From Acidobacteriota bacterium (GTDB lineage Bacteria > Acidobacteriota > UBA6911), in contig JAFGIY010000196.1 of the NCBI GenBank assembly GCA_016929335.1, forward strand, positions 1 to 64,000: DNA of 64,000 nucleotides, given 5' to 3'. The notes below the pieces were generated by a model that had not been told where the DNA came from, searched no databases, and was given only the letters and a program-made list of their open reading frames with translations. Positions 1 to 64,000 of the stretch are shown here, in pieces. The stretch's first letter is position 1; every line of letters begins with the position of its first letter. The position numbers were made by a program, and so were the translations under genes.

Positions 1-624
1 CAGGCTGCTATGAATCGGGCCTTCGGCCCTTCACTGGTGCGAACCCTGCCTTTTTATGGGCAGAACCAACAGTGTCAACTGTGGGGTACAGCGAGGGCCG
101 AGCCGGAGGTTTGCTTAAAAGCGAATCACCGGGAAGGAAAGCAGATTGCAGCCCCTGCCAAATAGGCAAAGACGCTGACAGCTGTCAGCTGAAAGCCGAC
201 AGCTGAAAGCTGAAGACCGCCAACGCCCGGCGGCCGCGCCAGATCCATCAAAAATATGATTCTTCAAAAAAACCGTAGGAAAATCCAAGTAATTGAATTA
301 GGATGCCGGGCAACCGGCCGAGATCCTGGCGTGGATATTTGCAAATATATTAAAGATATAGACTTGCAAGACGTCCTCAAAAGGCTGGATTTTGGCATGG
401 AACATGCTTTCTAAGAGGAAGTTAGGATACATTATCCAAGCTCCGGCCCTGGATACGAAGTTCAGGTGCTCAAGAGTTATCGCGGACCCTTCCCGCGATG
501 CCAGGGACCTCTTAAGCAGTTGAACAGAAAATCGGGGCTGGGCTTGGTTAGTGAATAGCAAATCCCACACAAGTTTCCACTCCGGGATTTTGCTCCCTTA
601 CGGTCTGACGCTCCCCATGAAGAT
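1..624. other. Non-coding region upstream/downstream of window edge
   Basis: I see no convincing protein gene here; a 90-codon minus-strand frame at 298-570 has no domain, no ribosome site and unnatural composition. Positions 20-32 form a GGGCC-TTC-GGCCC hairpin, and roughly 40-165 contain GGGGTACAGC followed by CCGAGCCGGAGGTTTGC, which faintly resembles the 3' half of a 6S-type RNA whose 5' half would lie before the window. That resemblance is weak and unverified. A CAGCTG-type repeat lies at 174-215. Confidence 0.4.
174..215 (+). repeat. CAGCTGAAAGC-type intergenic repeat, copy 1
   Basis: This is a run of GCTGACAGCTG and CAGCTGAAAGC units made of overlapping small palindromes. Related copies occur at 19453-19486 (inverted orientation) and 44231-44260, all outside genes. 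The pattern is that of a dispersed short intergenic repeat; its function is unknown. Confidence 0.65.
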
Positions 625-1581
625 TTATTTTGCTTCGGAGAATATCTGGATGTAGGCGTCCTCTTTCAGCTGGTTGATGTAGCGCTCCAGTTCCGGCCCT
701 CTTTTGCCGGCATAGATCCGGTTCTTGATTTCGTTTTTAACCTGATCCAGCGGGCGTACGGCGGCAACCTTTCGCGAGTCGATGCGGTAGAGGACGAAGC
801 CTTCGGGTTCTTTCTGCGGTTTGGAGCTATCGCCTTCTTTCAATCCTTCGATTGCCTTCAAGGTCAGCGCATTCAGTTTGGACAGGATATAAGTGCCTAT
901 ATTGCCGCCCGTATTCGCCGTGGCTCCTTTGGAATATTGGCTCGCCAGAGCTGCGAATGATTCTCCCTTCTGCAGACGTCCGTAAATATCGTTCGCCCGT
1001 TCTTCCGATTCCCGGTCGGTTGCTTCTTTGATCACAATCGTGCTCAAGGTGACTTCATCCGGAGTTGAAAAGTCTTCCTGATGATCCTTGTAGTACTTTT
1101 CGATTTCCGGGGTAAGCAGCGCGATCCGGGAGTCTACAAATTCATAGATCAGATCATTTATGATAATCTGCTTTTTGAACTGCTCGCGGAATTCCCGAAG
1201 AGACCGCCCCGCCTGCTCCAGTGCTTTCTCGAGTTCTTCCGTGTCCTCAAAATTGTTTTCTTTGACGACCTGCTGGACTGCAGCTGCGATTTTTTTATCC
1301 ACATCCGCATTGAATCCCAGCTCCAGACCTTTCTGATAAAGCAGCTTTTCCCGAATCAAGGACTCAAGCGCTTCCTGTTCGGCTTTTTGGACCATCTGTT
1401 CCAGCTCTTCCCCGGAATACTTGGTCGCCAGCTCCTGGCGGATTTGGGCTGTTTCCTGATTCAGCTCCGACAGCGTTACGATTTCTTCATTGACCTGAGC
1501 CACAATGCGGTCCACGGTCTTGGATGACGCGCTGGAGAACGCAAAGAATACGGCCAGAATGGACCACAGCAGATTTTTCAT
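625..1581 (-). CDS. SurA-like periplasmic peptidyl-prolyl isomerase/chaperone
   Basis: This is a 318-residue secreted protein. Residues 1-20 form a typical signal peptide with a hydrophobic core. Residues about 22-165 match the helical SurA N-terminal chaperone domain (VDRIVAQVNEEIVTLSEL). Residues about 175-270 match one parvulin-type rotamase domain (FAALASQYSKGATANTGGNIG). SurA of E. coli has two parvulin domains and about 430 residues, so this is the shorter single-domain form. The family helps unfolded outer-membrane proteins cross the periplasm. It is the last gene of the minus-strand run that begins at tilS, 118 bp after mfd, with a short repeat in that gap. Confidence 0.88.
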   Translation of the reverse strand: MKNLLWSILAVFFAFSSASSKTVDRIVAQVNEEIVTLSELNQETAQIRQELATKYSGEELEQMVQKAEQEALESLIREKLLYQKGLELGFNADVDKKIAAAVQQVVKENNFEDTEELEKALEQAGRSLREFREQFKKQIIINDLIYEFVDSRIALLTPEIEKYYKDHQEDFSTPDEVTLSTIVIKEATDRESEERANDIYGRLQKGESFAALASQYSKGATANTGGNIGTYILSKLNALTLKAIEGLKEGDSSKPQKEPEGFVLYRIDSRKVAAVRPLDQVKNEIKNRIYAGKRGPELERYINQLKEDAYIQIFSEAK

Positions 1582-1671
1582 TGGAATTCCCTTTTATAAA
1601 TGGCCCCCTTTCAGGCAGAGAGCCCGCAATGCGTAATCATACCGGAAATGCTCCCGCAAGGCAAAATGCCG

Positions 1672-1690
1672 GCCACGAATTGACACGAAT
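1672..1690 (+). repeat. GCCACGAATTGACACGAAT repeat, copy 1
   Basis: This copy matches the repeat consensus exactly. It lies 9 bp beyond the stop codon of mfd (read on the minus strand) and is followed by a partial inverted copy of its AATTCG end that runs into the last mfd codons. Other copies are at 5206-5222, 8283-8300, 41094-41112 and 43960-43979. Confidence 0.75.
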
Positions 1691-1699
1691 TAATCTCTG

Positions 1700-4600
1700 T
1701 TAATTCGAGGCTCTTATTTCACGCAGGATACCGTCCAGAGTTTCGAAAAGCCTGGACGGCGGCAGATCCGGCACTTCCAGGGTCAGCAAGCCCTGGGGAG
1801 AAAAGGATGCCTTCTTATTCCGGGTGACGAGTTTCATGAGTTTTTCCGCGCTGACCTTCGAGTGGTCCACAAAGCGGAAGAAAATCTGGTTCCTGTTCTT
1901 CTCAACGGATTGTATCTGCATCGCCAGCGTTTCCTGTCTCAGGCCGGCGTAGCGAAAGAGGTTTTCCACCTGCTCGGGATAGGGGCCGAAACGGTCCACC
2001 ATTTCCTGCCGCAGCGCGTCCAGTTCTTCGGCGGTTGCCGCCGAGGAGATCCGCTTATACATCCTGAGCCGCTGGCCCGAATCCGCGATGTAAGCTTCGG
2101 GGATTCGTATGTCCATATTGAGATTGATGCTGGTTGAGACCTCCTCTTCGGGTTTTTCTCCGCGCAATTCTTCAACCGTATGCTCCAGCAGCTGGCAGTA
2201 CAGGTCGAATCCGACAGTTTCGATGTGTCCATGCTGTTCTCCGCCGAGAAGATTGCCGGCTCCGCGTATTTCCAGGTCGAGGGCGGCCACGCGGAATCCG
2301 GTGCCCAGGTCGCTGAATTCGCGGATTGCGGCCAGCCGCTTGCGGGCGACTTCGGAAAGCGTTTCGTCGGAAGGCACGAGGAGGTAAGCGTAGGCACGGC
2401 GGTCACTGCGGCCCACGCGTCCGCGGAGCTGGTACAGCTGGGACAATCCGTACAGATCGGCTCGGTCCACGATCAGCGTGTTTGCTCTGGGGATGTCCAG
2501 GCCGTTTTCGATGATTGTGGTTGCCACCAGAATGTCCAGTTCATCCTGAACGAACTTCAGCATGATCTTTTCCAGCTCGCGCTCGTTCATCTGGCCGTGC
2601 GCGATGCCCAGCCGGGCCTGCGGAGCCAGCTGCTGCACCTTGGCGGCCACGGTATGTATTGTCTCGACCCGGTTGTGAACAAAGTACACCTGTCCGTTCC
2701 GCGCCAGTTCCATCTCTATGGCGGAACGGATCACATCGGGACTGTATTTAAGCACCGAGGTTTGAATGGCGAGCCGGTTCTTGGGTGGAGTCTCGATGGT
2801 CGACATGTCCCTGAGGCCGAGCAGTGCCATATTCAGCGTCCTGGGAATGGGTGTGGCCGTCAATGTCAGGACGTCCACGCGGGTCTTCAGGGCTTTGAGC
2901 CGTTCTTTGTGTGTGACCCCGAATCTTTGTTCTTCGTCAACGACGACCAGTCCCAGATCCTTAAACGCCACATCTTTGGACAGCAGCCGGTGGGTGCCGA
3001 CGACGATATCGGTGCGGCCCATTTCCAGGTCCTCGATAACCTGCTTCTGCTCCTTCGGGCTCCGGAAGCGCGAGAGAAGCTGGATGCGCACAGGGAAGGA
3101 TGTGAAACGCTGCTGCATGGTGTTGTAGTGCTGGAATGCGAGAACCGTTGTGGGCGCCAGCACGGCTACCTGTTTCCCGTCCATGACGGCTTTGAATGCC
3201 GCCCGCATCGCTACTTCCGTTTTGCCGTAACCGACGTCGCCGCACAGCAGGCGGTCCATCGGGCGGGACGCCTCCATATCATTCTTGACCGAGGAGAGAG
3301 CGTCCACCTGATCGCGGGTCAATTCGAATTCAAAGGCATCCTCGAATTCCCGCTGCCAGGCGGTGTCGGCGGAAAAACTGAATCCGGAGACCATCTGGCG
3401 CTGAGCGTACAGCTTCAGGAGCTCTTCCGCCATGTCTCTCATGGATTTCTTTATCCGGGACTTGGTCCTGGCCCAGCTTGTGCCGCCCAGCCTGTCCAGC
3501 GAGGGACGCGTCCCTCCCATGCTGCTGTATTTCTGAATCAGGTCCAGCCTCTCGACGGGAACGTACAGCCTGGCATCGTCCTGGTAAGTGAGGAGCACGA
3601 ATTCCTTCGATCCTTCCTGGAGGCCGATGGTTTTAAGTCCATTAAACAGCCCGATGCCGTGATCGATGTGGACGACATAATCGCCCGGCTTCAGATCGCG
3701 AAAATCGGAGATAAAGAGATGTCGCCGGCTGGATTTTGACTTCTTCGGTCCCAGGCCGACATCGGATTCGTCGAAGAGGTCCTGACTGGTCAGAACACGC
3801 AGATTCACTGCCGGCAGGTAAAAGCCCGCGTGAAGATTCCCGATGCCCAGGAAAACCACGCCGGCCGGAGGGGATCCCTCCGCTGTTTCCGGTTCGCCCG
3901 CGCGGCAAAGATGCGAAGGTATGTCGTATTCCCTCAGAATATCATTCATGCGCTCCGCGCGGCCCAGGTTGGAAAGGATAAAGGCGATGCTTTCGCCGGA
4001 TTCCCGGAACCTGTTCAGGTCGCCGATCAGTTCGCGGATATTGCCGTGGTACTTGCGGGTGGTCTGCGAAGAGAAATAAATCGGAGAGGAATCCGAATCG
4101 GCAATATTTAGCTCCTCCACCTCCAGTCGCGGATGACGATCCAGAAGATTCCGGAATTCATCTGATGTGACATAGATCTGCTCCGGAGAGAGGACGGGCT
4201 TATGCGCTTCCACGCGGTCGAGGAACCGTTCGTAATGCTCCGCATGTTGCCTGGCCAGAGTGTTTTCCAGAATTTCACGGTCCAGGGTGATAATCCGGAA
4301 TCCTTTCAGATAATCGAAAATCGTATTCTCCAGAGGATCGATCGCCGGCAGCAGGAATTCAAATGCGGGGAACATCTCGCCCTGGCGGGCAAGAGCGAGT
4401 TCTTCTTCAAGGTGCGGCAGGAAGGGAGCGCTCCACAGGGATGGGACCTTTTCGGCCCATTGGCGAAGCAGATCGCGACGGAAGCAGTACTCCCGCATCG
4501 GGATGATCTCGACGGTGCGCACGGTTCCCACGGAACGCTGCGAATCGGGATCAAAATGGCGGATGGATTCGATACGATCGCCGAAGAATTCGAGGCGGAC

Positions 4601-5197
4601 GGGTTTGTCGAGATGCGAAGCAAAGACGTCGAGTATTCCTCCCCGCAGCGAGAACTCCCCGGGATCCGTCACGGGATCGTCTTCAACGAAACCGGACTCG
4701 TACAGATACTCGCGTATCATGTCGGGAGACATTTCCTCGCCTTCTTTCAGCATCAGGCAGTAGTTTAGAAACCGTTGCGGTTGATGGAGGCGAACGGCCG
4801 CGGAGTGGATAGACAATACCAGTACTTTAGGGCCGTCCTGAAGCAGTTGCCAGATTGCCCCGGCGCGGGCGGCGGAAATATCAGGGTGCGGCGAAAGTCC
4901 CCTGTACGGATCCACTTCGAGCGCGGGCAGATGAACAATCTCGATGGGATCCGGGGAAAGCAGTTCGAAATAAAACTGAAGCTCGCCGGCCAGGTTCTGG
5001 GCTTCGCTGTTGGAAGGCGCAATCACGGCCGCCGGGCGCTGTTCGGTCAGAATCGCTTTGGCAATTGTGAGGGCTTTGGCTCCGCCTGCCGTTCCGGATA
5101 CGGTGAGTACACGACTCCCTTCATGAAGGCTCGCCGCCAGCTGTCGCAGGGCGCCGCTCTCCATCGCCGCTTCGAATGTCCGCTTCAGCTGTATCAT
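1700..5197 (-). CDS. mfd: Transcription-repair coupling factor Mfd
   Basis: This 1165-residue protein has the full length and order of Mfd. It has a UvrB-homology N-terminal part, a CarD-like RNA polymerase interaction domain near residue 500 ([14 protein letters not shown]), and a RecG-type superfamily 2 translocase. The translocase shows Walker [10 protein letters not shown] near 655, the DEEQ box near 754 and motif [13 protein letters not shown]. The C-terminal TRCF domain spans about 1010-1110. Mfd releases RNA polymerase stalled at template lesions and recruits UvrA. The start codon overlaps the rfaE2 stop codon by 4 bp (ATGA), implying translational coupling. Confidence 0.97.
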
Positions 5198-5709
5198 CCC
5201 TGTTGTTCGTGCAATTCGTGGCTGCTTTGCCCGAAGCGCTCCATGACGTTCCGTATTATTTCCGTAGTGGAGGATCCTTCAACCAGAGGCACATTGAGCA
5301 CGACGCCCCCGGCCCTCTCCACCGTTTCGCGTCCGACAATTTCCGAGATGCCCCAGTCTGCGCCTTTAACGAGGACATCGGGGACGATGGCATCAATGAC
5401 GCGTCCGGGAGTCGGATCATCGAAAACAAATACAAAATCAACGCACGCCAGAGCGGCAAGCACCTCGGCCCTCTCCGATTCGGGCATGATCGGGCGCGAA
5501 TTCCCCTTAATTTCCCGTACAGAGCGGTCGCTGTTGATTCCGACGGCCAACGCGTCTCCCAGTGAGCGGGCCTGATTCAAATATCGGACATGACCGACGT
5601 GTAAAATATCAAAGCAGCCGTTGGTGAAAACAAGTTTCCTGCCGAGATCCCGAAGGCGGGCCCGTGCTTGAACAATTTCGTCCAGGGATTTGATCTTCTG
5701 ATGCGACAT
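5194..5709 (-). CDS. rfaE2: D-glycero-beta-D-manno-heptose 1-phosphate adenylyltransferase
   Basis: This 171-residue nucleotidyltransferase corresponds to the C-terminal half of E. coli HldE, encoded as a separate protein. The cytidylyltransferase-fold signature is clear: [12 protein letters not shown], with the HxGH motif near residue 38, then GINSD and the [10 protein letters not shown] segment near the end. It adenylylates heptose 1-phosphate to make ADP-heptose for the LPS inner core, so the cell should have an LPS outer membrane. No kinase partner (HldA-type) is in the window. The last residues, SHELHEQQG, are encoded by a dispersed repeat (5206-5222) and are not part of the family fold. 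Confidence 0.92.
5206..5222 (-). repeat. GCCACGAATTG-CACGAA repeat inside rfaE2 3' end, copy 2
   Basis: On the minus strand this reads GCCACGAATTGCACGAA, the consensus with two bases missing in the spacer. It lies within the coding sequence of rfaE2 and encodes its final SHELHE residues, just before the overlap with the mfd start. Confidence 0.7.
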
Positions 5710-5760
5710 AACAGTGTTCGAGAATAGCAGATGGAGGCGAAAAATCCAAAAGCAAGCTGC

Positions 5761-6447
5761 TTATTCGTGTTCTTCCTGACTGTTTTTCTGTTCGGGCCCG
5801 ATCTGCAGATCTATCTGGATCGGATTTATCCACGAGGTGCGGATTGCGTTGTTTTTGAGTCTCAGGTTGACAAAGAACCTGGCGGATTGGGCCTGTTCTT
5901 TAAGCGGAATTGGGTCCGTGGCAACTTCCTTGAGAGATTCGATGAGGGATCGCGGCCCCGTGACAGTCAGGCTTGTGGGATTCTGGGATTTGCCGTACAA
6001 CTCAAGTCCTTCCGGCAGTTTTCCCTGGAGGGGCACGATAATGGGAATCTCCTTTGAAACCGTCCGTTCGAGCTCCAGCACGACGCGCGTGGGATTTACC
6101 TGCAGTATTTCTATGCGGGAGCCTTTGGGAATTCTAACGTTGTCCGGTGTCAGAATAACAATGTGCTCCCCTTCCTGGGCTTTTTGCAGATCGACCACGC
6201 AGGTAGGAAGGGGCACATCGAACCATTGAGCAGACAAAGCGGGGCTGCGCATGGTGACCTCAATCGTGGTGAGGCGCTCGCCGACAATTTCCATCTGGCT
6301 CGGCACCTGGACCTCCAACGGAATAGTCACCACTCTTTCAGTTCCGGATTCTCCACGGGCGAACAGCCACAGAATCAAAGCCAGAAGCAGTGCAGTTGCT
6401 TTGAGATTCCAGTTTTCCAGGATGTATGCCTTTATAAATCGCTTCAT
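5761..6447 (-). CDS. cdaR: CdaR-like YbbR-domain protein
   Basis: This 228-residue protein has one N-terminal membrane segment (about residues 14-31, ATALLLALILWLFARG) and then YbbR-type repeats with the usual alternating beta pattern (VPLEVQVP, TIEVTMRSP, VPLQGKLPEG). Gram-positive CdaR has four YbbR repeats and about 480 residues, so this form is short with roughly two. YbbR proteins bind and modulate the diadenylate cyclase CdaA at the membrane. The ATG overlaps the cdaA stop by 4 bp, supporting a physical and regulatory pair. Confidence 0.85.
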   Translation of the reverse strand: MKRFIKAYILENWNLKATALLLALILWLFARGESGTERVVTIPLEVQVPSQMEIVGERLTTIEVTMRSPALSAQWFDVPLPTCVVDLQKAQEGEHIVILTPDNVRIPKGSRIEILQVNPTRVVLELERTVSKEIPIIVPLQGKLPEGLELYGKSQNPTSLTVTGPRSLIESLKEVATDPIPLKEQAQSARFFVNLRLKNNAIRTSWINPIQIDLQIGPEQKNSQEEHE

Positions 6448-7259
6448 ACGGATTCCGGATGACGGCCGAGAATTGTTGAAGGAAGCACGTTCGCGCGGCC
6501 TTCCACGATGTCATGGAGCGCGACACGAAGACGGTCGCTGTCCAGGTTGCGGGTGATTTTGCCTCCGAGCGCCAGCGATATCGTTCCTGTTTCTTCCGAT
6601 ACAATGACTGCGACCGCATCGGTTTCTTCGGTCACGCCGATAGCAGCCCTGTGCCGCGTTCCCAATTCCTTGCTGAGATACGGATCCAGCGTAAGCGGCA
6701 GGAAGCAGCCGGCCGCAAGAACGCGGTTCCGGTGGACGATCACGGCGCCGTCATGCATCGGCGTATTCCGGCTGAAAATGGTTACCAGGAGATCGTAGGT
6801 GAGCACGGCGTCCAGAGCAATTCCGCTTTCGACGTAATTCCTCAGCCCGATGTCCCGTTCCAGAACGATTAGTGCGCCGATTCTTTTTGAGGCCAGAGTG
6901 GTAGCCGCCAGGATGATTTCCTCAAAGCCTTCCTTGCCGCGACGGCGGGAATGGCTCCAGTAAGAAGTTTTTCCGATATCGGCGAGCGCCCGGCGTATTT
7001 CGCTCTGGTACAGCACGATTATGGCAAAGACGATATAAGTCAGAACATTCGACAAAAGCCACTGAACGGAAGCCAGCCGGTAATAGCGTGTCACGACATA
7101 AAAGAGCAGGAGCATGACGATACCGAAGGTCATCTGAACGCCCCGCGTGCCTCGCATTAAAAGGAGGAACCGGTAGATGATAAAGGTGACCAGGGCGATA
7201 TCTATAAAATCGCGGATTGTAAACGATGTGATCTGCAAAAAGCCCAGCATCGAATCCAT
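6444..7259 (-). CDS. cdaA: Membrane diadenylate cyclase CdaA
   Basis: This 271-residue protein has three hydrophobic helices in the first 85 residues, then a DisA_N diadenylate cyclase domain. The two catalytic signatures are intact: DGA in MHDGAVIVH and RHR in GTRHRAAIG. It condenses two ATP into c-di-AMP, a second messenger that controls osmolyte and potassium balance and wall growth in the species studied. It lies between folP and cdaR in the order tilS-ftsH-folP-cdaA-cdaR; the often-linked glmM is not in this window. Confidence 0.95.
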   Translation of the reverse strand: MDSMLGFLQITSFTIRDFIDIALVTFIIYRFLLLMRGTRGVQMTFGIVMLLLFYVVTRYYRLASVQWLLSNVLTYIVFAIIVLYQSEIRRALADIGKTSYWSHSRRRGKEGFEEIILAATTLASKRIGALIVLERDIGLRNYVESGIALDAVLTYDLLVTIFSRNTPMHDGAVIVHRNRVLAAGCFLPLTLDPYLSKELGTRHRAAIGVTEETDAVAVIVSEETGTISLALGGKITRNLDSDRLRVALHDIVEGRANVLPSTILGRHPESV

Positions 7260-7303
7260 TCGACAGCTTCACTCTCTCAGGCAGCGCGAAAAAGAAAATC
7301 AAT

Positions 7304-7353
7304 GCCGCGGATTGCACGGATTAAAATAATATTAGATCCGTGCAATCCGCGGC
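7304..7353. repeat. 18-bp perfect inverted repeat, CCGCGGATT family
   Basis: The arms at 7304-7321 and 7336-7353 are perfect reverse complements (GCCGCGGATTGCACGGAT) separated by an AT-rich 14-base loop. It lies between cdaA and folP, so a transcript through the operon would carry a very stable hairpin. Related inverted repeats are at 28363-28420, 44039-44088 and, more distantly, 61209-61281. It lacks a U-tract and is better read as a dispersed repeat than as a terminator. Confidence 0.8.
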
Positions 7354-7372
7354 GTTTCTGCATTTTTCCTCA

Positions 7373-8263
7373 CTAAGCGTTGACTATGGCATCGGTTACA
7401 TCCGCAACCTGCCGGATTGCTGCGACATCATGTACGCGAACAATGTGCGCTCCGTATATGATGGAGGCTGCCACGGTGGCGCCTGTTCCCAAGACCAATT
7501 CGCCGGCGGCCTTCTTCAGCAGGGCGCCGATAAACGATTTCCGTGATGTTCCCACCAGGACTGGAAATCCGGCAGCCGCCAGCCGGTCCAGATTCCTCAG
7601 TATTTCCAGATTTTGAGCTGCCGTCTTTCCGAATCCGATTCCCGGGTCCAATACAATATTCTCCGAGGATACACCAGAATTTTGCGCGCGCGCAACCGCT
7701 TCCTTGGCCCAGATGTCGATGTCAGCGAGAATGTCCTTGCTGGGGGCAATCGTCTGCATGTTGCTCGGTTCGCCCCGCATGTGCATCAACACCAAAGCCG
7801 CATCCTGCCCGGCTGCCAACGAGCCTATGCCCGGATCTTTCTGCAGGGATGTAATGTCGTTGATTATGGCCGCACCGCATTCCAGCGAGGCTTTGGCCAC
7901 GGCGAGTTTGGATGTGTCAATGGAGATTGGAATAGGATATTTCCTGCCGGCGGCCAGCGCCTCCAGTATGGGCATCACCCGCCGCAACTCTTCTTCGGCG
8001 CTGATTCTTTGCGAACCGGGGCGGGTGGATTCGCCGCCGATATCCAGTATGTCCGCTCCTTCCTCGGCGATCTGCCATGCCCGATCGATGGCTTCCTGCG
8101 GCGCATAATAGCGTCCCTTATCCGAAAAGGAATCGGGCGTTGCGTTGAGGATCCCCATCACAAGGGTTCTCTCGCCCAGATTCAGAGTCCAGTCCCTTGC
8201 GCGGAGAGTAAATTTCCTTCTCGAATTGGATGCGCTCATAGCAAAACGATAGCTGCGAATCAC
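7373..8263 (-). CDS. folP: Dihydropteroate synthase
   Basis: The 296-residue frame contains the family signatures: GILNATPDSFSD near residue 38, DIGGESTRPGS near 76, the PISIDTSK strand and VRVHDV at the C-terminus. The enzyme joins p-aminobenzoate to dihydropterin pyrophosphate in folate synthesis and is the sulfonamide target. There are two possible ATG starts, codon 1 and codon 9 (8239); neither has a clear Shine-Dalgarno, and codon 9 gives the more usual N-terminal length. It lies 52 bp after ftsH. Confidence 0.95.
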   Translation of the reverse strand: MIRSYRFAMSASNSRRKFTLRARDWTLNLGERTLVMGILNATPDSFSDKGRYYAPQEAIDRAWQIAEEGADILDIGGESTRPGSQRISAEEELRRVMPILEALAAGRKYPIPISIDTSKLAVAKASLECGAAIINDITSLQKDPGIGSLAAGQDAALVLMHMRGEPSNMQTIAPSKDILADIDIWAKEAVARAQNSGVSSENIVLDPGIGFGKTAAQNLEILRNLDRLAAAGFPVLVGTSRKSFIGALLKKAAGELVLGTGATVAASIIYGAHIVRVHDVAAIRQVADVTDAIVNA

Positions 8264-8282
8264 ACAAATGTCATCCGAAGAA

Positions 8283-8300
8283 TTTTGTGCAATTCGTGGC
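8283..8300 (-). repeat. GCCACGAATTG-type repeat, copy 3
   Basis: The minus strand reads GCCACGAATTGCACAAAA. A second, divergent inverted half (AGCTGCGAATCACACAAA) lies just to its left at about 8250-8268, so the folP-ftsH gap holds an imperfect long inverted repeat built from this unit. Confidence 0.6.
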
Positions 8301-8315
8301 TGCTTTTCAGTAGAC

Positions 8316-10238
8316 CTATGCCGTTGCAGGCTTGCCCTTAGGATTGATCAGCTGCGGCAGCGGCGTAGAACCGGCCGGTTTTTCCTTTGCCGGTTCGCCC
8401 TCGGAATCCGTATCGGAAGAAGCCGCTATCCTGGGTTTCAGAGGCCGGCCTTTGATGATCGCCTCGATTTCCACGCTGTCCAGGGTTTCATATTCCAGAA
8501 GAGCGTCCGCCAACCGGATCAGGCTGTCGCGGTTTTCTTCCAGAGTTTTGCTTGCCCGGTTGTAGCCCTCTTCCACGATCCTTTTGACTTCCTGATCGAT
8601 TCGAATGGCGGTATCTTCGCTGTAATCCCGGTGCTGCGCAATTTCTCTGCCGAGGAAAATCTGTTCTTCTTTTTTCCCGAAGGTCAGCGGGCCCATTACC
8701 GGGCTCATTCCCCACTCGGTGACCATCTTGCGCGCCCGCTCCGTGGCAACCTCGATATCGTTGGCTGCGCCGGTTGTTTCGAGATCCAAAAACATTTTTT
8801 CCGCGCAGCGGCCGCCCATCAGGATGGCAATCTGGCCTTCGACAAATTCTTTCGTGTAGTTGTGCTTGTCTGTTTCCGGAAGCTGCTGGGTCAGTCCCAA
8901 TGCCATTCCTCTTGGGATGATGGTGACTTTATGAAGCGGATCGCTTCCGGGGACCATGAAGGCTACCAGCGCGTGTCCGGCTTCATGATAGGCCGTAACC
9001 TTTTTGTCGCTTTCGGTAATCACCATGGATTTACGTTCTTTGCCCATCAGAACCTTGTCTTTGGCCCCCTCGAAGTCGCTCATCGCCACAACTTTCCGGT
9101 TATACCTGGCTGCGTTGAGCGCGGCTTCATTCACAAGGTTTGCCAGCGCAGCTCCGGAGAAACCCGGAGTGCCGCGGGCGATCACTGAAACATTGACGTC
9201 ATCCGAGAGCGGTATTTTGCGCGTGTGGACTTTTAGGATGCCCTCCCTCCCGCGTATATCCGGCAACGGCACTACCACCTGCCTGTCGAACCGGCCCGGT
9301 CTCAGAAGCGCCGGATCCAGCACATCCGGACGGTTGCTGGCGGCAATCAGAATGACTCCGTCATTGGACTCGAAGCCATCCATTTCAACCAGCAGCTGGT
9401 TCAGGGTCTGCTCTCTTTCATCGTGGCCGCCGCCCAGTCCGGCGCCTCGATGGCGTCCTACGGCATCAATTTCATCGATGAAAATAATGCAGGGAGCATT
9501 CTTTTTGCCTTGTTCGAACAGGTCCCGCACTCTGCTGGCTCCGACTCCGACAAACATTTCCACAAAATCGGATCCGCTGATGGAGAAAAACGGTACATTT
9601 GCTTCACCCGCGATGGCGCGCGCGAGAAGAGTCTTGCCGGTGCCCGGAGGTCCCATAAGGAGGACGCCCTTAGGAATACGGCCTCCCAGCTTCTGAAATT
9701 TTTGAGGTTCTTTGAGGAATTCGATAATTTCGGTCAGTTCCTCTTTGGCTTCTTCGACGCCTGCCACATCCTTGAAGGTAACCTTTTTCTGCTGGCTTGA
9801 CAGGAGCCGTGCCCGGCTCTTGCCGAATGACAGAGCTTTGTTTCCTCCGCTCTGCATCTGCCGGATCATGAAAATCCAGAAGGCGAAAAGCAGTATGAAG
9901 GGAAGCCATGATGACAGAAAGACATACATGAGGGAGGAATTGGATGATTTTTCGAATTTTATGGAAACGCCATTCTGCCGCAGATCCTTGGACAGATCAC
10001 CGACCGCTTCAGCGGATATGGTGGTTTTAAACTTCTTGCCGTTGGTATCTTCTCCCTCGAGGTCTTCTCCCATGATTTTGACGGACTTGATCTTCTTGGC
10101 CGTCATGTCCTGGTAGAAGGCGCTGAAATCCTTCTCTTCAATATTGACGTCGCGGATGTTGTAAAACAGCTGCCATAGCAGTACCAACGACACCGCTACT
10201 GCCAGCCATACCAGGATGTTCTTCATATTGGTGCTCAA
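8316..10238 (-). CDS. ftsH: ATP-dependent zinc metalloprotease FtsH
   Basis: This protein is 640 residues from a TTG start at 10238. I chose the TTG because a GGAGG sits 8 bases upstream and the resulting N-terminus ([12 protein letters not shown]) matches FtsH proteins; a GTG five codons earlier lacks a site. It has two membrane helices (about 5-23 and 100-120), an AAA domain with Walker A GPPGTGKT near 199 and Walker B FIDEIDAV, the SRH region, and the zinc protease motif HEAGHA near 419. It degrades misfolded membrane proteins and selected cytosolic regulators. The C-terminal tail after about 600 is low in complexity and rich in Pro and Glu. Confidence 0.96.
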
Positions 10239-10324
10239 AACATAAACCTCCACTCAGGACTTCGCAGCCACTGCCTCCTTCATCGGCTCAGATCGGGAGT
10301 GTCCTTACGAAGTCCACAAATGCA

Positions 10325-10333
10325 ATTATAGCA
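10325..10333 (-). promoter_or_regulatory. Extended -10 promoter candidate for ftsH
   Basis: On the minus strand the sequence is TGCTATAAT, a perfect TATAAT with the TGn extension, about 87 bases before the ftsH start. No good -35 box is seen 16-18 bases further up, which is tolerated for extended -10 promoters. It would allow ftsH expression independent of tilS. Confidence 0.5.
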
Positions 10334-10413
10334 GAGCCATCGGCGGGTTTCCTAGTAACTCTGAAACCCTGCCACAATATAAGACCCCATAGCCGTTATG
10401 CAGGTTTCAAAAC

Positions 10414-11853
10414 TTAAAATTCTTTTTTTTCTTTATCTGCATCCGGAATCACTTCCAGGAGGATGCATTTTCGTGATCCGGGCCTGGCTTCGTAGCGGCG
10501 CGCCGGCCGGAAACCCGGAATCCAGATAACATCCTTTCCTGCGGCAACCATTGGCAATGCAGCGCGTTGCCGGGAAGGAACTTTGCCCGTAATCAGCAGC
10601 TTCTTGACTTTGCGATGTCTTGGGCCGCCGTACCTGTCTCCCGGTTCTCTGGAACGGATAGTGAGAAACCGGGGCAGCGTGGATGAATCGATATATGCCT
10701 GCCGGGAGCGGTTGTCTTTCATGGCTTTCGCATTAGGCGCGCTGCATTCTATTGAGCGGAAAGCCGATCCGGTTTCCGGGACACGGCATTCACCCGGCAG
10801 ATCAAGCCTATATATAAATGATGGCGCCGGCTGAGTCTTCTGCCCGGTCAACAGCAGCGTATCAAACTGCCTGAATGCCGTCTTCCCCTGAGGCAGCCGG
10901 ATCTGGTCCCCGCTGCAGTCCGCCCGGCAAATGGACAATACACTCTCAATATTCCTGAACGTTATTCCGCGGAGGGATCCCATGCATTCCTTTAGAGCTC
11001 GTCGGACCACATGCTTCTGCAGCACGGGATGGAGTTCGGCAAAACCTTTCAGATGTATTAACAGATTTTCCCCGTTCTTGACGCAGGCTTCTTCGAAAAT
11101 CCGGTTTGCCTCCGACTCGATGAAATCCCATGCTTCGCGGGCTAATGAAGCTTCCCGCGCAAGGGTGGAGATCAGCTGCGGATTGAAGTGTTTCGTGAGA
11201 TAGGGCAGCAATTCTCCGCGGATTTTGTTCCTGGAATACTGAAGATTTTTATTCGTGGAATCCTCAACATAGCTTGCCTGCTTTTGCGTCAGATATTTGA
11301 GGATGGAATCTCTGCCGCATTCCAGCAGGGGCCGGATCACCAGCCCATCGAGGACAGGATGTATGGCGGAGAGTCCTTCGATCCCGCTTCCGCGGATAAA
11401 ACGGAAAAGAACCGTTTCGGCCTGGTCGTTCAGCGTATGGCCGACCGCGATCTTCTGAGCACCGATCTTTTGTGCAGTGCGCCGGAGAAAATCGTAACGC
11501 AATTGACGGGCGAGCTCTTCCAGGTTTTCCTTATTTGCCGCCGCTTTTTGTTTGACTTCAATCCTTTCCGAAAAAAAGGGAAGCTTCAGATCTGCACTGA
11601 TGCGGCGGACAAATTCCTCGTCGGCGTCCCCCTCCGGTCCACGGATGCGGTGGTTCAGGTGGGCGACAGAGAGCGAAAGGCCGAGCTTTGGGGCGAGCTT
11701 TTGGAGGCAGTACAACAGGGCGATGGAATCCGCTCCTCCGGACACGGCTGCAAGAACGTGTTCGCCGGGCAGAAGCATGTCGAATTTTTGAATGGTCTTC
11801 CGCACCTGCATTTCAAGGGGATGGAGTTTGATTGATCGCGGTTTAGCGGGCAT
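10414..11853 (-). CDS. tilS: tRNA(Ile)-lysidine synthase
   Basis: This 479-residue protein has the PP-loop N-type ATP pyrophosphatase signature AAVSGGADSIALLY near residue 39. The catalytic domain follows (VAHLNHRIRG, AVGHTLNDQAETVLFRFIRGSG), with TilS-specific middle and C-terminal substrate-binding domains (RSREPGDRYGG, KVKKLLI). TilS converts C34 of the AUA-reading tRNA-Ile to lysidine. It heads the minus-strand housekeeping run, and its 3' neighbour is ftsH as in many phyla. A 113-bp repeat element lies in the divergent gap to hemB. Confidence 0.95.
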   Translation of the reverse strand: MPAKPRSIKLHPLEMQVRKTIQKFDMLLPGEHVLAAVSGGADSIALLYCLQKLAPKLGLSLSVAHLNHRIRGPEGDADEEFVRRISADLKLPFFSERIEVKQKAAANKENLEELARQLRYDFLRRTAQKIGAQKIAVGHTLNDQAETVLFRFIRGSGIEGLSAIHPVLDGLVIRPLLECGRDSILKYLTQKQASYVEDSTNKNLQYSRNKIRGELLPYLTKHFNPQLISTLAREASLAREAWDFIESEANRIFEEACVKNGENLLIHLKGFAELHPVLQKHVVRRALKECMGSLRGITFRNIESVLSICRADCSGDQIRLPQGKTAFRQFDTLLLTGQKTQPAPSFIYRLDLPGECRVPETGSAFRSIECSAPNAKAMKDNRSRQAYIDSSTLPRFLTIRSREPGDRYGGPRHRKVKKLLITGKVPSRQRAALPMVAAGKDVIWIPGFRPARRYEARPGSRKCILLEVIPDADKEKKEF

Positions 11854-11915
11854 TTATCCACTTTTACCATAAATCCATCTCAACTAACATCTCAATAACC
11901 TGCGGCTTTACTCCT

Positions 11916-12028
11916 CATGTGGGCCGCGGCTTCAGCCGCGACAGGTTCGTGAAAATAGAAGGTCAGGCATAGATATTATGCATGCATAGGATTAACTGCG
12001 TGTCGCGGCTGAAGCCGCGACCCACATG
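11916..12028. repeat. 113-bp palindromic intergenic element, copy A
   Basis: The two 28-base ends are inverted copies with a single mismatch, starting CATGTGGG and containing CGCGGCTTCAGCCGCG, which is itself a small hairpin. A second copy at 57833-57945 has exactly the same length and a similar core (AGAAGG, CAGGCAT, AGGATTAA at matching positions). It has no coding capacity. It looks like a MITE- or REP-type element mobilised in trans; no transposase for it is in the window. It fills the divergent tilS-hemB gap and ends about 15 bp before the likely hemB -10 box. Confidence 0.85.
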
Positions 12029-12042
12029 TTTGGGCGATACTG

Positions 12043-12051
12043 TGTTATAAT
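12043..12051 (+). promoter_or_regulatory. Extended -10 promoter candidate for hemB
   Basis: TGTTATAAT is a consensus -10 with the TGn extension, 51 bases before the hemB start codon. The -35 position (about 12023-12028) falls on the last bases of the 113-bp repeat (CACATG) and is not a recognisable -35 box. Confidence 0.5.
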
Positions 12052-12102
12052 TCTGCACTTTCTCAGGCTTTCCGCGCCTTTTTCAGAGAAAAGGAGATGG
12101 AC

Positions 12103-13074
12103 ATGACCTTCCCGACTACTCGCCCAAGACGGCTTCGCATGAATGAGATTGTTCGAGATATGGTGCGCGAAACCCGTCTCTCGCCCGAGCAGTTTGTCTA
12201 CCCCATGTTTGTCTGTCCGGGCGAAGGATTGAAAAGAGAGATATCGTCGATGCCCGGCAATTATCACTGGTCGGTTGATATGCTGGTCGAGGAAGTTCGC
12301 TCCGTGAAATCTCTGGGAATCGGCGGGATCATGCTTTTCGGCATTCCCGAGAAAAAGGACGACCGCGCCGGCGGTGCCTATGATGATCATGGGATCGTGC
12401 AGGAAGCCGTGCGTGCGCTGAAGAGAGAAGTCCCCGGCATTCTGGTGATTACGGATGTCTGCCTGTGCGAATATACCGCGAACGGGCATTGCGGCCTTGT
12501 TTCAGGTGAAGAAATTCTGAACGACGAGAGCCTGGAGCTGATTGCTATGACGGCCCTTTCGCAAGCCAAAGCCGGAGCGGACATCGTAGCGCCTTCCGAC
12601 ATGATGGATGGAAGAGTCGGGGCAATTCGGAAGCTTCTGGACGCAAACCATTATCAGAATATTCCGATCCTCTCCTATGCGGTGAAATACGCATCCGGTT
12701 TCTATGGGCCGTTTCGCGAAGCGGCCGACTCCGCTCCGGCCTTTGGCGACCGGCGCAGTCATCAAATGGATCCTGCAAATGCTCTGGAGGCTCTGCGGGA
12801 AGTCGAACTTGATATTGAAGAAGGCGCGGACATATTGATGGTAAAACCTGCGGGTCCTTATCTGGATATCATTCGAATGCTGAAGGACCGCTATCCGCAC
12901 CCGCTGGCTGCATATCAGGTAAGCGGGGAATATTCCGCACTGATGGCGGCAGGACAGATGGGATGGCTGGATTTGCCGCGAACCATGATGGAGTCCCTGA
13001 TCGGAATCCGTCGCGCAGGCGCCGACATCATCCTTACATACTTCGCAAAAGAGGCCGCAAAACTGTTGAGGTGA
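12103..13074 (+). CDS. hemB: Delta-aminolevulinic acid dehydratase (porphobilinogen synthase)
   Basis: This is a 323-residue enzyme. I place the start at the ATG at 12103 because AAGGAG ends 6 bases before it; the in-frame ATG at 12097 abuts that site. The Schiff-base lysines are visible in [15 protein letters not shown] (about K194) and [11 protein letters not shown] (about K247). The cysteine-rich metal site [14 protein letters not shown] near residue 119 indicates the zinc-type enzyme. It condenses two 5-aminolevulinates to porphobilinogen. The next gene, hemL, makes its substrate, so the pair forms a C5-pathway haem operon. Confidence 0.96.
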
Positions 13075-13161
13075 ACTCGAAGTTCTATCGGCATTAATCG
13101 GCAGGCAGGACGGGAACAGAATATGCAGCCGTGATTCCGCCTCCTGATGGGAGTCAATCCA

Positions 13162-14448
13162 GTGAATCGACGATCGAAAGTCTTATTTGCACGCGCCCAG
13201 AAGCTTATTCCCGGTGGAGTAAACAGCCCGGTCCGCGCGTTCCGGAGTGTCGGCGGGAATCCCCGCTTTATAAGGTCGGGGAAAGGAAGCCATGTTGTGG
13301 ATGTTGACGGCGAGTCTTACATCGACTATCTCGGATCCTGGGGGCCGCTTATTCTCGGCCACTCTCCCGCACCGGTACAGGCTGCACTGAAGAGTCAGAT
13401 CTCGCTGGGGACCAGTTTTGGAGCTTCAACCGAAAACGAAGTGGTGCTGGCGGAAATGATTACCAATGCGATCCCGTCGATTGAAAGGGTACGGCTGGTC
13501 AATTCCGGCACCGAAGCCACGATGAGCGCTATTCGGCTTGCCCGTGCATTTACCAATCGCACCAAAATCATCAAATTCGACGGATGCTATCACGGACATG
13601 TGGACAGCCTGCTGGTAAAGGCGGGCTCCGGTGTGGCGACGCTGGGCTTGCCCGACAGCCCGGGTGTCCAGCCGGCGGAGTGCGGTGCCACAATTTCCAT
13701 TCCCTACAATGATGCCGAAACAGTCCAACAGGTGCTCGAGCTGAATCGAGCCGAGATTGCCGCCATTATTGTTGAGCCGGTTGCGGGGAATATGGGAACT
13801 GTTCTGCCTGCAAAGGGATTCCTGCAGCGGTTGCGCAAGCTCTCGCGCGAGCATGGAGTTCTGCTGATTTTCGACGAGGTGATTACCGGATTCCGGCTGT
13901 CCTATGGAGGAGCTCAAGAGGTGTTGAACGTCAAGCCCGACCTGACATGTCTTGGAAAGATCATCGGAGGCGGGCTCCCCGTGGGCGCCTATGGCGGCCA
14001 CCACGAGATCATGAAGTGGGTAGCTCCGGAAGGACCGGTGTATCAGGCCGGGACGCTTTCCGGTAATCCACTGGCTGTGGCCGCCGGGATCGCCACCTTG
14101 AAGACTCTGAAGAAGCCGGGAACGTACGCGAAGATCGAGCGCATGGCGGTGGAGCTGGCCACAGGGCTGCTGATAGCCGCCGAACGGGCCGGCATCCCGG
14201 TGCAGATCAACAATATCGGCTCGATGTTTACGGTCTTCTTTGCATCATCGCCGGTAACCGATTTCCAGAAAGCGAAGACCAGTGATACGGATCGATACGC
14301 AAAGTTTTTCAATGCGATGCTGGAAAGAGGCGTTTACTTTCCTCCTTCGCAGTTCGAGACCTGTTTCGTGTCTCTGGCGCACACGCATAACGACATCAAA
14401 TCCACCATTCAGGCTGCGCGGGAGGCATTCAAAGCCGCCGCTTCCTGA
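13162..14448 (+). CDS. hemL: Glutamate-1-semialdehyde 2,1-aminomutase
   Basis: This is a 428-residue PLP enzyme from a GTG start at 13162. GGGAG lies 8 bases upstream and the N-terminus (NRRSKVLFARAQKLIPGG) aligns with the family start; an ATG five codons earlier has no site. The class III aminotransferase features are present: NSGTEATMSAIRLAR, DEVITGFR, and the PLP lysine in LGKIIGGGLPVGAYGG near residue 265. It isomerises glutamate-1-semialdehyde to 5-aminolevulinate. It follows hemB closely on the same strand and is convergent with the CorC-type gene 25 bp beyond. Confidence 0.96.
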   Translation: MNRRSKVLFARAQKLIPGGVNSPVRAFRSVGGNPRFIRSGKGSHVVDVDGESYIDYLGSWGPLILGHSPAPVQAALKSQISLGTSFGASTENEVVLAEMITNAIPSIERVRLVNSGTEATMSAIRLARAFTNRTKIIKFDGCYHGHVDSLLVKAGSGVATLGLPDSPGVQPAECGATISIPYNDAETVQQVLELNRAEIAAIIVEPVAGNMGTVLPAKGFLQRLRKLSREHGVLLIFDEVITGFRLSYGGAQEVLNVKPDLTCLGKIIGGGLPVGAYGGHHEIMKWVAPEGPVYQAGTLSGNPLAVAAGIATLKTLKKPGTYAKIERMAVELATGLLIAAERAGIPVQINNIGSMFTVFFASSPVTDFQKAKTSDTDRYAKFFNAMLERGVYFPPSQFETCFVSLAHTHNDIKSTIQAAREAFKAAAS

Positions 14449-14473
14449 AATGGATGACGCTCATATCTCCGGG

Positions 14474-15766
14474 TTATGTCTTGCTGTCCTGTTTTGTCCC
14501 CGCATTGGATGCGCGCACGCGCACCGAGACGATCCTGAATCCCTCGATTTTCTCCATTGTGAAGGTCAGGCTCTCGTACTGCACCGTTTCGCCTCCCATG
14601 AGAAGGCGCCCGGTCAGCGCTTCGAGGAAGCCAGCCAGAGTTGAATATTCGGGAGCTTCGGGCAGTTTCTCATCAAAAAAGCGATTGAAATCCTTGACGG
14701 GAAGTTTTCCCGCAACGGAATAAAGATTGGGTCCCAGCTCGCGGATATCTTCGATTTCGGTGTCGTGTTCATCCCGGATCTCTCCGACGATCTCTTCCAG
14801 CAGGTCCTCCAGCGTGACAATCCCCTCAATGCCGCCGAACTCATCCACGACAATGGCCATATGCAGATGCATGGATTGCATACGGCGCAGCACAAAATCC
14901 AGCGGTGCGGTATCGGGAACGAAATGGGCCGGGCGAAGCAGGGTTTTTAGATTGATTTCCTCGTTTTTGTGGATGTACTGCAGAAGGTCTTTGACGTTCA
15001 GGATGCCGATCGGATTGTCAAAAATCTGCCGGTAGACCGGGATTCGGGAATAATTGGTCTTATTCACCACATCCAGGATCTTCTGTATATCATCGTTGAT
15101 CTCTACGGCAGTCACTTCCACTCGCGGAATCATCACCTCGCGGATCTGTGTAGCGCCGATTTCAAAGATATTGTGAAGCAGCTCTTTCTTTGCTGACGGC
15201 ATGCTCGCTTCACTGGAGCCGGCAATCATTGCCTTGATTTCTTCTTCACTCAGGCCGTGGGCGAAGGGGCTGGCTTTGGGATCCAGTCCTGTGAGAGAAA
15301 CGATGTGATTGGCTGTCCAGGCGGCCAGTCTGGCCAGTGGAAACAGGATCCGGATGGTAATCCGGATAGGTAAAAGGAGGATGCGGGATACCTGTTCCGG
15401 GTAAGCGGCTGCGATGATTTTGGGGGTCAGCTCGCAGAAGATGAGAATAACAATTGAAAAAAGGACGGACCCGGCGAGGCTGAAAATCTCGACATACTCG
15501 CCTGCTATATTGGATGCGATGACATAGGTAACGATGCCGGCGGCGGCAATTTCCGCCACGGTGACCCCGAAAAGGATGACTCCGAGAATGCGGTCGGGAT
15601 TGGAGACAATCTCCTTGATCGCTTCCGCTTCCCTGTCTCCGGCTTCGGCCTGGTATCTCAGCCGGAGACGGTTTACGGCCATATAGGCGGTCTCGGCGGC
15701 GGAAAAAAACACCGCGAGGACCATGAAGAAGGCCAGGAGAACGAAATAAAGCAGCAGGGGAGACAA
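14474..15766 (-). CDS. CNNM/CorC-HlyC family transport-associated membrane protein
   Basis: This is a 430-residue protein. Residues 1-180 carry the CNNM (DUF21) membrane domain with four hydrophobic helices and the FFSAAETAYMAVNRLRLR signature. Residues about 200-320 form a tandem CBS pair (MIPRVEVTAVE, RIPVYRQIFDNPIGILNVKDLL, HMAIVVDEFGG). Residues about 335-415 form the CorC_HlyC domain (DFNRFFDEKLP, YSTLAGFLEALTG). Members are linked to magnesium or cobalt efflux; the haemolysin label is historical. It begins 2 bp after carD ends, so the two are cotranscribed. Confidence 0.9.
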   Translation of the reverse strand: MSPLLLYFVLLAFFMVLAVFFSAAETAYMAVNRLRLRYQAEAGDREAEAIKEIVSNPDRILGVILFGVTVAEIAAAGIVTYVIASNIAGEYVEIFSLAGSVLFSIVILIFCELTPKIIAAAYPEQVSRILLLPIRITIRILFPLARLAAWTANHIVSLTGLDPKASPFAHGLSEEEIKAMIAGSSEASMPSAKKELLHNIFEIGATQIREVMIPRVEVTAVEINDDIQKILDVVNKTNYSRIPVYRQIFDNPIGILNVKDLLQYIHKNEEINLKTLLRPAHFVPDTAPLDFVLRRMQSMHLHMAIVVDEFGGIEGIVTLEDLLEEIVGEIRDEHDTEIEDIRELGPNLYSVAGKLPVKDFNRFFDEKLPEAPEYSTLAGFLEALTGRLLMGGETVQYESLTFTMEKIEGFRIVSVRVRASNAGTKQDSKT

Positions 15767-15768
15767 GG

Positions 15769-16281
15769 CTAGGCAGTGGTCTTCACCGAGCGTGAATATG
15801 CCTCGGAGAGCAGACGGTCTATTTGGTCTTCGACTGACTTCTCATTCAACCCACGGACGGTTGCTACTTCGCTGATAATAAGCTGTTTAGCGCGATCCAA
15901 CATTCGCTTTTCGCGGAACGAAAGGCTTTTTCTGTAGCTAAGGTATACTAGATTCTTGAGCACTTCTGCTACCTGGAAGATGGAACCGGTGCGCATTTTT
16001 TCGGAATGATCCTTATAGCGGCCCTTCCAGTCGGCCTCGGGTTCGAAGAAATCCTCCTTGAGGAGCTTGAAGAGTCCATCCACGTCGGATTTTTTTATTA
16101 TTCGGCGCAAACCGACGCTTTTAACATTGGCGGTAGGGACCATGACAACGGATGCGTTGGAATGGATCCGAAGCATATAAAATTGCTCCGGGGTGCCATT
16201 GACGGATCGGCTGCTGACCTCCTCGATAATACCGACGCCATGATTGGGATAGACGACCTTTTCTCCTATACGAAAATCCAT
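15769..16281 (-). CDS. carD: CarD family transcriptional regulator
   Basis: This 170-residue protein has the N-terminal CarD/TRCF RNA polymerase beta-binding Tudor-like domain (FRIGEKVVYPNHGVGIIEEV, residues 2-60) and a helical C-terminal domain rich in basic residues and ending in a leucine-rich helix. CarD stabilises open complexes at rRNA and other promoters in mycobacteria and myxobacteria. A GGAGG lies 4 bases before the ATG. The promoter is divergent from that of tRNA-Leu about 40 bp away. Confidence 0.93.
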   Translation of the reverse strand: MDFRIGEKVVYPNHGVGIIEEVSSRSVNGTPEQFYMLRIHSNASVVMVPTANVKSVGLRRIIKKSDVDGLFKLLKEDFFEPEADWKGRYKDHSEKMRTGSIFQVAEVLKNLVYLSYRKSLSFREKRMLDRAKQLIISEVATVRGLNEKSVEDQIDRLLSEAYSRSVKTTA

Positions 16282-16301
16282 AATTCCTCCGGGAACGAAG
16301 T

Positions 16302-16330
16302 ATTATAACAGAAACGGCGGGGATGATCAA
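16302..16330 (-). promoter_or_regulatory. Promoter of carD
   Basis: On the minus strand a TTGATC -35 (16325-16330) is separated by 17 bases from an extended -10, TGTTATAAT, whose hexamer occupies 16302-16307. The start codon is about 21 bases downstream of the hexamer, giving a very short leader that holds the GGAGG. Confidence 0.65.
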
Positions 16331-16344
16331 AGAAACCCTCCCCG

Positions 16345-16374
16345 TTGACTCGGGGGGAGGGGATAAGCTACTAT
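16345..16374 (+). promoter_or_regulatory. Promoter of tRNA-Leu
   Basis: TTGACT (16345-16350) and TACTAT (16369-16374) are 18 bases apart and point toward the tRNA, whose mature 5' end is about 32 bases further on. The spacer contains a G-rich run. It is back to back with the carD promoter. Confidence 0.6.
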
Positions 16375-16406
16375 TTGCGACCGCATCAAGTGAAGCACTC
16401 AGAAGC

Positions 16407-16494
16407 GCCGAAGTGGCGGAATTGGCAGACGCACGGGACTCAAAATCCCGCGCTCCTCGCGAGCATGAGGGTTCAAGTCCCTCCTTCGGCACCA
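16407..16494 (+). tRNA. tRNA-Leu (anticodon CAA)
   Basis: The cloverleaf is complete. The acceptor stem GCCGAAG pairs with CTTCGGC. The D arm, an anticodon stem CGGGA/TCCCG with loop CTCAAAA (anticodon CAA, reading UUG), a long class II variable arm and the T arm GAGGG-TTCAAGT-CCCTC are all present. The discriminator A is followed by an encoded CCA (16492-16494). Confidence 0.97.
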
Positions 16495-16785
16495 TTCCTT
16501 ACAACTATTTAGCGCCATTCTGCTGTTTCCCAAAAGCCTGCTCTCACCAGCCATTTTCTTCGTCCTTTCTTCGAACTGACCTTTTCCTTACATTTTTCTT
16601 CCCGGGAAATTGATCACTACATTCCTCCACATCGTGCGGCCATTTATTGCGCAGTGGTCCGCGAAAATAGGCTCTATAAAAGAGGCGGACGGATTTTTTC
16701 TGGACGGCGGGCCTTGAGTTACGGCAGAAATAAAGGCTTTTTTAACTTTTGCCGCGGCAGGAATAGTGATATTTATTGCTGCCGT

Positions 16786-17019
16786 ATGCGTTATCTCGGG
16801 AAAAGGCTGCTGCTCGACCTTCGTGAGAAGGCGGTGCTTTTCAGCGGGCCGCGTCAGGTCGGCAAAACTTACTTGGCAAAAGAATTAGCCGGCGCGGACG
16901 GCGTTTATCTCAACAGCGATGTTCGGACGGATGCTAAGATTATAAACAGCATCGCATGACCCCGCACAACACCGATTGTCGTGCTCGACGAACTGCATAA
17001 GCTTGCTTCAAACTCTTCG
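16786..17019 (+). pseudogene. Remnant of an AAA_14/DUF4143-type ATPase, nonsense-interrupted
   Basis: Translation from the ATG at 16786 gives the N-terminus of the ATPase family that carries a C-terminal DUF4143. It shows a Walker A loop FSGPRQVGKTYLAKEL followed by YLNSD. An in-frame TGA at 16957 interrupts it, but the same frame continues with TTPIVVLDELHKLA, the expected Walker B strand, before similarity ends near 17019. The TGA probably replaced TGG. The rest of this roughly 400-residue family is absent, so the gene is both nonsense-mutated and truncated. Nothing else is recognisable between the tRNA and 17160. Confidence 0.75.
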
Positions 17020-17161
17020 GCACCCCCCGATTCGACTGATTATCGGCAGACTTCCACAAGGAGCACACCTGCAGTCCGGGAAATCCCGAGCCGCCTATCT
17101 TTTGAGCCTCCACTCCCTTCTGTGCTATGATCGCGGCCATCCAATATCCTGAAAGGGCTTC

Positions 17162-17257
17162 ATGAATCAAAGTGAGGAAAGACTCCTCAGTCGTAAAACT
17201 TTCCGCAGTGAAAAAGAGACTCTCCTTGATCCATTATTCGAGGTGATCCGCAAATGA
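17162..17257 (+). CDS. Putative 31-residue ORF overlapping the UroD-family gene
   Basis: A 31-codon frame (begins MNQSEERLLSRKTF) ends in TGA that overlaps the ATG of the next gene as ATGA. A purine-rich GAAAGGG lies 4 bases before its ATG. The peptide is charged and probably helical, with no recognised domain. It could be a leader for translational coupling or the relic of a larger protein. Support is limited to the start, the overlap and a plausible composition. Confidence 0.35.
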   Translation: MNQSEERLLSRKTFRSEKETLLDPLFEVIRK

Positions 17258-18567
17258 CATCCAGAACGGAAATTGCAAAATACCGGAAAGAAAATCTGCT
17301 TCTAAAAAAGCAGATCGAGAAACGTACAGGCAAAACCGTCGAGCAGCTTTACAAGGAAAGAGCCAGTCGTATCAGGGACGTAATCGAATTAAGAGTGCCG
17401 GACCGCGTTCCTTTTTCAATCATTGTCGAGCCGCATGCCTATTCCGGGATTCCCAATTCGGCCGCCTATTACGATCCTATCACCCTTAAGCGAACGATGC
17501 GAAAAATGGCCTTAGACCTGGAACCCGATACCGCTGAGGCAGGATTCCCATCCTGCGGTGACGCGATGACCGAACTGGATATCCGGAACTTCGTGTGGCC
17601 CGGCGGACCGAAACCGCCGGATTATGAATTCCAGTTCCTCGAAGGGGAATACATGAAGGCGGATGAGTACGATATGTTCCTGAATGACCCTTCGGGTTTT
17701 ATGATCCGCCGCTATCTTCCCCGCGTATACGGGGCTTTGACGCCTTTAGCCAAACTGCCGCCACTGGACAGCATGTTCATGGGGCTCGAAGGCCTGACGC
17801 CGCTCTTTGCCGGGCCGGAGTTCCGGAAAATGGCCAGACACCTGGCCAGAGCCGGGAGACAGATGGAAAAGTTTCGTAAGATCGTCGGAGACGCCTATGA
17901 AGAGCTGGCCCAGCTGGGCTTTCCTCCGTTCGCCCGGTTCGCTCCCGGCGGCGTGGGTGGAGCGCCCTTTGATATCCTCACGAGCTTCCTGCGCGGGATG
18001 AAAGGTTCGATGCTCGACATGTACCGCCGGCCCGACAAGCTAATCCGGGCCTGCGAGGCGATACTGGAAAGGCGCATCGCCAATGCCATTCCGGCCGACC
18101 CTGCGGAAAAAGACTACCCGCCGAGAGTAGGCATGCCGCTCTGGAGGGGTGATCTGGTATTCATGTCCGAAGCCCAATTCAAAAGATTTTATTGGCCCGG
18201 ACTGAAAAAATCTCTGCAGGTCCACGTAGACCTGGGCTACGTGCCGGTGCCGTTCTTCGAAGCCAAATTTGGCGACAGACTGGAATGCCTCCTGGAACTG
18301 CCTAAAGGGAAAATATTGGCTTCAATAGAAGCGGTGGATGCCGTGCGGGCAAAGGAGATACTGGGAGGCCATACCGGATTGATGGTCCGGGTTCCGAATT
18401 CGAGCAAACTGTGGTCGCTCGGCCAATTGGAATCTTTCGTTAAAGACCTCATCGACAAATGCGGCAAGAATGGCGGCCTGATCATCTTCATCAAGATGCC
18501 GGACAAAGCGCGAATTGAGGACATGCAGGCTATGATGCAATCTCTTAAAGAGTATGGCCGGTATTAA
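17254..18567 (+). CDS. Uroporphyrinogen decarboxylase-family (URO-D) protein
   Basis: This is a 437-residue protein with a charged coiled N-terminus (about 1-45) and then a URO-D type barrel (RVPDRVPFSII near 48, GGVGGAPFDILTSFLRG near 230, VPFFEAKFGDRLECLLELP near 333). Haem-pathway HemE is about 350 residues with a conserved RQAGRYMPEY-type N-terminus, which is missing here. It is therefore one of the divergent URO-D/MtaA-like proteins, many of which act in corrinoid-dependent methyl transfer. The substrate is unknown, and no corrinoid protein is adjacent. A Rossmann methyltransferase lies convergently beyond it. Confidence 0.75.
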   Translation: MTSRTEIAKYRKENLLLKKQIEKRTGKTVEQLYKERASRIRDVIELRVPDRVPFSIIVEPHAYSGIPNSAAYYDPITLKRTMRKMALDLEPDTAEAGFPSCGDAMTELDIRNFVWPGGPKPPDYEFQFLEGEYMKADEYDMFLNDPSGFMIRRYLPRVYGALTPLAKLPPLDSMFMGLEGLTPLFAGPEFRKMARHLARAGRQMEKFRKIVGDAYEELAQLGFPPFARFAPGGVGGAPFDILTSFLRGMKGSMLDMYRRPDKLIRACEAILERRIANAIPADPAEKDYPPRVGMPLWRGDLVFMSEAQFKRFYWPGLKKSLQVHVDLGYVPVPFFEAKFGDRLECLLELPKGKILASIEAVDAVRAKEILGGHTGLMVRVPNSSKLWSLGQLESFVKDLIDKCGKNGGLIIFIKMPDKARIEDMQAMMQSLKEYGRY

Positions 18568-18624
18568 CCCGGCACAGTCCGGATTGGAGGGCGAAGGACC
18601 AACACCATTCGATTTTTGGGATTT

Positions 18625-19302
18625 CTATTTATCAACGGCAAAGCGCGCTATAAAAAACATCTGCCGGAAATCCCTGCTGTCGACCATGTGGAAACCTGAT
18701 TTGGTAATCTCCTCGATAACCGTTTTGCTGTCCGCGCGAACGTGATTTGATTTGTCTTTAAAATCCAGGATCACAAATTTCCCGTTTGGGCGAAGGGCGT
18801 TGCGTATTGAATCCATCATTTTAAATGGATATTCGAAATGATGGTACGTATCGCATGTAAACACGACATCCACCGAAGAAGGCTCCAAATTGCACGAAGT
18901 GGCGGACCCGAGGACGCATCGGACATTTTTAATATCCTTTTCCCTGCATGTCGCCTCAATATGATCGAGAAACTCCTGAACGATATCCACTGCATAGACT
19001 TTGCCCGCAGGCGATACTTTTTCTGAAAAAAGACGCACATGGACGCCGCTGCCCGCTCCGATATCCGCAACATGCATTCCCGGTTTAAGCTCGCAAGCGT
19101 CCAGTATTTCTTTCTGTTGATTGAGATCGCGATTAGTAAAATCAAATTGCTTTATAGACAGTCCCGGTTGCCGCTTGAAGCTCTCGTTGATGCCGGGCGC
19201 CAGGCTCTCATCCTGCGTCCACGCGCAGATAGCTAGAACAAATAAACAGGTCAGGCTTAATAAAGCGCTCTTTCGTGTCAGGCTGGATAGGCACTTACTC
19301 AC
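18625..19302 (-). CDS. Secreted class I SAM-dependent methyltransferase
   Basis: This 225-residue protein has an N-terminal hydrophobic segment (about 11-28, SLTCLFVLAICAW), so it is likely exported or membrane-anchored. That is unusual because SAM is cytosolic. The methyltransferase motifs are good: motif I HVADIGAGSGVHVRLF near 79, motif II VYAVDI, then VDVVFTCDTYHHF and LRPNGKFVILDFKD. Similar proteins with signal sequences occur in Acidobacteriota and Planctomycetes. The substrate is unknown. Confidence 0.8.
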   Translation of the reverse strand: MSKCLSSLTRKSALLSLTCLFVLAICAWTQDESLAPGINESFKRQPGLSIKQFDFTNRDLNQQKEILDACELKPGMHVADIGAGSGVHVRLFSEKVSPAGKVYAVDIVQEFLDHIEATCREKDIKNVRCVLGSATSCNLEPSSVDVVFTCDTYHHFEYPFKMMDSIRNALRPNGKFVILDFKDKSNHVRADSKTVIEEITKSGFHMVDSRDFRQMFFIARFAVDK

Positions 19303-19452
19303 AATTTTCCTCCGCGCAGCAAATTCGATAGAAATTAGGGCTTCCTGCCGGATTAGCTGTTTATTGCATTATCAGGATTCGCGCGCAGGCGATTAAGACA
19401 TAAACAGCACTCTGCATCAAGCGGCAATTAGACATCAAGGACAAAGCCTGTA

Positions 19453-19486
19453 AGCCGTCAGCTTTCAGCCGTCGGCTTTCAGCTGT
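19453..19486 (-). repeat. CAGCTGAAAGC-type intergenic repeat, copy 2
   Basis: The minus strand reads ACAGCTGAAAGCCGACGG and continues with GCTGAAAGCTGACGG, closely matching the copy at 174-215. It lies in the 340-bp gap between the methyltransferase and the cyclase-like gene; the remainder of that gap (19303-19452) holds nothing recognisable. Confidence 0.65.
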
Positions 19487-19489
19487 GTC

Positions 19490-19644
19490 GACGCGGCTTT
19501 TTTTCAATAGCCTGGGCGATCCGGAATGCCGACTCGTTGGCCAGTTTGGTTCCTGCGGCGTGTGTTCCTCTCACGCTGTTTCCCCCACCAGGCCGCCGCA
19601 TTTGCATCATCGCTCCCGCTGTACCTGTAACCTTCGCTCTGTTC
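19490..19644 (-). pseudogene. Frameshifted remnant of a formylglycine-generating (FGE-sulfatase/SUMF1) domain
   Basis: On the minus strand one frame reads EGYRYSGSDDANAAAWWG. After a shift at a GGGGG run, another frame continues NSVRGTHAAGTKLANE. Together these match the C-terminal core of the FGE-sulfatase family (typically YRYSGSxxxxxVAWYxxNS then THPVGTKxPNE). Only about 50 residues remain, and the catalytic cysteine region is missing. It abuts the stop codon of the cyclase-like gene. A type I sulfatase lies 2.7 kb away, but such domains also have other roles. Confidence 0.6.
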
Positions 19645-20641
19645 AAATGATAGCGCTCGGGAAAACCTTCTTCATCAGCCTGAATATGTTAAGCGACAGC
19701 CAGAGTCGAGCTTCATAATCTCTGGGATTTGCCGGTTTGGTGCTTTCCAGCTTCCACAAGCCGTCTTTTTCCTGGTTTTCCAGGAACCAGTTGAGCCCTT
19801 TCATAATATCGGGGTCGTCATTAGAAAAGCCGAGGATAGAAAGAGAATTTAGGGATGTTAAGAGGTTGGGCCACCAGAAAGCGAACCGCGTCCAATATTT
19901 GGGAGACTGGTAAGAAGTGTAAGCGTCCCTATGAAAGAACCTGGACTTCAATAACGCTCCGGCGGCTTTGGCTTCGTCCGACCGGCGGTATTTGGAATGG
20001 GCGGCAAAGCTCCGTAAAACCATATCCGTTGCCATATGGGAAAATGGCTGCGACCTGTCCGGCTCAAGCGGTTCCATGAAGGTGGAAGTCAGCTTAATCC
20101 ACGTTTTTCGATCGAGGCTGTGGGTTAAGAGAGGAACGGTCCATCCGCCGTCATTCTGGCGCATGGAGAGAAGCCACTGAAAAGCTTTTTCTATGTGGGG
20201 ATCACCTTCATAGCCGGCCTGGATCAGCAACGATATCACATAACCGGTGTAATAAGGGGCATACTGGTTGCCTATAAAACCCCGGATATCGCCTTTTGGG
20301 GTCTGGAAAGCAAAAAGAAATCCGGCGGCTTTGGGGATAGATGGGTGGTTTTTAGTAAACCCGTATCTTTCAACAAGAATACGGAAGTTTTTAAAAGTCT
20401 CTACAAGCGAATAATGGTTTGGGGGATATATGTCAGGGTCTTTGGCCGATTTTATCCATGAGCCGTCCGGCTGCTGTTTGCGGAGTATCTTTTGCGGTTC
20501 CGTAAGCTCCCAGACGGCGTTTATGGGACCGACTTTTTCATTGAGGAGATCGCGGCGCGCGAAATAAGCGATAGCTCTATTCGGAGAGGATAAAAGCGTA
20601 GAAAGGGAATTATATTTTAGCCGTCGAAACCAATCAGCCAT
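19643..20641 (-). CDS. Terpenoid cyclase/prenyltransferase alpha-alpha barrel protein
   Basis: This 332-residue protein contains repeats of the squalene-cyclase/prenyltransferase type with QxDGxW motifs: KQQPDGSWIKS near 54, MRQNDGGWTVP near 163 and NQEKDGLWKLE near 292. It has no signal peptide. At half the length of hopene cyclase (about 630) and without a visible DxDD acid motif, it is unlikely to make hopanoids. Single-barrel proteins of this type are found as standalone hypotheticals. Function unknown. Confidence 0.65.
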   Translation of the reverse strand: MADWFRRLKYNSLSTLLSSPNRAIAYFARRDLLNEKVGPINAVWELTEPQKILRKQQPDGSWIKSAKDPDIYPPNHYSLVETFKNFRILVERYGFTKNHPSIPKAAGFLFAFQTPKGDIRGFIGNQYAPYYTGYVISLLIQAGYEGDPHIEKAFQWLLSMRQNDGGWTVPLLTHSLDRKTWIKLTSTFMEPLEPDRSQPFSHMATDMVLRSFAAHSKYRRSDEAKAAGALLKSRFFHRDAYTSYQSPKYWTRFAFWWPNLLTSLNSLSILGFSNDDPDIMKGLNWFLENQEKDGLWKLESTKPANPRDYEARLWLSLNIFRLMKKVFPSAII

Positions 20642-20737
20642 GCATTTCTCGTATATCTTTCAATATCCTATTGGACACGCTATTCCTCTGCGTGCGGAAA
20701 TGCCATCCCATTTCAGCCGTTTTGAGCCTGACAGGCT

Positions 20738-21979
20738 TTATTTTGCTGAGACTCCGTCCGTGCGCGCGGCTGTCCTGGATGAAAGAGCTCTGGATCCGAG
20801 TTCCGGCAGCAGCAATGCCGGAATAATTATCAGCGCGTAGCACAGCGCCGTCAGGCCGAAAAAGGTCGCAGAATCCGGGCTTGTCAGGCGGGTGATTACG
20901 AAACTTGGGATTGCGATCCCGCCGAGCACCTGCAATGTGGTAATGATCCCGCCGGCGCTGCCTGCATACGTACGACCGATTTCAGGCAACAGCATAGGAA
21001 GAGAGAGCATCAGCGGCAGAATAGCGCTCATAAGGAAGCCGGCCACGATCAAGGCAATGATAATCGGCAGGCCAACCGGCAGTTGCCATGCCCAAAAGAC
21101 GCCTGCTGCACCCAGCAGACTGATGATGACCAGGTATGGTTTCATAACGCCCATTCGCTTGCAGATTAGCGGACCCAGGAAGGACCCGAAAATGCCTCCG
21201 AGGTTCGGCAGAGAACCATAAAGCGCGGCCGGTTTCGGATCGATGCCCCTTAGATTGCGCAGCAGTTCAGGGAGAAATCCGGTGAAGGCCATCATGGCGC
21301 CCATGACAAACAACGCGCAGAGACCGGCCAGCCAGATACTGCGGCTCCGGGCTGCCTCGCCGAGATAGCGGATTACGGGCAATACCGGTAGATCCGGCGC
21401 CCCTGCCGGCTTATTCTTAGCGAAGATTAACCATAGTATGAGTATGACCAGGCAGACGATGCCCGAAAATATAAAGGCGCTTGCTTCTGAGGGAAAGAGC
21501 GGCGTTGTGGCTGTTCCCGCAAATCCCGCGAGCATGGGACTGACCATAAAGGCGCCGGTGAGCGTACCCATCTGTTCCGGGGGGAACCATGCGCCGAACA
21601 GCTTGGCCAGGTTGGCTAACAGCAGGCCCGAAGCCAGGCCGGCCAGGACCGTCAGCAGAAAAAACGGCCAGAACGATGTAACCGCATAGCGGAAGGTGCA
21701 GCCGATCACGGCGAAGATGAGGCCCACAGTAACGACATTTTTCACGCCGTATCGATCGCCCAGAGTACCGCCTATGAGGCAGATAAACAGGGAGCCGGTT
21801 AATGGACCGCCTATAAGCAAGGCAAAGTCGGACGGAGTAATGTTGAGAGCCGGTATGAGCTTATATGCCAGAGGCGGGAGCTGGAACTGGGCGTAGCTGC
21901 CGATAAATCCTGCCAGCATGGAGATGGCAAGGATTACCCATCGGTAAGGTAACAGAGCCTGCACTTCGTTGCTTTTCAT
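20738..21979 (-). CDS. Major facilitator superfamily transporter
   Basis: This is a 413-residue protein with about 12 hydrophobic helices and the loop 2-3 signature GGTLGDRYGVKNV near 72. The N-terminus (MKSNEVQALLPYRWVILAISML) resembles nitrate/nitrite and CynX-type anion carriers. The substrate cannot be told from sequence alone. It lies 97 bp upstream of the cyclase-like gene on the same strand. Confidence 0.85.
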   Translation of the reverse strand: MKSNEVQALLPYRWVILAISMLAGFIGSYAQFQLPPLAYKLIPALNITPSDFALLIGGPLTGSLFICLIGGTLGDRYGVKNVVTVGLIFAVIGCTFRYAVTSFWPFFLLTVLAGLASGLLLANLAKLFGAWFPPEQMGTLTGAFMVSPMLAGFAGTATTPLFPSEASAFIFSGIVCLVILILWLIFAKNKPAGAPDLPVLPVIRYLGEAARSRSIWLAGLCALFVMGAMMAFTGFLPELLRNLRGIDPKPAALYGSLPNLGGIFGSFLGPLICKRMGVMKPYLVIISLLGAAGVFWAWQLPVGLPIIIALIVAGFLMSAILPLMLSLPMLLPEIGRTYAGSAGGIITTLQVLGGIAIPSFVITRLTSPDSATFFGLTALCYALIIIPALLLPELGSRALSSRTAARTDGVSAK

Positions 21980-22379
21980 ATTTTAACATCCCCTTTGATA
22001 TCGGATTTGGAGGTTGAGCCGCACCACCTCATTTCCGATCGGCTTCATTCGCGGACCAATCCGAAGAACCTAACCGATCCGGCTCCTATAGAGAGCCGGA
22101 CAAAGCATTGATACTCAAATCCCTGAAGTGAGTCCATTGTAACCGAATTGGATTATTCTAGATAGCCGAGATTGGGGTTAGTTCTGATTGACACTTTCCC
22201 GGGCAATCGAGGATTCATATAAGAGAGGGCGGGACGATAATTGGCGTGTCCCGGGATGGCAATTCCTTAAAACCAGAAAAAGGCCCCTGCAAAACGATTT
22301 TAAGGCCCAAATCAGTGGAGATTTTTCATGTATCTGTATGAAATAAGGAACTTTGTTTCGGTCCGACCCCGATATGATC
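21980..22379. other. Intergenic region with one hairpin
   Basis: No gene is seen in these 400 bp. A TCCGGCTC/GAGCCGGA hairpin with a 7-base loop is at 22078-22100, without a T-tract. The sulfatase 3' end follows. The region probably carries the promoter for the MFS gene on the minus strand, but I cannot place it with confidence. Confidence 0.4.
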
Positions 22380-24011
22380 CTATTTCTTGTCTTCCGATAG
22401 GATGGAATACTTTGAGACAACCTCTGTCAGCCGGCAATAGTGCCATCGCGGATCAGCCGGAGTCCATGTCCCGTCGGTATAGCCGATACAGCTGTCCGGT
22501 TTGGCGAGAGGCTTTTCTTCCAGCGGATCGTCGACCAGATTGTAGAATGTGCAATTGCTCGGGCTATCGATACAGACAACCTTGTGGGTAGCATTCTGAG
22601 CCCCAACCCACCGGGTGCCGCCTGTCATAAGGTTTTTGTTTTCATTCAGTATGTAGCCCGTATTCGGGTCGCGTACGCTCCTGGCCTTGTCAAAGAGAAT
22701 CGGGGACATGGATACGGCATCCAGCGGTACGGTTCCGGTTCCGTCACTATCGGCAACTTGCTTCGGCGGATCGAGTCTCGCCAGCTGCAGGATCGTTGCG
22801 AACAGGTCTGCTACGTGAATGGATCCGCTGCTCTGAGTATTGGCCGCTATTTTGGGTCCCCTGATGATCATGGGCACCAGGGCGCCGCTTTCATAAGCTG
22901 TCCCTTTTCCGCGGCCCTGCCTGGTTATATACATGTTGTCGATGAAGTTCAGATTGGGCCTGCCATACATAGGCGTGCCGTTGTCGCCGATGAAGATGAC
23001 ATAGGTATTGGAATCCATGGCGTCGACCGCATTCAGCAGTTTGCCTAACGTTGTGTCCAGGGAATTGGTCATCGCCCGATTGAGGGCTTCGCCGCTGCAG
23101 GACCCTGCGTCGTTCGATCCAAAGGTGCCTCCGCATCCCTTCATCTCTTTATAGCTCACGGCATCGAGCGTGTCGGCATTCGGCACACACATGGCGCTCG
23201 GCTTCTGAATGATTGTGGTGTGCGCCAGGTTGAATGCAAGCCAGACAAACCACGGCTTATCAGGATTTTCTTTTTCCCGGGTTGTGATCCACTCGATTGT
23301 ATCGGCGACTTTGACTACCGGCGCATAATTCGTCGCAGCTATGCCGGGAAGCGATTTCTTCGGCATGGGTTCGGTACGCCATTGATCCGCGGGAGTGTCC
23401 GCATCCTGCACCTGATAGTCATAGTCCCAGTATGAGCGGATGGCGGCATGCATGTTTCCCTTGAAAAGGTCAAATCCCGCCTGCTTTGGTTTCATGCCGG
23501 GATAATCCGCAGGCTTGCCGGGCAGCCCGGCCATATGCCATTTGCCGAAAACGGCGGTGCTGTAACCGGCTTCGTCTTTAAGCATCCGGACGAAGCTGGT
23601 ATGTTTCGTGGACAGTGCATCTGCGTAAGTGGCAACTTTGGTCTTCGCTGCATACAGACCGGTAAGGATTGTCGCGCGCGTCGGTGAGCAGAATGGGTGC
23701 GCCCAGACGTTCGTGAATCTCATGCCCTGCCTGGCAAGCTTATCCAATACAGGAGTGGATGCCGGTTTGCCTTCAATTTGACGATATTCGGCATGTTTAT
23801 GGCCCGAAGGTCCGTATTTCTTGACCAGATCATTAATCAGGCCCGGGTATGCATCCGTCAACACATCTATACCGATATCATCGGCAATGACGAGCAGGAT
23901 ATTGGGGCGACGGGATGCGCCGGTGTCATTGCTCCCATCTTTCGCGGCAGATGGATACGCCCCGAGAAAAATCCCCAGCAACATTACAATCGCATGTGTC
24001 CCCAATTTCAT
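22380..24011 (-). CDS. Type I sulfatase (arylsulfatase family), secreted
   Basis: This is a 543-residue protein with a signal peptide (residues 1-23). The alkaline phosphatase-superfamily core is clear: metal-binding IADDIG near 42, the sulfatase signature CSPTRATILTG with the formylglycine-precursor Cys108 and Arg112, GKWHMAG near 158 and FIGDNG near 340. The cysteine requires oxidation by a formylglycine-generating enzyme, or by anSME under anaerobic conditions, and no intact maturase is in the window. It should hydrolyse sulfate esters in the periplasm or outside the cell. Confidence 0.92.
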   Translation of the reverse strand: MKLGTHAIVMLLGIFLGAYPSAAKDGSNDTGASRRPNILLVIADDIGIDVLTDAYPGLINDLVKKYGPSGHKHAEYRQIEGKPASTPVLDKLARQGMRFTNVWAHPFCSPTRATILTGLYAAKTKVATYADALSTKHTSFVRMLKDEAGYSTAVFGKWHMAGLPGKPADYPGMKPKQAGFDLFKGNMHAAIRSYWDYDYQVQDADTPADQWRTEPMPKKSLPGIAATNYAPVVKVADTIEWITTREKENPDKPWFVWLAFNLAHTTIIQKPSAMCVPNADTLDAVSYKEMKGCGGTFGSNDAGSCSGEALNRAMTNSLDTTLGKLLNAVDAMDSNTYVIFIGDNGTPMYGRPNLNFIDNMYITRQGRGKGTAYESGALVPMIIRGPKIAANTQSSGSIHVADLFATILQLARLDPPKQVADSDGTGTVPLDAVSMSPILFDKARSVRDPNTGYILNENKNLMTGGTRWVGAQNATHKVVCIDSPSNCTFYNLVDDPLEEKPLAKPDSCIGYTDGTWTPADPRWHYCRLTEVVSKYSILSEDKK

Positions 24012-24148
24012 AGGATTTGCCCCCCTTCTCGTGTCAAATATTCATTTTGGGTTATTCTATGCTGCGGTCGGATCTTTATCTACGATTTTATTGGTTTCCT
24101 GCGGGATGCATGCATGATTAAATTATCGGGAGGCGGGAATCGCGCACA

Positions 24149-25279
24149 ATGGATGGATGTACAGTATTCGCATTAGAGGTCGGACCGGATCAGCTTCATA
24201 TTACTGTCAGGATCGACAGGAATAGCAAATCGGCTAATGCAACTGCAGAAAATATTTGTGCGGAAGCAGCATCGGTTCTGGATTCTTATGGAATGCGAAT
24301 GCTGAATGAACGGGTTTTCGGTACACTCGACTTCCATGAAACCTACGCGCGTATTCGGGAGCGCTTCCCGGATATGGCGCAGAAGCCGTTTTCTTATATT
24401 CAGGGGGCGCCGGTCCACGGCGATGGTTTAAGCGGCGTGCAGATTCATGCCGTCAAACCGGTCTCCGATGAAAATCCCCGCATTCTCTATGATGGGGGAC
24501 GTCCCTGCGGATCCGTCTGGAAGCGAGAAGATGCGACCTATGTCCATATTGCCGGAATTCATGGGCTTCAGAGCGGGAGCCGGAGCAGGCTTGATCAGGC
24601 TGCTTCGATGTTTGAGGCCATGAATCGGCTGTTGGCTTCCCAGTCCGCTGATTTCCGCAACGTCGTGCGCACATGGATTTACCTGGACGACGTCCTCGAA
24701 TGGTATGATGTGTTCAACAGCGTGCGTACGGACAAATTCAAATCATTCGGATTGATCCCCGGGTCCGCAGACGAATCCAATGGCAATCCTGTTTATCTTC
24801 CTGCCAGCACCGGGATCGGCGGACGCAACCCGGCCGGGGCTTTCTGTTGCGGTGATGTTTTGGCCGTTACCGGCAACGTCGAGGTTTCTGTCCTGCCGGG
24901 GATGCTGCAGCCGTCCGCATACAGCTATGGTTCCGCATTCTCCCGCGGAATTTGTATTGAAGAGAAAGAATATCGTCAGGTATTTATCTCCGGGACAGCC
25001 GCTATTGATGAGACAGGACGCAGCCTTTATCCGCAGGATGCGGAATCCCAGATCATGAAGACGTTGGAAGTCGTTGAAGCATTAATTAGTGAAAAGGGAG
25101 CGAAATTTAAAGACATACGCTCTGCGACCGTGTATTTAAAAAGAGCCGGCGACTGGAGAGTTTATGAAAAGCTCGCCGGGCGACTCGGCTTATCCGACCT
25201 GCCGGCAGTCTTTGTGGTTGCCGATATCTGCAGGAGCGAGCTGCTTTTTGAGATGGATGCGCTCGCGGTTGTAGACTAA
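24149..25279 (+). CDS. Rid-family/chorismatase-like protein
   Basis: This 376-residue protein has a C-terminal Rid (YjgF) type domain (about 265-375: RQVFISGTAAIDETGRSLYP, then VVEALISEKGAKFKDIRSAT). A degenerate first half of similar fold contains YVHIAGIHG and VVRTWIYLDDVLEWY. This two-domain layout, and the SAYSYGSAFSRG segment between the halves, resemble chorismatases of the FkbO/Hyg5 type. I cannot confirm the chorismate-binding residues. Alternatives are a plain tandem Rid deaminase. It is divergent from the sulfatase. Confidence 0.65.
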   Translation: MDGCTVFALEVGPDQLHITVRIDRNSKSANATAENICAEAASVLDSYGMRMLNERVFGTLDFHETYARIRERFPDMAQKPFSYIQGAPVHGDGLSGVQIHAVKPVSDENPRILYDGGRPCGSVWKREDATYVHIAGIHGLQSGSRSRLDQAASMFEAMNRLLASQSADFRNVVRTWIYLDDVLEWYDVFNSVRTDKFKSFGLIPGSADESNGNPVYLPASTGIGGRNPAGAFCCGDVLAVTGNVEVSVLPGMLQPSAYSYGSAFSRGICIEEKEYRQVFISGTAAIDETGRSLYPQDAESQIMKTLEVVEALISEKGAKFKDIRSATVYLKRAGDWRVYEKLAGRLGLSDLPAVFVVADICRSELLFEMDALAVVD

Positions 25280-25357
25280 AGCTCGTATTCGGCAAAGATA
25301 CTTGCCCCATTCCATCTCCTGAAGCTGTTTGGGCGGAGGCGATAAGGAAATCCCGAT

Positions 25358-27748
25358 ATGAAGAAAAGGCATACGATTTTCGTTCTTCTGGCGGTTGCAT
25401 TGCTCGTCGCTGCAGCCCTGGCTTTTTATCAGTTCCGCCCAGGCGCACGGTCATTTCAGACAGCAGGGGAAGAAGGCTCGGGATCCTCCACTTACGCCGG
25501 TACGCAATCCTGCCGGGAGTGCCACGAAAAGTTTTACCAGCTCTGGGCTCCTTCCTATCATGGCTTGGCCATGCAGCCTTTTACGGCGGAGCTGTTTCAG
25601 TCGAGGCTTGCGGTCCGGGAAGGGAGCGTGACGATCGGTGATTCCGCCTACCGGATGGAATTTGATGGGAAACGGGCCTGGATAAAAGAGAGCGGGCCCG
25701 AAGGGAACAAGGAATACCCGCTGGTACATGCGCTGGGAGGGAAAAATGTCTATTACTTCCTTTCACCCATGGATCGTGGCCGACTGCAGGTTCTTCCACT
25801 GGCCTTTGATGTGCGCAGACAATCCTGGTTCGATACCGCGGCAAGCGGCATCCGCCATTTTCGTGATGTCGAAGAGGACCCCGTAGGCTGGAAAGATCAG
25901 GAGTACACCTTTAATACTTCCTGCTATGGATGCCATGTAAGCCAGTTTGCGCGCAATTACGATCTGAAAACCGATACATACAAATCCGTCTGGCGGGAGC
26001 CGGGCATCAACTGCGAAGCCTGCCATGGATCCGCGGTTGAGCATGTTCGCGTCTGCCGTCAGGCTGCGGCGGGCAAGCCTCCCGAGGATCTCAAAATTGA
26101 TGTGATTCTTCCGCCGAAGTACAGCAGCAAAATCGCGAGCGATGCCTGCTCTGTGTGCCATGCCAAAGCCTCTCCTTTGACCGTTTCCTTTAAACCCGGA
26201 GATGATTTCTTCGACCATTTCGACCTGGGTGCTTTCGAACTGCCGGATTATTATCCGGATGGACGGGATCTGGGCGAAAATTACACCTATACCCAGTGGC
26301 TGATGAGCCCCTGCGCAAAGTCGGGGCAGTTGGACTGCATGCATTGCCACACATCAAGCGGGAGATTCCGGTTCGCAGGCGATCAGAAAAACAATGCCTG
26401 CATGCCCTGTCATGCCGGGCATGTGAAAAATGCGGCCGGTCATTCGCATCATGCGGAAGCGAACGCGGGCAGCGTGTGCATTTCCTGCCATATGCCGATG
26501 ACGGAATTTGCCCGAATGCGCCGGAGCGATCATTCGATGCTGCCGCCTGTTCCTGCGGCGACGCTGGCTTACAAATCTCCCAATGCCTGCAATGTCTGTC
26601 ATACGAACAAGGACGCCGCATGGGCCGACGGATGGGTGCGCAAATGGCGAAAGAGAGATTACCAGGCGCCGGTGCTTCACCGGGCTTCCCTTATTGATGC
26701 GGCACGCAAGCGGGACTGGCGACAGCTTCCGGCCATGCTCAAATACCTGGGACGCGAAGACCATGATGCGGTTTTCGCCGCCTCACTGATTCGCTTGCTC
26801 CGGCCCTGCGACGACGACCGGAAATGGCCGTTCCTGATCCGGGCGTTGAAAGATCCATCTCCGCTGGTGCGCGCCAGCGCTGCTGAATCTCTGGGCGACC
26901 GGATCGACCACGAAACGGTGAACGCCCTGAGCGCTGCCGTGCAGGATAAATCCCGGCTGGTACGCGTCCGAGCGGCTTCTGCTATGGCGGCCATTCCAGG
27001 AGATTTCCTGGATGCCAAAACGACGGCAGCCTTTGATAAAGCTGCGGGGGAATTCAAGGAAATCCTCAACGCCCGTCCCGATCACTGGGCTTCCCACTAC
27101 AACCTGGGCAGCTTCCACCTCTCGCAGCAGGATTACCGGCAAGCCATCGCATACTGTGAGACTGCCATTCGCCTGCAACCACGAGCCCTTCAGCCTTATG
27201 TCAATATCTCTTTCGCCTACAACGCGCTCGGATTGAACGAGAAGGCTTTGCAAAGTCTGCGCAGAGCCTGCGAATTGCAGCCGGAAAGCCTGGAGGCGAA
27301 TCTGAACCTCGGCCTGCTGCTTGGAGAAATGGGCCGCTTCGAAGAAGCCCGAACCTATCTGCAGAAAGCCGAGAAACTGGATCCTGAATGCGCGGTGGCT
27401 GCGTATAACCTGGGAATGATCCACGCACGGATGGATAAGACGGATCAAGCCGTCGATTACCTGCGTCGCGCCTGTGCGCTGCAGCCGGACAATCCTCAAT
27501 ACGGCTATTCTCTCGCGTTTTACCTTCTACAGGAGGGGAAAGCCGCTGATTCGGTGAAAATCCTTCAGCAGATCGTGCGACAGCAGGTCCCTTATATCGA
27601 TGCGACATTGCTGCTGGGAGAGATCTATCTCAAGCAGGGGAAAATAAAGGAAGCCCGGTCGCTGTATCGTCAGGCCCTGGAGAGCGGCCTGTTCCCGTCC
27701 CATGAAGCGGAACTCCTCAGGAGCAGGATTTCAGCCCTTCCCGAATAA
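25358..27748 (+). CDS. Octahaem c-type cytochrome fused to HEAT and TPR repeats
   Basis: This is a 796-residue exported protein. It has an N-terminal hydrophobic helix (about 7-24) and eight CxxCH haem sites in the first half: CRECH (52-56), CYGCH, CEACH, CSVCH, CMHCH, CMPCH, CISCH and CNVCH. A HEAT-like stretch follows (ASAAESLGDRIDHETVNAL), and the last 230 residues hold about five TPR units (WASHYNLGSFHLSQQDYRQA, ANLNLGLLLGEMGRFEEA). Similar fusions are described as NrfA/DmsE-like cytochromes with TPRs in Acidobacteriota and Planctomycetes. It should move electrons in the periplasm. Partners are not in the window. Confidence 0.88.
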   Translation: MKKRHTIFVLLAVALLVAAALAFYQFRPGARSFQTAGEEGSGSSTYAGTQSCRECHEKFYQLWAPSYHGLAMQPFTAELFQSRLAVREGSVTIGDSAYRMEFDGKRAWIKESGPEGNKEYPLVHALGGKNVYYFLSPMDRGRLQVLPLAFDVRRQSWFDTAASGIRHFRDVEEDPVGWKDQEYTFNTSCYGCHVSQFARNYDLKTDTYKSVWREPGINCEACHGSAVEHVRVCRQAAAGKPPEDLKIDVILPPKYSSKIASDACSVCHAKASPLTVSFKPGDDFFDHFDLGAFELPDYYPDGRDLGENYTYTQWLMSPCAKSGQLDCMHCHTSSGRFRFAGDQKNNACMPCHAGHVKNAAGHSHHAEANAGSVCISCHMPMTEFARMRRSDHSMLPPVPAATLAYKSPNACNVCHTNKDAAWADGWVRKWRKRDYQAPVLHRASLIDAARKRDWRQLPAMLKYLGREDHDAVFAASLIRLLRPCDDDRKWPFLIRALKDPSPLVRASAAESLGDRIDHETVNALSAAVQDKSRLVRVRAASAMAAIPGDFLDAKTTAAFDKAAGEFKEILNARPDHWASHYNLGSFHLSQQDYRQAIAYCETAIRLQPRALQPYVNISFAYNALGLNEKALQSLRRACELQPESLEANLNLGLLLGEMGRFEEARTYLQKAEKLDPECAVAAYNLGMIHARMDKTDQAVDYLRRACALQPDNPQYGYSLAFYLLQEGKAADSVKILQQIVRQQVPYIDATLLLGEIYLKQGKIKEARSLYRQALESGLFPSHEAELLRSRISALPE

Positions 27749-27773
27749 CGGGGACAGTCACCAGTGTCCCCGT
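27748..27773. repeat. GGGGACAG hairpin repeat, copy 1
   Basis: The arms ACGGGGACA and TGTCCCCGT form a perfect 9-bp inverted repeat around an 8-base loop, beginning at the last base of the cytochrome stop codon. A degenerate copy sits in the same position relative to the PilZ gene stop (28205-28231). Confidence 0.75.
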
Positions 27774-27842
27774 AGAATAAACATTTTGCATAATCCTTTT
27801 TCCCGGGGATTCCGATCTGATACGCAAATGGAGGATGTGTTC

Positions 27843-28202
27843 ATGGCAATGCCGGAATTCCATGCGCCGGATCGTCGTGCCGTTCCTCGAAAAAAGGTGC
27901 ACCTGGATTGCCAGGTCATCTTTGAAGGGAATGAGTATGATGCTGTCATACAAGACATCTCAATTATGAGCGCTTTCCTCTGGTCAAGCTTCATGCCTCC
28001 GCATAACTCAGCTGTCACTCTCCGGCTGAATCCAAATTTCAAGAAGCCGCCATTTATCCTAAAGGGTAATGTCATACGTCGTGACAGCAAATACAGGCAA
28101 CACGGCAAAGCAGGAGCTTTTGTCATCACATTCAGCGATAATTCTCCCAAGCTTCTTCAATCACTGGGCAACTATATCAATCCGCAACATCGCGCGACCT
28201 AA
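27843..28202 (+). CDS. PilZ-domain protein
   Basis: This is a 119-residue protein from the ATG at 27843, chosen because GGAGG lies 8 bases upstream. The PilZ pattern is recognisable: an RRAVPRKKVHLDC N-terminal arginine-rich motif, then VIQDISIMSAFLW in place of the usual D/NxSxxG, and a beta-barrel ending GAFVITFSDNSP. PilZ domains bind c-di-GMP, but the DISIMSA variant lacks the terminal Gly, so binding is uncertain. The gene is flanked on both sides by GGGGACAG repeats. Confidence 0.75.
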   Translation: MAMPEFHAPDRRAVPRKKVHLDCQVIFEGNEYDAVIQDISIMSAFLWSSFMPPHNSAVTLRLNPNFKKPPFILKGNVIRRDSKYRQHGKAGAFVITFSDNSPKLLQSLGNYINPQHRAT

Positions 28203-28204
28203 TA

Positions 28205-28231
28205 ACGGGGACAGTTGCCAGCGTCCCCCCT
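28205..28231. repeat. GGGGACAG hairpin repeat, copy 2
   Basis: ACGGGGACAGTTGCCAGCGT followed by CCCCCCT shares 10 leading bases and the GCCAG loop with the copy at 27748, with a decayed right arm. It starts 3 bases after the PilZ stop codon. Confidence 0.7.
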
Positions 28232-28362
28232 AAAATTTAATGTCGTCCGGCCAAGACGCTGCTATGATATAGTCCATTCATTCGGCTGATTCGTCAGAGT
28301 TACGGTGTACCATCCGCCCCTCATCGGGGTTTATTGCTATCGTTTGTTTTATAAAGGGGCAA

Positions 28363-28420
28363 GCCGCGGATTTCGCGAATTTCGGCATTTCGAGCCATCG
28401 GAATCCGTGAAATCCGTGAC
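28363..28420. repeat. CCGCGGATT-family inverted repeat, degenerate
   Basis: The left arm GCCGCGGATTTCGCGAAT and the right arm TCCGTGAAATCCGTGAC are imperfect reverse complements of the same unit seen at 7304-7353 and 44039-44088. It lies in the leader of the CoA-transferase pair. Confidence 0.6.
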
Positions 28421-28510
28421 ATGTTTTTTGCTTTGCATCAACAACAAGCTGGATGCTGGGCGCAGTCAGTTACAGCATGACAAATACAGAAACAAGGAGA
28501 AGATGGATTT

Positions 28511-29872
28511 ATGGCTGAAACTACATGGCGCAACTATCTGGAAAACAAACACACCAAGCCGGCGCCTCTTAAAGGAATCAAGGTACTGGAAGTGTGCACG
28601 CTCATTCTGGGGCCTTCCGGCCCATCGTTCCTGGCAAAGCTGGGTGCTGAAGTGATCAAGTGCGAAATCCCGCCTCTGGGCGATACCTCCCGTAATCTCA
28701 TCCCCTTCGGCGATTATTTCCGCGAACAAGGAACGGGATTCGTGCATGCGAACGAAAATAAATTCTGGATGGGTTTGGATCTTCACAAGCCCGAAGGCCA
28801 GGAAATTTTCCGGCAGCTTGCCGCTCAGGCGGATATTGTGGAAGAGAACATGCGGCCGGGGGTGCTGGAAAAGTGGAATGTCGGCTACCCGCAGTTGAAA
28901 GAGATCAATCCGAGCCTCATTTACATTGCCAAAAACGGCTATGGACAATGGGGGCGGTATGCCGAGGAAAACATGCCCTCAAATGACGGTGCATCGCAAG
29001 CCTGGGCGGGATTTGCATGGTTGTCCTCCTTCCCCGGGCAGCGGCCGTTGAAAAGCCGTTTGTACATCTGCGATAACTTCGGAGGCCTCATGGGCGAAGT
29101 CGCCGTTTTGGCCGCGCTTCATCACCGGCAAAGAACCGGTAAAGGCCAATACATCGAGCTTTCCCAAACCGAAAGCATTATCCGGATGATGTCCTGGGTA
29201 TGGCCATATCAGCAAATTACAGGCAAGACCGCCATGCCGGCGGGTAACAGGGATTTATGTGTCAGTCCGGCAGACACGTTCCGATGCAGGGATGACCGGT
29301 TTGTAGCCATTGCGGCGGCGATGCCGGAGGAATTCAAAGGACTCTGCACGGCGATGGGACGGCCCGGATTGGCCAGGGACCCAAGATTCAAGGATCATCT
29401 CACCCGATTGCGTGATGAAAATACGCTCGAGCTTCTCAAGATTATCGAGAAATGGGCGAGAAAGAAGAAGCCCGAGGAGATTGAGCGTCTCGCCGAAGAG
29501 CATGGCTTCGCGGCGACCCGCGTTCTCAGCGTCAAGGATATCGTGGATGATAAGCACTGCCGTCAGCGGGGCTTCATGGCATATGTGGACGATCCGATGA
29601 TCGGTCCGTTCTACGAATATGAGTTTCCCGTCATGATGTCCAAGACTCCTCCCAAGGTCAAATGGTCGGTTCGCGCCATAGGATTTGATAATGAATACAT
29701 AATGACCTGCAAGCTTGGGAAAAATAAGGAACAGATAAAAAAGTACTATGAATGCGGCGCATTGGGGAAATGGGCTGATCTGATCTCACGCAGGCCTCCC
29801 TCCGATTGGGACGGCAAGAGCGGCGTGATTATGTCCAGAGAAGATACAAAACCGGCGGGAGGAGATAAATAA
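28511..29872 (+). CDS. Class III CoA-transferase (CaiB/BaiF family), subunit 1
   Basis: This is a 453-residue protein with family motifs LKGIKVLEVCTLILGPSGP near 20, LGAEVIKCE, a MRPGVLEKWNVGYPQLKEINP block near 118, and a C-terminal lid with GFAATRVLSVKDIV. Family members move CoA between organic acids through an aspartyl-CoA thioester; Asp in MPSNDGAS is the likely counterpart. AAGGAG lies 11 bases before the ATG. The following gene is a paralogue one base downstream, so they may form a heteromeric enzyme like benzylsuccinate CoA-transferase BbsEF. The substrate is unknown. Confidence 0.88.
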   Translation: MAETTWRNYLENKHTKPAPLKGIKVLEVCTLILGPSGPSFLAKLGAEVIKCEIPPLGDTSRNLIPFGDYFREQGTGFVHANENKFWMGLDLHKPEGQEIFRQLAAQADIVEENMRPGVLEKWNVGYPQLKEINPSLIYIAKNGYGQWGRYAEENMPSNDGASQAWAGFAWLSSFPGQRPLKSRLYICDNFGGLMGEVAVLAALHHRQRTGKGQYIELSQTESIIRMMSWVWPYQQITGKTAMPAGNRDLCVSPADTFRCRDDRFVAIAAAMPEEFKGLCTAMGRPGLARDPRFKDHLTRLRDENTLELLKIIEKWARKKKPEEIERLAEEHGFAATRVLSVKDIVDDKHCRQRGFMAYVDDPMIGPFYEYEFPVMMSKTPPKVKWSVRAIGFDNEYIMTCKLGKNKEQIKKYYECGALGKWADLISRRPPSDWDGKSGVIMSREDTKPAGGDK

Positions 29873-29873
29873 G

Positions 29874-31205
29874 ATGACAAAACTACCTTCAGCAGATTGG
29901 TTCAGGCAGCAGGACGATCCCAAAGTCGCGCATACAAAAACTGAGGCCCTGGATGACATAACCGTTTTGGATTTGAGTTATAACAGTTTTGCAGGCAGTT
30001 TCTGCACCTCTCTATTGGCGGAATTCGGAGCGGAAGTGATTAAAATAGAACCTTCCGAAGGAGATTTCCTGCGAACCTGCACTCCCTACGGCATCCTGCA
30101 TCAGGGCGTGGGATTGAATTATCTCTCGGAAGGCCGGAACAAATTTCATGTCACGCTGAACCTCAATAAAGCGGAGGCAAGGAATATTCTCAAAGGGCTC
30201 GCAATCAAGGCTGATGTTCTTGTGGAGACTTTTCTCCCCGGCACAATGGACAAATGGGGCCTGGGCTATGAAAAGCTGAAGGATATTAATCCGAAGCTGA
30301 TTTTTGCCTCCATTACTCCATTCGGCCAATTCGGGCCTAAAAGCCGTAACAAAATGCCGGATTATGACAACATTATTCAAGCCAGGTCCGCCATTCACTA
30401 CGCGACGGGGGAAATGTTGCATGAAGGGAAAACCTACGACGATATGCCCTGGGCTGTCCCCACTAAATCAGGACCCTGGATCGGCGCCGCGCCCGCCGGG
30501 CAATTCATGGCGGCAGGCATCCTGGCCGCCCTGTATTGGAAGGGTCTCACCGGCGAAGGACAGGCGCTGGATTGCGCGACCTCCGAAGCATACGCAAGTT
30601 TTGATGATTGGGCGTATCAATGGTACCAGGGCACCGGCAAAGTCTGTGAGCGCTTCGGCAACCTGGATATCGCAGGCTGGCTGTACTGCTTCGCTCCAAC
30701 AAAAGATGGGGCCGTATTCCTGGGTGCTCTGAGGTTGGAGCAGTGGAAAGCTTTTGTCGACACGATCGGCAAATATGATGAGTGGGGTGCAGAGCAGTGG
30801 AAGACTATGGCTCCATTCATGTCGGAAGATCAGCAATTGAGATGGGCGGATCTGGTATTTGAGGAAACCCGCAAATATACGAACCAGGAATTGGTGGACA
30901 TGTCCGTCGAATACGCCAAGAAAGGCCGGCTGGCTCCCATCACTACGGTAGTAGCGCCCGTTGTCGATCCAATGAACACTCTCAAAGATCTGAACTGGAA
31001 CGATCGAGGGCTTTTCACTCCTGTGGAGGATCCGGTGTTCGGGCCGATCATTATTGCTCAAGCCCAATATAAACTGACGGAAACGCCCCCAAGGACAAAA
31101 TGGGCCTGTCGCCCGGTGGGCTATGACAATGGATTTGTCTACCTGAAACATCTCGGCTACGGGCCTGTGAAGCTGAAAAAGCTGAAGAAAACGGGGATCA
31201 TCTGA
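29874..31205 (+). CDS. Class III CoA-transferase (CaiB/BaiF family), subunit 2
   Basis: This is a 443-residue paralogue of the preceding gene with DITVLDLSYNSFAGSFCTSL near 27, FGAEVIKIEPSEGDFLRT and FLPGTMDKWGLGYEKL near 120. The better conserved candidate catalytic aspartate is in MPDYDNIIQARS near 163. The GGAGG of its ribosome site lies inside the end of the upstream gene, so the two are surely cotranscribed and probably coupled. The two proteins differ at the active-site strand, consistent with non-identical subunits. Confidence 0.88.
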   Translation: MTKLPSADWFRQQDDPKVAHTKTEALDDITVLDLSYNSFAGSFCTSLLAEFGAEVIKIEPSEGDFLRTCTPYGILHQGVGLNYLSEGRNKFHVTLNLNKAEARNILKGLAIKADVLVETFLPGTMDKWGLGYEKLKDINPKLIFASITPFGQFGPKSRNKMPDYDNIIQARSAIHYATGEMLHEGKTYDDMPWAVPTKSGPWIGAAPAGQFMAAGILAALYWKGLTGEGQALDCATSEAYASFDDWAYQWYQGTGKVCERFGNLDIAGWLYCFAPTKDGAVFLGALRLEQWKAFVDTIGKYDEWGAEQWKTMAPFMSEDQQLRWADLVFEETRKYTNQELVDMSVEYAKKGRLAPITTVVAPVVDPMNTLKDLNWNDRGLFTPVEDPVFGPIIIAQAQYKLTETPPRTKWACRPVGYDNGFVYLKHLGYGPVKLKKLKKTGII

Positions 31206-31309
31206 ATCCGGGATATCAACTGTTCCGTGTGTCCCTTTCGAAAAGGAGGAAGCGGGGAAAGAGCGGCATGAAGACTGAATAATCCAGCGAAGGGAGTGGC
31301 ATACGTTAG

Positions 31310-31400
31310 CCTTCGCCGGAATAGCTCCATCAATCACCAGGGCATGGCAGTGCGGATTGAAGTCCGCTCCATAGGCGCCGCGCCGGTCTGAAGAGATTGG
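31310..31400 (-). pseudogene. Scrap of an IS91-family (Y2) transposase
   Basis: On the minus strand a frame reads YGADFNPHCHALVIDGAIPA. This matches the conserved HxH segment of IS91/IS801 type rolling-circle transposases (usually LNPHFHALVLDGVF). Only about 30 residues are recognisable, and neither the zinc-binding N-terminus nor the catalytic tyrosines remain. It lies in the gap between the CoA-transferases and the aldehyde dehydrogenase and records a past insertion. Confidence 0.5.
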
Positions 31401-31464
31401 CCGCCGTTGGGGCGCACATCGTATCTGATACTATCCTTATAACGATGTCCAAGGGGGGTGGCCT

Positions 31465-33024
31465 ATGAACTCGGAATTCAAGAATGAAAGTCTGTTGGAT
31501 TTTAGTCAGGAAGCCAATCGCACCGGCCAGCTGAAGGCGTTAGAGCTTGTTCAGTCTCAATTGGGGCGCCAGTATGACCTTATCATTGGCGGCAAGCGCC
31601 TGAAATCGAGCAAAACGTTTTCCTCAATTAATCCGAGCAAGAAATCGGAAATCATCGGCGTCTTCCAGCAGGCCGATCTGGAACAGGCTGCGCATGCCGT
31701 TGATGCCGCGACGCATGCGTTTGAAGCATGGAAACGATTTTCAGCGCAGCATCGGGCGAACATTCTGTTTCAGGTTGCCGAACGCCTGCGTGCCCGGCGG
31801 CTGGAAATGAACGCATGGATGATTTTCGAAGTCGGCAAAACCTGGGCGGAGGCAGATGCCGATACGGCCGAGGCTGTTGATTTTTGTGAGTTCTATGCCC
31901 GCGAAGCTCTTCGCTACGCCGAATCACAGCCGCTGACTCCTTTTGCCGGAGAAACGAACGAGCTCTTCTATATTCCGCTTGGCGCAGGTGTCGTCATCTC
32001 TCCATGGAATTTCCCATGTGCCATTTTGACCGGGATGACAACCGCAGCCTTTGTCGCCGGCAACACCGTAGTTCTAAAACCATCTTCGGATTCTCCGGCA
32101 ATTGCCGCCTTCATAATGAATATTCTGGAGGAATCCGGCCTCCCGCCCGGGGTCGTCAATTTTGTGACGGGCGCCGGATCCGTAATCGGCGATGCGATGG
32201 TTCAAAATCCGAAAACACGGTTTGTGGCCTTCACGGGTTCCAAAGAGGCGGGAGTGCATATCGTTGAAGAATCGTCACGCTTAAGGCCCGGACAGATATG
32301 GATCAAGCGCGTGATTGCGGAGATGGGCGGCAAAGACTTCATCATTGTCGATGAGGATGCCGATTTGGATGAAGCCCTGACAGGCGTGATTGCAAGCGCC
32401 TATGGATATCAGGGCCAAAAATGTTCAGCCTGCTCAAGACTGATCCTTCACGAAAAAATCTATTCCGATTTTCTACAGCGTCTTGTCGAGAAGACCGCAC
32501 GGATTAAAGTCGGCCCCTCAACGGATCCCGCGAACTACATGGGACCCGTTATTAATGAGAATGCTATGAAGAGCATTCTCCAATACATCGAGATAGGGAA
32601 AAAGGAAGGGAAACTGGTTGCCGGCGGCGGCCCGGCTGATGGCGAAGGATTTTTTATCAAGCCATCCATCATTGCCGATGTCAGCCCTTCCGCGAGGATT
32701 GCCAGGGAGGAGATTTTTGGGCCGGTCCTGACCGTCTTGAAAGCGAAAAACCTGGATGAGGCGATCCATATTGCCAACGACAACGAATATGGATTGACCG
32801 GTTCGGTCTACGGCTCTAATGAAGGGCATCTGCGGAAAGCCAAAGAGGAGTGCCATGTAGGAAATCTGTACCTGAATCGAAAATGCACCGGAGCCCTTGT
32901 CGGCGTCCATCCGTTCGGCGGCTTCAACATGAGCGGAACAGACTCCAAAGCCGGCGGCCGCGATTACCTGATGCTTTTCACTCAAGCCAAAGTCGTATCG
33001 GAAAAAGCGCTGATCAGCGGCTGA
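31465..33024 (+). CDS. pruA: L-glutamate gamma-semialdehyde (1-pyrroline-5-carboxylate) dehydrogenase type ALDH
   Basis: This 519-residue aldehyde dehydrogenase fits the RocA/PruA class in length and motifs. They include YIPLGAGVVISPWNFPCAI near 170, KPSSDSP, VAFTGSKEAGVHI, EMGGKDFIIVDEDADLDEA with the general-base Glu, and the catalytic Cys near 320 in GQKCSACSR. It oxidises glutamate semialdehyde to glutamate in proline or ornithine catabolism. No proline dehydrogenase is adjacent, so substrate assignment rests on family match. It has a strong AGGGGGG ribosome site. Confidence 0.88.
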   Translation: MNSEFKNESLLDFSQEANRTGQLKALELVQSQLGRQYDLIIGGKRLKSSKTFSSINPSKKSEIIGVFQQADLEQAAHAVDAATHAFEAWKRFSAQHRANILFQVAERLRARRLEMNAWMIFEVGKTWAEADADTAEAVDFCEFYAREALRYAESQPLTPFAGETNELFYIPLGAGVVISPWNFPCAILTGMTTAAFVAGNTVVLKPSSDSPAIAAFIMNILEESGLPPGVVNFVTGAGSVIGDAMVQNPKTRFVAFTGSKEAGVHIVEESSRLRPGQIWIKRVIAEMGGKDFIIVDEDADLDEALTGVIASAYGYQGQKCSACSRLILHEKIYSDFLQRLVEKTARIKVGPSTDPANYMGPVINENAMKSILQYIEIGKKEGKLVAGGGPADGEGFFIKPSIIADVSPSARIAREEIFGPVLTVLKAKNLDEAIHIANDNEYGLTGSVYGSNEGHLRKAKEECHVGNLYLNRKCTGALVGVHPFGGFNMSGTDSKAGGRDYLMLFTQAKVVSEKALISG

Positions 33025-33245
33025 CAGGATTTTCGCCGCTCTTTTTAAGTGCAGCGAGAACTTTTAGATCTGCTGCTTCATTTTTCATGTCTATTTTGCA
33101 TCATCGGCCGGCTCCGCGATCCGGGATAATACCGATTTGGTGATTCCAGAAAAGAGCGTATAATAGAAGTGTCAATCGAGCTTTCCAGGCAGCTTCCTCC
33201 GATTGTCCTCCGTTAGCTTCGATTCAGCTTTTCAGAAGCATCTTT

Positions 33246-33593
33246 ATGAAGGCGATGATTAAGACGATGACTGAAACAATACATCTCAGGTATATCGGAG
33301 TGATCCCTCAAAGCGAATATTTGGAATACGGTTTTAGGGTTGAGGACAAAGACAAGGATCCAAGGCTTGTTGTAATGATGATTGACTCCGGCTATTTCAA
33401 AAAAAATGAATTGATGTTTCAGGAAGCTCCGGACCTCTGCTATCAGAAATTGCTGGCGGATCTCAGGAGCGAAACTGCGGAAATGCCTGTAAACCCTCGT
33501 TTAGCCGTAACCGCCTCCGACATCGCCCATTATCGAGAACGACACCCAATCGGCAAATCGCCGAGGCCTCGAAACAGGAATCTGACACACTAG
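33246..33593 (+). CDS. Hypothetical protein, 115 residues
   Basis: The frame is uninterrupted with plausible codon use and several close ATGs at its start (codons 1, 4 and 8). The protein is acidic in the middle (VEDKDKDPRLVVMMIDSGYF) and ends in a basic tail. I recognise no family. It converges on the radical SAM gene 8 bp beyond. I rate it as probably real because the N-terminal 70 residues look like a folded alpha/beta domain. Confidence 0.5.
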   Translation: MKAMIKTMTETIHLRYIGVIPQSEYLEYGFRVEDKDKDPRLVVMMIDSGYFKKNELMFQEAPDLCYQKLLADLRSETAEMPVNPRLAVTASDIAHYRERHPIGKSPRPRNRNLTH

Positions 33594-33600
33594 CCTTGCC

Positions 33601-35124
33601 TTATTCCGTCATCGGAGAGGGTATCGGCGCCTTTAATTGGGGCATCGGCCGTGCGGAAAAAAGAAAATGGCACGGCCTGGCAATGATCCGTGCCCATCGA
33701 ACAGCATGCGCATGTCTGGAGCTTTCAGCCGCCATCCCGGTTTTCGCATACATCTGGCGGTAGAGCTTTGAAATCAAAACAAAAGCGAGGCGGGATCGAA
33801 GACTGGAAACGCAGCGGGATCGTCGCCAGATCTTGGAAAGGCTATAAAAAGAGGACCACACTTCCTGGGTCCGGTCCCGGATTTCATCCGCCGACATCGT
33901 CGGATGCGGCAAACAGAGTTTTGGCCTGTTGTCGGGCGGAATGAGCCAATTCCGCGTGAGAGCCCCCTCCTCCCCGGATGCAGAGTTGCCATTTTGGCCT
34001 TTTTCCCAATTTTGAAAATCGATGGTCCCTGGGAAAAGAGTAAGTGGCAGGAACTGCGCGAACGTCAGTTCAGCTCGGTCTGCGAGCTCCGCCGTAGCTG
34101 CAAAAGTATCCGCCGTATCGCTTGGGAGCCCAAAAATAAACGATCCCAGAACATGAATGCCGAATCGGCGGAACCGCTTCAGGCTCGCCACAAGATCTTC
34201 CCCGCTTAGATTGAAGCCTTTGTACATGGCTTTCAGCCCCGCATCCGTAATGGATTCGACGCCGACTAGGGCGCCCTTGATTTGAGCGGACTTCATCGCG
34301 CGCAGAAATTCTTCATCTTCGGCCGCCTCCATTGTGATCTGAGTGAAGAAGACAATGTCGTCGGAAATTCGAGAGAGCTGTTCCATCAGATCGAGCCGTT
34401 TACGGCGCATCGAAATCAGGCTTTCGTATTGACTCTTGTCATCGTGGCGACGCGCCAGCTCAAGATCGTGGATTGTAACCGGGTAGAAGTTGTCATCAGC
34501 AAGAGCAATGAAACGGTAACCCATGCGGCGCAGAGCGACGACTTCCTCGACAATCGCGCCTGCCGGACGCTGGCGCGGCAGCTGGCCGTCGGTTCGCCAT
34601 ACAGAACAGAATGAACAGTGCTTCGGGCAGCCGCGAATCGTTTGCACGGAAGCCCACATGTAGGATCCTCGCGGAGCAAGATCCCAGCGGGCCGGCGCAA
34701 ACTCTGCCGCGTCAATTGCTCCGCCGTCATATAGCGGTTTGGGCTTGCCTGCAGCGCAATCACGAAGCACCTCGGCCCACGCGAGATCTCCATCTCCGCG
34801 AACCACTGCCACCGCACGACCCTGCGACAGCGGTTCCTCCGGATACAGCGTCGCATGAATCCCGCCGAAGACCGGCAACCCGCCATGCGCTCTCACCTGC
34901 CGCCCGATTTCGTATCCACGCCAAGCGTTGCTGGTGTGAATCCCGATCCCGACCACATCTCCCGGAGCGACCTGCTCGAGTTGAAAAGAATCAAGAGTCT
35001 CATCCGTGATTATTGGATCGCCATAGGAACGGGGTGTGGCGCCGGCGAGAACATACAGCCAACGGGGTGTAATGACTCCCACTCCAAAAGAGGCATTGCT
35101 GGGATTGACAAGGTGGACGCGCAT
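33601..35124 (-). CDS. B12-binding radical SAM protein
   Basis: This 507-residue protein has an N-terminal cobalamin-binding-type Rossmann domain (about 1-130, VGIGIHTSNAWRGYEIG). The radical SAM domain carries its cluster motif CPKHCSFCSVW near 178 and a downstream GVESITDAGLKAMYKG strand. The class includes P-methylases, HpnJ-like ring contractases and other C-methylating or rearranging enzymes; the substrate is not predictable. AAGGAG lies 8 bases before the ATG. A second protein of the same architecture is at 36359. Confidence 0.85.
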   Translation of the reverse strand: MRVHLVNPSNASFGVGVITPRWLYVLAGATPRSYGDPIITDETLDSFQLEQVAPGDVVGIGIHTSNAWRGYEIGRQVRAHGGLPVFGGIHATLYPEEPLSQGRAVAVVRGDGDLAWAEVLRDCAAGKPKPLYDGGAIDAAEFAPARWDLAPRGSYMWASVQTIRGCPKHCSFCSVWRTDGQLPRQRPAGAIVEEVVALRRMGYRFIALADDNFYPVTIHDLELARRHDDKSQYESLISMRRKRLDLMEQLSRISDDIVFFTQITMEAAEDEEFLRAMKSAQIKGALVGVESITDAGLKAMYKGFNLSGEDLVASLKRFRRFGIHVLGSFIFGLPSDTADTFAATAELADRAELTFAQFLPLTLFPGTIDFQNWEKGQNGNSASGEEGALTRNWLIPPDNRPKLCLPHPTMSADEIRDRTQEVWSSFYSLSKIWRRSRCVSSLRSRLAFVLISKLYRQMYAKTGMAAESSRHAHAVRWARIIARPCHFLFSARPMPQLKAPIPSPMTE

Positions 35125-35847
35125 TAAGGGAACTCCTTTTTGGCGATCGATTTTGTTTTTATTCAGCCCTTGTAGCTTAAAACATCACGCGATGGATTGT
35201 CTGGCTCAATACGATGACGCGTGAAATGAAGAGGCCTGAAGTCCACCGAAAAATATATAATACCATTGCCCTATTATCAAAAGCACCTCAATTACACGGT
35301 AAATTTGTTCTAATCCGCAATGAGGTAAAAGCCGTCAATGGCCATGTCTATGTTGATGTCAACGTGCATGTTGACGTGGACGAGTCTATTTTGGGACCAA
35401 AGAGGTTTTGCCCAACAATCGTCCAAACGCTTTCGAAGCCAAATCTTGCTTTATTGCTTGTTTCCCATAGTAATGTTTCTATTGCCACTGCGGCGAGCAG
35501 ATTGTCTGGATTGCGCGGAAATTGTTCCATTTTATTGAATTTGAAGGCCCGAACAAAATTCACCTGACCTCAATTAACCGTCAAACCATTCTTTGAAAAT
35601 GCATCCTATGATCCGTCCGGACGGAAGTATTTATTCGTTTAGCGTGATTGTTGTGGTACATTCCTATCCGTCCGGTGGAAACTGCCTCTTCTTGTGCGGC
35701 GCGGAGAGTCACCTAAGAAACAGCCTGACTTGATTCCTCCCCAGTTATTCCTGCACCGAGCCACAATCCATCGCGTTGGATCCGGACAGTGAGCGTCGGG
35801 CATAGGGCCCGACGGCAATTTTTCCGGAATAGAAAAGGAGCGGTGTC
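35125..35847. other. Long intergenic region, no gene recognised
   Basis: The first 450 bp are visibly richer in A+T than the flanking genes. An open frame of 117 codons at 35214-35567 has repetitive VDVNVHVDVD content from a small inverted repeat (GTCAAC/GTTGAC near 35358) and no domain; I do not call it. The rest probably carries the RRM gene promoter and leader. An AAGGAG ribosome site lies just before 35848. Confidence 0.4.
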
Positions 35848-36174
35848 ATGGGTCGAAAACTATTTGTCGGCAATCTCGCGTACTCGATGGGAGAAACCGA
35901 ATTAAGGCAGCTGTTTGAACAGAAGGGAAGTGTCGAATCGGTGACCGTCATGAGGGATCTTGATACGGGGAGATCACGCGGATTTGCTTTCGTGGAAATG
36001 AGCGCAGAAGAGGCTGCGCAGAAAGCCATCACAGAACTGAATGGATATGCAGTGGAAGGACGCAATCTTACAGTCAATGAAGCTCGTCCCAAACAGGAGC
36101 GGCGGGGAGGCGGTGGGAGCCGCTTTCACGGAAACAACCATGGCGGCGGCAGGCATCGAGAACCCCGCTGGTAG
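35848..36174 (+). CDS. RRM-domain RNA-binding protein
   Basis: This is a 108-residue single-RRM protein of the bacterial cold-inducible type. RNP2 is KLFVGNLAYS (residues 4-12), RNP1 is RGFAFVEM (about 44-51), and the C-terminal tail is rich in Gly, Arg and His. These proteins bind single-stranded RNA and are thought to act as RNA chaperones. A strong terminator follows. A cold-shock protein is 2.5 kb away. Confidence 0.92.
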   Translation: MGRKLFVGNLAYSMGETELRQLFEQKGSVESVTVMRDLDTGRSRGFAFVEMSAEEAAQKAITELNGYAVEGRNLTVNEARPKQERRGGGGSRFHGNNHGGGRHREPRW

Positions 36175-36200
36175 TGCTTTAGCCGAAGAAATTGATTAAT

Positions 36201-36254
36201 GGCATCAAGGGAATCCGCGGCAGAAGAGCTTACCGCCGCGGCCGGATGCCTTTT
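36201..36254 (+). terminator. Rho-independent terminator after the RRM gene
   Basis: The nested stem pairs GGCATC with GATGCC and, inside, CCGCGGC with GCCGCGG around a 13-base loop, followed at once by TTTT. It lies 26 bp past the RRM stop codon. Confidence 0.65.
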
Positions 36255-36358
36255 AGAGCCTTTGTTGACCAATTTCTCAGTCCTGGAATCCTGCTATTCG
36301 CCGTATTCCTCGCCTGTCGGTAATTATCCAACAAACAAAGTGAAATGAGAAATAGCCG

Positions 36359-38110
36359 ATGACCAGATTACTGCTGTGCGGGGTTTTCAAGCCCTTTGGA
36401 GTTAAAGACGATACGACAGAGCCGTTATGCACAATGGAGCTTTTAAACAACCAGGTTACGCGGGAGCAGGGAATCCATTCTCCCCGATCCAATAATCCAA
36501 GTTTCGCTCTCTATCTGATGGCTGAAAACATCCGTGTCCCGGTTACGGTGCTGGATTTTCCGACATGGGAAGAGTTTACCCGGGAGATTGACTCGGGCAG
36601 TTATTCGCATGTGGGAATTTCATTCATCACTCCCAATGTGATCAAGGCCGGCCGGATGGCTTCTTATGTCAGAAGCCACTGCCCGAACACCCGGATCATT
36701 CTTGGAGGTCACGGCACGGCTATTCCTGAACTGCGGGAATTGGTGGATTGCGATGAAATCTGCCATGGTGAAGGGGTTTCCTGGTTGCGGAAATATTTCG
36801 GGGAAGATGAGAATCGGCCCATCGTTCATCCCTCTATCCCGTCTGCAATTAATGCATTCATCTATGGCGCTCCTATCATGGGAAAAGCCGGTATCATCAT
36901 TCCCGGAGTCGGTTGCCAGAATTCCTGTCGCTTTTGCGCCACATCCCACAAATTTGACCGCAAATACCATCCATTCCTGCGTACCGGAAAGGATATCTTT
37001 GCCGCCTGCCGCAAAACGGAAGAGGAGCTTGGAGTAGACGATTTCGGATTGATGGATGAGAATTTCTGCAAGGATCCCGTCCGTGCCCGTCAGCTGCTCA
37101 AAGAAATGGAAAAGAAGGGGAAAGCGTATACCTTCAGCACTTTTTCTTCAGCCGAAGCCATTACGGCACTGGGAATCGATTTTCTGCTTCGCTTGGGAGT
37201 GAATTTCCTATGGATCGGAGTTGAATCCAAAGCGGACTTGTTTGAGAAAACGAAGGGCATCGATCTCCACCAGCTGATTGCCGATTTGCAGGACCACGGG
37301 ATTTCGGTGCTGGCATCCGCCATCCTATTTCTGGAGCATCACGATAAAGAAAGCATCCACGAAGATATCGACTGGGCGATCGGGCTGGAATCCGACCTGC
37401 TCCAGTTCATGGAGCTGGGCCCAACTCCGGGAACGCGTCTCTATAAGGATTATGAGGAGGAGGGGAAAATTATCGCCGGCATACCATGGCCGCGGAAACA
37501 CGGACAGGATGAGATCTGGTTCCGTCACCCGCATTTCACCTTGCCGGAAACCGCTGCCTATCTGCGTGAAGCTTTTATCAGGAAATTTCTTGCGCACGGG
37601 CCTGGCGTGCTGAACATGGCGATGACGGCCATCAAAGGCTACCTGAGGGTAAAGGCGGAAGTTGCGGAAAGGGAGAGATCAGGATTGAAGTGGGATCCGG
37701 AGACACTCCGATATGTTCCCGGCGACAATGCCGGCCCGGATGTGTTTATGCAAATGCGCCTGGATTCCATAAAAGGGAATGCCCTGCGCTTCAGGCCTGC
37801 GCTGAGCGCTGCTCTGAAATATGCCCCCAACCGCCAGGCCGCCGAAAAATGCCGAAAGGTAATGGCACTTTATAATGAAGCTTTCGGCCCCATGACCATA
37901 ATCGAGCGCGCAAAATCTCTTGTGGTGCGTTTTCTTGCCATACGCGAGAACCGCCGGACGAGAAAAGAGGGCGCGATCATGCGGCAGCCTCCTACCAAGC
38001 GCATCGCGTATCCCGATAGAGCCCTTAAGCCCGCGGCGAAAAAATGCGCCGTGGCAATCGGCCCGATTGTTGAACAGCCTGAAGTGGAGGCAACCGCCCA
38101 GCCGGTCTGA
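36359..38110 (+). CDS. B12-binding radical SAM protein
   Basis: This is a 583-residue protein with an N-terminal cobalamin-binding-like domain (about 1-150; HVGISFITPNVIKAGRMA, TRIILGGHGTA). The radical SAM core has a cluster motif CQNSCRFCATSH near 188 and downstream FLWIGVESKADLFEKTKG. The C-terminal 130 residues are basic and of unknown fold. It is not a close copy of the minus-strand protein at 33601. The substrate is unknown; family roles include methylation of unactivated carbon and lipid modification. Confidence 0.85.
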   Translation: MTRLLLCGVFKPFGVKDDTTEPLCTMELLNNQVTREQGIHSPRSNNPSFALYLMAENIRVPVTVLDFPTWEEFTREIDSGSYSHVGISFITPNVIKAGRMASYVRSHCPNTRIILGGHGTAIPELRELVDCDEICHGEGVSWLRKYFGEDENRPIVHPSIPSAINAFIYGAPIMGKAGIIIPGVGCQNSCRFCATSHKFDRKYHPFLRTGKDIFAACRKTEEELGVDDFGLMDENFCKDPVRARQLLKEMEKKGKAYTFSTFSSAEAITALGIDFLLRLGVNFLWIGVESKADLFEKTKGIDLHQLIADLQDHGISVLASAILFLEHHDKESIHEDIDWAIGLESDLLQFMELGPTPGTRLYKDYEEEGKIIAGIPWPRKHGQDEIWFRHPHFTLPETAAYLREAFIRKFLAHGPGVLNMAMTAIKGYLRVKAEVAERERSGLKWDPETLRYVPGDNAGPDVFMQMRLDSIKGNALRFRPALSAALKYAPNRQAAEKCRKVMALYNEAFGPMTIIERAKSLVVRFLAIRENRRTRKEGAIMRQPPTKRIAYPDRALKPAAKKCAVAIGPIVEQPEVEATAQPV

Positions 38111-38171
38111 ATGCGGGCGAAGGCGGCGCATCATAAGCGCCGGAATGCTGCTGTTTAGAGAGAGCGGATTT

Positions 38172-38381
38172 CTAATGTCGCTTGCGCCGGTGAAAGGGCT
38201 TTTTGGATCGGGGGCGTGGCGGTGGCTGGCTTCCATTGTCTCCCGTCGGATTGATCGTAGACAGAGAGATACGTTTGCCGCATCGGGAACAGTGGTAGTT
38301 GTCGTGGCTCAGTGCTATGAACGGTACGCGCGACTGGGAACCGCAGTTGGGACAATTTACATATACTTCACCTCTTGCCAT
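38172..38381 (-). CDS. Small zinc-ribbon protein
   Basis: This 69-residue protein has two CxxC knuckles, VNCPNCGSQ at residues 9-17 and YHCSRCGKR near 29-37, typical of a zinc ribbon. The basic tail RPRSKKPFHRRKRH suggests nucleic-acid contact. A purine-rich AGGAAGGA lies about 10 bases before the ATG. It is convergent with the radical SAM gene. It could be a truncated domain of a larger protein, but the start and tail look self-contained. Confidence 0.6.
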   Translation of the reverse strand: MARGEVYVNCPNCGSQSRVPFIALSHDNYHCSRCGKRISLSTINPTGDNGSQPPPRPRSKKPFHRRKRH

Positions 38382-38585
38382 ACTCGTATATCCTTCCTCT
38401 CACGAGCCTGTCGACAGCCCGAGAAGGCTTTATATCCCGAGACACATACGCAGATTCCGTTTAATCTCTTCGATTGTGTTCGAGATAAAGGATTGGATTT
38501 CAAAACGCCTCTATACGACATTTGAGCCGGGCTTCTAATAGCTCGACAGACTTCTCAGGAGAGGCGGATCGATTTGCAGGAAGGC

Positions 38586-38611
38586 AGAGGCTCCAGACAT
38601 CTGGAGCCTCT
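38586..38611 (-). terminator. Hairpin downstream of the cold-shock gene
   Basis: A perfect 12-bp inverted repeat (AGAGGCTCCAGA) with a 2-base loop begins 18 bp past the csp stop codon. It is followed on the minus strand by GCCTTCC rather than a U-tract, so it may protect the 3' end as much as terminate. Confidence 0.5.
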
Positions 38612-38629
38612 GATGCAGGGTCAGCAAAC

Positions 38630-38833
38630 TTACAGCTTTACCACGTTCTGAGCCTGTAATCCCTTCGGGCCTTTGGCTACATCGAATTCAATGCTGTCGC
38701 CTTCGTTAAGCGACTTAAATCCTCCGCCTTGAATGGCGCTGTGATGCACAAAAACATCATCGCCGGAATTACGGCTGATAAAACCATAGCCTTTTTCGTT
38801 ATTAAACCACTTTACGGTTCCTTGTTCTTTCAT
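38630..38833 (-). CDS. csp: Cold-shock protein (CspA family)
   Basis: This is a 67-residue OB-fold protein with both RNA-binding motifs: KGYGFISR near residue 15 and DVFVHHSAI near 26. Length and sequence are typical ([15 protein letters not shown]). I start it at the ATG at 38833; the open frame extends further up, but the family length supports this Met. It acts as an RNA chaperone. The long leader contains a U-tract hairpin (38918-38952) that may regulate expression. Confidence 0.95.
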
Positions 38834-38917
38834 CTTATTCCTAATCTGTTGGCCCTCTGTTGAGGGCATTTTGTTTAAATGGATGGTTTCAGCAATCATC
38901 CGCAATTTCTCAGGCAT

Positions 38918-38952
38918 AAAAAAAGCTGCTTCCCCCTTCAGGAGTCTGCAGC
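38918..38952 (-). terminator. Hairpin with U7 tract in the csp leader
   Basis: On the minus strand GCTGC pairs with GCAGC and, inside, CTCC with GGGG, followed directly by seven T. It is 85 bases before the csp ATG. It is either the end of upstream transcription or an attenuator in the csp leader, as cold-shock genes often have regulatory 5' UTRs. No other gene is seen between here and lysC (to 39231). Confidence 0.55.
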
Positions 38953-39231
38953 GTCTTCAATCAACGAAATCTTACAAAAACCCTATTGAGGCCGTAATCA
39001 TACAGATATTCCGTAAGAAAGGCCATAGCTAATTCTCAAATATTCAATTAATGATACAATTCCGGTTCACCCGCTTGTTATTAAAGGAATTCCATACCGG
39101 GGCGCTTTGAAAGCCATACACGCAGATACTTCCGGGCGGCATGGCTCCAAATAGGAAGTCCTTCCGTCGGCAACTGAATGCAGATACGCAGCGATCGCTT
39201 TTTAGCCGGCTTCCGTTGCCGCTCTTCCCAG

Positions 39232-40467
39232 TCAGGCCTTTTGGGTAGGCATCTCGATAAAATGCCTGTGAAAAGACCGGACGACTTCTCGCATGCGCGT
39301 GCGATCGATGAGGAATGTAATTCTGAATGAGGATGTGTGCAGGCCCGCCATTGCCGCATTCAAATTGGCGAGCAGAGTCAGGGAATCCATCAGAAATCCA
39401 TAGCGGTCCGATATCCCCGATCCGATGATGGATACCGCTGAAAGATTCCGCATTATCCGGACTCGCGGCTCAACCAGACCGCCCAGTTGACTGAGCACCG
39501 ATGCAATTTGGTAGTTCTCTTTTTCCGGAATAACCAGGCTTCCGCAAAGCGCATTATGCAGGCCGGGATGGAAGGAAATTTGTTTGGTTCTGAGTCCCTT
39601 CTGCTCGAAGAAGGCCGCGAGCGCGGATAGGCTCTGCATTCCTTCTCCGCTGTCAGTATCGACCTGGAGCAGGATGACTTTCTCCTCGTGGGCGATGCCG
39701 ACGACGCGCGGTTTTATCCGGCCTTCCAGATCCTTGATAAAAGTGCCTGCGCCATCAGGCTCCATAGTGCACTTCGCATGGATGACGGTGTTGTTTGTTT
39801 TGGCGAATTCCACTGAACCCGGATGGAGAACGCGTGCTCCCGCTTCACCCAGTTCCTGCATCTCCTGATAGGATATCTCTCCCAGCCGGGCGGCATTTTC
39901 GACGAGGCGGGGATCGGCAGTAAAAACGCCATTGACGTCGGAGTAAATCTCGCAGATTTCGGCTTCGAGGGCGGATGCAAGCGCAACCGCCGTGACGTCC
40001 GAACCGCCGCGGCCAAGCGTGGTAATTTCTTTTTTGAAGCTGACGCCCTGAAATCCTCCAACGACGGGCACAAAACCTTCATCGAGAGCCTGATGAACAC
40101 GGAATGGCCGGATCTCGATGATCCGGGCATTTGTATGATTGTCGTCAGTTATAATGCCGGCCTGGGAACCGCTTAAGGCCAGTGCGGGACAACCCCGGGA
40201 ATTGAGTGCAATGGAGAGCAATGCCGCACTGATGCGTTCTCCGCTGCTCAGCAGCATATCCATTTCGCGGGGCGAGGGATCGGGCGTGAAGGATCGAGCT
40301 TCGTCGATAAAGCCGTCCGTCTGCCGGGCTCGAGCCGACACGACAACGACGATCCGATAGCCGGAGGCAATCTTCCGCAGGACGATGTCGGCAACCCGGC
40401 CGACACAGCCGGCATCCGCCATCGATGTTCCCCCGAATTTCAAAACGATTGTCGGCTTTGAAGTCAT
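39232..40467 (-). CDS. lysC: Aspartate kinase
   Basis: This is a 411-residue monofunctional aspartokinase. The kinase domain starts VLKFGGTSMADAG (residues 8-20) and includes TTLGRGGSDVTAVALA near 152 and the IYSDVNGVFTADPR segment. Two ACT domains follow (about 270-400; VILLQVDTDSG, VSIIGSGISDRYG), so feedback control by lysine or threonine is likely. It makes aspartyl phosphate, the first step to lysine, methionine and threonine. It stands alone, divergent from the RsbW-like gene. Confidence 0.93.
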   Translation of the reverse strand: MTSKPTIVLKFGGTSMADAGCVGRVADIVLRKIASGYRIVVVVSARARQTDGFIDEARSFTPDPSPREMDMLLSSGERISAALLSIALNSRGCPALALSGSQAGIITDDNHTNARIIEIRPFRVHQALDEGFVPVVGGFQGVSFKKEITTLGRGGSDVTAVALASALEAEICEIYSDVNGVFTADPRLVENAARLGEISYQEMQELGEAGARVLHPGSVEFAKTNNTVIHAKCTMEPDGAGTFIKDLEGRIKPRVVGIAHEEKVILLQVDTDSGEGMQSLSALAAFFEQKGLRTKQISFHPGLHNALCGSLVIPEKENYQIASVLSQLGGLVEPRVRIMRNLSAVSIIGSGISDRYGFLMDSLTLLANLNAAMAGLHTSSFRITFLIDRTRMREVVRSFHRHFIEMPTQKA

Positions 40468-40616
40468 GGTTGCATGGGCCCATTCTAACCGAAATTGGAT
40501 TATGATATATAGATAAGAAAAGGATGCAGCCGTTTGCCTGAATCATACCTGCGGGCCCTGTTGCTCCTGCTCCAGGACCGGTTCTCCTCTTGCCCATTGC
40601 GCCAAGGAGTAAGGAT

Positions 40617-41078
40617 ATGTCGACCGAATCCCCTGCCCGTTGTGAATTCGACAGCAGCAAGCTTCTGATAGAGCTGGATGTAACGCTGCGGGGCGACGTT
40701 CATGCGATCGCGCCCGTCGTCGATAAGGTCATGGCCATTATCGGCGAAATGGGCTGTGCCGGCGGCCGGGAGTTCGAGATTGAACTGGCAATCAGCGAGG
40801 CCCTCGCCAACGCAATTAAACACGGGACGGCACAGGATCCATCCAAGCAGATTCAGATCTGCGTCGCGTGCGACCACATGCGCGGCATGCTCATCGTCGT
40901 CCGCGATCCGGGGCCGGGATTCGATCCCGCATCCATACCGAGCCCCATCGTAGGCCAGAATCTTTTCTCAACACACGGCCGGGGAATTTACCTTATCAAC
41001 CGGCTGGTGGACGAGGTTCGCTTCGAGAAAGGCGGAACCGAGATTCACATGCGCCTGAATCCTCCCGGCACACGATAA
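40617..41078 (+). CDS. RsbW-like anti-sigma factor/serine kinase ATPase
   Basis: This is a 153-residue single-domain GHKL ATPase. I start it at the ATG at 40617, with AAGGAG 7 bases upstream. The N box is ELAISEALANAIKHG near 57, the G1 box VVRDPGPGFDP near 93 and the G2 box GRGIYLINRLVDEV near 122. Such proteins bind and phosphorylate anti-sigma antagonists (STAS proteins) or hold sigma factors. No STAS partner or sigma factor is adjacent, so its target is elsewhere. Confidence 0.85.
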   Translation: MSTESPARCEFDSSKLLIELDVTLRGDVHAIAPVVDKVMAIIGEMGCAGGREFEIELAISEALANAIKHGTAQDPSKQIQICVACDHMRGMLIVVRDPGPGFDPASIPSPIVGQNLFSTHGRGIYLINRLVDEVRFEKGGTEIHMRLNPPGTR

Positions 41079-41093
41079 CCCGCTTTCTTGTCA

Positions 41094-41112
41094 GCCACGA
41101 ATTGACACGAAT
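41094..41112 (+). repeat. GCCACGAATTGACACGAAT repeat, copy 4
   Basis: This is an exact consensus copy, 16 bp beyond the stop codon of the RsbW-like gene. Confidence 0.75.
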
Positions 41113-41181
41113 ACTATGAGGATAAGCCTGCTCTCTTACCCGACAAACTATGGATAATGGGGGAATACGCCGGATAAACAC

Positions 41182-41210
41182 AAAAGGCCGCTCACAAAAA
41201 GCGGCCCTTT
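41182..41210. terminator. Bidirectional terminator
   Basis: A GGCCGCT/AGCGGCC stem with a 7-base loop is flanked by AAAA on the left and CTTT on the right, so it can end both the RsbW-like transcript (plus) and the PEP-CTERM transcript (minus, where it is 36 bp past the stop). The minus-strand U-tract is the better one. Confidence 0.75.
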
Positions 41211-41242
41211 GTCTTCGAGTATAAGTATATAAATGAAGCCTG

Positions 41243-41890
41243 CTATTTCTTTCTCCGCCATGCGGCAATGCCGGCTAAGCCAAGTCCGGTGCCGAGAAGC
41301 AGGAGAGACGTGGGTTCCGGAACGATATCAACCGGAGGAGCACTGGTTATCGCGCCGATCGCGTCGATGTCCGCACCAACAGTGTTACCAGACTGATCGT
41401 CCAGATTGGGGTCATCCGTCAGCCTCACGAAGGAGAAGAAGTCAAGTTGCGTCCATCCGAAGGCATCGATGTCGACTCCTTTCGTTGCACCCGTCACCGC
41501 GCCAACTGAATACCAAGTAGCGCCATTTTTACTGATTTCCACAAAAGTATCTTCAACATCCGGGCCGATCTCAAAAATCCACAGATCTTTGTCGCTGTTG
41601 CCGCTGCCGGTAAGCGAATTATCCGTAAACTGCACGGTTATGCTGCCACCGTCGCCAAGCGAAACATATCCTTCCGTAGGTCCTTCGGGATAGTCAGGAG
41701 CTCCAATCGCCTCTGATGCAATTCTGTATGGCGCTGTCGGCTGGCCGCTTTTTATGACCGGATCATATGAAACAATCACATCGGCGAAAGATACGATTCC
41801 CTGAGGGAACTCAACCCCATGAAAAGTATCCGCAAACACAGGACATGCAAAGATGCAAATGGCGGCTAAAACAACATATGTGGCCTTCAT
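41243..41890 (-). CDS. PEP-CTERM sorting-domain protein
   Basis: This is a 215-residue exported protein. The start at 41890 has GGAGG a few bases upstream and gives a clean signal peptide (MKATYVVLAAICIFACPVFA). The body is a beta-rich domain (VSLGDGGSITVQFTDNSL, DTFVEISKNGATWYSVGAV). The C-terminus carries PEP-CTERM: VPEPTSLLLLGTGLGLAG followed by AAWRRKK. Exosortase (EpsH/XrtA) removes such tails and exports the protein into the extracellular matrix. No exosortase is in the window. A decayed paralogue fragment lies 400 bp upstream. Confidence 0.88.
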   Translation of the reverse strand: MKATYVVLAAICIFACPVFADTFHGVEFPQGIVSFADVIVSYDPVIKSGQPTAPYRIASEAIGAPDYPEGPTEGYVSLGDGGSITVQFTDNSLTGSGNSDKDLWIFEIGPDVEDTFVEISKNGATWYSVGAVTGATKGVDIDAFGWTQLDFFSFVRLTDDPNLDDQSGNTVGADIDAIGAITSAPPVDIVPEPTSLLLLGTGLGLAGIAAWRRKK

Positions 41891-42274
41891 GGTATTACCT
41901 CCAAGTAGTCCGTAAGAAATGACCCAGTTTAGAGCAAACATTATTAATAAATGCAATTGCATGCCCCAATCGAGCAGAGGAATAGAAGTATCAGTTGGAT
42001 GGTGATGCTAAATGCTTATATATCAATATATTCGGAGATCCATAATAATTTGGTTATCCGGAGCCGTGGAAATTTAGGAAGATGAGATATGTAAAAGGCT
42101 TTTACAACTTTATATGATAATTAATTTCAGAAAACGATTAAACTAAGGAATAGCTTAAGTATTTGATCCATCAGCGTAAGGCCTGAAGTGTAAGATAAAC
42201 TTACAGCTGAAGGCGGCGGATTTTCTGAAAAGCCCGAAGAGATTTTTTTGGATTTTGCTTCCGCAAATAAATGG

Positions 42275-42408
42275 AATCATGCGTTTGGAATTCGGGCGGC
42301 ATCGCCTGCACAAGCACCATCGAACCGGTAACCGCACCCACCGAGCACCCATGTTTTACCGTTTTTTCTGATCTCCACGAACGTGTCTTCTGCATCGCAG
42401 GGAATATC
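42275..42408 (-). pseudogene. Frameshifted fragment of a PEP-CTERM protein paralogue
   Basis: On the minus strand one frame reads EDTFVEIRKNGKTW and, after a one-base insertion, the next frame continues CSVGAVTGSMVLVQAM. The intact gene at 41243 reads DTFVEISKNGATWYSVGAVTG at the same place. The duplicate is therefore a partial tandem copy that has decayed. The remainder of the 41891-42650 gap is A+T-rich and holds no gene I can recognise. Confidence 0.75.
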
Positions 42409-42650
42409 CGCCGATTCCGAGGTTATGTGACAATCGCATCAGGAGTTGGGAAATTGCCGAACAATGGGGAAAATCGGTTTGATGGAAGGCAAATGGTCCA
42501 GAGTAAAGATTTCGTGCCCTTTTTATGCTTATATGCTAGTTTTGCTCAACCGGATTGTCCCGGATCGGCTCCTGATTCATTTGTATTGTTTCTACGGCTT
42601 CGGTCGGTGAGTGCCAAAATCAGCCAGCCAATCGAGCGGGAGGACGGAAA

Positions 42651-43121
42651 ATGCCGAAAGAAGAACCGGATTTTCTTTTGATGATGAGTAGGCATGAATT
42701 AGCCGTCAAACAGCTGTATGAAATCTTTGCGGAGATGTTCCCCGGGCGCAAGAGTTTTTGGCAGAGTCTTGTATCGGATGAACAGAAACATGCCGATTGG
42801 CTTGAAGCACTTCGATCAGACCGGGTAGTATGCAGGTTGCTGCTGAATGAAATTGGACTAAAGCCGCAGGCAATCCATACTTCTATTGCTTATGTAGAAA
42901 GCCAGATAAAAAGGGCGCAGACAGGCGCTTTCAGCGTCATTCAGGCTCTCTCCATTGCCAGAGATCTTGAAACGGCGATGATCGAAAAGCAATTCTTCAA
43001 ACTCAGCCGTTCCACATCCAGCGAGATGCGAACGGCATTTAAGCCGTTCGCGGACGAGACAGAAAGGCACCGGCAGGCTCTCATAAAGGAAATCGGCGCT
43101 GAAAGGCAGCGGACCTCCTGA
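42651..43121 (+). CDS. Ferritin-like/rubrerythrin-type four-helix protein
   Basis: This is a 156-residue all-helical protein. GGAGG lies 7 bases before the ATG. Candidate metal ligands are spaced as in rubrerythrin-like proteins: HELAVKQLYEIFAEMFPG (first helix) and SDEQKHADWLEAL (second helix), then DLETAMIEKQFF and ADETERHRQALI (third and fourth helices). The usual ExxH pair appears as DEQKH and DETERH. It lacks a rubredoxin domain. A role in peroxide or iron handling is a family-based guess. Confidence 0.7.
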   Translation: MPKEEPDFLLMMSRHELAVKQLYEIFAEMFPGRKSFWQSLVSDEQKHADWLEALRSDRVVCRLLLNEIGLKPQAIHTSIAYVESQIKRAQTGAFSVIQALSIARDLETAMIEKQFFKLSRSTSSEMRTAFKPFADETERHRQALIKEIGAERQRTS

Positions 43122-43376
43122 TCGACCTGAACAGGCTCCTGAGGATTCAAGTCCGGGATCAAACCGGATCCCGTTTTCCGGTTTGGTTTTAACTTGCAGC
43201 AAATACAGACGCAATATTTTTAAAAATTCATTTCAGCCTGTGTCCATCCCGACGCAATGTGTTTGAAGGGACACGCCGGCAATCCTTTCCCAAACAGCTA
43301 AGTCTTTATAAATCAGCATAATATGCCTTGGCACGGGCATTGCTGTATCACTTCTGACGCAAGAAGGAGGCGGCAA

Positions 43377-44000
43377 ATGAAGCCCATGAGAAGAGAATCC
43401 AGGACAGCGGTTCTGACAGCAATTGTAATTTTTACGGCAATCTCTGTAATAGCCGAAGAAAAGCGGACGCGGATGGTGAATGCCACACAAAATGCAGCAT
43501 CCAAACCGGTCCGCAAGATTGTCGTCAGCATTGAGGATCGTAAACTGGCATTGCTCGAGGGGGATCGGGTGATAAAGATCTGGGCTACGGCCGTGGGCGC
43601 GGAGTCGACTCCGAGTCCCAGTGGAACTTATACGATCATCAACCGGCTGCGCCGGCCGGCTTACTATCATTCCGGAAAAGTCATTCATCCCGGTCCTTCA
43701 AATCCCCTGGGAACACGATGGCTCGGACTCAGCCTGAAAGGATTCGGAATTCACGGAACGAATGTTCCCGGCTCGATCGGCCGCAAGGCTTCTCATGGCT
43801 GCATTCGGATGCGGAACCGCGATATTGAGGAATTATTCGAACTCGTGGAGGTCGGTTGCGTGGTGGAGTTTCACAGTGAACGCAATGAATATCTGGCGCA
43901 GATATTTGATAACGAAACCCGGCAGGCTCCCTCATCAGAGCCTGTGATTACGGCTTCGAGCCACGAATTGGCACGAATTCTCATTACTGCGCTGGTGTAG
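43377..44000 (+). CDS. L,D-transpeptidase (YkuD family), secreted
   Basis: This is a 207-residue protein from the ATG at 43377 (GGAGG 6 bases upstream), with a signal peptide (about 8-24). The YkuD catalytic motif is complete: GIHGTNVPGSIGRKASHGCI with nucleophile Cys142, followed by RMRNRDIEELF. The enzyme forms 3-3 cross-links in peptidoglycan or attaches proteins to it. Its last 15 residues (SSHELARILITALV) are encoded by a dispersed GCCACGAATTG-type repeat and have no counterpart in the family. Confidence 0.93.
   Translation: MKPMRRESRTAVLTAIVIFTAISVIAEEKRTRMVNATQNAASKPVRKIVVSIEDRKLALLEGDRVIKIWATAVGAESTPSPSGTYTIINRLRRPAYYHSGKVIHPGPSNPLGTRWLGLSLKGFGIHGTNVPGSIGRKASHGCIRMRNRDIEELFELVEVGCVVEFHSERNEYLAQIFDNETRQAPSSEPVITASSHELARILITALV
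43960..43979 (+). repeat. GCCACGAATTG-type repeat inside the ldt 3' end, copy 5
   Basis: GCCACGAATTGGCACGAATT differs from the consensus by one base. It is within the L,D-transpeptidase reading frame and encodes the SHELARI part of its tail. Confidence 0.7.
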
Positions 44001-44038
44001 TGCGTCCAACAGCTCTTTATTTTTGTCAAGAGAAAAAT

Positions 44039-44088
44039 GCCACGGATTACACGGACATAATGAATATTTAATCCGTGAAATCCGTGGC
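44039..44088. repeat. CCGCGGATT-family inverted repeat
   Basis: The 17-base arms at 44039-44055 (GCCACGGATTACACGGA) and 44072-44088 have one mismatch. The structure parallels the element at 7304-7353. It lies in the 318-bp gap after the L,D-transpeptidase gene. Confidence 0.75.
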
Positions 44089-44230
44089 TGCTTTCGGTTG
44101 GGACTTTTGGCGGAAATTGGATCATGCATATCAAATGTCAAGGAATCTGGGGCGCACTACACTAGAACTGAGTTCTTTTTTTGTAAGATTTTGGGCGAGG
44201 CAGATTAAGACTCCATTGAAGGAAATTTTG

Positions 44231-44260
44231 GAGCTGAGAGCTGAAGGCTGACAGCTGAAG
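44231..44260 (+). repeat. CAGCTGAAAGC-type intergenic repeat, copy 3
   Basis: GAGCTGAGAGCTGAAGGCTG followed by ACAGCTGAAG resembles the copies at 174-215 and 19453-19486. It is about 60 bp before the next gene. Confidence 0.6.
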
Positions 44261-44318
44261 CATGGCCGGAAAATGCGGGATTGGTTTTTTAAGATGAAGT
44301 CGATTATCATGGCAGTTT

Positions 44319-45503
44319 GTGAACAATCTCGCACAGATTTTCAAAACCATTTTTCTTATGAGCTCGGTATGCCTCGCTCTGGCCTTCCCGGGGAATATTT
44401 CCGGCGCAGATTCTTTTGCCGAAGCAGCTCGCGACCTGGCCGCCAAAATCCGGGCAGGCATGGGACCGCTGAAGAATGCAGTTTTCTCATTCCATTCTCT
44501 TGCTTCTATCGGCGCGGCGGACGTGGATGTCGCGCGCCGGGCTCTTGAGAAGGAATTGCACACTCAAGGCATCGGGTTTGTTCCGGACTCGCAGGCAGCG
44601 GCAGTGCTGAACGTCACTCTGTCTGAAAATTTCCGGCAGTACCTCTGGATTGCCGAGATTAAGCGAAGCACAAATACCGATTTTGTGATGACGGCCCAGG
44701 AGCGGCTGCAGGATTCTCTCCTGAAGGATATTGCGCCTTACATGACTGTCCAAACCAGGATTCTCTTTGAACACGCCGACCCGGTTCTTGATCTGAAGGT
44801 TCGCAATGACGGGCTGATGGTTCTTCATCCCGATCGTGTTGCGCTTTATCGCCGCAGCAGAGATCAATGGGAACTCGAGCGCTCCACTCCGCTAAAAAGC
44901 CTGAAGCCCCGGCCACGAGACTTGCGTGGAAGGTTTTCCGACGACGGAGATGCCGTACAAATCCATCTTCCCGGCCTGTTCTGCAGAGGGGCAGCCGATT
45001 CGGGCTTTGCCTTTGAATGCATGCAGGAAGAAAAGCCCTGGCCTTTTCCATCCGGAGATATCCGCCTTGCCGCTGCCGGGAATTCTTTTTTTCGCGAAAA
45101 CCTGCCTCCTTTTTTTTCAATTGCCGGTGTGGCGGAGGATGAAGCGGAGCTGTGGATTATTGCCGGAGTGGATGGACGAGCCTATTTATATGACAGCACA
45201 AACGCCCAAATTGATGCAATGGACGACGGCTGGGGGAGTGAAATTGCCGCTATTGAAAGCGAATGCGGAACAAAGCGTCAGATCCTGGTTTCGCTCCGGA
45301 CCGATCCGCTGGCGCGAGGCGCCATTCAGGCTTTTGAGATCGTGAACCGGAGCGTCGTCGTCAAGAGCTCTCCTGTTGAGTTTCCCGGACCCATCACGGC
45401 GCTATGGCCTGTAGCGGAACAGGATGCCGCGATTGCCATATCGCGCGACCTGAAAACGGGGCACTATGCAGCGTTCTATTTGTCGATTTCTTGCAGCCGC
45501 TAG
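44319..45503 (+). CDS. Secreted protein of unknown function, first gene of a sensor operon
   Basis: The frame encodes 394 residues with a signal peptide (about 1-29). The start is uncertain: GTG at 44319 or ATG at 44358, neither with a good ribosome site. I recognise no named family. The N-terminal third (DLAAKIRAGMGPLKNAVFSF, VARRALEKEL) resembles lipoprotein-like alpha/beta domains. The rest has beta-propeller-like strands (ELWIIAGVDGRAYLYDS). It overlaps the binding-protein gene by 38 bp, so the two are coupled. Confidence 0.7.
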   Translation: MNNLAQIFKTIFLMSSVCLALAFPGNISGADSFAEAARDLAAKIRAGMGPLKNAVFSFHSLASIGAADVDVARRALEKELHTQGIGFVPDSQAAAVLNVTLSENFRQYLWIAEIKRSTNTDFVMTAQERLQDSLLKDIAPYMTVQTRILFEHADPVLDLKVRNDGLMVLHPDRVALYRRSRDQWELERSTPLKSLKPRPRDLRGRFSDDGDAVQIHLPGLFCRGAADSGFAFECMQEEKPWPFPSGDIRLAAAGNSFFRENLPPFFSIAGVAEDEAELWIIAGVDGRAYLYDSTNAQIDAMDDGWGSEIAAIESECGTKRQILVSLRTDPLARGAIQAFEIVNRSVVVKSSPVEFPGPITALWPVAEQDAAIAISRDLKTGHYAAFYLSISCSR

Positions 45504-46860
45504 TTTGTTGATCGGCTTGCGGGCCGGCGATGCCGCCGGACGTCCGCGTTACGGCGGCACTTTGCGCGTCCAGATGCAGGAATCCGTGCGCAGCCTCGCT
45601 CCCGACGAAAATCCTGCAAGCCGCCTCGAGGCGGCGGCAAAAGACAAGCTGATTGCCCTTGTGTTCGAATCCCTGATACGGCTGGATGAAAACGGCCGCC
45701 CGCAGGCGGTTTTGGCTCTTTCCTGGCAGCAGGATTCCGGCGGCAGGCGATGGCGCTTCCGTCTTCGGCCGGATGTGAAGTTTCACGACGGATCGATGTT
45801 GACGCCCGGGATAGCCGCAGCCGCGCTGCGTTCTTCTTCGCCGCAATGGAAAATCTCCGCTCTGCGGGATGGGCTGCTGATTGAATCCGGCATTCCAATG
45901 CCCGACCTGCTGTTTGATCTGGCACAACCATCGCATTCCGTTTTCATCCACGCATCCGATCAGACTCTAAGCGGTACGGGTCCATTCCAGCTCACCAAAT
46001 GGGAACCGGGGCGTCAGGCGATTTTCACCGCGAATGAGCAGCACTGGGCCGGCCGCCCGTTTCTGGATTCCGTATCCATCGAGATGGGACGTCCGTTGGC
46101 CGAGCAGCTGATGGACCTGGAATTGGGAAAAGCCGATTTTGTGCAAATCTGGCCGAATGAGATGCGCCGAATTCCTGAAGGATCGAGGACTTGGCGATCG
46201 CAGCCGGATACGCTGATTGCGCTCGCTTTTGAGCGCGGCCGCTCCGCAACTGAGAATGCACGACTGCGCGAAGCGCTGGCGCTTTCCATCGACCGGGAAG
46301 CCATTCTCAATTGGCTGATGCAAAAGCAGGGCGAAACAGCGGCTTCACTGCTGCCCCAGTGGCTGAGCGGCTACGCTTTTCTGTTCTCAGTCCGGAAGGA
46401 TGTGAAGAAGGCGCAGCAGCTGATTTCCGGACCCGGAGAATCGCGCTCGGCTCTTCATCTGTCCTATGATGCGATCGATCCGCTTGCGCGCAACATCGCG
46501 GAAAGGATCTCTCTGAATGCGCGTGAAGCCGGAATCGGTCTCAAGGTATCCGATCACCCGCCAAATGTGGACGTTCGCCTTGTGCGATTGCCTGTACGTT
46601 CCCTGTCGCCACAAGCGGCTCTCGCCGATCTGATTTCGGCGCTTCGGCTCGGTGGCATTGATTTGCCGGATCCTGCATCGGCCGAAAGCCTGTATTCGGC
46701 TGAGAAGGCGGCTCTGGCCGAGTATTATGTAATTCCGCTGTTCCATGTTCCCGAAATCTACGGTTCAAGCTCGAAACTGAAGACGTGGACAACTCCGGGC
46801 ATCAGCCAATTCGGGGAGTGGCGTTTCGACGATATGTGGCTGGAGGCGGAGATACGGTGA
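45466..46860 (+). CDS. ABC-type oligopeptide/nickel solute-binding protein (family 5)
   Basis: This is a 464-residue exported protein with a signal peptide (about 1-22) and SBP_bac_5 features: RYGGTLRVQMQESVRSLAPDE near 28, WRFRLRPDVKFHDGSML near 93, GTGPFQLTKWEPG near 170, and LREALALSIDREAIL near 270. The usual transport partners are absent. Its stop overlaps the GTG start of a membrane histidine kinase (GTGA). It is therefore more likely a ligand-sensing subunit of the kinase than a transporter component, although permeases could be encoded elsewhere. Confidence 0.85.
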   Translation: MQRSICRFLAAASLLIGLRAGDAAGRPRYGGTLRVQMQESVRSLAPDENPASRLEAAAKDKLIALVFESLIRLDENGRPQAVLALSWQQDSGGRRWRFRLRPDVKFHDGSMLTPGIAAAALRSSSPQWKISALRDGLLIESGIPMPDLLFDLAQPSHSVFIHASDQTLSGTGPFQLTKWEPGRQAIFTANEQHWAGRPFLDSVSIEMGRPLAEQLMDLELGKADFVQIWPNEMRRIPEGSRTWRSQPDTLIALAFERGRSATENARLREALALSIDREAILNWLMQKQGETAASLLPQWLSGYAFLFSVRKDVKKAQQLISGPGESRSALHLSYDAIDPLARNIAERISLNAREAGIGLKVSDHPPNVDVRLVRLPVRSLSPQAALADLISALRLGGIDLPDPASAESLYSAEKAALAEYYVIPLFHVPEIYGSSSKLKTWTTPGISQFGEWRFDDMWLEAEIR

Positions 46861-48626
46861 GCTTTCGCACACGCCTTTTAATATTGATTTCACTGGTAGT
46901 ATGCCTGACCGCGGCGCTGGTGACGGGGATCGCCGTTGCCAGAATGCGGAGCGCCTACGAAACCCTCGATAATGAGCGGACGGCCGCTTTAGTCGCCCAG
47001 TTCCGCAAGGAATTCCAGCGGCGGGGAGTGGAAGTAGTTCAGAAGGTCGCAGCAATTGCCAAAGCGGATTCCGTGATGCAGCTGGCCATTGCTTTGAGCC
47101 ATCCGGAGTCCGAGCTGTCTCTCTATGTGGAAGAAGCCGCAGGCCTGGCCGCGATGAATAATCTCGATTTCCTGGAATTGATGGACGGCAGCGGCGTGAT
47201 CCTGTCTTCCGCTCACTGGCCTGCCCGCTTCGGCTATAGGGCGGAGTGGATTCTCCAGTCCCCGGATTGGAACCTGGAAGGCTATTTCCTCAAGAGCGAA
47301 GAACTGCCGGATGAGACGGTCCTGGCGCTCGTGGCAGTTCGAATGATCAGTGCGGGAGACAAAAAACTGTATGTCGCGGGAGGATGCAGGCTGGGCAAAG
47401 AATTCCTTTCCTCTCTTGTTCTACAGAAGGGAGTGCGGGTTCTTCTCTATCCCAATCTGACGCCGGAGTTTTCTGCACAAGAGCTCATTATGGATTCAAA
47501 GGTCGTGAACGAGCCGGAAAAGCTGAGACCGCTGATTGAGCAGGTTATGGGTTCATCCGCAGAGGCCTCTCGAACAGTTGCCTGGAATGACGGTCACGAG
47601 ACCGTTCATGCCATTCCCCTCCTCGGTCGCGATAGCACACTTCTGGGTATGTTCCTCGTAGGCAGCTCGCGCCAGGAGCTTTTAAGACTCATCAATAAGA
47701 TCACGCTTACAGGAATCATCGCCGCGGCGGCTGGAATTCTGCTCGGCATCGCTTTGAGTTACTGGGTTTCATTGCGCATCACGCATCCTGTGAAAGAGCT
47801 TGTAGTGGGAGCCCGGCGCGTTGCGCAGGGCAGCTGGGATGCTCGTGTGAATGTATCCTCCCGGGATGAAATCGGCGAACTGGCGGGAGCCTTCAATACC
47901 ATGACACAGCAGCTGATCGATCAGCGCGACCGGCTTGTGCAGGCGGAGCGGGTAGCGGCGTGGCGTGAACTGGCGCGGCGTCTCGCCCACGAATTGAAGA
48001 ATCCGCTTTTCCCGCTGCAGATCACAATCGAGAATCTGCAGCGTGCCAAAGAACGCGCGCCCGAGCAGTTCGAAGAGGTCTTTCGCGAAAGCACCGGAAC
48101 CTTTCTGGCGCAGTTGTCCAACCTGAAAAGCATCGTCGGCCGGTTCAGCGATTTCGCCAAAATGCCTCAACCTCAGATTGAAACGGTCGATCTGAACGAG
48201 TTGATACGCGGAACGGTTCAGCTGTTTGACGCTCAGTTCAACGCGCCCGACCGCCCTGCCATCGAAACCGACTTGAATCTGGATGCCGGCCTTTCCTCCA
48301 TTCAAGCCGATCCTGAGCAGATACGGCGTGCGCTGCAGAATCTTTTGCTGAATGCCGTCGATGCCATGCCTCAGGGCGGCACAATTACACTGCGCACACA
48401 TAAGGAGAAAGACGCAATTCTGCTGGAAATCTCCGATACCGGCCAGGGCCTGACAAAAGAGGAATGCAGCAGATTGTTTACTCCTTACTATACAACGAAA
48501 CAACACGGCACGGGCCTCGGCCTCGCCATCGTGCAGTCGGTGATCAGCGATCATGGCGCCAAAATTTCCGTTGAGAGCGAGCCGGGGCAGGGTACGACGT
48601 TCAGAATAAAATTTTCGAGCCGCTGA
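46857..48626 (+). CDS. NtrY-like membrane histidine kinase
   Basis: This is a 589-residue protein from GTG at 46857, overlapping the upstream stop by 4 bp. It has two membrane helices (about 7-29 and 281-303) bracketing a periplasmic sensor domain of roughly 250 residues. HAMP follows (about 304-357), then the phosphoacceptor His near 379 in RRLAHELKNPLFPLQ, the N box NLLLNAVDAM, G1 ISDTGQGL and G2 GTGLGLAI. The large periplasmic domain and the binding protein next door suggest extracytoplasmic ligand sensing. Its partner is the sigma-54 activator that starts 3 bp later. Confidence 0.93.
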   Translation: MSFRTRLLILISLVVCLTAALVTGIAVARMRSAYETLDNERTAALVAQFRKEFQRRGVEVVQKVAAIAKADSVMQLAIALSHPESELSLYVEEAAGLAAMNNLDFLELMDGSGVILSSAHWPARFGYRAEWILQSPDWNLEGYFLKSEELPDETVLALVAVRMISAGDKKLYVAGGCRLGKEFLSSLVLQKGVRVLLYPNLTPEFSAQELIMDSKVVNEPEKLRPLIEQVMGSSAEASRTVAWNDGHETVHAIPLLGRDSTLLGMFLVGSSRQELLRLINKITLTGIIAAAAGILLGIALSYWVSLRITHPVKELVVGARRVAQGSWDARVNVSSRDEIGELAGAFNTMTQQLIDQRDRLVQAERVAAWRELARRLAHELKNPLFPLQITIENLQRAKERAPEQFEEVFRESTGTFLAQLSNLKSIVGRFSDFAKMPQPQIETVDLNELIRGTVQLFDAQFNAPDRPAIETDLNLDAGLSSIQADPEQIRRALQNLLLNAVDAMPQGGTITLRTHKEKDAILLEISDTGQGLTKEECSRLFTPYYTTKQHGTGLGLAIVQSVISDHGAKISVESEPGQGTTFRIKFSSR

Positions 48627-48629
48627 GAA

Positions 48630-50030
48630 ATGGATGGGACTTCAATGAGCCATTTGCTGATTGTGGATGACGACAAGGGAACGCTGGCTTCCCTCTCCAG
48701 GGCATTCCGTCTGGCAGGATATGAGGCGACCGTTTGCGACAATGCAGGCAAGGCGCTTGAGCTTGCGAAGGCACAGCGATTCGACATGATTCTGTCCGAC
48801 GTGGTCATGCCCGGCAAAGATGGACTGTCGCTGCTGGCTGATTTGAAGAGCGCGGGCGTTCCGGTTCCCGTTGTCATGATATCCGGACAGGCCAACGTGG
48901 AAATGGCGGTTCGAGCTACGCGCCTGGGAGCGATGGATTTTCTTGAAAAGCCGATCTCGACGGAAAAGCTGCTGCTCACCGTCGAAAATGCTCTCAAGAT
49001 AACACGGCTTGAGGAAGAAAACCGGCAGCTGCGCCAGCGCGTCGGCAAACATGAGATCGTCTGGAAGAGCGATGCCATGCGGCGCGTAATGGCACAGATC
49101 GAGCGGGTCGGTCCGAGCACGTCGCGGGTTTTCATTTATGGAGAGACAGGAACCGGCAAGGAACTGGTCGCGCGTTCTCTGCATGAACACAGCCTTCGAA
49201 AGGCGGAGCCGTTTGTAACCATAAACTGCGCTGCCGTTCCTCCGGACCTGATTGAATCCGAGCTCTTCGGACATGAAAAGGGCGCCTTCACCGGCGCCAG
49301 CGCCCGCTATTCCGGGAAATTTGAGCAGGCTCATCGCGGAACACTCTTTCTCGATGAGATAGGAGACATGCCTTTGAGCATGCAGGCGAAATTGCTGCGC
49401 GTTCTCGAAGAGGGAGAAGTCGAACGCATCGGCTCGGCCCATCCGATTGCCGTGGATGTGAGGGTCTTTGTGGCTACTCATCGCGATGTGGAAGACCTGG
49501 TTCGCAAAGACCGGTTCCGCCAGGACCTCTTTCATCGCATCTATGTTTTCCCGCTGGTTCTGCCTCCGCTGCGGGAACGAATGGAAGATATACCCGTACT
49601 GGTCGAGCATTTTTCAAGCCAGATTGCAGGACAAAATTCCTGGAAGATAAAACCGGTCACGCCTGAAGCGATCGAAGAACTCAAGCGCTACTCCTGGCCG
49701 GGTAATGTCAGGGAACTGCGTAATGTCGTCGAGCGTCTTTTATTGCTTGCCGATGATGCCGTAGATCAACAGACCGTCAAGCTGAGCCTGCCGCTTTCCG
49801 ACAGAGCGCCTGCCGCAGCAACGGGCAGCGGAGGAATCCTTGCGGAGAGAGTGGAATCCTTTGAACGGGAAACCATATTAATGGAGCTGAAGCGGCGAAA
49901 CTTCCACATGAGCGAGACAGCCAGGGCGCTGGGACTGGAGCGCAGCCATCTCTACAAAAAGTGCCAGCACCTCGGAATAGACCTGCGCGCCATCCGTCAA
50001 TCGAACCCGTCCCCGCCTCCCGAAGAATGA
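48630..50030 (+). CDS. NtrC-family sigma-54-dependent response regulator
   Basis: This is a 466-residue protein. The receiver domain has the phosphoacceptor Asp near residue 57 (ILSDVVMPGKDG). The AAA+ domain has Walker A GETGTGKE near 170 and the sigma-54 contact loop GAFTGA near 217, and the C-terminal Fis-type helix-turn-helix is ETARALGLERSHLYKK. ATG 48645 is an alternative start (MSHLLIVDDDKG), with GGGA 5 bases upstream. It activates sigma-54 promoters when phosphorylated by the adjacent kinase. Target promoters could not be found by eye. Confidence 0.95.
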   Translation: MDGTSMSHLLIVDDDKGTLASLSRAFRLAGYEATVCDNAGKALELAKAQRFDMILSDVVMPGKDGLSLLADLKSAGVPVPVVMISGQANVEMAVRATRLGAMDFLEKPISTEKLLLTVENALKITRLEEENRQLRQRVGKHEIVWKSDAMRRVMAQIERVGPSTSRVFIYGETGTGKELVARSLHEHSLRKAEPFVTINCAAVPPDLIESELFGHEKGAFTGASARYSGKFEQAHRGTLFLDEIGDMPLSMQAKLLRVLEEGEVERIGSAHPIAVDVRVFVATHRDVEDLVRKDRFRQDLFHRIYVFPLVLPPLRERMEDIPVLVEHFSSQIAGQNSWKIKPVTPEAIEELKRYSWPGNVRELRNVVERLLLLADDAVDQQTVKLSLPLSDRAPAAATGSGGILAERVESFERETILMELKRRNFHMSETARALGLERSHLYKKCQHLGIDLRAIRQSNPSPPPEE

Positions 50031-50159
50031 CCGCTGTTTAGAGCCGGCTAAGCCCAGGGCTTGCGAGGCAGGATAAAATCTTCCAGGCGCGGTCAATTGC
50101 TAAGCCGAACGGATATTTTTAAAAGCCGGATTATCAGCGCCCGGCTTCCAAAGCGGCTG

Positions 50160-51299
50160 CTATTTAACGCGGAAGGTATACATCTTCCCGACGTTGCCTG
50201 AAGAACCGGCTGCCGCTGCGGACGTCGGCAGAAATCCGTATTCTCCGGTATCCAGATTGGACAGATTCACCGCAAAGGTTCGGCCGGCGATTTTCGTGCT
50301 GTCAAAGGCAATCGCGTCGCGGGTCGCTCCTCCGGAGGAGCTGAAAATTCCCCCGGTGACGGTGCGAAATTCACGAGCATCGCGCTGTTCGCGCAGATGT
50401 ATCAATTGATATTCCGTTATGTCCACTCCCTCGGGGGAAACGATAAGAAACTCCAATGGGATTTCCAGCACCTTACTGCTGTGGGCTCCTTTAATCCGGC
50501 CGTTCACGTCGCCCTGCACAATGCCGGCGGTTGCGAAGCGCTTCAACATCCCTCCGGTCTGCCAGACCACAACCTCGGGTTGAATTTCTTGCCATTTCTC
50601 GCGGGCTTTGACGTACACGCCTGCTTCGGCAGGGAGCGCCGGCTCGGGCTTAGCTGCGGGAGTATCTGCGGCTTTTGACGGTTCCCTGGGCAGCTCTTTT
50701 TCCGGCTCTTTGGGCGGTTCCTTGATCTCGACGGGCGCGACGGCGGCTACCGGAACAGCCGGGTCCGCTTTTGCTTCCGGAGGCTTTGTCGGATCCATTA
50801 AAAAATTCATCAGCCGGTCGCTGGCGCCGCCCTCTTTGAGAGCAACCATGCCCTGAACGGAAAGATCAAAGCTGTGTTGACTCTCCCGGATCTTGGAAAT
50901 GATCAGGTCTTCATTAATGCCGGCCTTAAGCAGCTGGATGACGGAATCGTTGGTCAGGATTTCGTCGGGGGAAAGCATTGTCATGGCAATATCGATGCGT
51001 ATGACCTGAGCTTCCACCACTGTAATGCCTGTGCGCGTATATTGTTTGAATCCGGGTATGGAAACGGATATCTGATAGGTACCGGCAGGCAGTTGGCCGA
51101 TTGTGTAGGTTCCCGTCGAACCGCTCGCTGCCTGATACATGGCGCCCGTGATGGTATTTCTGGCCTCTATACGAACGCCCGGCATCAGAGCGCCGGCAGA
51201 ATCCGTGATAGTCCCGGTGATTGCTCCTTGCCCGCTCTGTGGGAGAGCTGCGCCCATGGCCAAAAAAAGGGAGGTCGCTGCAATCAATATGACGCGCAT
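50160..51299 (-). CDS. Secreted protein with carboxypeptidase-regulatory-like domain
   Basis: This is a 379-residue protein with a signal peptide (1-20, cleaved after ALPQ). An Ig-like carboxypeptidase-regulatory domain follows (about 25-108; GAITGTITDSAGALMPGVRI, YTIGQLPAGTYQISVSIPGF). A Pro, Glu and Lys-rich linker spans about 170-235, and a beta-rich C-terminal domain ends the protein. Such N-terminal domains are extremely common in Acidobacteriota, often before TonB barrels; here there is no barrel. Function unknown. Confidence 0.75.
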   Translation of the reverse strand: MRVILIAATSLFLAMGAALPQSGQGAITGTITDSAGALMPGVRIEARNTITGAMYQAASGSTGTYTIGQLPAGTYQISVSIPGFKQYTRTGITVVEAQVIRIDIAMTMLSPDEILTNDSVIQLLKAGINEDLIISKIRESQHSFDLSVQGMVALKEGGASDRLMNFLMDPTKPPEAKADPAVPVAAVAPVEIKEPPKEPEKELPREPSKAADTPAAKPEPALPAEAGVYVKAREKWQEIQPEVVVWQTGGMLKRFATAGIVQGDVNGRIKGAHSSKVLEIPLEFLIVSPEGVDITEYQLIHLREQRDAREFRTVTGGIFSSSGGATRDAIAFDSTKIAGRTFAVNLSNLDTGEYGFLPTSAAAAGSSGNVGKMYTFRVK

Positions 51300-51551
51300 G
51301 ACACATGTCCTCCACGGGAAAAATCCCGGAATTCATTGCTCGAGTGGGGAGTTCAAGCGGGAATATTTCTCAGCTGAACTGCCTTCCAACCTGCCGATAG
51401 ATGAAGGATGCACCTTGCCTTTCCCCAAAGGCTTTAATAAATGGATCTGTTTGCATCCTCGCCGACTCAAATTGCGAATGACTAAATATGTTTTTCGCCT
51501 TCAATGAATGTCAAGGAAAAACATGTTCTGCGACAGGTGCATCAAAGCCGG

Positions 51552-53189
51552 CTATTTGATGAGCTGCCAGCGAATGGTAATGGAAGTGTATTTCTGATTC
51601 CCGCTGTAAAGGATGATCTGGTCCCAGCTGTTGATTTCGCTCGGCATCTGGCGGATAGCCAGGCCTTTCGGTTCCACCTCGATATGGACCGGTTTGCCGG
51701 GTAATTTGCCGGCAACATTCCCGACCGTGGCATTACGGTCTGCAATGACCAGTATGGAGTTCTTTTCCAGATTACCCGTCCAGGTGAGGACACCCGATTC
51801 ATGCGGGATTGGACTTACAGCAGCCTCCGGGGGTTTTGGCTTTGGCTGCGTGCTTTCAGGAGCGACTGCTTTAGCCGGAACGGGTTGAACCGTTTCGGGC
51901 TGGGAAAATTCAGTCCTATTCTTCTTCTCCTGCTCAGGGACCGTTTCATCCGTTTCAGAGGGAGCCGCAACGCGGGCCGCGTCGGTTTTGAGGATTGAGG
52001 CGGCCGGAGCAGGCGTTTCTTGAACGGGAGGTCCCGGTTTCAGCAAAACTTTGATCACAAAGAAAGCGGCCACCGCCAATACCACTGCTCCGAGGGAGAA
52101 TATCCACACTGTTAAGGAAGATTTTTTCTTTATAGCCCGGCCTGAGTTTTCAGGCGAAGCAGGAGAAAGAGAATACAAAACCCCTTTATCCACTTGTGCG
52201 GGCGGCGGCGCCGGTGTATGAGCTGTTGCAGCCTCACTATTCGGAGTGGATCCCGGTGCTTCCAGGGCAGGCGCAGTCTCATCTCTTGAAGCGGGAGCCG
52301 GTGAAGTCGCCTTGGGTCCGGCGGATGCCGTAATGTGGCCCGTCATAAAAGGGGCCGCATCGATTGCCTCTGCCTTGCTCCGCGCATACGTTTCTTCCAG
52401 TTCACGCACGAACTCGGCGCAATTCGGGAAGCGCAACAGAGGATCTTTGGCCAATGCTCGTTCAAATATCGGACGGATCGGAAGCTTCAGCCCGGCATTC
52501 TCATACTCCGGATCTTCCCACAGAATTTTGGCGAGAAGAGCCGTCAGCGTCGGCCCTTCGAAGGGGAGTCTCCCGGTCAACATTCGGTAAGCCACCACGG
52601 CAAGCGAGAATTGGTCCGAACGTCCGTCGATCGCGCGGCCCTGGGCCTGCTCGGGAGACATGTAGCTGGGAGTGCCGAGAACAAATCCGGATTGAGTCAT
52701 GGAGGTCGAAGCAGTGAGTTTGGCAACGCCGAAGTCCGCTATTTTTACCGCGCCTTCGGTACTGATCATGATGTTGGAAGGTTTGATGTCGCGATGGATG
52801 ATTCCTTTGGAATGCGCATAATCAAGCGATTCAGCCGCCTTTCTCAATATCGACAGAAGCATGCCGGAACGCTGAGGAACTCCGGAGGCCAGCATTTCCT
52901 CAAGAGTCCTGCCATCGATAAATTCCATGACGATATAGGCTTCTTCGCCCTGCTCTCCCACGTCATGGATCGTCAGAATTCCCGGGTGAGAAAGAACTCC
53001 GGCCGCTCTTGCCTCACGATGGAGGCGTTCGGTTAATTCCGCATGATTGGCTCCCGCATCCAGCGCTCCCAGCCGGATGGTTTTTATTGCGACCTGACGC
53101 CCGATAAGAGGATCCGTTGCAGCGTAGACAACGCCCATCGCACCCCGACCCAACTCACCCTGTATCTCATATCTGCCGATTTTTTTCAT
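51552..53189 (-). CDS. Transmembrane Ser/Thr protein kinase (PknB-like)
   Basis: This is a 545-residue protein. The kinase domain spans about 1-265: glycine loop GELGRGAMGVVYAA, VAIKTIRLG lysine, catalytic loop HRDIKPSN near 133 and DFG. A Pro/Ala-rich linker leads to one membrane helix (about 360-385, SLTVWIFSLGAVVLAVAAFF). The extracytoplasmic tail of 160 residues ends in a small beta domain (VLTWTGNLEKNSILVI), with no PASTA repeats. Eukaryote-type kinases of this layout are abundant in Acidobacteriota and Myxococcota. Substrates are unknown. Confidence 0.9.
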   Translation of the reverse strand: MKKIGRYEIQGELGRGAMGVVYAATDPLIGRQVAIKTIRLGALDAGANHAELTERLHREARAAGVLSHPGILTIHDVGEQGEEAYIVMEFIDGRTLEEMLASGVPQRSGMLLSILRKAAESLDYAHSKGIIHRDIKPSNIMISTEGAVKIADFGVAKLTASTSMTQSGFVLGTPSYMSPEQAQGRAIDGRSDQFSLAVVAYRMLTGRLPFEGPTLTALLAKILWEDPEYENAGLKLPIRPIFERALAKDPLLRFPNCAEFVRELEETYARSKAEAIDAAPFMTGHITASAGPKATSPAPASRDETAPALEAPGSTPNSEAATAHTPAPPPAQVDKGVLYSLSPASPENSGRAIKKKSSLTVWIFSLGAVVLAVAAFFVIKVLLKPGPPVQETPAPAASILKTDAARVAAPSETDETVPEQEKKNRTEFSQPETVQPVPAKAVAPESTQPKPKPPEAAVSPIPHESGVLTWTGNLEKNSILVIADRNATVGNVAGKLPGKPVHIEVEPKGLAIRQMPSEINSWDQIILYSGNQKYTSITIRWQLIK

Positions 53190-53516
53190 GCTGCGGCTAT
53201 TATATCCCGAACTATGGTCTCAATAGCCAATCAGATCTCAGGATCCCGTTTGGAGCGAAAATCTTCCCCGTCATCCTGAATTGCATAGATTGCGGGATCA
53301 ATTCGCGGAATCCTGGTTCAGAAGCCGGCTGACTATAAACTCATGAGACTAACCGGTTCGGCTACTTTCCTCTTGTTCCCCAGGGTAGAAATGCTTATAA
53401 AGAATGGTCGGCTATTATTTAAGGACGGGGCAGGGAGGGCAAAAGCTGAGCCCACCTCCCCCAATTTTTAGCGGCAATTGCATAATTCAGCAAAACCAAG
53501 ATTGGAGAACAATTCA
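53190..53516. other. Divergent intergenic region
   Basis: This 327-bp gap lies between the kinase and the metallo-beta-lactamase-fold gene. A GGGAGG/CCTCCC hairpin followed by CCAATTTTT lies at about 53431-53469, just before the latter gene; it could be a leader hairpin. No gene is seen. Promoters for both directions presumably lie here but are not clear. Confidence 0.4.
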
Positions 53517-54371
53517 ATGGAGATTAGACTGAACGCCAGCGGGCAGAACTCGTTATCGACAAAAGCATGCTTCAGCGACGAGAATGGATTTGAAGTCGCT
53601 TCCACCATCGTCATGGGAAAGAAGGATGCGATTCTCATAGACGCACAATGGACTCTATCCAATGCCCATCGGATTATCACCGAGATCCTGGAAACAGGAA
53701 AGAATCTCACGACCATTTACCTTTCCCACGCCCATCCGGATCACTACTTTGGAGCCGGCGTGATAGCCCAGGCTTTCCCCAAAGCCCGTGTTGTTGCGAT
53801 CAAATCGGAAGCCGACATAATGAACAAACAGTTCTTCGGCAAGATCGAACACTGGGAAAGCATTATCGGATCCCACAACGTTTGCAGAGTGTCGGCAAAA
53901 ATCGAGGCTCTGAAAGAAGACAAGCTCGAACTGGAAGGACAACCCCTGGAGATCATGACGAAAGTCATGGGCGACATGAGATACAACACAATGGTATGGA
54001 TTCCCTCAATAAAAACTCTCGTTGCCAGCGACGTCCTGTTTAATCAGGCGCATCCCTTCACCTGCGAGTTGACCAAGGAAGAGCGCGCACAGTGGATCGC
54101 CGATGTCGATAAAATAGAAAAGATGGGCGCCGAAGTTATCATTCCCGGACATCAGAAGCCCGGATGCCAGTTCGACAAAAGCTCCCTCGATTTCACCAGA
54201 GAGTATATCGTTGCCACCGAAGAAGAACTGGTGAAGCAGGACACCGTCGCCGGCTTCTATTTCGCCATGGCGGACCGCTTCCCTCAAGCCAATCTTGTAC
54301 GGCTCAGCAACGGAATGAACGCGGCCGTATTCAAGGGCGGCCTGGACTGGAACTGGCGCGAAATACAGTAA
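53517..54371 (+). CDS. Metallo-beta-lactamase-fold hydrolase
   Basis: This is a 284-residue protein from the ATG at 53517, with GGAG 9 bases upstream; an in-frame TTG 13 codons earlier has none. The metal-binding motif HAHPDHYFGAG is near 70, with a further IIPGHQKPG near 203. The fold covers many hydrolases, including alkyl-sulfatase-like and quinolone or lactone hydrolases; the N-terminus (SLSTKACFSDENGFEVASTIV) does not decide. It has no signal peptide, so it is cytoplasmic. A 21-bp inverted repeat follows. Confidence 0.85.
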   Translation: MEIRLNASGQNSLSTKACFSDENGFEVASTIVMGKKDAILIDAQWTLSNAHRIITEILETGKNLTTIYLSHAHPDHYFGAGVIAQAFPKARVVAIKSEADIMNKQFFGKIEHWESIIGSHNVCRVSAKIEALKEDKLELEGQPLEIMTKVMGDMRYNTMVWIPSIKTLVASDVLFNQAHPFTCELTKEERAQWIADVDKIEKMGAEVIIPGHQKPGCQFDKSSLDFTREYIVATEEELVKQDTVAGFYFAMADRFPQANLVRLSNGMNAAVFKGGLDWNWREIQ

Positions 54372-54380
54372 ACTTCTGTT

Positions 54381-54430
54381 GAGCGGAATTACTGAGTCCC
54401 GGATATTTGCGGGACTCAGTAATTCCGCTC
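54381..54430. repeat. 21-bp perfect inverted repeat
   Basis: The arms at 54381-54401 and 54410-54430 are perfect reverse complements (left arm begins GAGCGGAATTACTGAGTCCC) separated by an 8-base loop. It begins 9 bp past the stop codon of the metallo-beta-lactamase-fold gene. There is no T-tract afterwards, so it is not a classic intrinsic terminator. The remainder of the 54372-54688 gap shows nothing else recognisable. Confidence 0.85.
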
Positions 54431-54688
54431 GTTTGGATAACCCTCGCAGTATTTTTCAATTTGCCCCCCCCTCGACACTGAAGTGCTGTCGCAGATAATT
54501 CGCGGCTTGCGTCCATTGAGACAAAAGATATGTCGGAGTACTGTCCCGGTCGAAGCCCTGCTGCTATCATTCAACCGATATAAACAGGGCGCGCGGTGCG
54601 CCCGGAGCCGGAGGATCGGTTTCAGAACAGCTGTCTCCTATGAAGAGTACACCGTTCAGATAGGAAGCCGGAAGGAATCAAACTCCAT

Positions 54689-55747
54689 ATGATCTGGATT
54701 TGGATAGCGTTCATTTCGTTGGTCCTGTTAATGCTGGCACTGGACCTGGGAGTCTTCAACCGCAAAGCCCATGTCTTTAGTGTGAAAGAAGCCCTAACCT
54801 GGTCCGCGGTGTGGTTTACTCTCGGAATGGCGTTTGCCGTGTTCGTGTATTTTGCCTATGAGGCTCAATGGTTCAATCTTGGATCGGCAATTGATGCCGT
54901 AGACGGCCTGCGGAACGACGGCAGCAGCGCGACAGAAAAGTACCTGACCGGCTATGTTGTCGAAAAGTCACTCAGCGTGGACAACATCTTCGTGATCGCC
55001 CTGATCTTCAGCTTTTTTTCTGTGCCGCCTCTGTATCAGCATCGCGTTTTATTCTGGGGCATTCTGGGCGCTCTATTGCTGCGTGGAGCGATGATCGCTC
55101 TCGGGGCGAAGCTGATCACCGAGTTCCACTGGGTGCTTTACCTGTTTGCAGCCTTCCTGATTCTTACGGCGCTCCGGATGCTTTTCTTCAAGACGGAGCA
55201 TGTGGATCCGGATAAGAACGTCGTGGTCCGCTTCACACGGCGACTGTTGCCTGTTACGTCCAGGTTTCATGGAGAGCATTTCTTTGTTCGCGCAGGTGCG
55301 CCCGCATCGTATGAACTCGAATTCCCCGGCGCCGCTGCGGTGCGCGATGATGTCGTCGAGAAAGCCGGGCGGGGAACACTGCTGCTGACGCCGCTTGCTC
55401 TGGCGCTCGTCATGGTTGAGACAACAGACATAATCTTCGCGGTGGATTCGATCCCGGCCATTTTCGCAATAACGAGCGACCCGTTTCTTGTCTTTACCAG
55501 CAACGTGTTTGCGATCTTGGGCCTTCGGTCGCTTTATTTCGCTCTTGCCGGTATGGTGAGCAAGTTCCGCTACCTGAAAGCCTCCCTCGCGCTGGTGCTT
55601 CTGGTGGTAGGGATAAAAATGATGCTGGCCGAATGGTTGAAGCTCACACTTGGGAAACACTTTAACCTGTACCTGTTGACCGTGGTCATTCTGATACTGG
55701 CAGCCGGCGTCGCAGCATCGCTCTTCGCCGACCGCCGCAAAGGATAA
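54689..55747 (+). CDS. TerC family integral membrane protein (Alx-like)
   Basis: This is a 352-residue membrane protein with about 8 hydrophobic helices and TerC motifs: EKSLSVDNIFVIALIFSFF near 92, the acidic VETTDIIFAVDSIPAIFAIT near 245 and RSLYFALAGMVSKF near 286. Homologues include the E. coli pH-responsive Alx, recently linked to manganese export, and tellurium-resistance TerC. The start ATG has AAGGAAT about 10 bases upstream. It is probably cotranscribed with the CYTH gene 6 bp later. Confidence 0.92.
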   Translation: MIWIWIAFISLVLLMLALDLGVFNRKAHVFSVKEALTWSAVWFTLGMAFAVFVYFAYEAQWFNLGSAIDAVDGLRNDGSSATEKYLTGYVVEKSLSVDNIFVIALIFSFFSVPPLYQHRVLFWGILGALLLRGAMIALGAKLITEFHWVLYLFAAFLILTALRMLFFKTEHVDPDKNVVVRFTRRLLPVTSRFHGEHFFVRAGAPASYELEFPGAAAVRDDVVEKAGRGTLLLTPLALALVMVETTDIIFAVDSIPAIFAITSDPFLVFTSNVFAILGLRSLYFALAGMVSKFRYLKASLALVLLVVGIKMMLAEWLKLTLGKHFNLYLLTVVILILAAGVAASLFADRRKG

Positions 55748-55753
55748 AAACTT

Positions 55754-56275
55754 ATGCCCAGGAACGTTGAGATTAAGGCGCGCATCGAAAGCATAGACTC
55801 GGTCTTCCCGAAAGCCGCTGCTCTGGCGGATCAGGGGCCGGTTGAGATAAGCCAGGACGACACATTTTTTGCATGTGAGAACGGACGGCTGAAGCTTCGC
55901 GCTTTTTCGCCTGAAAAAGGGGAACTCATTTTCTATCACCGTGCCGACCGGATCGGTCCGAAAGAATGCTTCTACGTTGTTTCGCCAACGAGCTCGCCGG
56001 ATACTCTTCGCAACGCCCTTTTGTTGGCCTATGGTCAGGCGGGACGTGTCCGAAAACAGCGGACATTGTTTCTCGCGGGAAGAACCCGCATCCATCTCGA
56101 TCGGGTCGAAGGTTTGGGCGAATTCATAGAGCTGGAGGTAGTGTTGGCCGAGGGCGAAAGTGCGGCAACGGGCGAAGCCGTTGCGAGGGAGCTGATGCAG
56201 GAACTGGGTATTCGGCCGGATCAGCTTATCGAAAACGCATACGTCGATTTGCTTGCACTGAAGACTACGGGATAA
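55754..56275 (+). CDS. CYTH-domain protein (class IV adenylate cyclase/thiamine triphosphatase-like)
   Basis: This is a 173-residue protein covering one CYTH tunnel fold. The N-terminal signature is RNVEIKARI (residues 3-11), followed by QDDTFFACENGRLKLRAF, RKQRTLFLAGRTRIHLDRVE and the acidic FIELEVVL strand. Bacterial single-domain members include class IV adenylate cyclases (CyaB) and triphosphatases; sequence alone does not separate them. It lies just after terC. Confidence 0.85.
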   Translation: MPRNVEIKARIESIDSVFPKAAALADQGPVEISQDDTFFACENGRLKLRAFSPEKGELIFYHRADRIGPKECFYVVSPTSSPDTLRNALLLAYGQAGRVRKQRTLFLAGRTRIHLDRVEGLGEFIELEVVLAEGESAATGEAVARELMQELGIRPDQLIENAYVDLLALKTTG

Positions 56276-56303
56276 ATCGGAATCAACGAAAAGGGCATAA
56301 AAA

Positions 56304-56323
56304 CAAATCATCAGGATGATTTG
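56304..56323. repeat. 9-bp inverted repeat between the CYTH gene and the FAD oxidoreductase
   Basis: CAAATCATC and GATGATTTG are perfect reverse complements with a 2-base centre. It is 28 bp past the CYTH stop and 55 bp before the next ATG. The near-perfect dyad could be an operator for the oxidoreductase gene or a small hairpin. Confidence 0.45.
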
Positions 56324-56378
56324 CTGATATGCTGAGGCAGCCTTACAGGATGTAAAGGTATCCGGGAAGGGGGCAATC

Positions 56379-57818
56379 ATGCAAGTGCGCGATGGATATG
56401 ACGTGGTTGTGGTTGGTGGAGGGACGTCGGGCGTCGCTGCGGCCATCGCCGCTGCAAGAACCGGGGCAAACACTCTCCTCATTGAGCGGGTCGGGGCCCT
56501 GGGCGGCCAGATGAATGTTTCGGGCCCTCCGGGTTTTGCTTATGCCAATCTCTACAATGAACGTCACGAGCGCATTATCGGCGGGATCATTACCGAAACT
56601 CACGAGCGCCTCCTCAGGGAAGGACACGCAATTCCTCACATGGAACCCGACTTCCGCGGCTGGTACACCTTCGCCTACGTGGATCCCGACTGGTGGGGAC
56701 TTCTGATGTTCGAGATGATGCAGGAAAACAATGTGAAGCTTCTTCTGCATTCGCTTGCCGTGGATGTCGTCAAGGTAGGAGCAGCCGTCAAGGGAGTTGT
56801 GGTCGAGAATGTCTCCGGGCGGCAGATGATTCTGGGCAAGGTGACGATCGACTGCACGGGCGAAGGGGAAATTGCCGCGCGGGCCGGCGCTCCCTATGAG
56901 ATTCTGCCCAGGGATCAGATGGAACCGCATTCGCTCTCCTTCACCGCCGATGGCGTCGACTGGGATAAGGTCCTCAAATACATTAAAGACAACCCGCAGG
57001 AGTTCGAATTCGAGCGCTTCCAGGAAAATACCCGGCATCAGTGGACCTATGAACAGCTCGTCGAACGCATACGGAAGGTCGATTCCATTGCAGAGTTCGG
57101 CGAAGTCATGGGATACAGAAGCCTCAAGATGAAGGGACTGGAGACCGGCGAGTGGCACGGTTACAGCGGAGTTGGTTTCTTTTTGATACCGCGCGAGGGG
57201 GGCGTCATCCAGGCGCATTTCCAGCATTCTTCGCAGGTCGGAAACTGCGATGCGACCAGCGTCGACGATCTGACTTTTGGCGAAATCGAATGCCGCCGGC
57301 AGATTGTGATAGCCTGGAAATTCATTAAGAAATATCTGCCCGGATTTGAGAAGGCCTATATCACGCGCGTTTGCCCGGAGATGCGGATCCGTGAAGGGCG
57401 GCGCATTCTGGGCGACTATGTCTTAAAGGGCGAAGATGTAGTCGAAGAACGGAAATTTCCCGATGTGATCGGGAAGAGCGCGTTCCCTGCGGGCGCCGTG
57501 CACGTGGTGGGTCCGGGGACGCTGGGCACCATGAAGCCTCCGGATGTTCCCAGGGCCGGCGGTTCGCATGACATTCCCTATCGATGCCTCGTTCCCCGGG
57601 ATATCGAGAATATGCTCGTTGCCGGCAAAGCTGTTTCAGCCTATCGCGAAGCCTATCAACGGTTCCTCATGCAGACGATGGTGACGGGGCAGGCCGCGGG
57701 CGTGGCCGCCGCTCTCAGCGCGAAGCAAAACATTACGCCGAGGATGCTGGAGGCGGATGTCTCAGAGCTCCAGCGCATTCTGGCAGCTCAGGGCGCCATC
57801 CTCACGGGTACCCATTAA
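56379..57818 (+). CDS. FAD-dependent oxidoreductase
   Basis: This is a 479-residue flavoprotein of the FAD_oxidored type. The dinucleotide-binding motif DVVVVGGGTSGVAAAIAAA is at residues 8-26, with ERVGALGGQMNVSGPPG following. The second FAD-contact segment is TIDCTGEGEIAARAGAP near 160, and the C-terminal GAVHVVGPGT and NMLVAGKAVSAYREAYQR segments match. Relatives include poorly characterised dehydrogenases and thiazole-synthesis-like enzymes, often in sugar or aromatic catabolic clusters. The next gene is an aromatic-acid-type transporter, so a catabolic role is plausible. Confidence 0.85.
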   Translation: MQVRDGYDVVVVGGGTSGVAAAIAAARTGANTLLIERVGALGGQMNVSGPPGFAYANLYNERHERIIGGIITETHERLLREGHAIPHMEPDFRGWYTFAYVDPDWWGLLMFEMMQENNVKLLLHSLAVDVVKVGAAVKGVVVENVSGRQMILGKVTIDCTGEGEIAARAGAPYEILPRDQMEPHSLSFTADGVDWDKVLKYIKDNPQEFEFERFQENTRHQWTYEQLVERIRKVDSIAEFGEVMGYRSLKMKGLETGEWHGYSGVGFFLIPREGGVIQAHFQHSSQVGNCDATSVDDLTFGEIECRRQIVIAWKFIKKYLPGFEKAYITRVCPEMRIREGRRILGDYVLKGEDVVEERKFPDVIGKSAFPAGAVHVVGPGTLGTMKPPDVPRAGGSHDIPYRCLVPRDIENMLVAGKAVSAYREAYQRFLMQTMVTGQAAGVAAALSAKQNITPRMLEADVSELQRILAAQGAILTGTH

Positions 57819-57832
57819 GTTTAACATCTTTG

Positions 57833-57945
57833 CATGTGGGTCGCGGCTTCAGCCGCGACACGTTCATGCAAACAGAAGGGCAGGCATCAGTATTTCTCAC
57901 ACACAGGATTAATCCCGCGTCGCGGCTTCGGCCGCGACCCACATG
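57833..57945. repeat. 113-bp palindromic intergenic element, copy B
   Basis: This copy matches the element at 11916-12028 in length, in its CATGTGGGTCGCGGC ends and in core motifs AGAAGG, CAGGCAT and AGGATTAA. The right arm carries CGGCTTCGGCCG in place of CGGCTTCAGCCG. It begins 15 bp after the oxidoreductase stop. Confidence 0.85.
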
Positions 57946-58067
57946 GAAATTTTTGCTTGTGTAGATTGCGTCATAGCCGCCCCAATTTTTTGTCTGGTTG
58001 CCGGTTTTGAGACAGTCTCTGAAGCCTAGATCCGCATGAAACGAGTGTTGAAGTTCAGGAGGAGAGC

Positions 58068-59459
58068 ATGAGCGGGAAAGATGCGAATGGAACGGCCGTC
58101 ACACCATCGACAATCGATGTCGGGAAGGTTATAGACGATTCCAGGCTGAACAGGGTTTCGCTCCGCGTGATCCTTTTGTGCGGCCTGATCATGCTGATGG
58201 ACGGATATGATTATTCCATCATCACGGTAGCTGCTCCCATGATCATGAAGGAGTGGAATGCCGGCACGGAATCATTCGGCGTGGTGTTTGCGGCGGCATT
58301 TTTCGGCTATCTGTTCGGCGCAATTCTCTGCGGCGCTCTCTCGGACCGGATAGGAAGAAAAAAGACCCTCATTCTCGGATCCTGCATTTTCACCGTCGGA
58401 ACTCTGCTTGTTTACTTCTCCAACTCCGTACAGACGCTCATTCCCATACGCATATTCACCGGATTCGGCATCGGCGGTGCGGTCCCCTGCGCGATTACGC
58501 TCACCAGCGAATATTCTCCGCTCAAGGGCAGAGGCAAATATGTATCGATCATGTATTCGGGATTTCTCCTCGGCATGGTGCTCGGGGGATATGTCGCGGG
58601 ATTCATGCTGGACAGCATCGGCTGGCGCCCGTTGTTTCTGGTCGGCTTCATTGCGCCGGTGATTGCCATCCTCATTTTATGGTATGCACTGCCCGAATCC
58701 GCGCGATGGCTGGCTGCGCGGCACAAAAGCGAAAAGCAGAGAGAAGTCCTTGGCGCAATAGTCAGGGATATGCAGCCCGGTCTTCAAATCGGGGCGGAGA
58801 CGCGGTTCGTGTCGGAGGGTTCGACTCAGAACAAGGCTGCCATAAAGGAGCTTTTCTCCGGCAAACTGGCATGGGTCACGCCGGTCATCTGGGCCTATTA
58901 CCTGATCAGTTCCATCGCCGTCTTCTTTTTTGGCAACTGGGCGCCGCAATTGCTGGTCGTGAAGGGATTTACTGCTTCGAGTGCGGCATTTATCACGGGG
59001 ACCAGTGGAATAGCCATTGCGGCAGGCTGCCTGTTAAGCGGCTTCTATTTTGACAAATTCGGTTTCAGATGGGGATCGATTCTGCATGTAATTGCCGCGG
59101 TGGCCGTCCTTTTTTGGGGAGGGATGGAACCGGCCGGTTTTGTCATTCTGCTTTTCGTAACGGGATTCTTCATTAATTCGGCTCATATGGATGTCACAAT
59201 CCTTGCTCCGATCGTTTACCCGCCGAGATGCAGGAATCAGGGTGCCGGCGTGGCCATCGCCGTCGCGAGAATCGGCGCTATGATAGGACCGACCATCGGC
59301 GGTTATCTCCTTGCAACAACGCTCCCGATGGAAAGGCTGCTGGCCCTGATCTCCGTCCCGCTGGTGATCGCCGCCGTTCTCTGCTATATCGCCGGCCGCC
59401 AGTATGATTTTTATTTCGGCCCTCTGTATTCCGGCAGAATTCCGGCTGAGAAGAAATAG
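58068..59459 (+). CDS. MFS transporter, aromatic acid:H+ symporter-like
   Basis: This is a 463-residue protein with 12 predicted helices. The first helix carries MDGYDYSIITVAAPMI, matching the AAHS group motif (D-G-x-D), and the 2-3 loop is GALSDRIGRKKTLI near 101. AAHS members import benzoate, 4-hydroxybenzoate or protocatechuate; some relatives are sugar porters. AGGAGGAG lies 3 bases before the ATG. It follows the FAD oxidoreductase with a repeat element between. Confidence 0.88.
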   Translation: MSGKDANGTAVTPSTIDVGKVIDDSRLNRVSLRVILLCGLIMLMDGYDYSIITVAAPMIMKEWNAGTESFGVVFAAAFFGYLFGAILCGALSDRIGRKKTLILGSCIFTVGTLLVYFSNSVQTLIPIRIFTGFGIGGAVPCAITLTSEYSPLKGRGKYVSIMYSGFLLGMVLGGYVAGFMLDSIGWRPLFLVGFIAPVIAILILWYALPESARWLAARHKSEKQREVLGAIVRDMQPGLQIGAETRFVSEGSTQNKAAIKELFSGKLAWVTPVIWAYYLISSIAVFFFGNWAPQLLVVKGFTASSAAFITGTSGIAIAAGCLLSGFYFDKFGFRWGSILHVIAAVAVLFWGGMEPAGFVILLFVTGFFINSAHMDVTILAPIVYPPRCRNQGAGVAIAVARIGAMIGPTIGGYLLATTLPMERLLALISVPLVIAAVLCYIAGRQYDFYFGPLYSGRIPAEKK

Positions 59460-59816
59460 GCCGGGACCGGAAGAATTTGTTGCTTCCCGCGATGCATAAT
59501 CGCGCCGGTTCCAGGACATGGACTGGAACTTGGATGCAGACTTCGGCTTAAACGATCTTATTCGCTTGTCAATCCAAATCGTTGCCCGGGTCCATGTATA
59601 AAAATCTCTCTCCGGCAGTTTTTCTTATGCCGTTCGCGGGCTTTCTTACATTAAAATAAATCGATCTCAAGAATTTGATGGGACGGAAGAGCTGAAGGGA
59701 GCCCGTTGTCTTCATCGTGTCTTCAGCTCGCTTCAGGCATCCTTGGGCAGATCCTTTTCACAGGATATAAACATGCCGGATATCAGTAAGTGAACTTATC
59801 CATGAAGGACATGACA
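59460..59816. other. Intergenic region before glutamate dehydrogenase
   Basis: No gene is seen in these 357 bp. A GTTCCAG/CTGGAAC dyad with an 8-base centre lies at about 59507-59528. Promoter and leader for the glutamate dehydrogenase gene presumably lie here. Confidence 0.4.
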
Positions 59817-61148
59817 ATGACAACAAAGAAAGCTACACCAGTACCTGCCAAGAAGGGCACGGTCGTTGAACAATCGTACAATCCATTTGAAACGGCTCAA
59901 GCACAGTTTGACAGAATCGCCAGCATGCTGGGCCTTGACGGACCGACACGGGATTTGCTCCGCAATCCGATAAGGGAATACCACTTCAGCATTCCTATCC
60001 GGATGGACCGCGGCGGAATACAGATATTTCGGGGCTTCAGAGTTCAACACAATGATGCTCGAGGTCCCTGCAAGGGAGGCATCCGATTTCATCCCCTTGA
60101 AACCATCGACACTATTCGTGCGCTTGCCATGTGGATGACCTGGAAATGCTCGGTTGTGGATATACCGCTGGGCGGAGCCAAAGGGGGGATCGTGTGCGAT
60201 CCTCACAATCTCAGTTTGAATGAAATCGAGCAGCTGTGCCGCGGATGGGTGCGACAGATTGCCCGCGACGTTGGACCCTGCCTCGACGTGCCTGCTCCGG
60301 ATGTGATGACCAATCCGCAGGATATGCTCTGGATGCTGGATGAATATGAAAAGATACATGGCGGCAGATACCCGGGATTCATCACCGGAAAACCGATCAG
60401 TATCGGGGGATCACTGGGACGCAAGGAAGCGACCGGATACATGGTTGTCCTCACAATCCGGGAAGCGCTCAAAGAACTCAACCTCAAGCCCGAGAATACC
60501 ACCGCGAGTATCCAGGGATTCGGCAACGTTGCGCAGTACGCCGTTGAGCTGTATCACAAAATCGGCGGAACGGTGATCAGCGTTTCAAGCTGGGATCCGA
60601 CTGACAATAAGACATTCTGCTGCAGAAAGCTATCCGGAATTCTATTTGACGAACTCAAGTCTATCAGCGATCCGTTCGGCACTATCAATCGGAAAAAAGC
60701 ACAGGACATGGGTTACGAAATCCTTCCCGGCGAGGCATGGCTGGAGCAGGATGTCGATGTTCTGATTCCGGCCGCGGTTGAAAATCAGATTTCGGCCGAC
60801 ACTGTGCCCAGAATCAATCGCAGGGTTAAACTGATTGCAGAGGGTGCAAACGGACCCACGACACCCGAAGGGGACCTGATGCTCGACAAGCGCGGGACAT
60901 TCCTCATTCCCGACATTCTCTGCAACGCGGGCGGAGTTACCTGCAGCTATTTCGAGCAGGTGCAGGGCAACATGAATTACTACTGGGATGAGAAAGAGGT
61001 TTTCGACAAACTGGATGCCAAGATGACGTCTGCATTTCATGCGGTCAGGGAAGTGTCAAAAAGGCAAAAACTCCCGAACCGGGATGCAGCCTATGTCCTT
61101 GCGGTCAATCGCGTGGCGCGCGCCTGCAAAGACCGCGGATGGTGCTAG
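59817..61148 (+). CDS. gdhA: Glutamate dehydrogenase
   Basis: This is a 443-residue protein from the ATG at 59817, chosen because AAGGA lies 7 bases upstream; in-frame ATGs 2 and 5 codons earlier and a GTG 9 codons earlier are poorer. The catalytic region reads DIPLGGAKGGIVCDP with the lysine near 120, followed by VPAPDVMTNPQDM. The Rossmann domain starts ASIQGFGNVAQYAVEL near 240. Coenzyme preference is not decided. It interconverts glutamate and 2-oxoglutarate; the P5C-type dehydrogenase at 31465 would supply glutamate. Confidence 0.94.
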   Translation: MTTKKATPVPAKKGTVVEQSYNPFETAQAQFDRIASMLGLDGPTRDLLRNPIREYHFSIPIRMDRGGIQIFRGFRVQHNDARGPCKGGIRFHPLETIDTIRALAMWMTWKCSVVDIPLGGAKGGIVCDPHNLSLNEIEQLCRGWVRQIARDVGPCLDVPAPDVMTNPQDMLWMLDEYEKIHGGRYPGFITGKPISIGGSLGRKEATGYMVVLTIREALKELNLKPENTTASIQGFGNVAQYAVELYHKIGGTVISVSSWDPTDNKTFCCRKLSGILFDELKSISDPFGTINRKKAQDMGYEILPGEAWLEQDVDVLIPAAVENQISADTVPRINRRVKLIAEGANGPTTPEGDLMLDKRGTFLIPDILCNAGGVTCSYFEQVQGNMNYYWDEKEVFDKLDAKMTSAFHAVREVSKRQKLPNRDAAYVLAVNRVARACKDRGWC

Positions 61149-61208
61149 CCCGCATTTCTCGCAGGCATTCTACTGCGGCGGCGGATCCGGACATGTCTGA
61201 ATGTTTTA

Positions 61209-61281
61209 GCCGCAGATTCTTACGGATAAGCGCAGATGAGACAATAGAAGGATCTGCGATGGTTCGTGAGGATCTGCGGTT
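61209..61281. repeat. CCGCAGATT-type inverted repeat
   Basis: The left arm 61209-61238 (GCCGCAGATTCTTACGGATA and on) and the right arm 61251-61281 are imperfect reverse complements of the same unit. It is a divergent relative of the CCGCGGATT elements at 7304 and 44039, and lies between gdhA and the next gene. Confidence 0.6.
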
Positions 61282-61327
61282 CATTATTTAAACCATCCGT
61301 TATTCCCGCGGTTTCCGGAGGATCGCA

Positions 61328-64000
61328 ATGGAAAGAAAATCCGTCAACAAACTCATTGAAGATCTGAAAGAGCGCGCAAAAGAACTCAACTGTCTCTATG
61401 AAGTTGAAGAAATCATGAGCAATCCGAACCTGGCGTTGGAGGATGTCTTGCAGCGCATCGTCATGACGCTTCCTTCCGGATGGCAGTTCCCCGATATATG
61501 CCAGGCCAGAATCGTGTATGGGGATTTTGAGGTTCATACTTCAGACTTCCGCGATTCCCCCTGGGCACAGCATGCGGATATTCTGGTTCAGGAACAGGTC
61601 GCAGGCCGGATCAGCGTCTGCTATCTGGAAGACCGGCCGCTGGCAGATGAAGGACCTTTCCTCAAGGAAGAGCGAAAGCTGATCAACACCATTGCAGACC
61701 GTCTCAAACACCGGATCCTCCACACAAATTTAAAAAAGGTATTTGAACGGACGCAGCTGAAAGGAGAGAGTCACGAGCAGTGGGCCGTTGTTCTCGATCT
61801 GCTCAGAAGAACGGACCCAAAACTTCTTACCCGCATTTCCCGGAAGATGCTGAATCATCTTTCCTGGGCGGGCTATGACAGGGCGCACCGCATTCTCGAA
61901 AGCATCAGCCCGACGCTGAAAAGCGAGGATGACGAAACGGACCAGGATGAAAACCGTCCGCTCCGGATCGCGGCGGCACAGGATCTGCTCTCCGCAAGTG
62001 AAGACATTTTTAAACTTGCGGGAAAGCATCTGAGTGATGCTCAAATCCTGACGTTTATCCAAAAATGGATGCAGGAAGATCGTTCCGGATTTCTGATCAA
62101 AGCCCTGGAGAATCCCAATTCCTCGCTGGCCGAAATTGCCGGCGCCATCGAGCGCTACAGTCATCTGATCCCGCAGGGAGTCGAGCTTGCCTCGCCGAGA
62201 GAAAGAGCATTTCGAGTTTCCCTTATTCAGCGCATTTTGAGCGAGGATGCAAATTTTGTACAGGTAGCCAAGCAGTATATCAGCATCAATGATTTTCACG
62301 ATCTGCTCGATCGAACCATCTTTCCCACCGGGAGCCATGGAAAACTCGGAGGCAAGGGCGCGGGTTTGTTTGTCGCCTCGCAGATTTTGAAAAAGCATGC
62401 GGCGGGCAACGAGCTTCTGCATGGCATCAAGACGCCCAAAACGTGGTACCTCACTTCGGACGGCCTCCACAATTTTATCAACCACAACGACCTGGAAGAG
62501 ATTGCCGAACACAAATACAAAGATATTGGGCAGATACGGCAGGAATACCCGGCCATTATCCAGGTATTCAAGAGCGCATCGTTTTCTCCCGAAATCGTCA
62601 ACAGCATGTCCAACGCCCTGGATGATCTTCCTGAAGTTCCCCTGATAGTGCGGAGCTCCAGTCTGCTGGAGGACACCAAGGGGACTTCATTCGCCGGAAA
62701 ATACAAAAGCCTGTTCATTGCGAATCAGGGGAGCAAACACGATCGGATGATGGCTCTCATGGATGCGGTTGCCGAAGTCTATGCGTCCACATTCGGCCCG
62801 GATCCTCTTGTATACCGGATGCAGAAGGGTTTGATCGATTATCACGAAGAGATGGCAATCATGATCCAGGAGGTGGTAGGCGCCCGGATCGGCCGGTATT
62901 ATTTGCCCGCCTTCGCCGGCGTGGCCTTCAGCCGCAACGAATTTCAGTGGTCCCGCCGCATCCGGCGCGAAGACGGTCTGCTGCGCATGGTCCCGGGGCT
63001 CGGCACCAGGGCGGTAGACCGTGTTCAGGATGATTATCCGATACTCATTTCTCCGGGCCAGCCGTCGCTCCGCGTTAACGTCACCGTTGAGGAAAAGGTT
63101 CGGTATTCTCCAAAGCGGATCGACGTTATCAATCTGGAATCAGGTTTGTTCGAAACCATCGAGATCCGGGATCTCCTTGCGCAATGCGGCAATGAATACC
63201 CGATGATTCACCAGCTCGTCTCCATACTCCAGGATGATCGGCTGGTCCAGCCATGGTCTCTGGGAATCGACTGGGAAAGGGATCCATGCGTTGTTACTTT
63301 TGAAGGTTTGTTCGGCCGGACACAGTTTATCGAGCAGGCAACGGCGATGCTGAAAACCCTCCAGGCAGAGTTTCGGGCGCCGATCGATATTGAATTCGCT
63401 CACGACGGAACCGATCTCTACCTTGTTCAGTGCCGCCTCCAGAGCCACGGAGCCAAGTCGCAACCGGCGTCGATCCCCAGGGATGTGCCGAAAGACCGGA
63501 TCCTCTTTTCCGCGAATCGCTATGTCACCAATGGAGCCATTCCCGACATAACTCACATCGTATATGTCGATCCTCAGAAATATGCCGAACTGCCGAACCG
63601 GGCCGAACTGCTGGCGGTCGGCCGGGCGGTTGCGGCTCTGAATCAGCTGCTGCCGAAGCGCCGGTTCATACTTATGGGTCCCGGGCGCTGGGGAAGCCGC
63701 GGCGATATCCGGCTTGGAGTAAGCGTGTCTTACTCGGATATCAACAACACTGCCATGCTGATCGAAATTGCTCAAAAGCAGAAGGATTACATCCCGGAGC
63801 TTTCCTTCGGTACTCACTTCTTCCAGGATCTGGTCGAAGCATCCATCCGGTATCTGCCTCTTTATCCCGGTGATTGGGGAACACTTTTCAACGAATCCTT
63901 CTTCAGAGCTTCACGAAACTGGCTGCCGGAGCTTCTGCCTGACTTCGCCCACCTGGCCGAAGCCGTGCGCGTCATCGATGTTGCCAATACCGTCCCGGGA
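61328..64000 (+). CDS. GAF-PEP/pyruvate-binding domain protein (PPDK_N-like), truncated by window end
   Basis: The frame is open from the ATG at 61328 (GGAGG 6 bases upstream) through the last base, so at least 891 residues are encoded. A coiled N-terminus and GAF-like domain (about 1-130) are followed by a helical region (140-320). An ATP-grasp PEP/pyruvate-binding domain begins GKLGGKGAGLFVASQI near 340, with VPLIVRSSSLLEDTKGTSFAGKY near 437. The phosphohistidine and PEP-utilising domains of PPDK or PEP synthase are not seen before the end. Such orphan PPDK_N proteins occur in Acidobacteriota and Deltaproteobacteria; the phosphoryl acceptor is unknown. Confidence 0.85.
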   Translation, partial: MERKSVNKLIEDLKERAKELNCLYEVEEIMSNPNLALEDVLQRIVMTLPSGWQFPDICQARIVYGDFEVHTSDFRDSPWAQHADILVQEQVAGRISVCYLEDRPLADEGPFLKEERKLINTIADRLKHRILHTNLKKVFERTQLKGESHEQWAVVLDLLRRTDPKLLTRISRKMLNHLSWAGYDRAHRILESISPTLKSEDDETDQDENRPLRIAAAQDLLSASEDIFKLAGKHLSDAQILTFIQKWMQEDRSGFLIKALENPNSSLAEIAGAIERYSHLIPQGVELASPRERAFRVSLIQRILSEDANFVQVAKQYISINDFHDLLDRTIFPTGSHGKLGGKGAGLFVASQILKKHAAGNELLHGIKTPKTWYLTSDGLHNFINHNDLEEIAEHKYKDIGQIRQEYPAIIQVFKSASFSPEIVNSMSNALDDLPEVPLIVRSSSLLEDTKGTSFAGKYKSLFIANQGSKHDRMMALMDAVAEVYASTFGPDPLVYRMQKGLIDYHEEMAIMIQEVVGARIGRYYLPAFAGVAFSRNEFQWSRRIRREDGLLRMVPGLGTRAVDRVQDDYPILISPGQPSLRVNVTVEEKVRYSPKRIDVINLESGLFETIEIRDLLAQCGNEYPMIHQLVSILQDDRLVQPWSLGIDWERDPCVVTFEGLFGRTQFIEQATAMLKTLQAEFRAPIDIEFAHDGTDLYLVQCRLQSHGAKSQPASIPRDVPKDRILFSANRYVTNGAIPDITHIVYVDPQKYAELPNRAELLAVGRAVAALNQLLPKRRFILMGPGRWGSRGDIRLGVSVSYSDINNTAMLIEIAQKQKDYIPELSFGTHFFQDLVEASIRYLPLYPGDWGTLFNESFFRASRNWLPELLPDFAHLAEAVRVIDVANTVPG

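Follow-up and report, generated by a model that had tools for sequence, protein, structure and literature searches.

A conserved binding protein, kinase and NtrC-type regulator cassette of Acidobacteriota with a putative sigma-54 control region

Acidobacteria abound in soil, and the targets are known for only a few of their signalling systems. Periplasmic binding proteins control kinases via the sensor domain in the LuxP-LuxQ and TorT-TorS pairs. ChiS is the partner of the Vibrio chitin-oligosaccharide binding protein, which is akin to family 5 solute-binding proteins (SBPs); AioX belongs to another SBP family. The accessory protein of ZraPSR, ZraP, is a zinc-binding chaperone. CpxR is not a sigma-54 activator, and the L,D-transpeptidase LdtD is encoded outside the Cpx operon. 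AioXSR, which senses arsenite, consists of the binding protein AioX, the kinase AioS and the sigma-54 activator AioR (PMC6011840). Both zraSR and zraP have sigma-54 promoters (PMC4987338), Cpx is activated when the integrity of the cell wall is challenged (PMC4791840), and ChiS is reported to be a hybrid kinase which binds DNA itself (title cited in PMC10667598).

Layout of the locus

The locus described here resides in a window of 64,000 nucleotides (the whole stretch of DNA analysed) from an Acidobacteriota bacterium, and includes the following features.

43239..43256, + strand: putative distal activator dyad TGTGTCCATCCCGACGCA, 11/12 to YGTGTY-N6-RACACR; tandem dyads are found at the same place in relatives
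43258..43275, + strand: putative proximal activator dyad TGTGTTTGAAGGGACACG, 12/12 to YGTGTY-N6-RACACR, 53 bp 5' of the -24 element
43329..43344, + strand: predicted sigma-54 -24/-12 promoter TGGCACGGGCATTGCT, without mismatch to the consensus applied
43377..44000, + strand: L,D-transpeptidase YkuD, 207 aa, head gene of the cassette; signal peptide by eye, SHGCIRM motif
44040..44087, no strand assigned: inverted repeat CCACGGATT..CACGGA in the interval from YkuD to SEC; copies like it occur at other places of the window
44319..45503, + strand: SEC, secreted protein (secretion by eye), two domains, N-terminal alpha/beta followed by a beta-propeller
45466..45503, + strand: SEC/SBP coding overlap of 38 bp
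45466..46860, + strand: SBP, 464-aa binding protein of family 5 with a signal peptide (by eye), lacking a permease partner within the cassette
46857..48626, + strand: sensor histidine kinase of HAMP-HisKA-HATPase_c architecture, with H-box His378; overlaps SBP by GTGA
46947..47672, + strand: periplasmic double-Cache-like sensor domain, about kinase residues 31-272
48645..50030, + strand: response regulator of the NtrC type, with receiver Asp52, a GAFTGA loop at 213 and an HTH of Fis type

All four reading frames of the first-pass annotation (SEC, SBP, kinase and regulator) were found at the positions assigned there. The SEC/SBP and SBP/kinase overlaps it had described are confirmed, and the four genes are tightly coupled; the 3-bp gap between kinase and regulator hinges on which start is taken. 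Relatives share the ATG at 48645, not 48630, and the gap is then 18 bp. The cassette is larger than the four genes first described. Overlooked in that annotation were the gene for YkuD, at 43377-44000, and a control region at 43239-43344, both of which form one unit with them. The YkuD start in the list of open reading frames, 43323, is too early, because the frame would then cover the promoter; the start at 43377 was fixed by hand for the upstream sigma-54 and dyad counts. The protein matches the YkuD profile (PF03734) with 86 bits, the cut-off being 23.4, and carries the catalytic SHGC motif (SHGCIRM at residue 139). GAFTGA, the receiver Asp and the catalytic motifs are all present in the cassette proteins. 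The inverted repeat at 44040-44087 is probably an inserted repeat, extraneous to the signalling system.

Conservation of the cassette and of its control region

Related loci were retrieved by the kinase sensor alone, and 80 out of 103 relatives were covered. One of the organisms with the cassette is the cultured Paracidobacterium acidisoli 4G-K13 (L170). The motif I[IVL]SSA[QH]WPA served as retrieval pattern, and its conservation in the retrieved loci is uninformative. Loci with too short an upstream sequence were set aside, hence the differing denominators of assessable loci; L042, L043 and L045, which resemble copies of L092, L093 and L137, were excluded from the order, overlap, sigma-54 and dyad counts. 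The commonest order in the 80 loci is YkuD, Band-7/SPFH, SEC, SBP, kinase, NtrC-type regulator; YkuD is present in the window cassette, and Band-7 was not found there. The SBP gene lies 5' of the kinase in 69/77 assessable loci, thus the separation of the two in most genomes, feared at the outset, did not occur. SEC was found in 64/71, the regulator in 77/79, Band-7 in 45/63 and YkuD, upstream, in 42/60 assessable loci; missing from 18 of the 60, YkuD is not a universal output. Of 71 loci measured, 57 have a 4-bp SBP/kinase overlap, and of 66, 55 share the precise 38-bp overlap of SEC and SBP; in a few of these 71 and 66 measurements the profile match starts or ends within the SBP gene, which yields negative overlaps. 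The only neighbours common to more than 19 loci are the cassette genes. The layout is conserved far beyond chance and kept over the phylum.

The site at 43329-43344 is the only one scoring at least 9 in a sigma-54 scan of the window, and relatives have it conserved ahead of YkuD. Of 46 YkuD loci, 22 carry a sigma-54-like site scoring at least 7 before the gene, and no match of this score was found in the other 24; the three backgrounds used for comparison give 4.3, 7.5 and 10.6% (versus other genes, p is about 5e-11). Clear enrichment is seen before YkuD only, and the idea that SEC, Band-7 or the regulator has a sigma-54 promoter immediately ahead of it was rejected, sites scoring at least 8 preceding the regulator at 7.7% versus 3.3% in shuffles, with no dyad there. 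The tandem dyads (43239-43275) lie 53 and 72 bp 5' of the promoter. Dyads stand ahead of the cassette in 55/65 loci, at a density of 1.66 per kb versus 0.021 elsewhere, and a recognizable one is absent in the remaining 10. Matches of at least 11/12 occur within 300 bp 5' of YkuD in 41/46 loci versus 0.3 expected from shuffles, and before Band-7 in 1/49, before SEC in 0/65 and before the regulator in 0/82 cases. The YkuD count is not independent, because the dyad was discovered in these 46 regions. The loci headed by another gene, 17/24 of which carry a dyad within 600 bp of that gene, are a better test.

A dyad enhancer combined with a -24/-12 promoter is a trait of the NtrC family, present here at the level of DNA elements, and rpoN is present in the genome. 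The dyads look like the regulator's own putative control site, placed ahead of YkuD. The earlier suggestion that the regulator acts through sigma-54 is likely, given the perfect -24/-12 site and the tandem dyads at the cassette head. What is new is the plausible missing half of the circuit, a sigma-54 site and tandem dyads, as read from the sequence, ahead of YkuD.

A search of the whole window genome for further targets gave no distinct excess over the reversed control. In its 6.5 Mb, 12/12 dyads number 2, one being 43258-43275, and 3 in the reversed control; dyads with at most 2 mismatches are 125 versus 116; the combination of dyad and sigma-54 pattern occurs once, at the cassette, versus 3 times. 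Over nine genomes the combination matched 16 times versus 10 in the control. The 16 include 6 cassette heads, 2 further promoters in G001 and 8 others resembling chance; the G105, G267 and G115 cassettes are not among them. In G001 the same tandem dyads and sigma-54 site are also found 5' of two further secreted proteins, candidate targets at C591 and C57. The window-genome homologue of one of these targets lacks the combination, which is absent also in the stretches examined of the G011, G012 and G031 homologues, that of G011 barely reaching upstream. Since genome-wide signals do not exceed the control in the window genome, the case for the dyad and sigma-54 site is built on position and conservation.

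The proposed circuit and its alternatives

We regard as probable that the locus is a self-contained, autoregulated sigma-54 envelope signalling cassette, whose output includes an L,D-transpeptidase. SEC and the transporter-less SBP would be exported, and act as accessory sensors with the double-Cache kinase. The kinase would phosphorylate the NtrC-type regulator encoded by the adjacent gene, as their families and adjacency suggest. The regulator may in turn bind the tandem YGTGTY-N6-RACACR dyads observed in the DNA, and drive sigma-54 transcription of the cassette, L,D-transpeptidase first, with plausible readthrough from the promoter into SEC, SBP, kinase and regulator. Judging from the output gene, the outcome would be the remodelling of peptidoglycan cross-links on some envelope or cell-wall signal.

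SEC has no Pfam or NCBIfam match in its window version, and no match better than E 0.8 against PDB sequences; Pfam matches of its relatives are scattered, FtsK_alpha being found in 4/65. The structure model (pLDDT 90.8) matches propellers. TolB is made of an N-terminal alpha/beta domain and a beta-propeller, and the domain order of SEC fits it, though the TolB chain ranks 37 in the Foldseek list, with a low TM-score of 0.24. The kinase has HAMP, HisKA and HATPase_c profile domains. Its sensor domain, modelled with a pLDDT of 90.3, has strands in two modules, and Foldseek matches to McpH, DctB and vpHK1S-Z8 at TM 0.4-0.5; Pfam Cache matches are weak and concern few members. The modelled fold is double-Cache-like, and could bind a ligand directly.

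A serious, though rather unlikely, alternative is that the kinase senses its ligand directly by the double-Cache, and that SBP and SEC, periplasmic binding or chaperone-like proteins, are regulated outputs and not sensors. The sensor model does resemble the ligand-bound Cache structures McpH, DctB and Tlp3, and the SEC and SBP genes sit behind the same control region. Furthermore, kinase, regulator and operator are retained in the absence of SEC and SBP in one lineage, to which essentially all of the eight loci lacking an adjacent SBP belong; the operator is kept in 6/7 assessable loci of this kind. Their sensor domain is equally conserved, with no relaxation, the sensor/kinase divergence being 1.51 versus 1.67, 1.50 and 1.44 in SBP-bearing clades. 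Residues changing with SBP loss gave no signal: fixed differences number 5 in the sensor and 2 in the kinase part, as compared with 0+0 and 16+5 in control pairs of SBP-bearing clades. Against direct sensing speak the 4-bp SBP/kinase overlap in 57/71 loci, and the finding that further families in the phylum also have a divergent kinase immediately preceded, on its own strand, by an SBP-like gene (7/16 weak kinase matches; SBP 18-97 bits). Characterized SBP-kinase pairs are likewise adjacent or close in 10/11 cases (PMC11113362), although the three SBPs studied in that paper itself gave no sign of activating the neighbouring kinases. The initial suggestion that SBP and SEC present a ligand to the kinase is no more than plausible.

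The SBP matches SBP_bac_5 (PF00496) with 130 bits versus a gathering cut-off of 32.4, and its closest solved relatives are NikA-type. The W..DYPDP..N segment, which we take to be the ligand-site segment of family 5 SBPs, with a role in peptide binding, is missing in 7/7 aligned SBPs of the cassette group (six from cassettes, one from G059), and is carried in varying form by the other 7 in the alignment. Because the segment is missing, ligand binding by the SBP is uncertain. Since the protein stems from a transporter family, it could conceivably feed a transporter encoded elsewhere, with the kinase reporting the transport status, but this is very unlikely. The genome does contain 15 BPD_transp_1 matches, two of which are permeases on contig C206, alongside the only other SBP_bac_5 gene. 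Yet, the latter is an adjoining SBP of their own, and has the segment that the cassette SBP lacks. A model built from 8 permeases, which recovers the 4 permeases serving as controls (in L050 and L046), matched nothing in the 64 kb of the window and nothing within the cassette in 80 loci; its two matches in these loci (L145, L162) lie beyond the cassette, each on the opposite strand. The SBP is thus without a permease partner, as initially noted, and the same-operon permeases that would have argued otherwise did not appear. A role of the SBP in serving a transporter was rejected on the own SBP of the C206 permeases and on the permease-free cassettes.

The regulator has Response_reg, Sigma54_activat and HTH_8 domains, the NtrC-family architecture with GAFTGA. 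A classical NtrY/NtrX system for nitrogen regulation with accidental neighbours is hardly credible, and such identity was rejected: the regulator has a Fis-type HTH and scores alike on the ntrC, AtoC and NtrX models, but is below the NCBIfam equivalog cut-offs (NtrX 410 vs 600 bits; ntrC 424 vs 558.6), and neighbours and operator are kept over the phylum, the widely shared neighbours being cassette genes.

More tentatively, and with considerable doubt, the autoregulated cassette may be extended to an envelope-response class of Acidobacteriota, in which an ex-transport peptide-type SBP and an overlapping-frame propeller would form a periplasmic gauge of the peptidoglycan state (sensing, for example, cell-wall fragments), and set the L,D-transpeptidase and their own level via a dedicated sigma-54 operator; in some species other secreted envelope proteins, such as the G001 candidates, might be included.

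Comparison with known systems

To our knowledge, neither a propeller protein nor an L,D-transpeptidase nor Band-7 accompanies AioXSR; ZraPSR has no SBP, propeller or L,D-transpeptidase, and the ChiS system no sigma-54. In LuxP-LuxQ and TorT-TorS both SBP families and output differ, and no sigma-54 promoter is known on their cassettes. The present locus bears on the recruitment of binding proteins from transport to signalling, as its SBP lacks ligand-site segment and permease, and is nonetheless coupled to a kinase. Dozens of genomes show the kinase, its regulator, the putative operator and promoter, and an output gene together in a single cassette, which opens the target and the DNA site of this uncharacterized regulator to direct test.

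The Vibrio chitin-oligosaccharide binding protein (cluster C) combines uptake with negative control of chitin signalling (PMC10667598), unlike the cassette SBP, which is without a permease partner. Cpx is similarly a two-component envelope response, which induces the L,D-transpeptidase LdtD (PMC4791840). ZraPSR joins, like the cassette, a kinase, a sigma-54 regulator and a periplasmic accessory protein, and responds to envelope stress (PMC4987338); the equivalog scores of Zra are not reached here (ZraR model 362 vs 760, ZraS 152 vs 479). In AioXSR, the genes for the periplasmic binding protein, the kinase and the regulator adjoin and are co-transcribed (PMC6011840, PMC5908839), and in the cassette the three genes are adjacent without a permease, as in three-component systems of the AioXSR kind. 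AioR acts upstream of the RpoN promoter TGGCACAACGATTGCA (PMC6011840, PMC5908839), as is proposed for the cassette regulator. However, the AioXSR target is the arsenite oxidase operon, whereas that of the cassette would be its own head; moreover, RpoD and RpoE2 promoters serve aioXSR itself, while the present cassette is headed by the putative operator. The initial remark that no standard system has this layout thus holds for the exact arrangement, as far as the literature was searched, but not for its central triad of SBP, kinase and sigma-54 regulator, which is known from AioXSR (PMC6011840).

Organization and conservation of the cassette

The first-pass annotation had singled out four coupled genes, encoding a secreted protein (SEC), a family 5 solute-binding protein (SBP), a kinase and an NtrC-type regulator. 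The observation is right, and is to be widened to a larger cassette, headed by the L,D-transpeptidase gene YkuD. From sequence comparisons, we conclude that the ensemble would be an autoregulated sigma-54 envelope cassette, having the L,D-transpeptidase as output and SBP and SEC as an accessory pair. The predicted DNA circuit is the best-supported part, and very probably correct; that SBP and SEC work as accessory sensors has about even chances.

Features of the cassette in the window
43329-43344, + strand: sigma-54 -24/-12 site TGGCACGGGCATTGCT, upstream of YkuD, perfect against the consensus used
43377 (likely start ATG, preceded by AAGGAGG), + strand: YkuD
44319-45503, + strand: SEC, no Pfam or NCBIfam match
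45466-46860, + strand: SBP (SBP_bac_5)
46857-48626, + strand: kinase (HAMP, HisKA, HATPase_c)
48645-50030, + strand: regulator (receiver, sigma-54 interaction domain, Fis-type HTH)

The four ORFs were confirmed, as were the 38-bp SEC/SBP and the 4-bp SBP/kinase overlaps. The kinase/regulator gap, originally set at 3 bp, is 18 bp instead, since relatives share the regulator start at 48645. The YkuD start in the ORF list, 43323, overruns the -24/-12 site. Catalytic and signalling motifs were all found in YkuD, kinase and regulator.

Scanning genome contigs with the kinase sensor retrieved 103 relatives. Eighty of these loci, all labelled acidobacterial, were analysed by neighbour-gene profiles made from the first relatives. 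Conservation of the four-gene order in Acidobacteriota was borne out: of the assessable loci, 69 of 77 have SBP ahead of the kinase, 64 of 71 have SEC, and 77 of 79 have the regulator downstream of the kinase. YkuD and a Band-7/SPFH gene (Band-7) were detected in 42/60 and 45/63 assessable loci, respectively, and the full YkuD, Band-7, SEC, SBP set is the commonest arrangement (28 of the 56 loci whose upstream sequence reaches 5.5 kb or more). Wide recurrence is limited to cassette genes, the next neighbour cluster including 19 loci.

At the genome level, out of 396 genomes searched in the phylum, the SEC profile matched 9 and the kinase-sensor profile 25, nine strongly (at least 366 bits) and 16 weakly (57 bits at most). 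Eight genomes are common to the SEC and strong kinase-sensor sets; G115 has the kinase, and no SEC match. SBP matches, mostly weak, were found in 38 of 60 related genomes. Besides the window's own, strong matches came from four same-class genomes, at 38-63% identity, and from G059, which belongs to another class (35%).

In 55 of the 66 loci measured, SEC and SBP overlap by exactly 38 bp, and in 57 of 71 SBP and kinase share 4 bp, despite SEC proteins of relatives being just 24-50% identical to that of the window. The 38-bp stretch (45466-45503) codes for both the SEC C-terminus and the start of the SBP signal peptide, and its exact length is kept across strongly diverged relatives.

The window has YkuD and lacks Band-7 in the cassette. 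The lone Band-7 homologue of its genome resides elsewhere and is 26% identical; no match was found in G011 and G031. In the nearest relative, G001, a Band-7 remnant whose match contains a stop codon lies between YkuD and SEC (L042, 9460-9777), at the place where the window has no Band-7.

The claim that the binding protein has no permease partner held for the cassette. Models from eight permeases, which recovered the 4 control permeases, gave no match in the 64-kb window. In the 80 loci they gave two, at L145 and L162, each outside the cassette and on the strand opposite to it. The one other place with SBP_bac_5 in the 6.5-Mb genome containing the window, on contig C206, has two adjoining permease matches.

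The putative control region

The genome encodes a sigma-54 factor, and the site at 43329-43344 is the sole one scoring at least 9 in the window. Between -70 and -10 of YkuD, the best site scores at least 7 in 22 of 46 loci, versus 4.3% of shifted, 7.5% of Markov and 10.6% of other-gene controls; enrichment over other genes has a p of about 5e-11. A recurrent dyad, scored as YGTGTY-N6-RACACR, lies upstream of the sigma-54 site. Of the 46 regions ahead of YkuD, 41 contain it within 300 bp at 11/12 or better (0.3 expected), versus 1/49 ahead of Band-7, 0/65 ahead of SEC and 0/82 ahead of the regulator. The dyad is often doubled, the two copies standing in tandem at a spacing of 18-20 bp. Distances to the -24 element group around 53 and 72 bp, and a second group falls at 44 and 62-63 bp. 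Considering whichever gene comes first, it occurs within 600 bp in 55 of 65 assessable loci, and in 17 of the 24 headed by a gene other than YkuD, which had not been used in motif discovery. Density is 1.66 per kb at the cassette head versus 0.021 elsewhere.

Throughout the window's genome, 12-of-12 dyads are not above control (2 versus 3 in the reversed control), and dyad plus sigma-54 site occurs once, at the cassette head, versus 3. The case for this putative control region is one of position and conservation, not of rarity.

Two more sigma-54 promoters with tandem dyads were noticed in G001, at L181 (G001:C57) and L189/L203 (G001:C591). The downstream genes encode a large secreted protein matching Big_5, which by eye we take to be alpha-2-macroglobulin-like, and a secreted 214-aa protein with no Pfam match; both are candidate regulon members outside the cassette.

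Between YkuD and SEC (44040-44087) resides an inverted repeat, CCACGGATT..CACGGA. Similar copies are found at 7305-7352, 28404 and other positions (7 window matches versus 0.13 expected).

SBP and SEC as a proposed accessory pair

No SBP precedes the kinase in 8 of 77 assessable loci. The kinase tree places all eight in a single supported group, whose nine rows include one, L136, that has SBP; presence/absence requires 2 changes versus 7.8 with shuffled labels. SEC is also missing in the 5 of 5 SBP-less loci where it could be judged, the dyad is retained in 6 of 7 assessable ones, and sensor divergence relative to the kinase core is no higher than in SBP-bearing clades. Persistence of kinase, regulator, dyad and sensor argues for a core made of kinase, regulator and putative operator, to which SEC and SBP would be accessory.

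In G059 (L046, 8755-11251) a SEC-SBP pair overlaps as in the cassette, and is followed by a gene resembling cytochrome P450 by eye; the 20 kb read contain no kinase, regulator or dyad.

In the SEC model (pLDDT 90.8), a beta-propeller follows an alpha/beta domain at the N-terminus; Foldseek returned many propellers with low TM-scores, TolB ranking 37th. The kinase sensor model (pLDDT 90.3) is like double-Cache domains (McpH, DctB, vpHK1S-Z8). By sequence, SBP is nearest to NikA-type structures. A stretch of roughly 30 residues surrounding W..DYPDP..N is absent in 7 of 7 aligned SBPs of this group (six from cassettes, one from G059), and present, in varying form, in 7 others of the same alignment. 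In binders of di- and oligopeptides, the acidic residue pairing with the peptide amine sits in this stretch, and canonical peptide binding by the cassette SBP is therefore doubtful.

Weakly related kinases of other families of the phylum have an SBP_bac_5-like gene just upstream, on the same strand, in 7 of 16 cases (18-97 bits), and two tandem SBPs precede a kinase in three further loci. SBP-kinase pairing thus seems recurrent in Acidobacteriota. SBP_bac_5-like genes ahead of divergent kinases, in some cases as tandem SBP pairs, were seen at L076, L077, L084, L086, L088, L089 and L090, and at L047, L051 and L052.

Comparison with known systems

No paper describing the cassette was found in a literature search that covered few subscription journals. 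According to PMC11113362, genes of characterised SBP-kinase pairs are adjacent or close in 10 of 11 cases, and the three SBPs studied there gave no evidence of activating the neighbouring kinase. GlrR sites are tabulated in PMC4987338 as TGTC-N10-GACA, with a half-site similar to that of the cassette dyad and a different spacer. The same article describes ZraPSR, a sigma-54 system of the envelope whose accessory protein is periplasmic and whose own genes have sigma-54 promoters. Cpx induces the L,D-transpeptidase LdtD, as reported in PMC4791840. The closest mechanism to that proposed for the cassette is provided by AioXSR (PMC6011840, PMC5908839).
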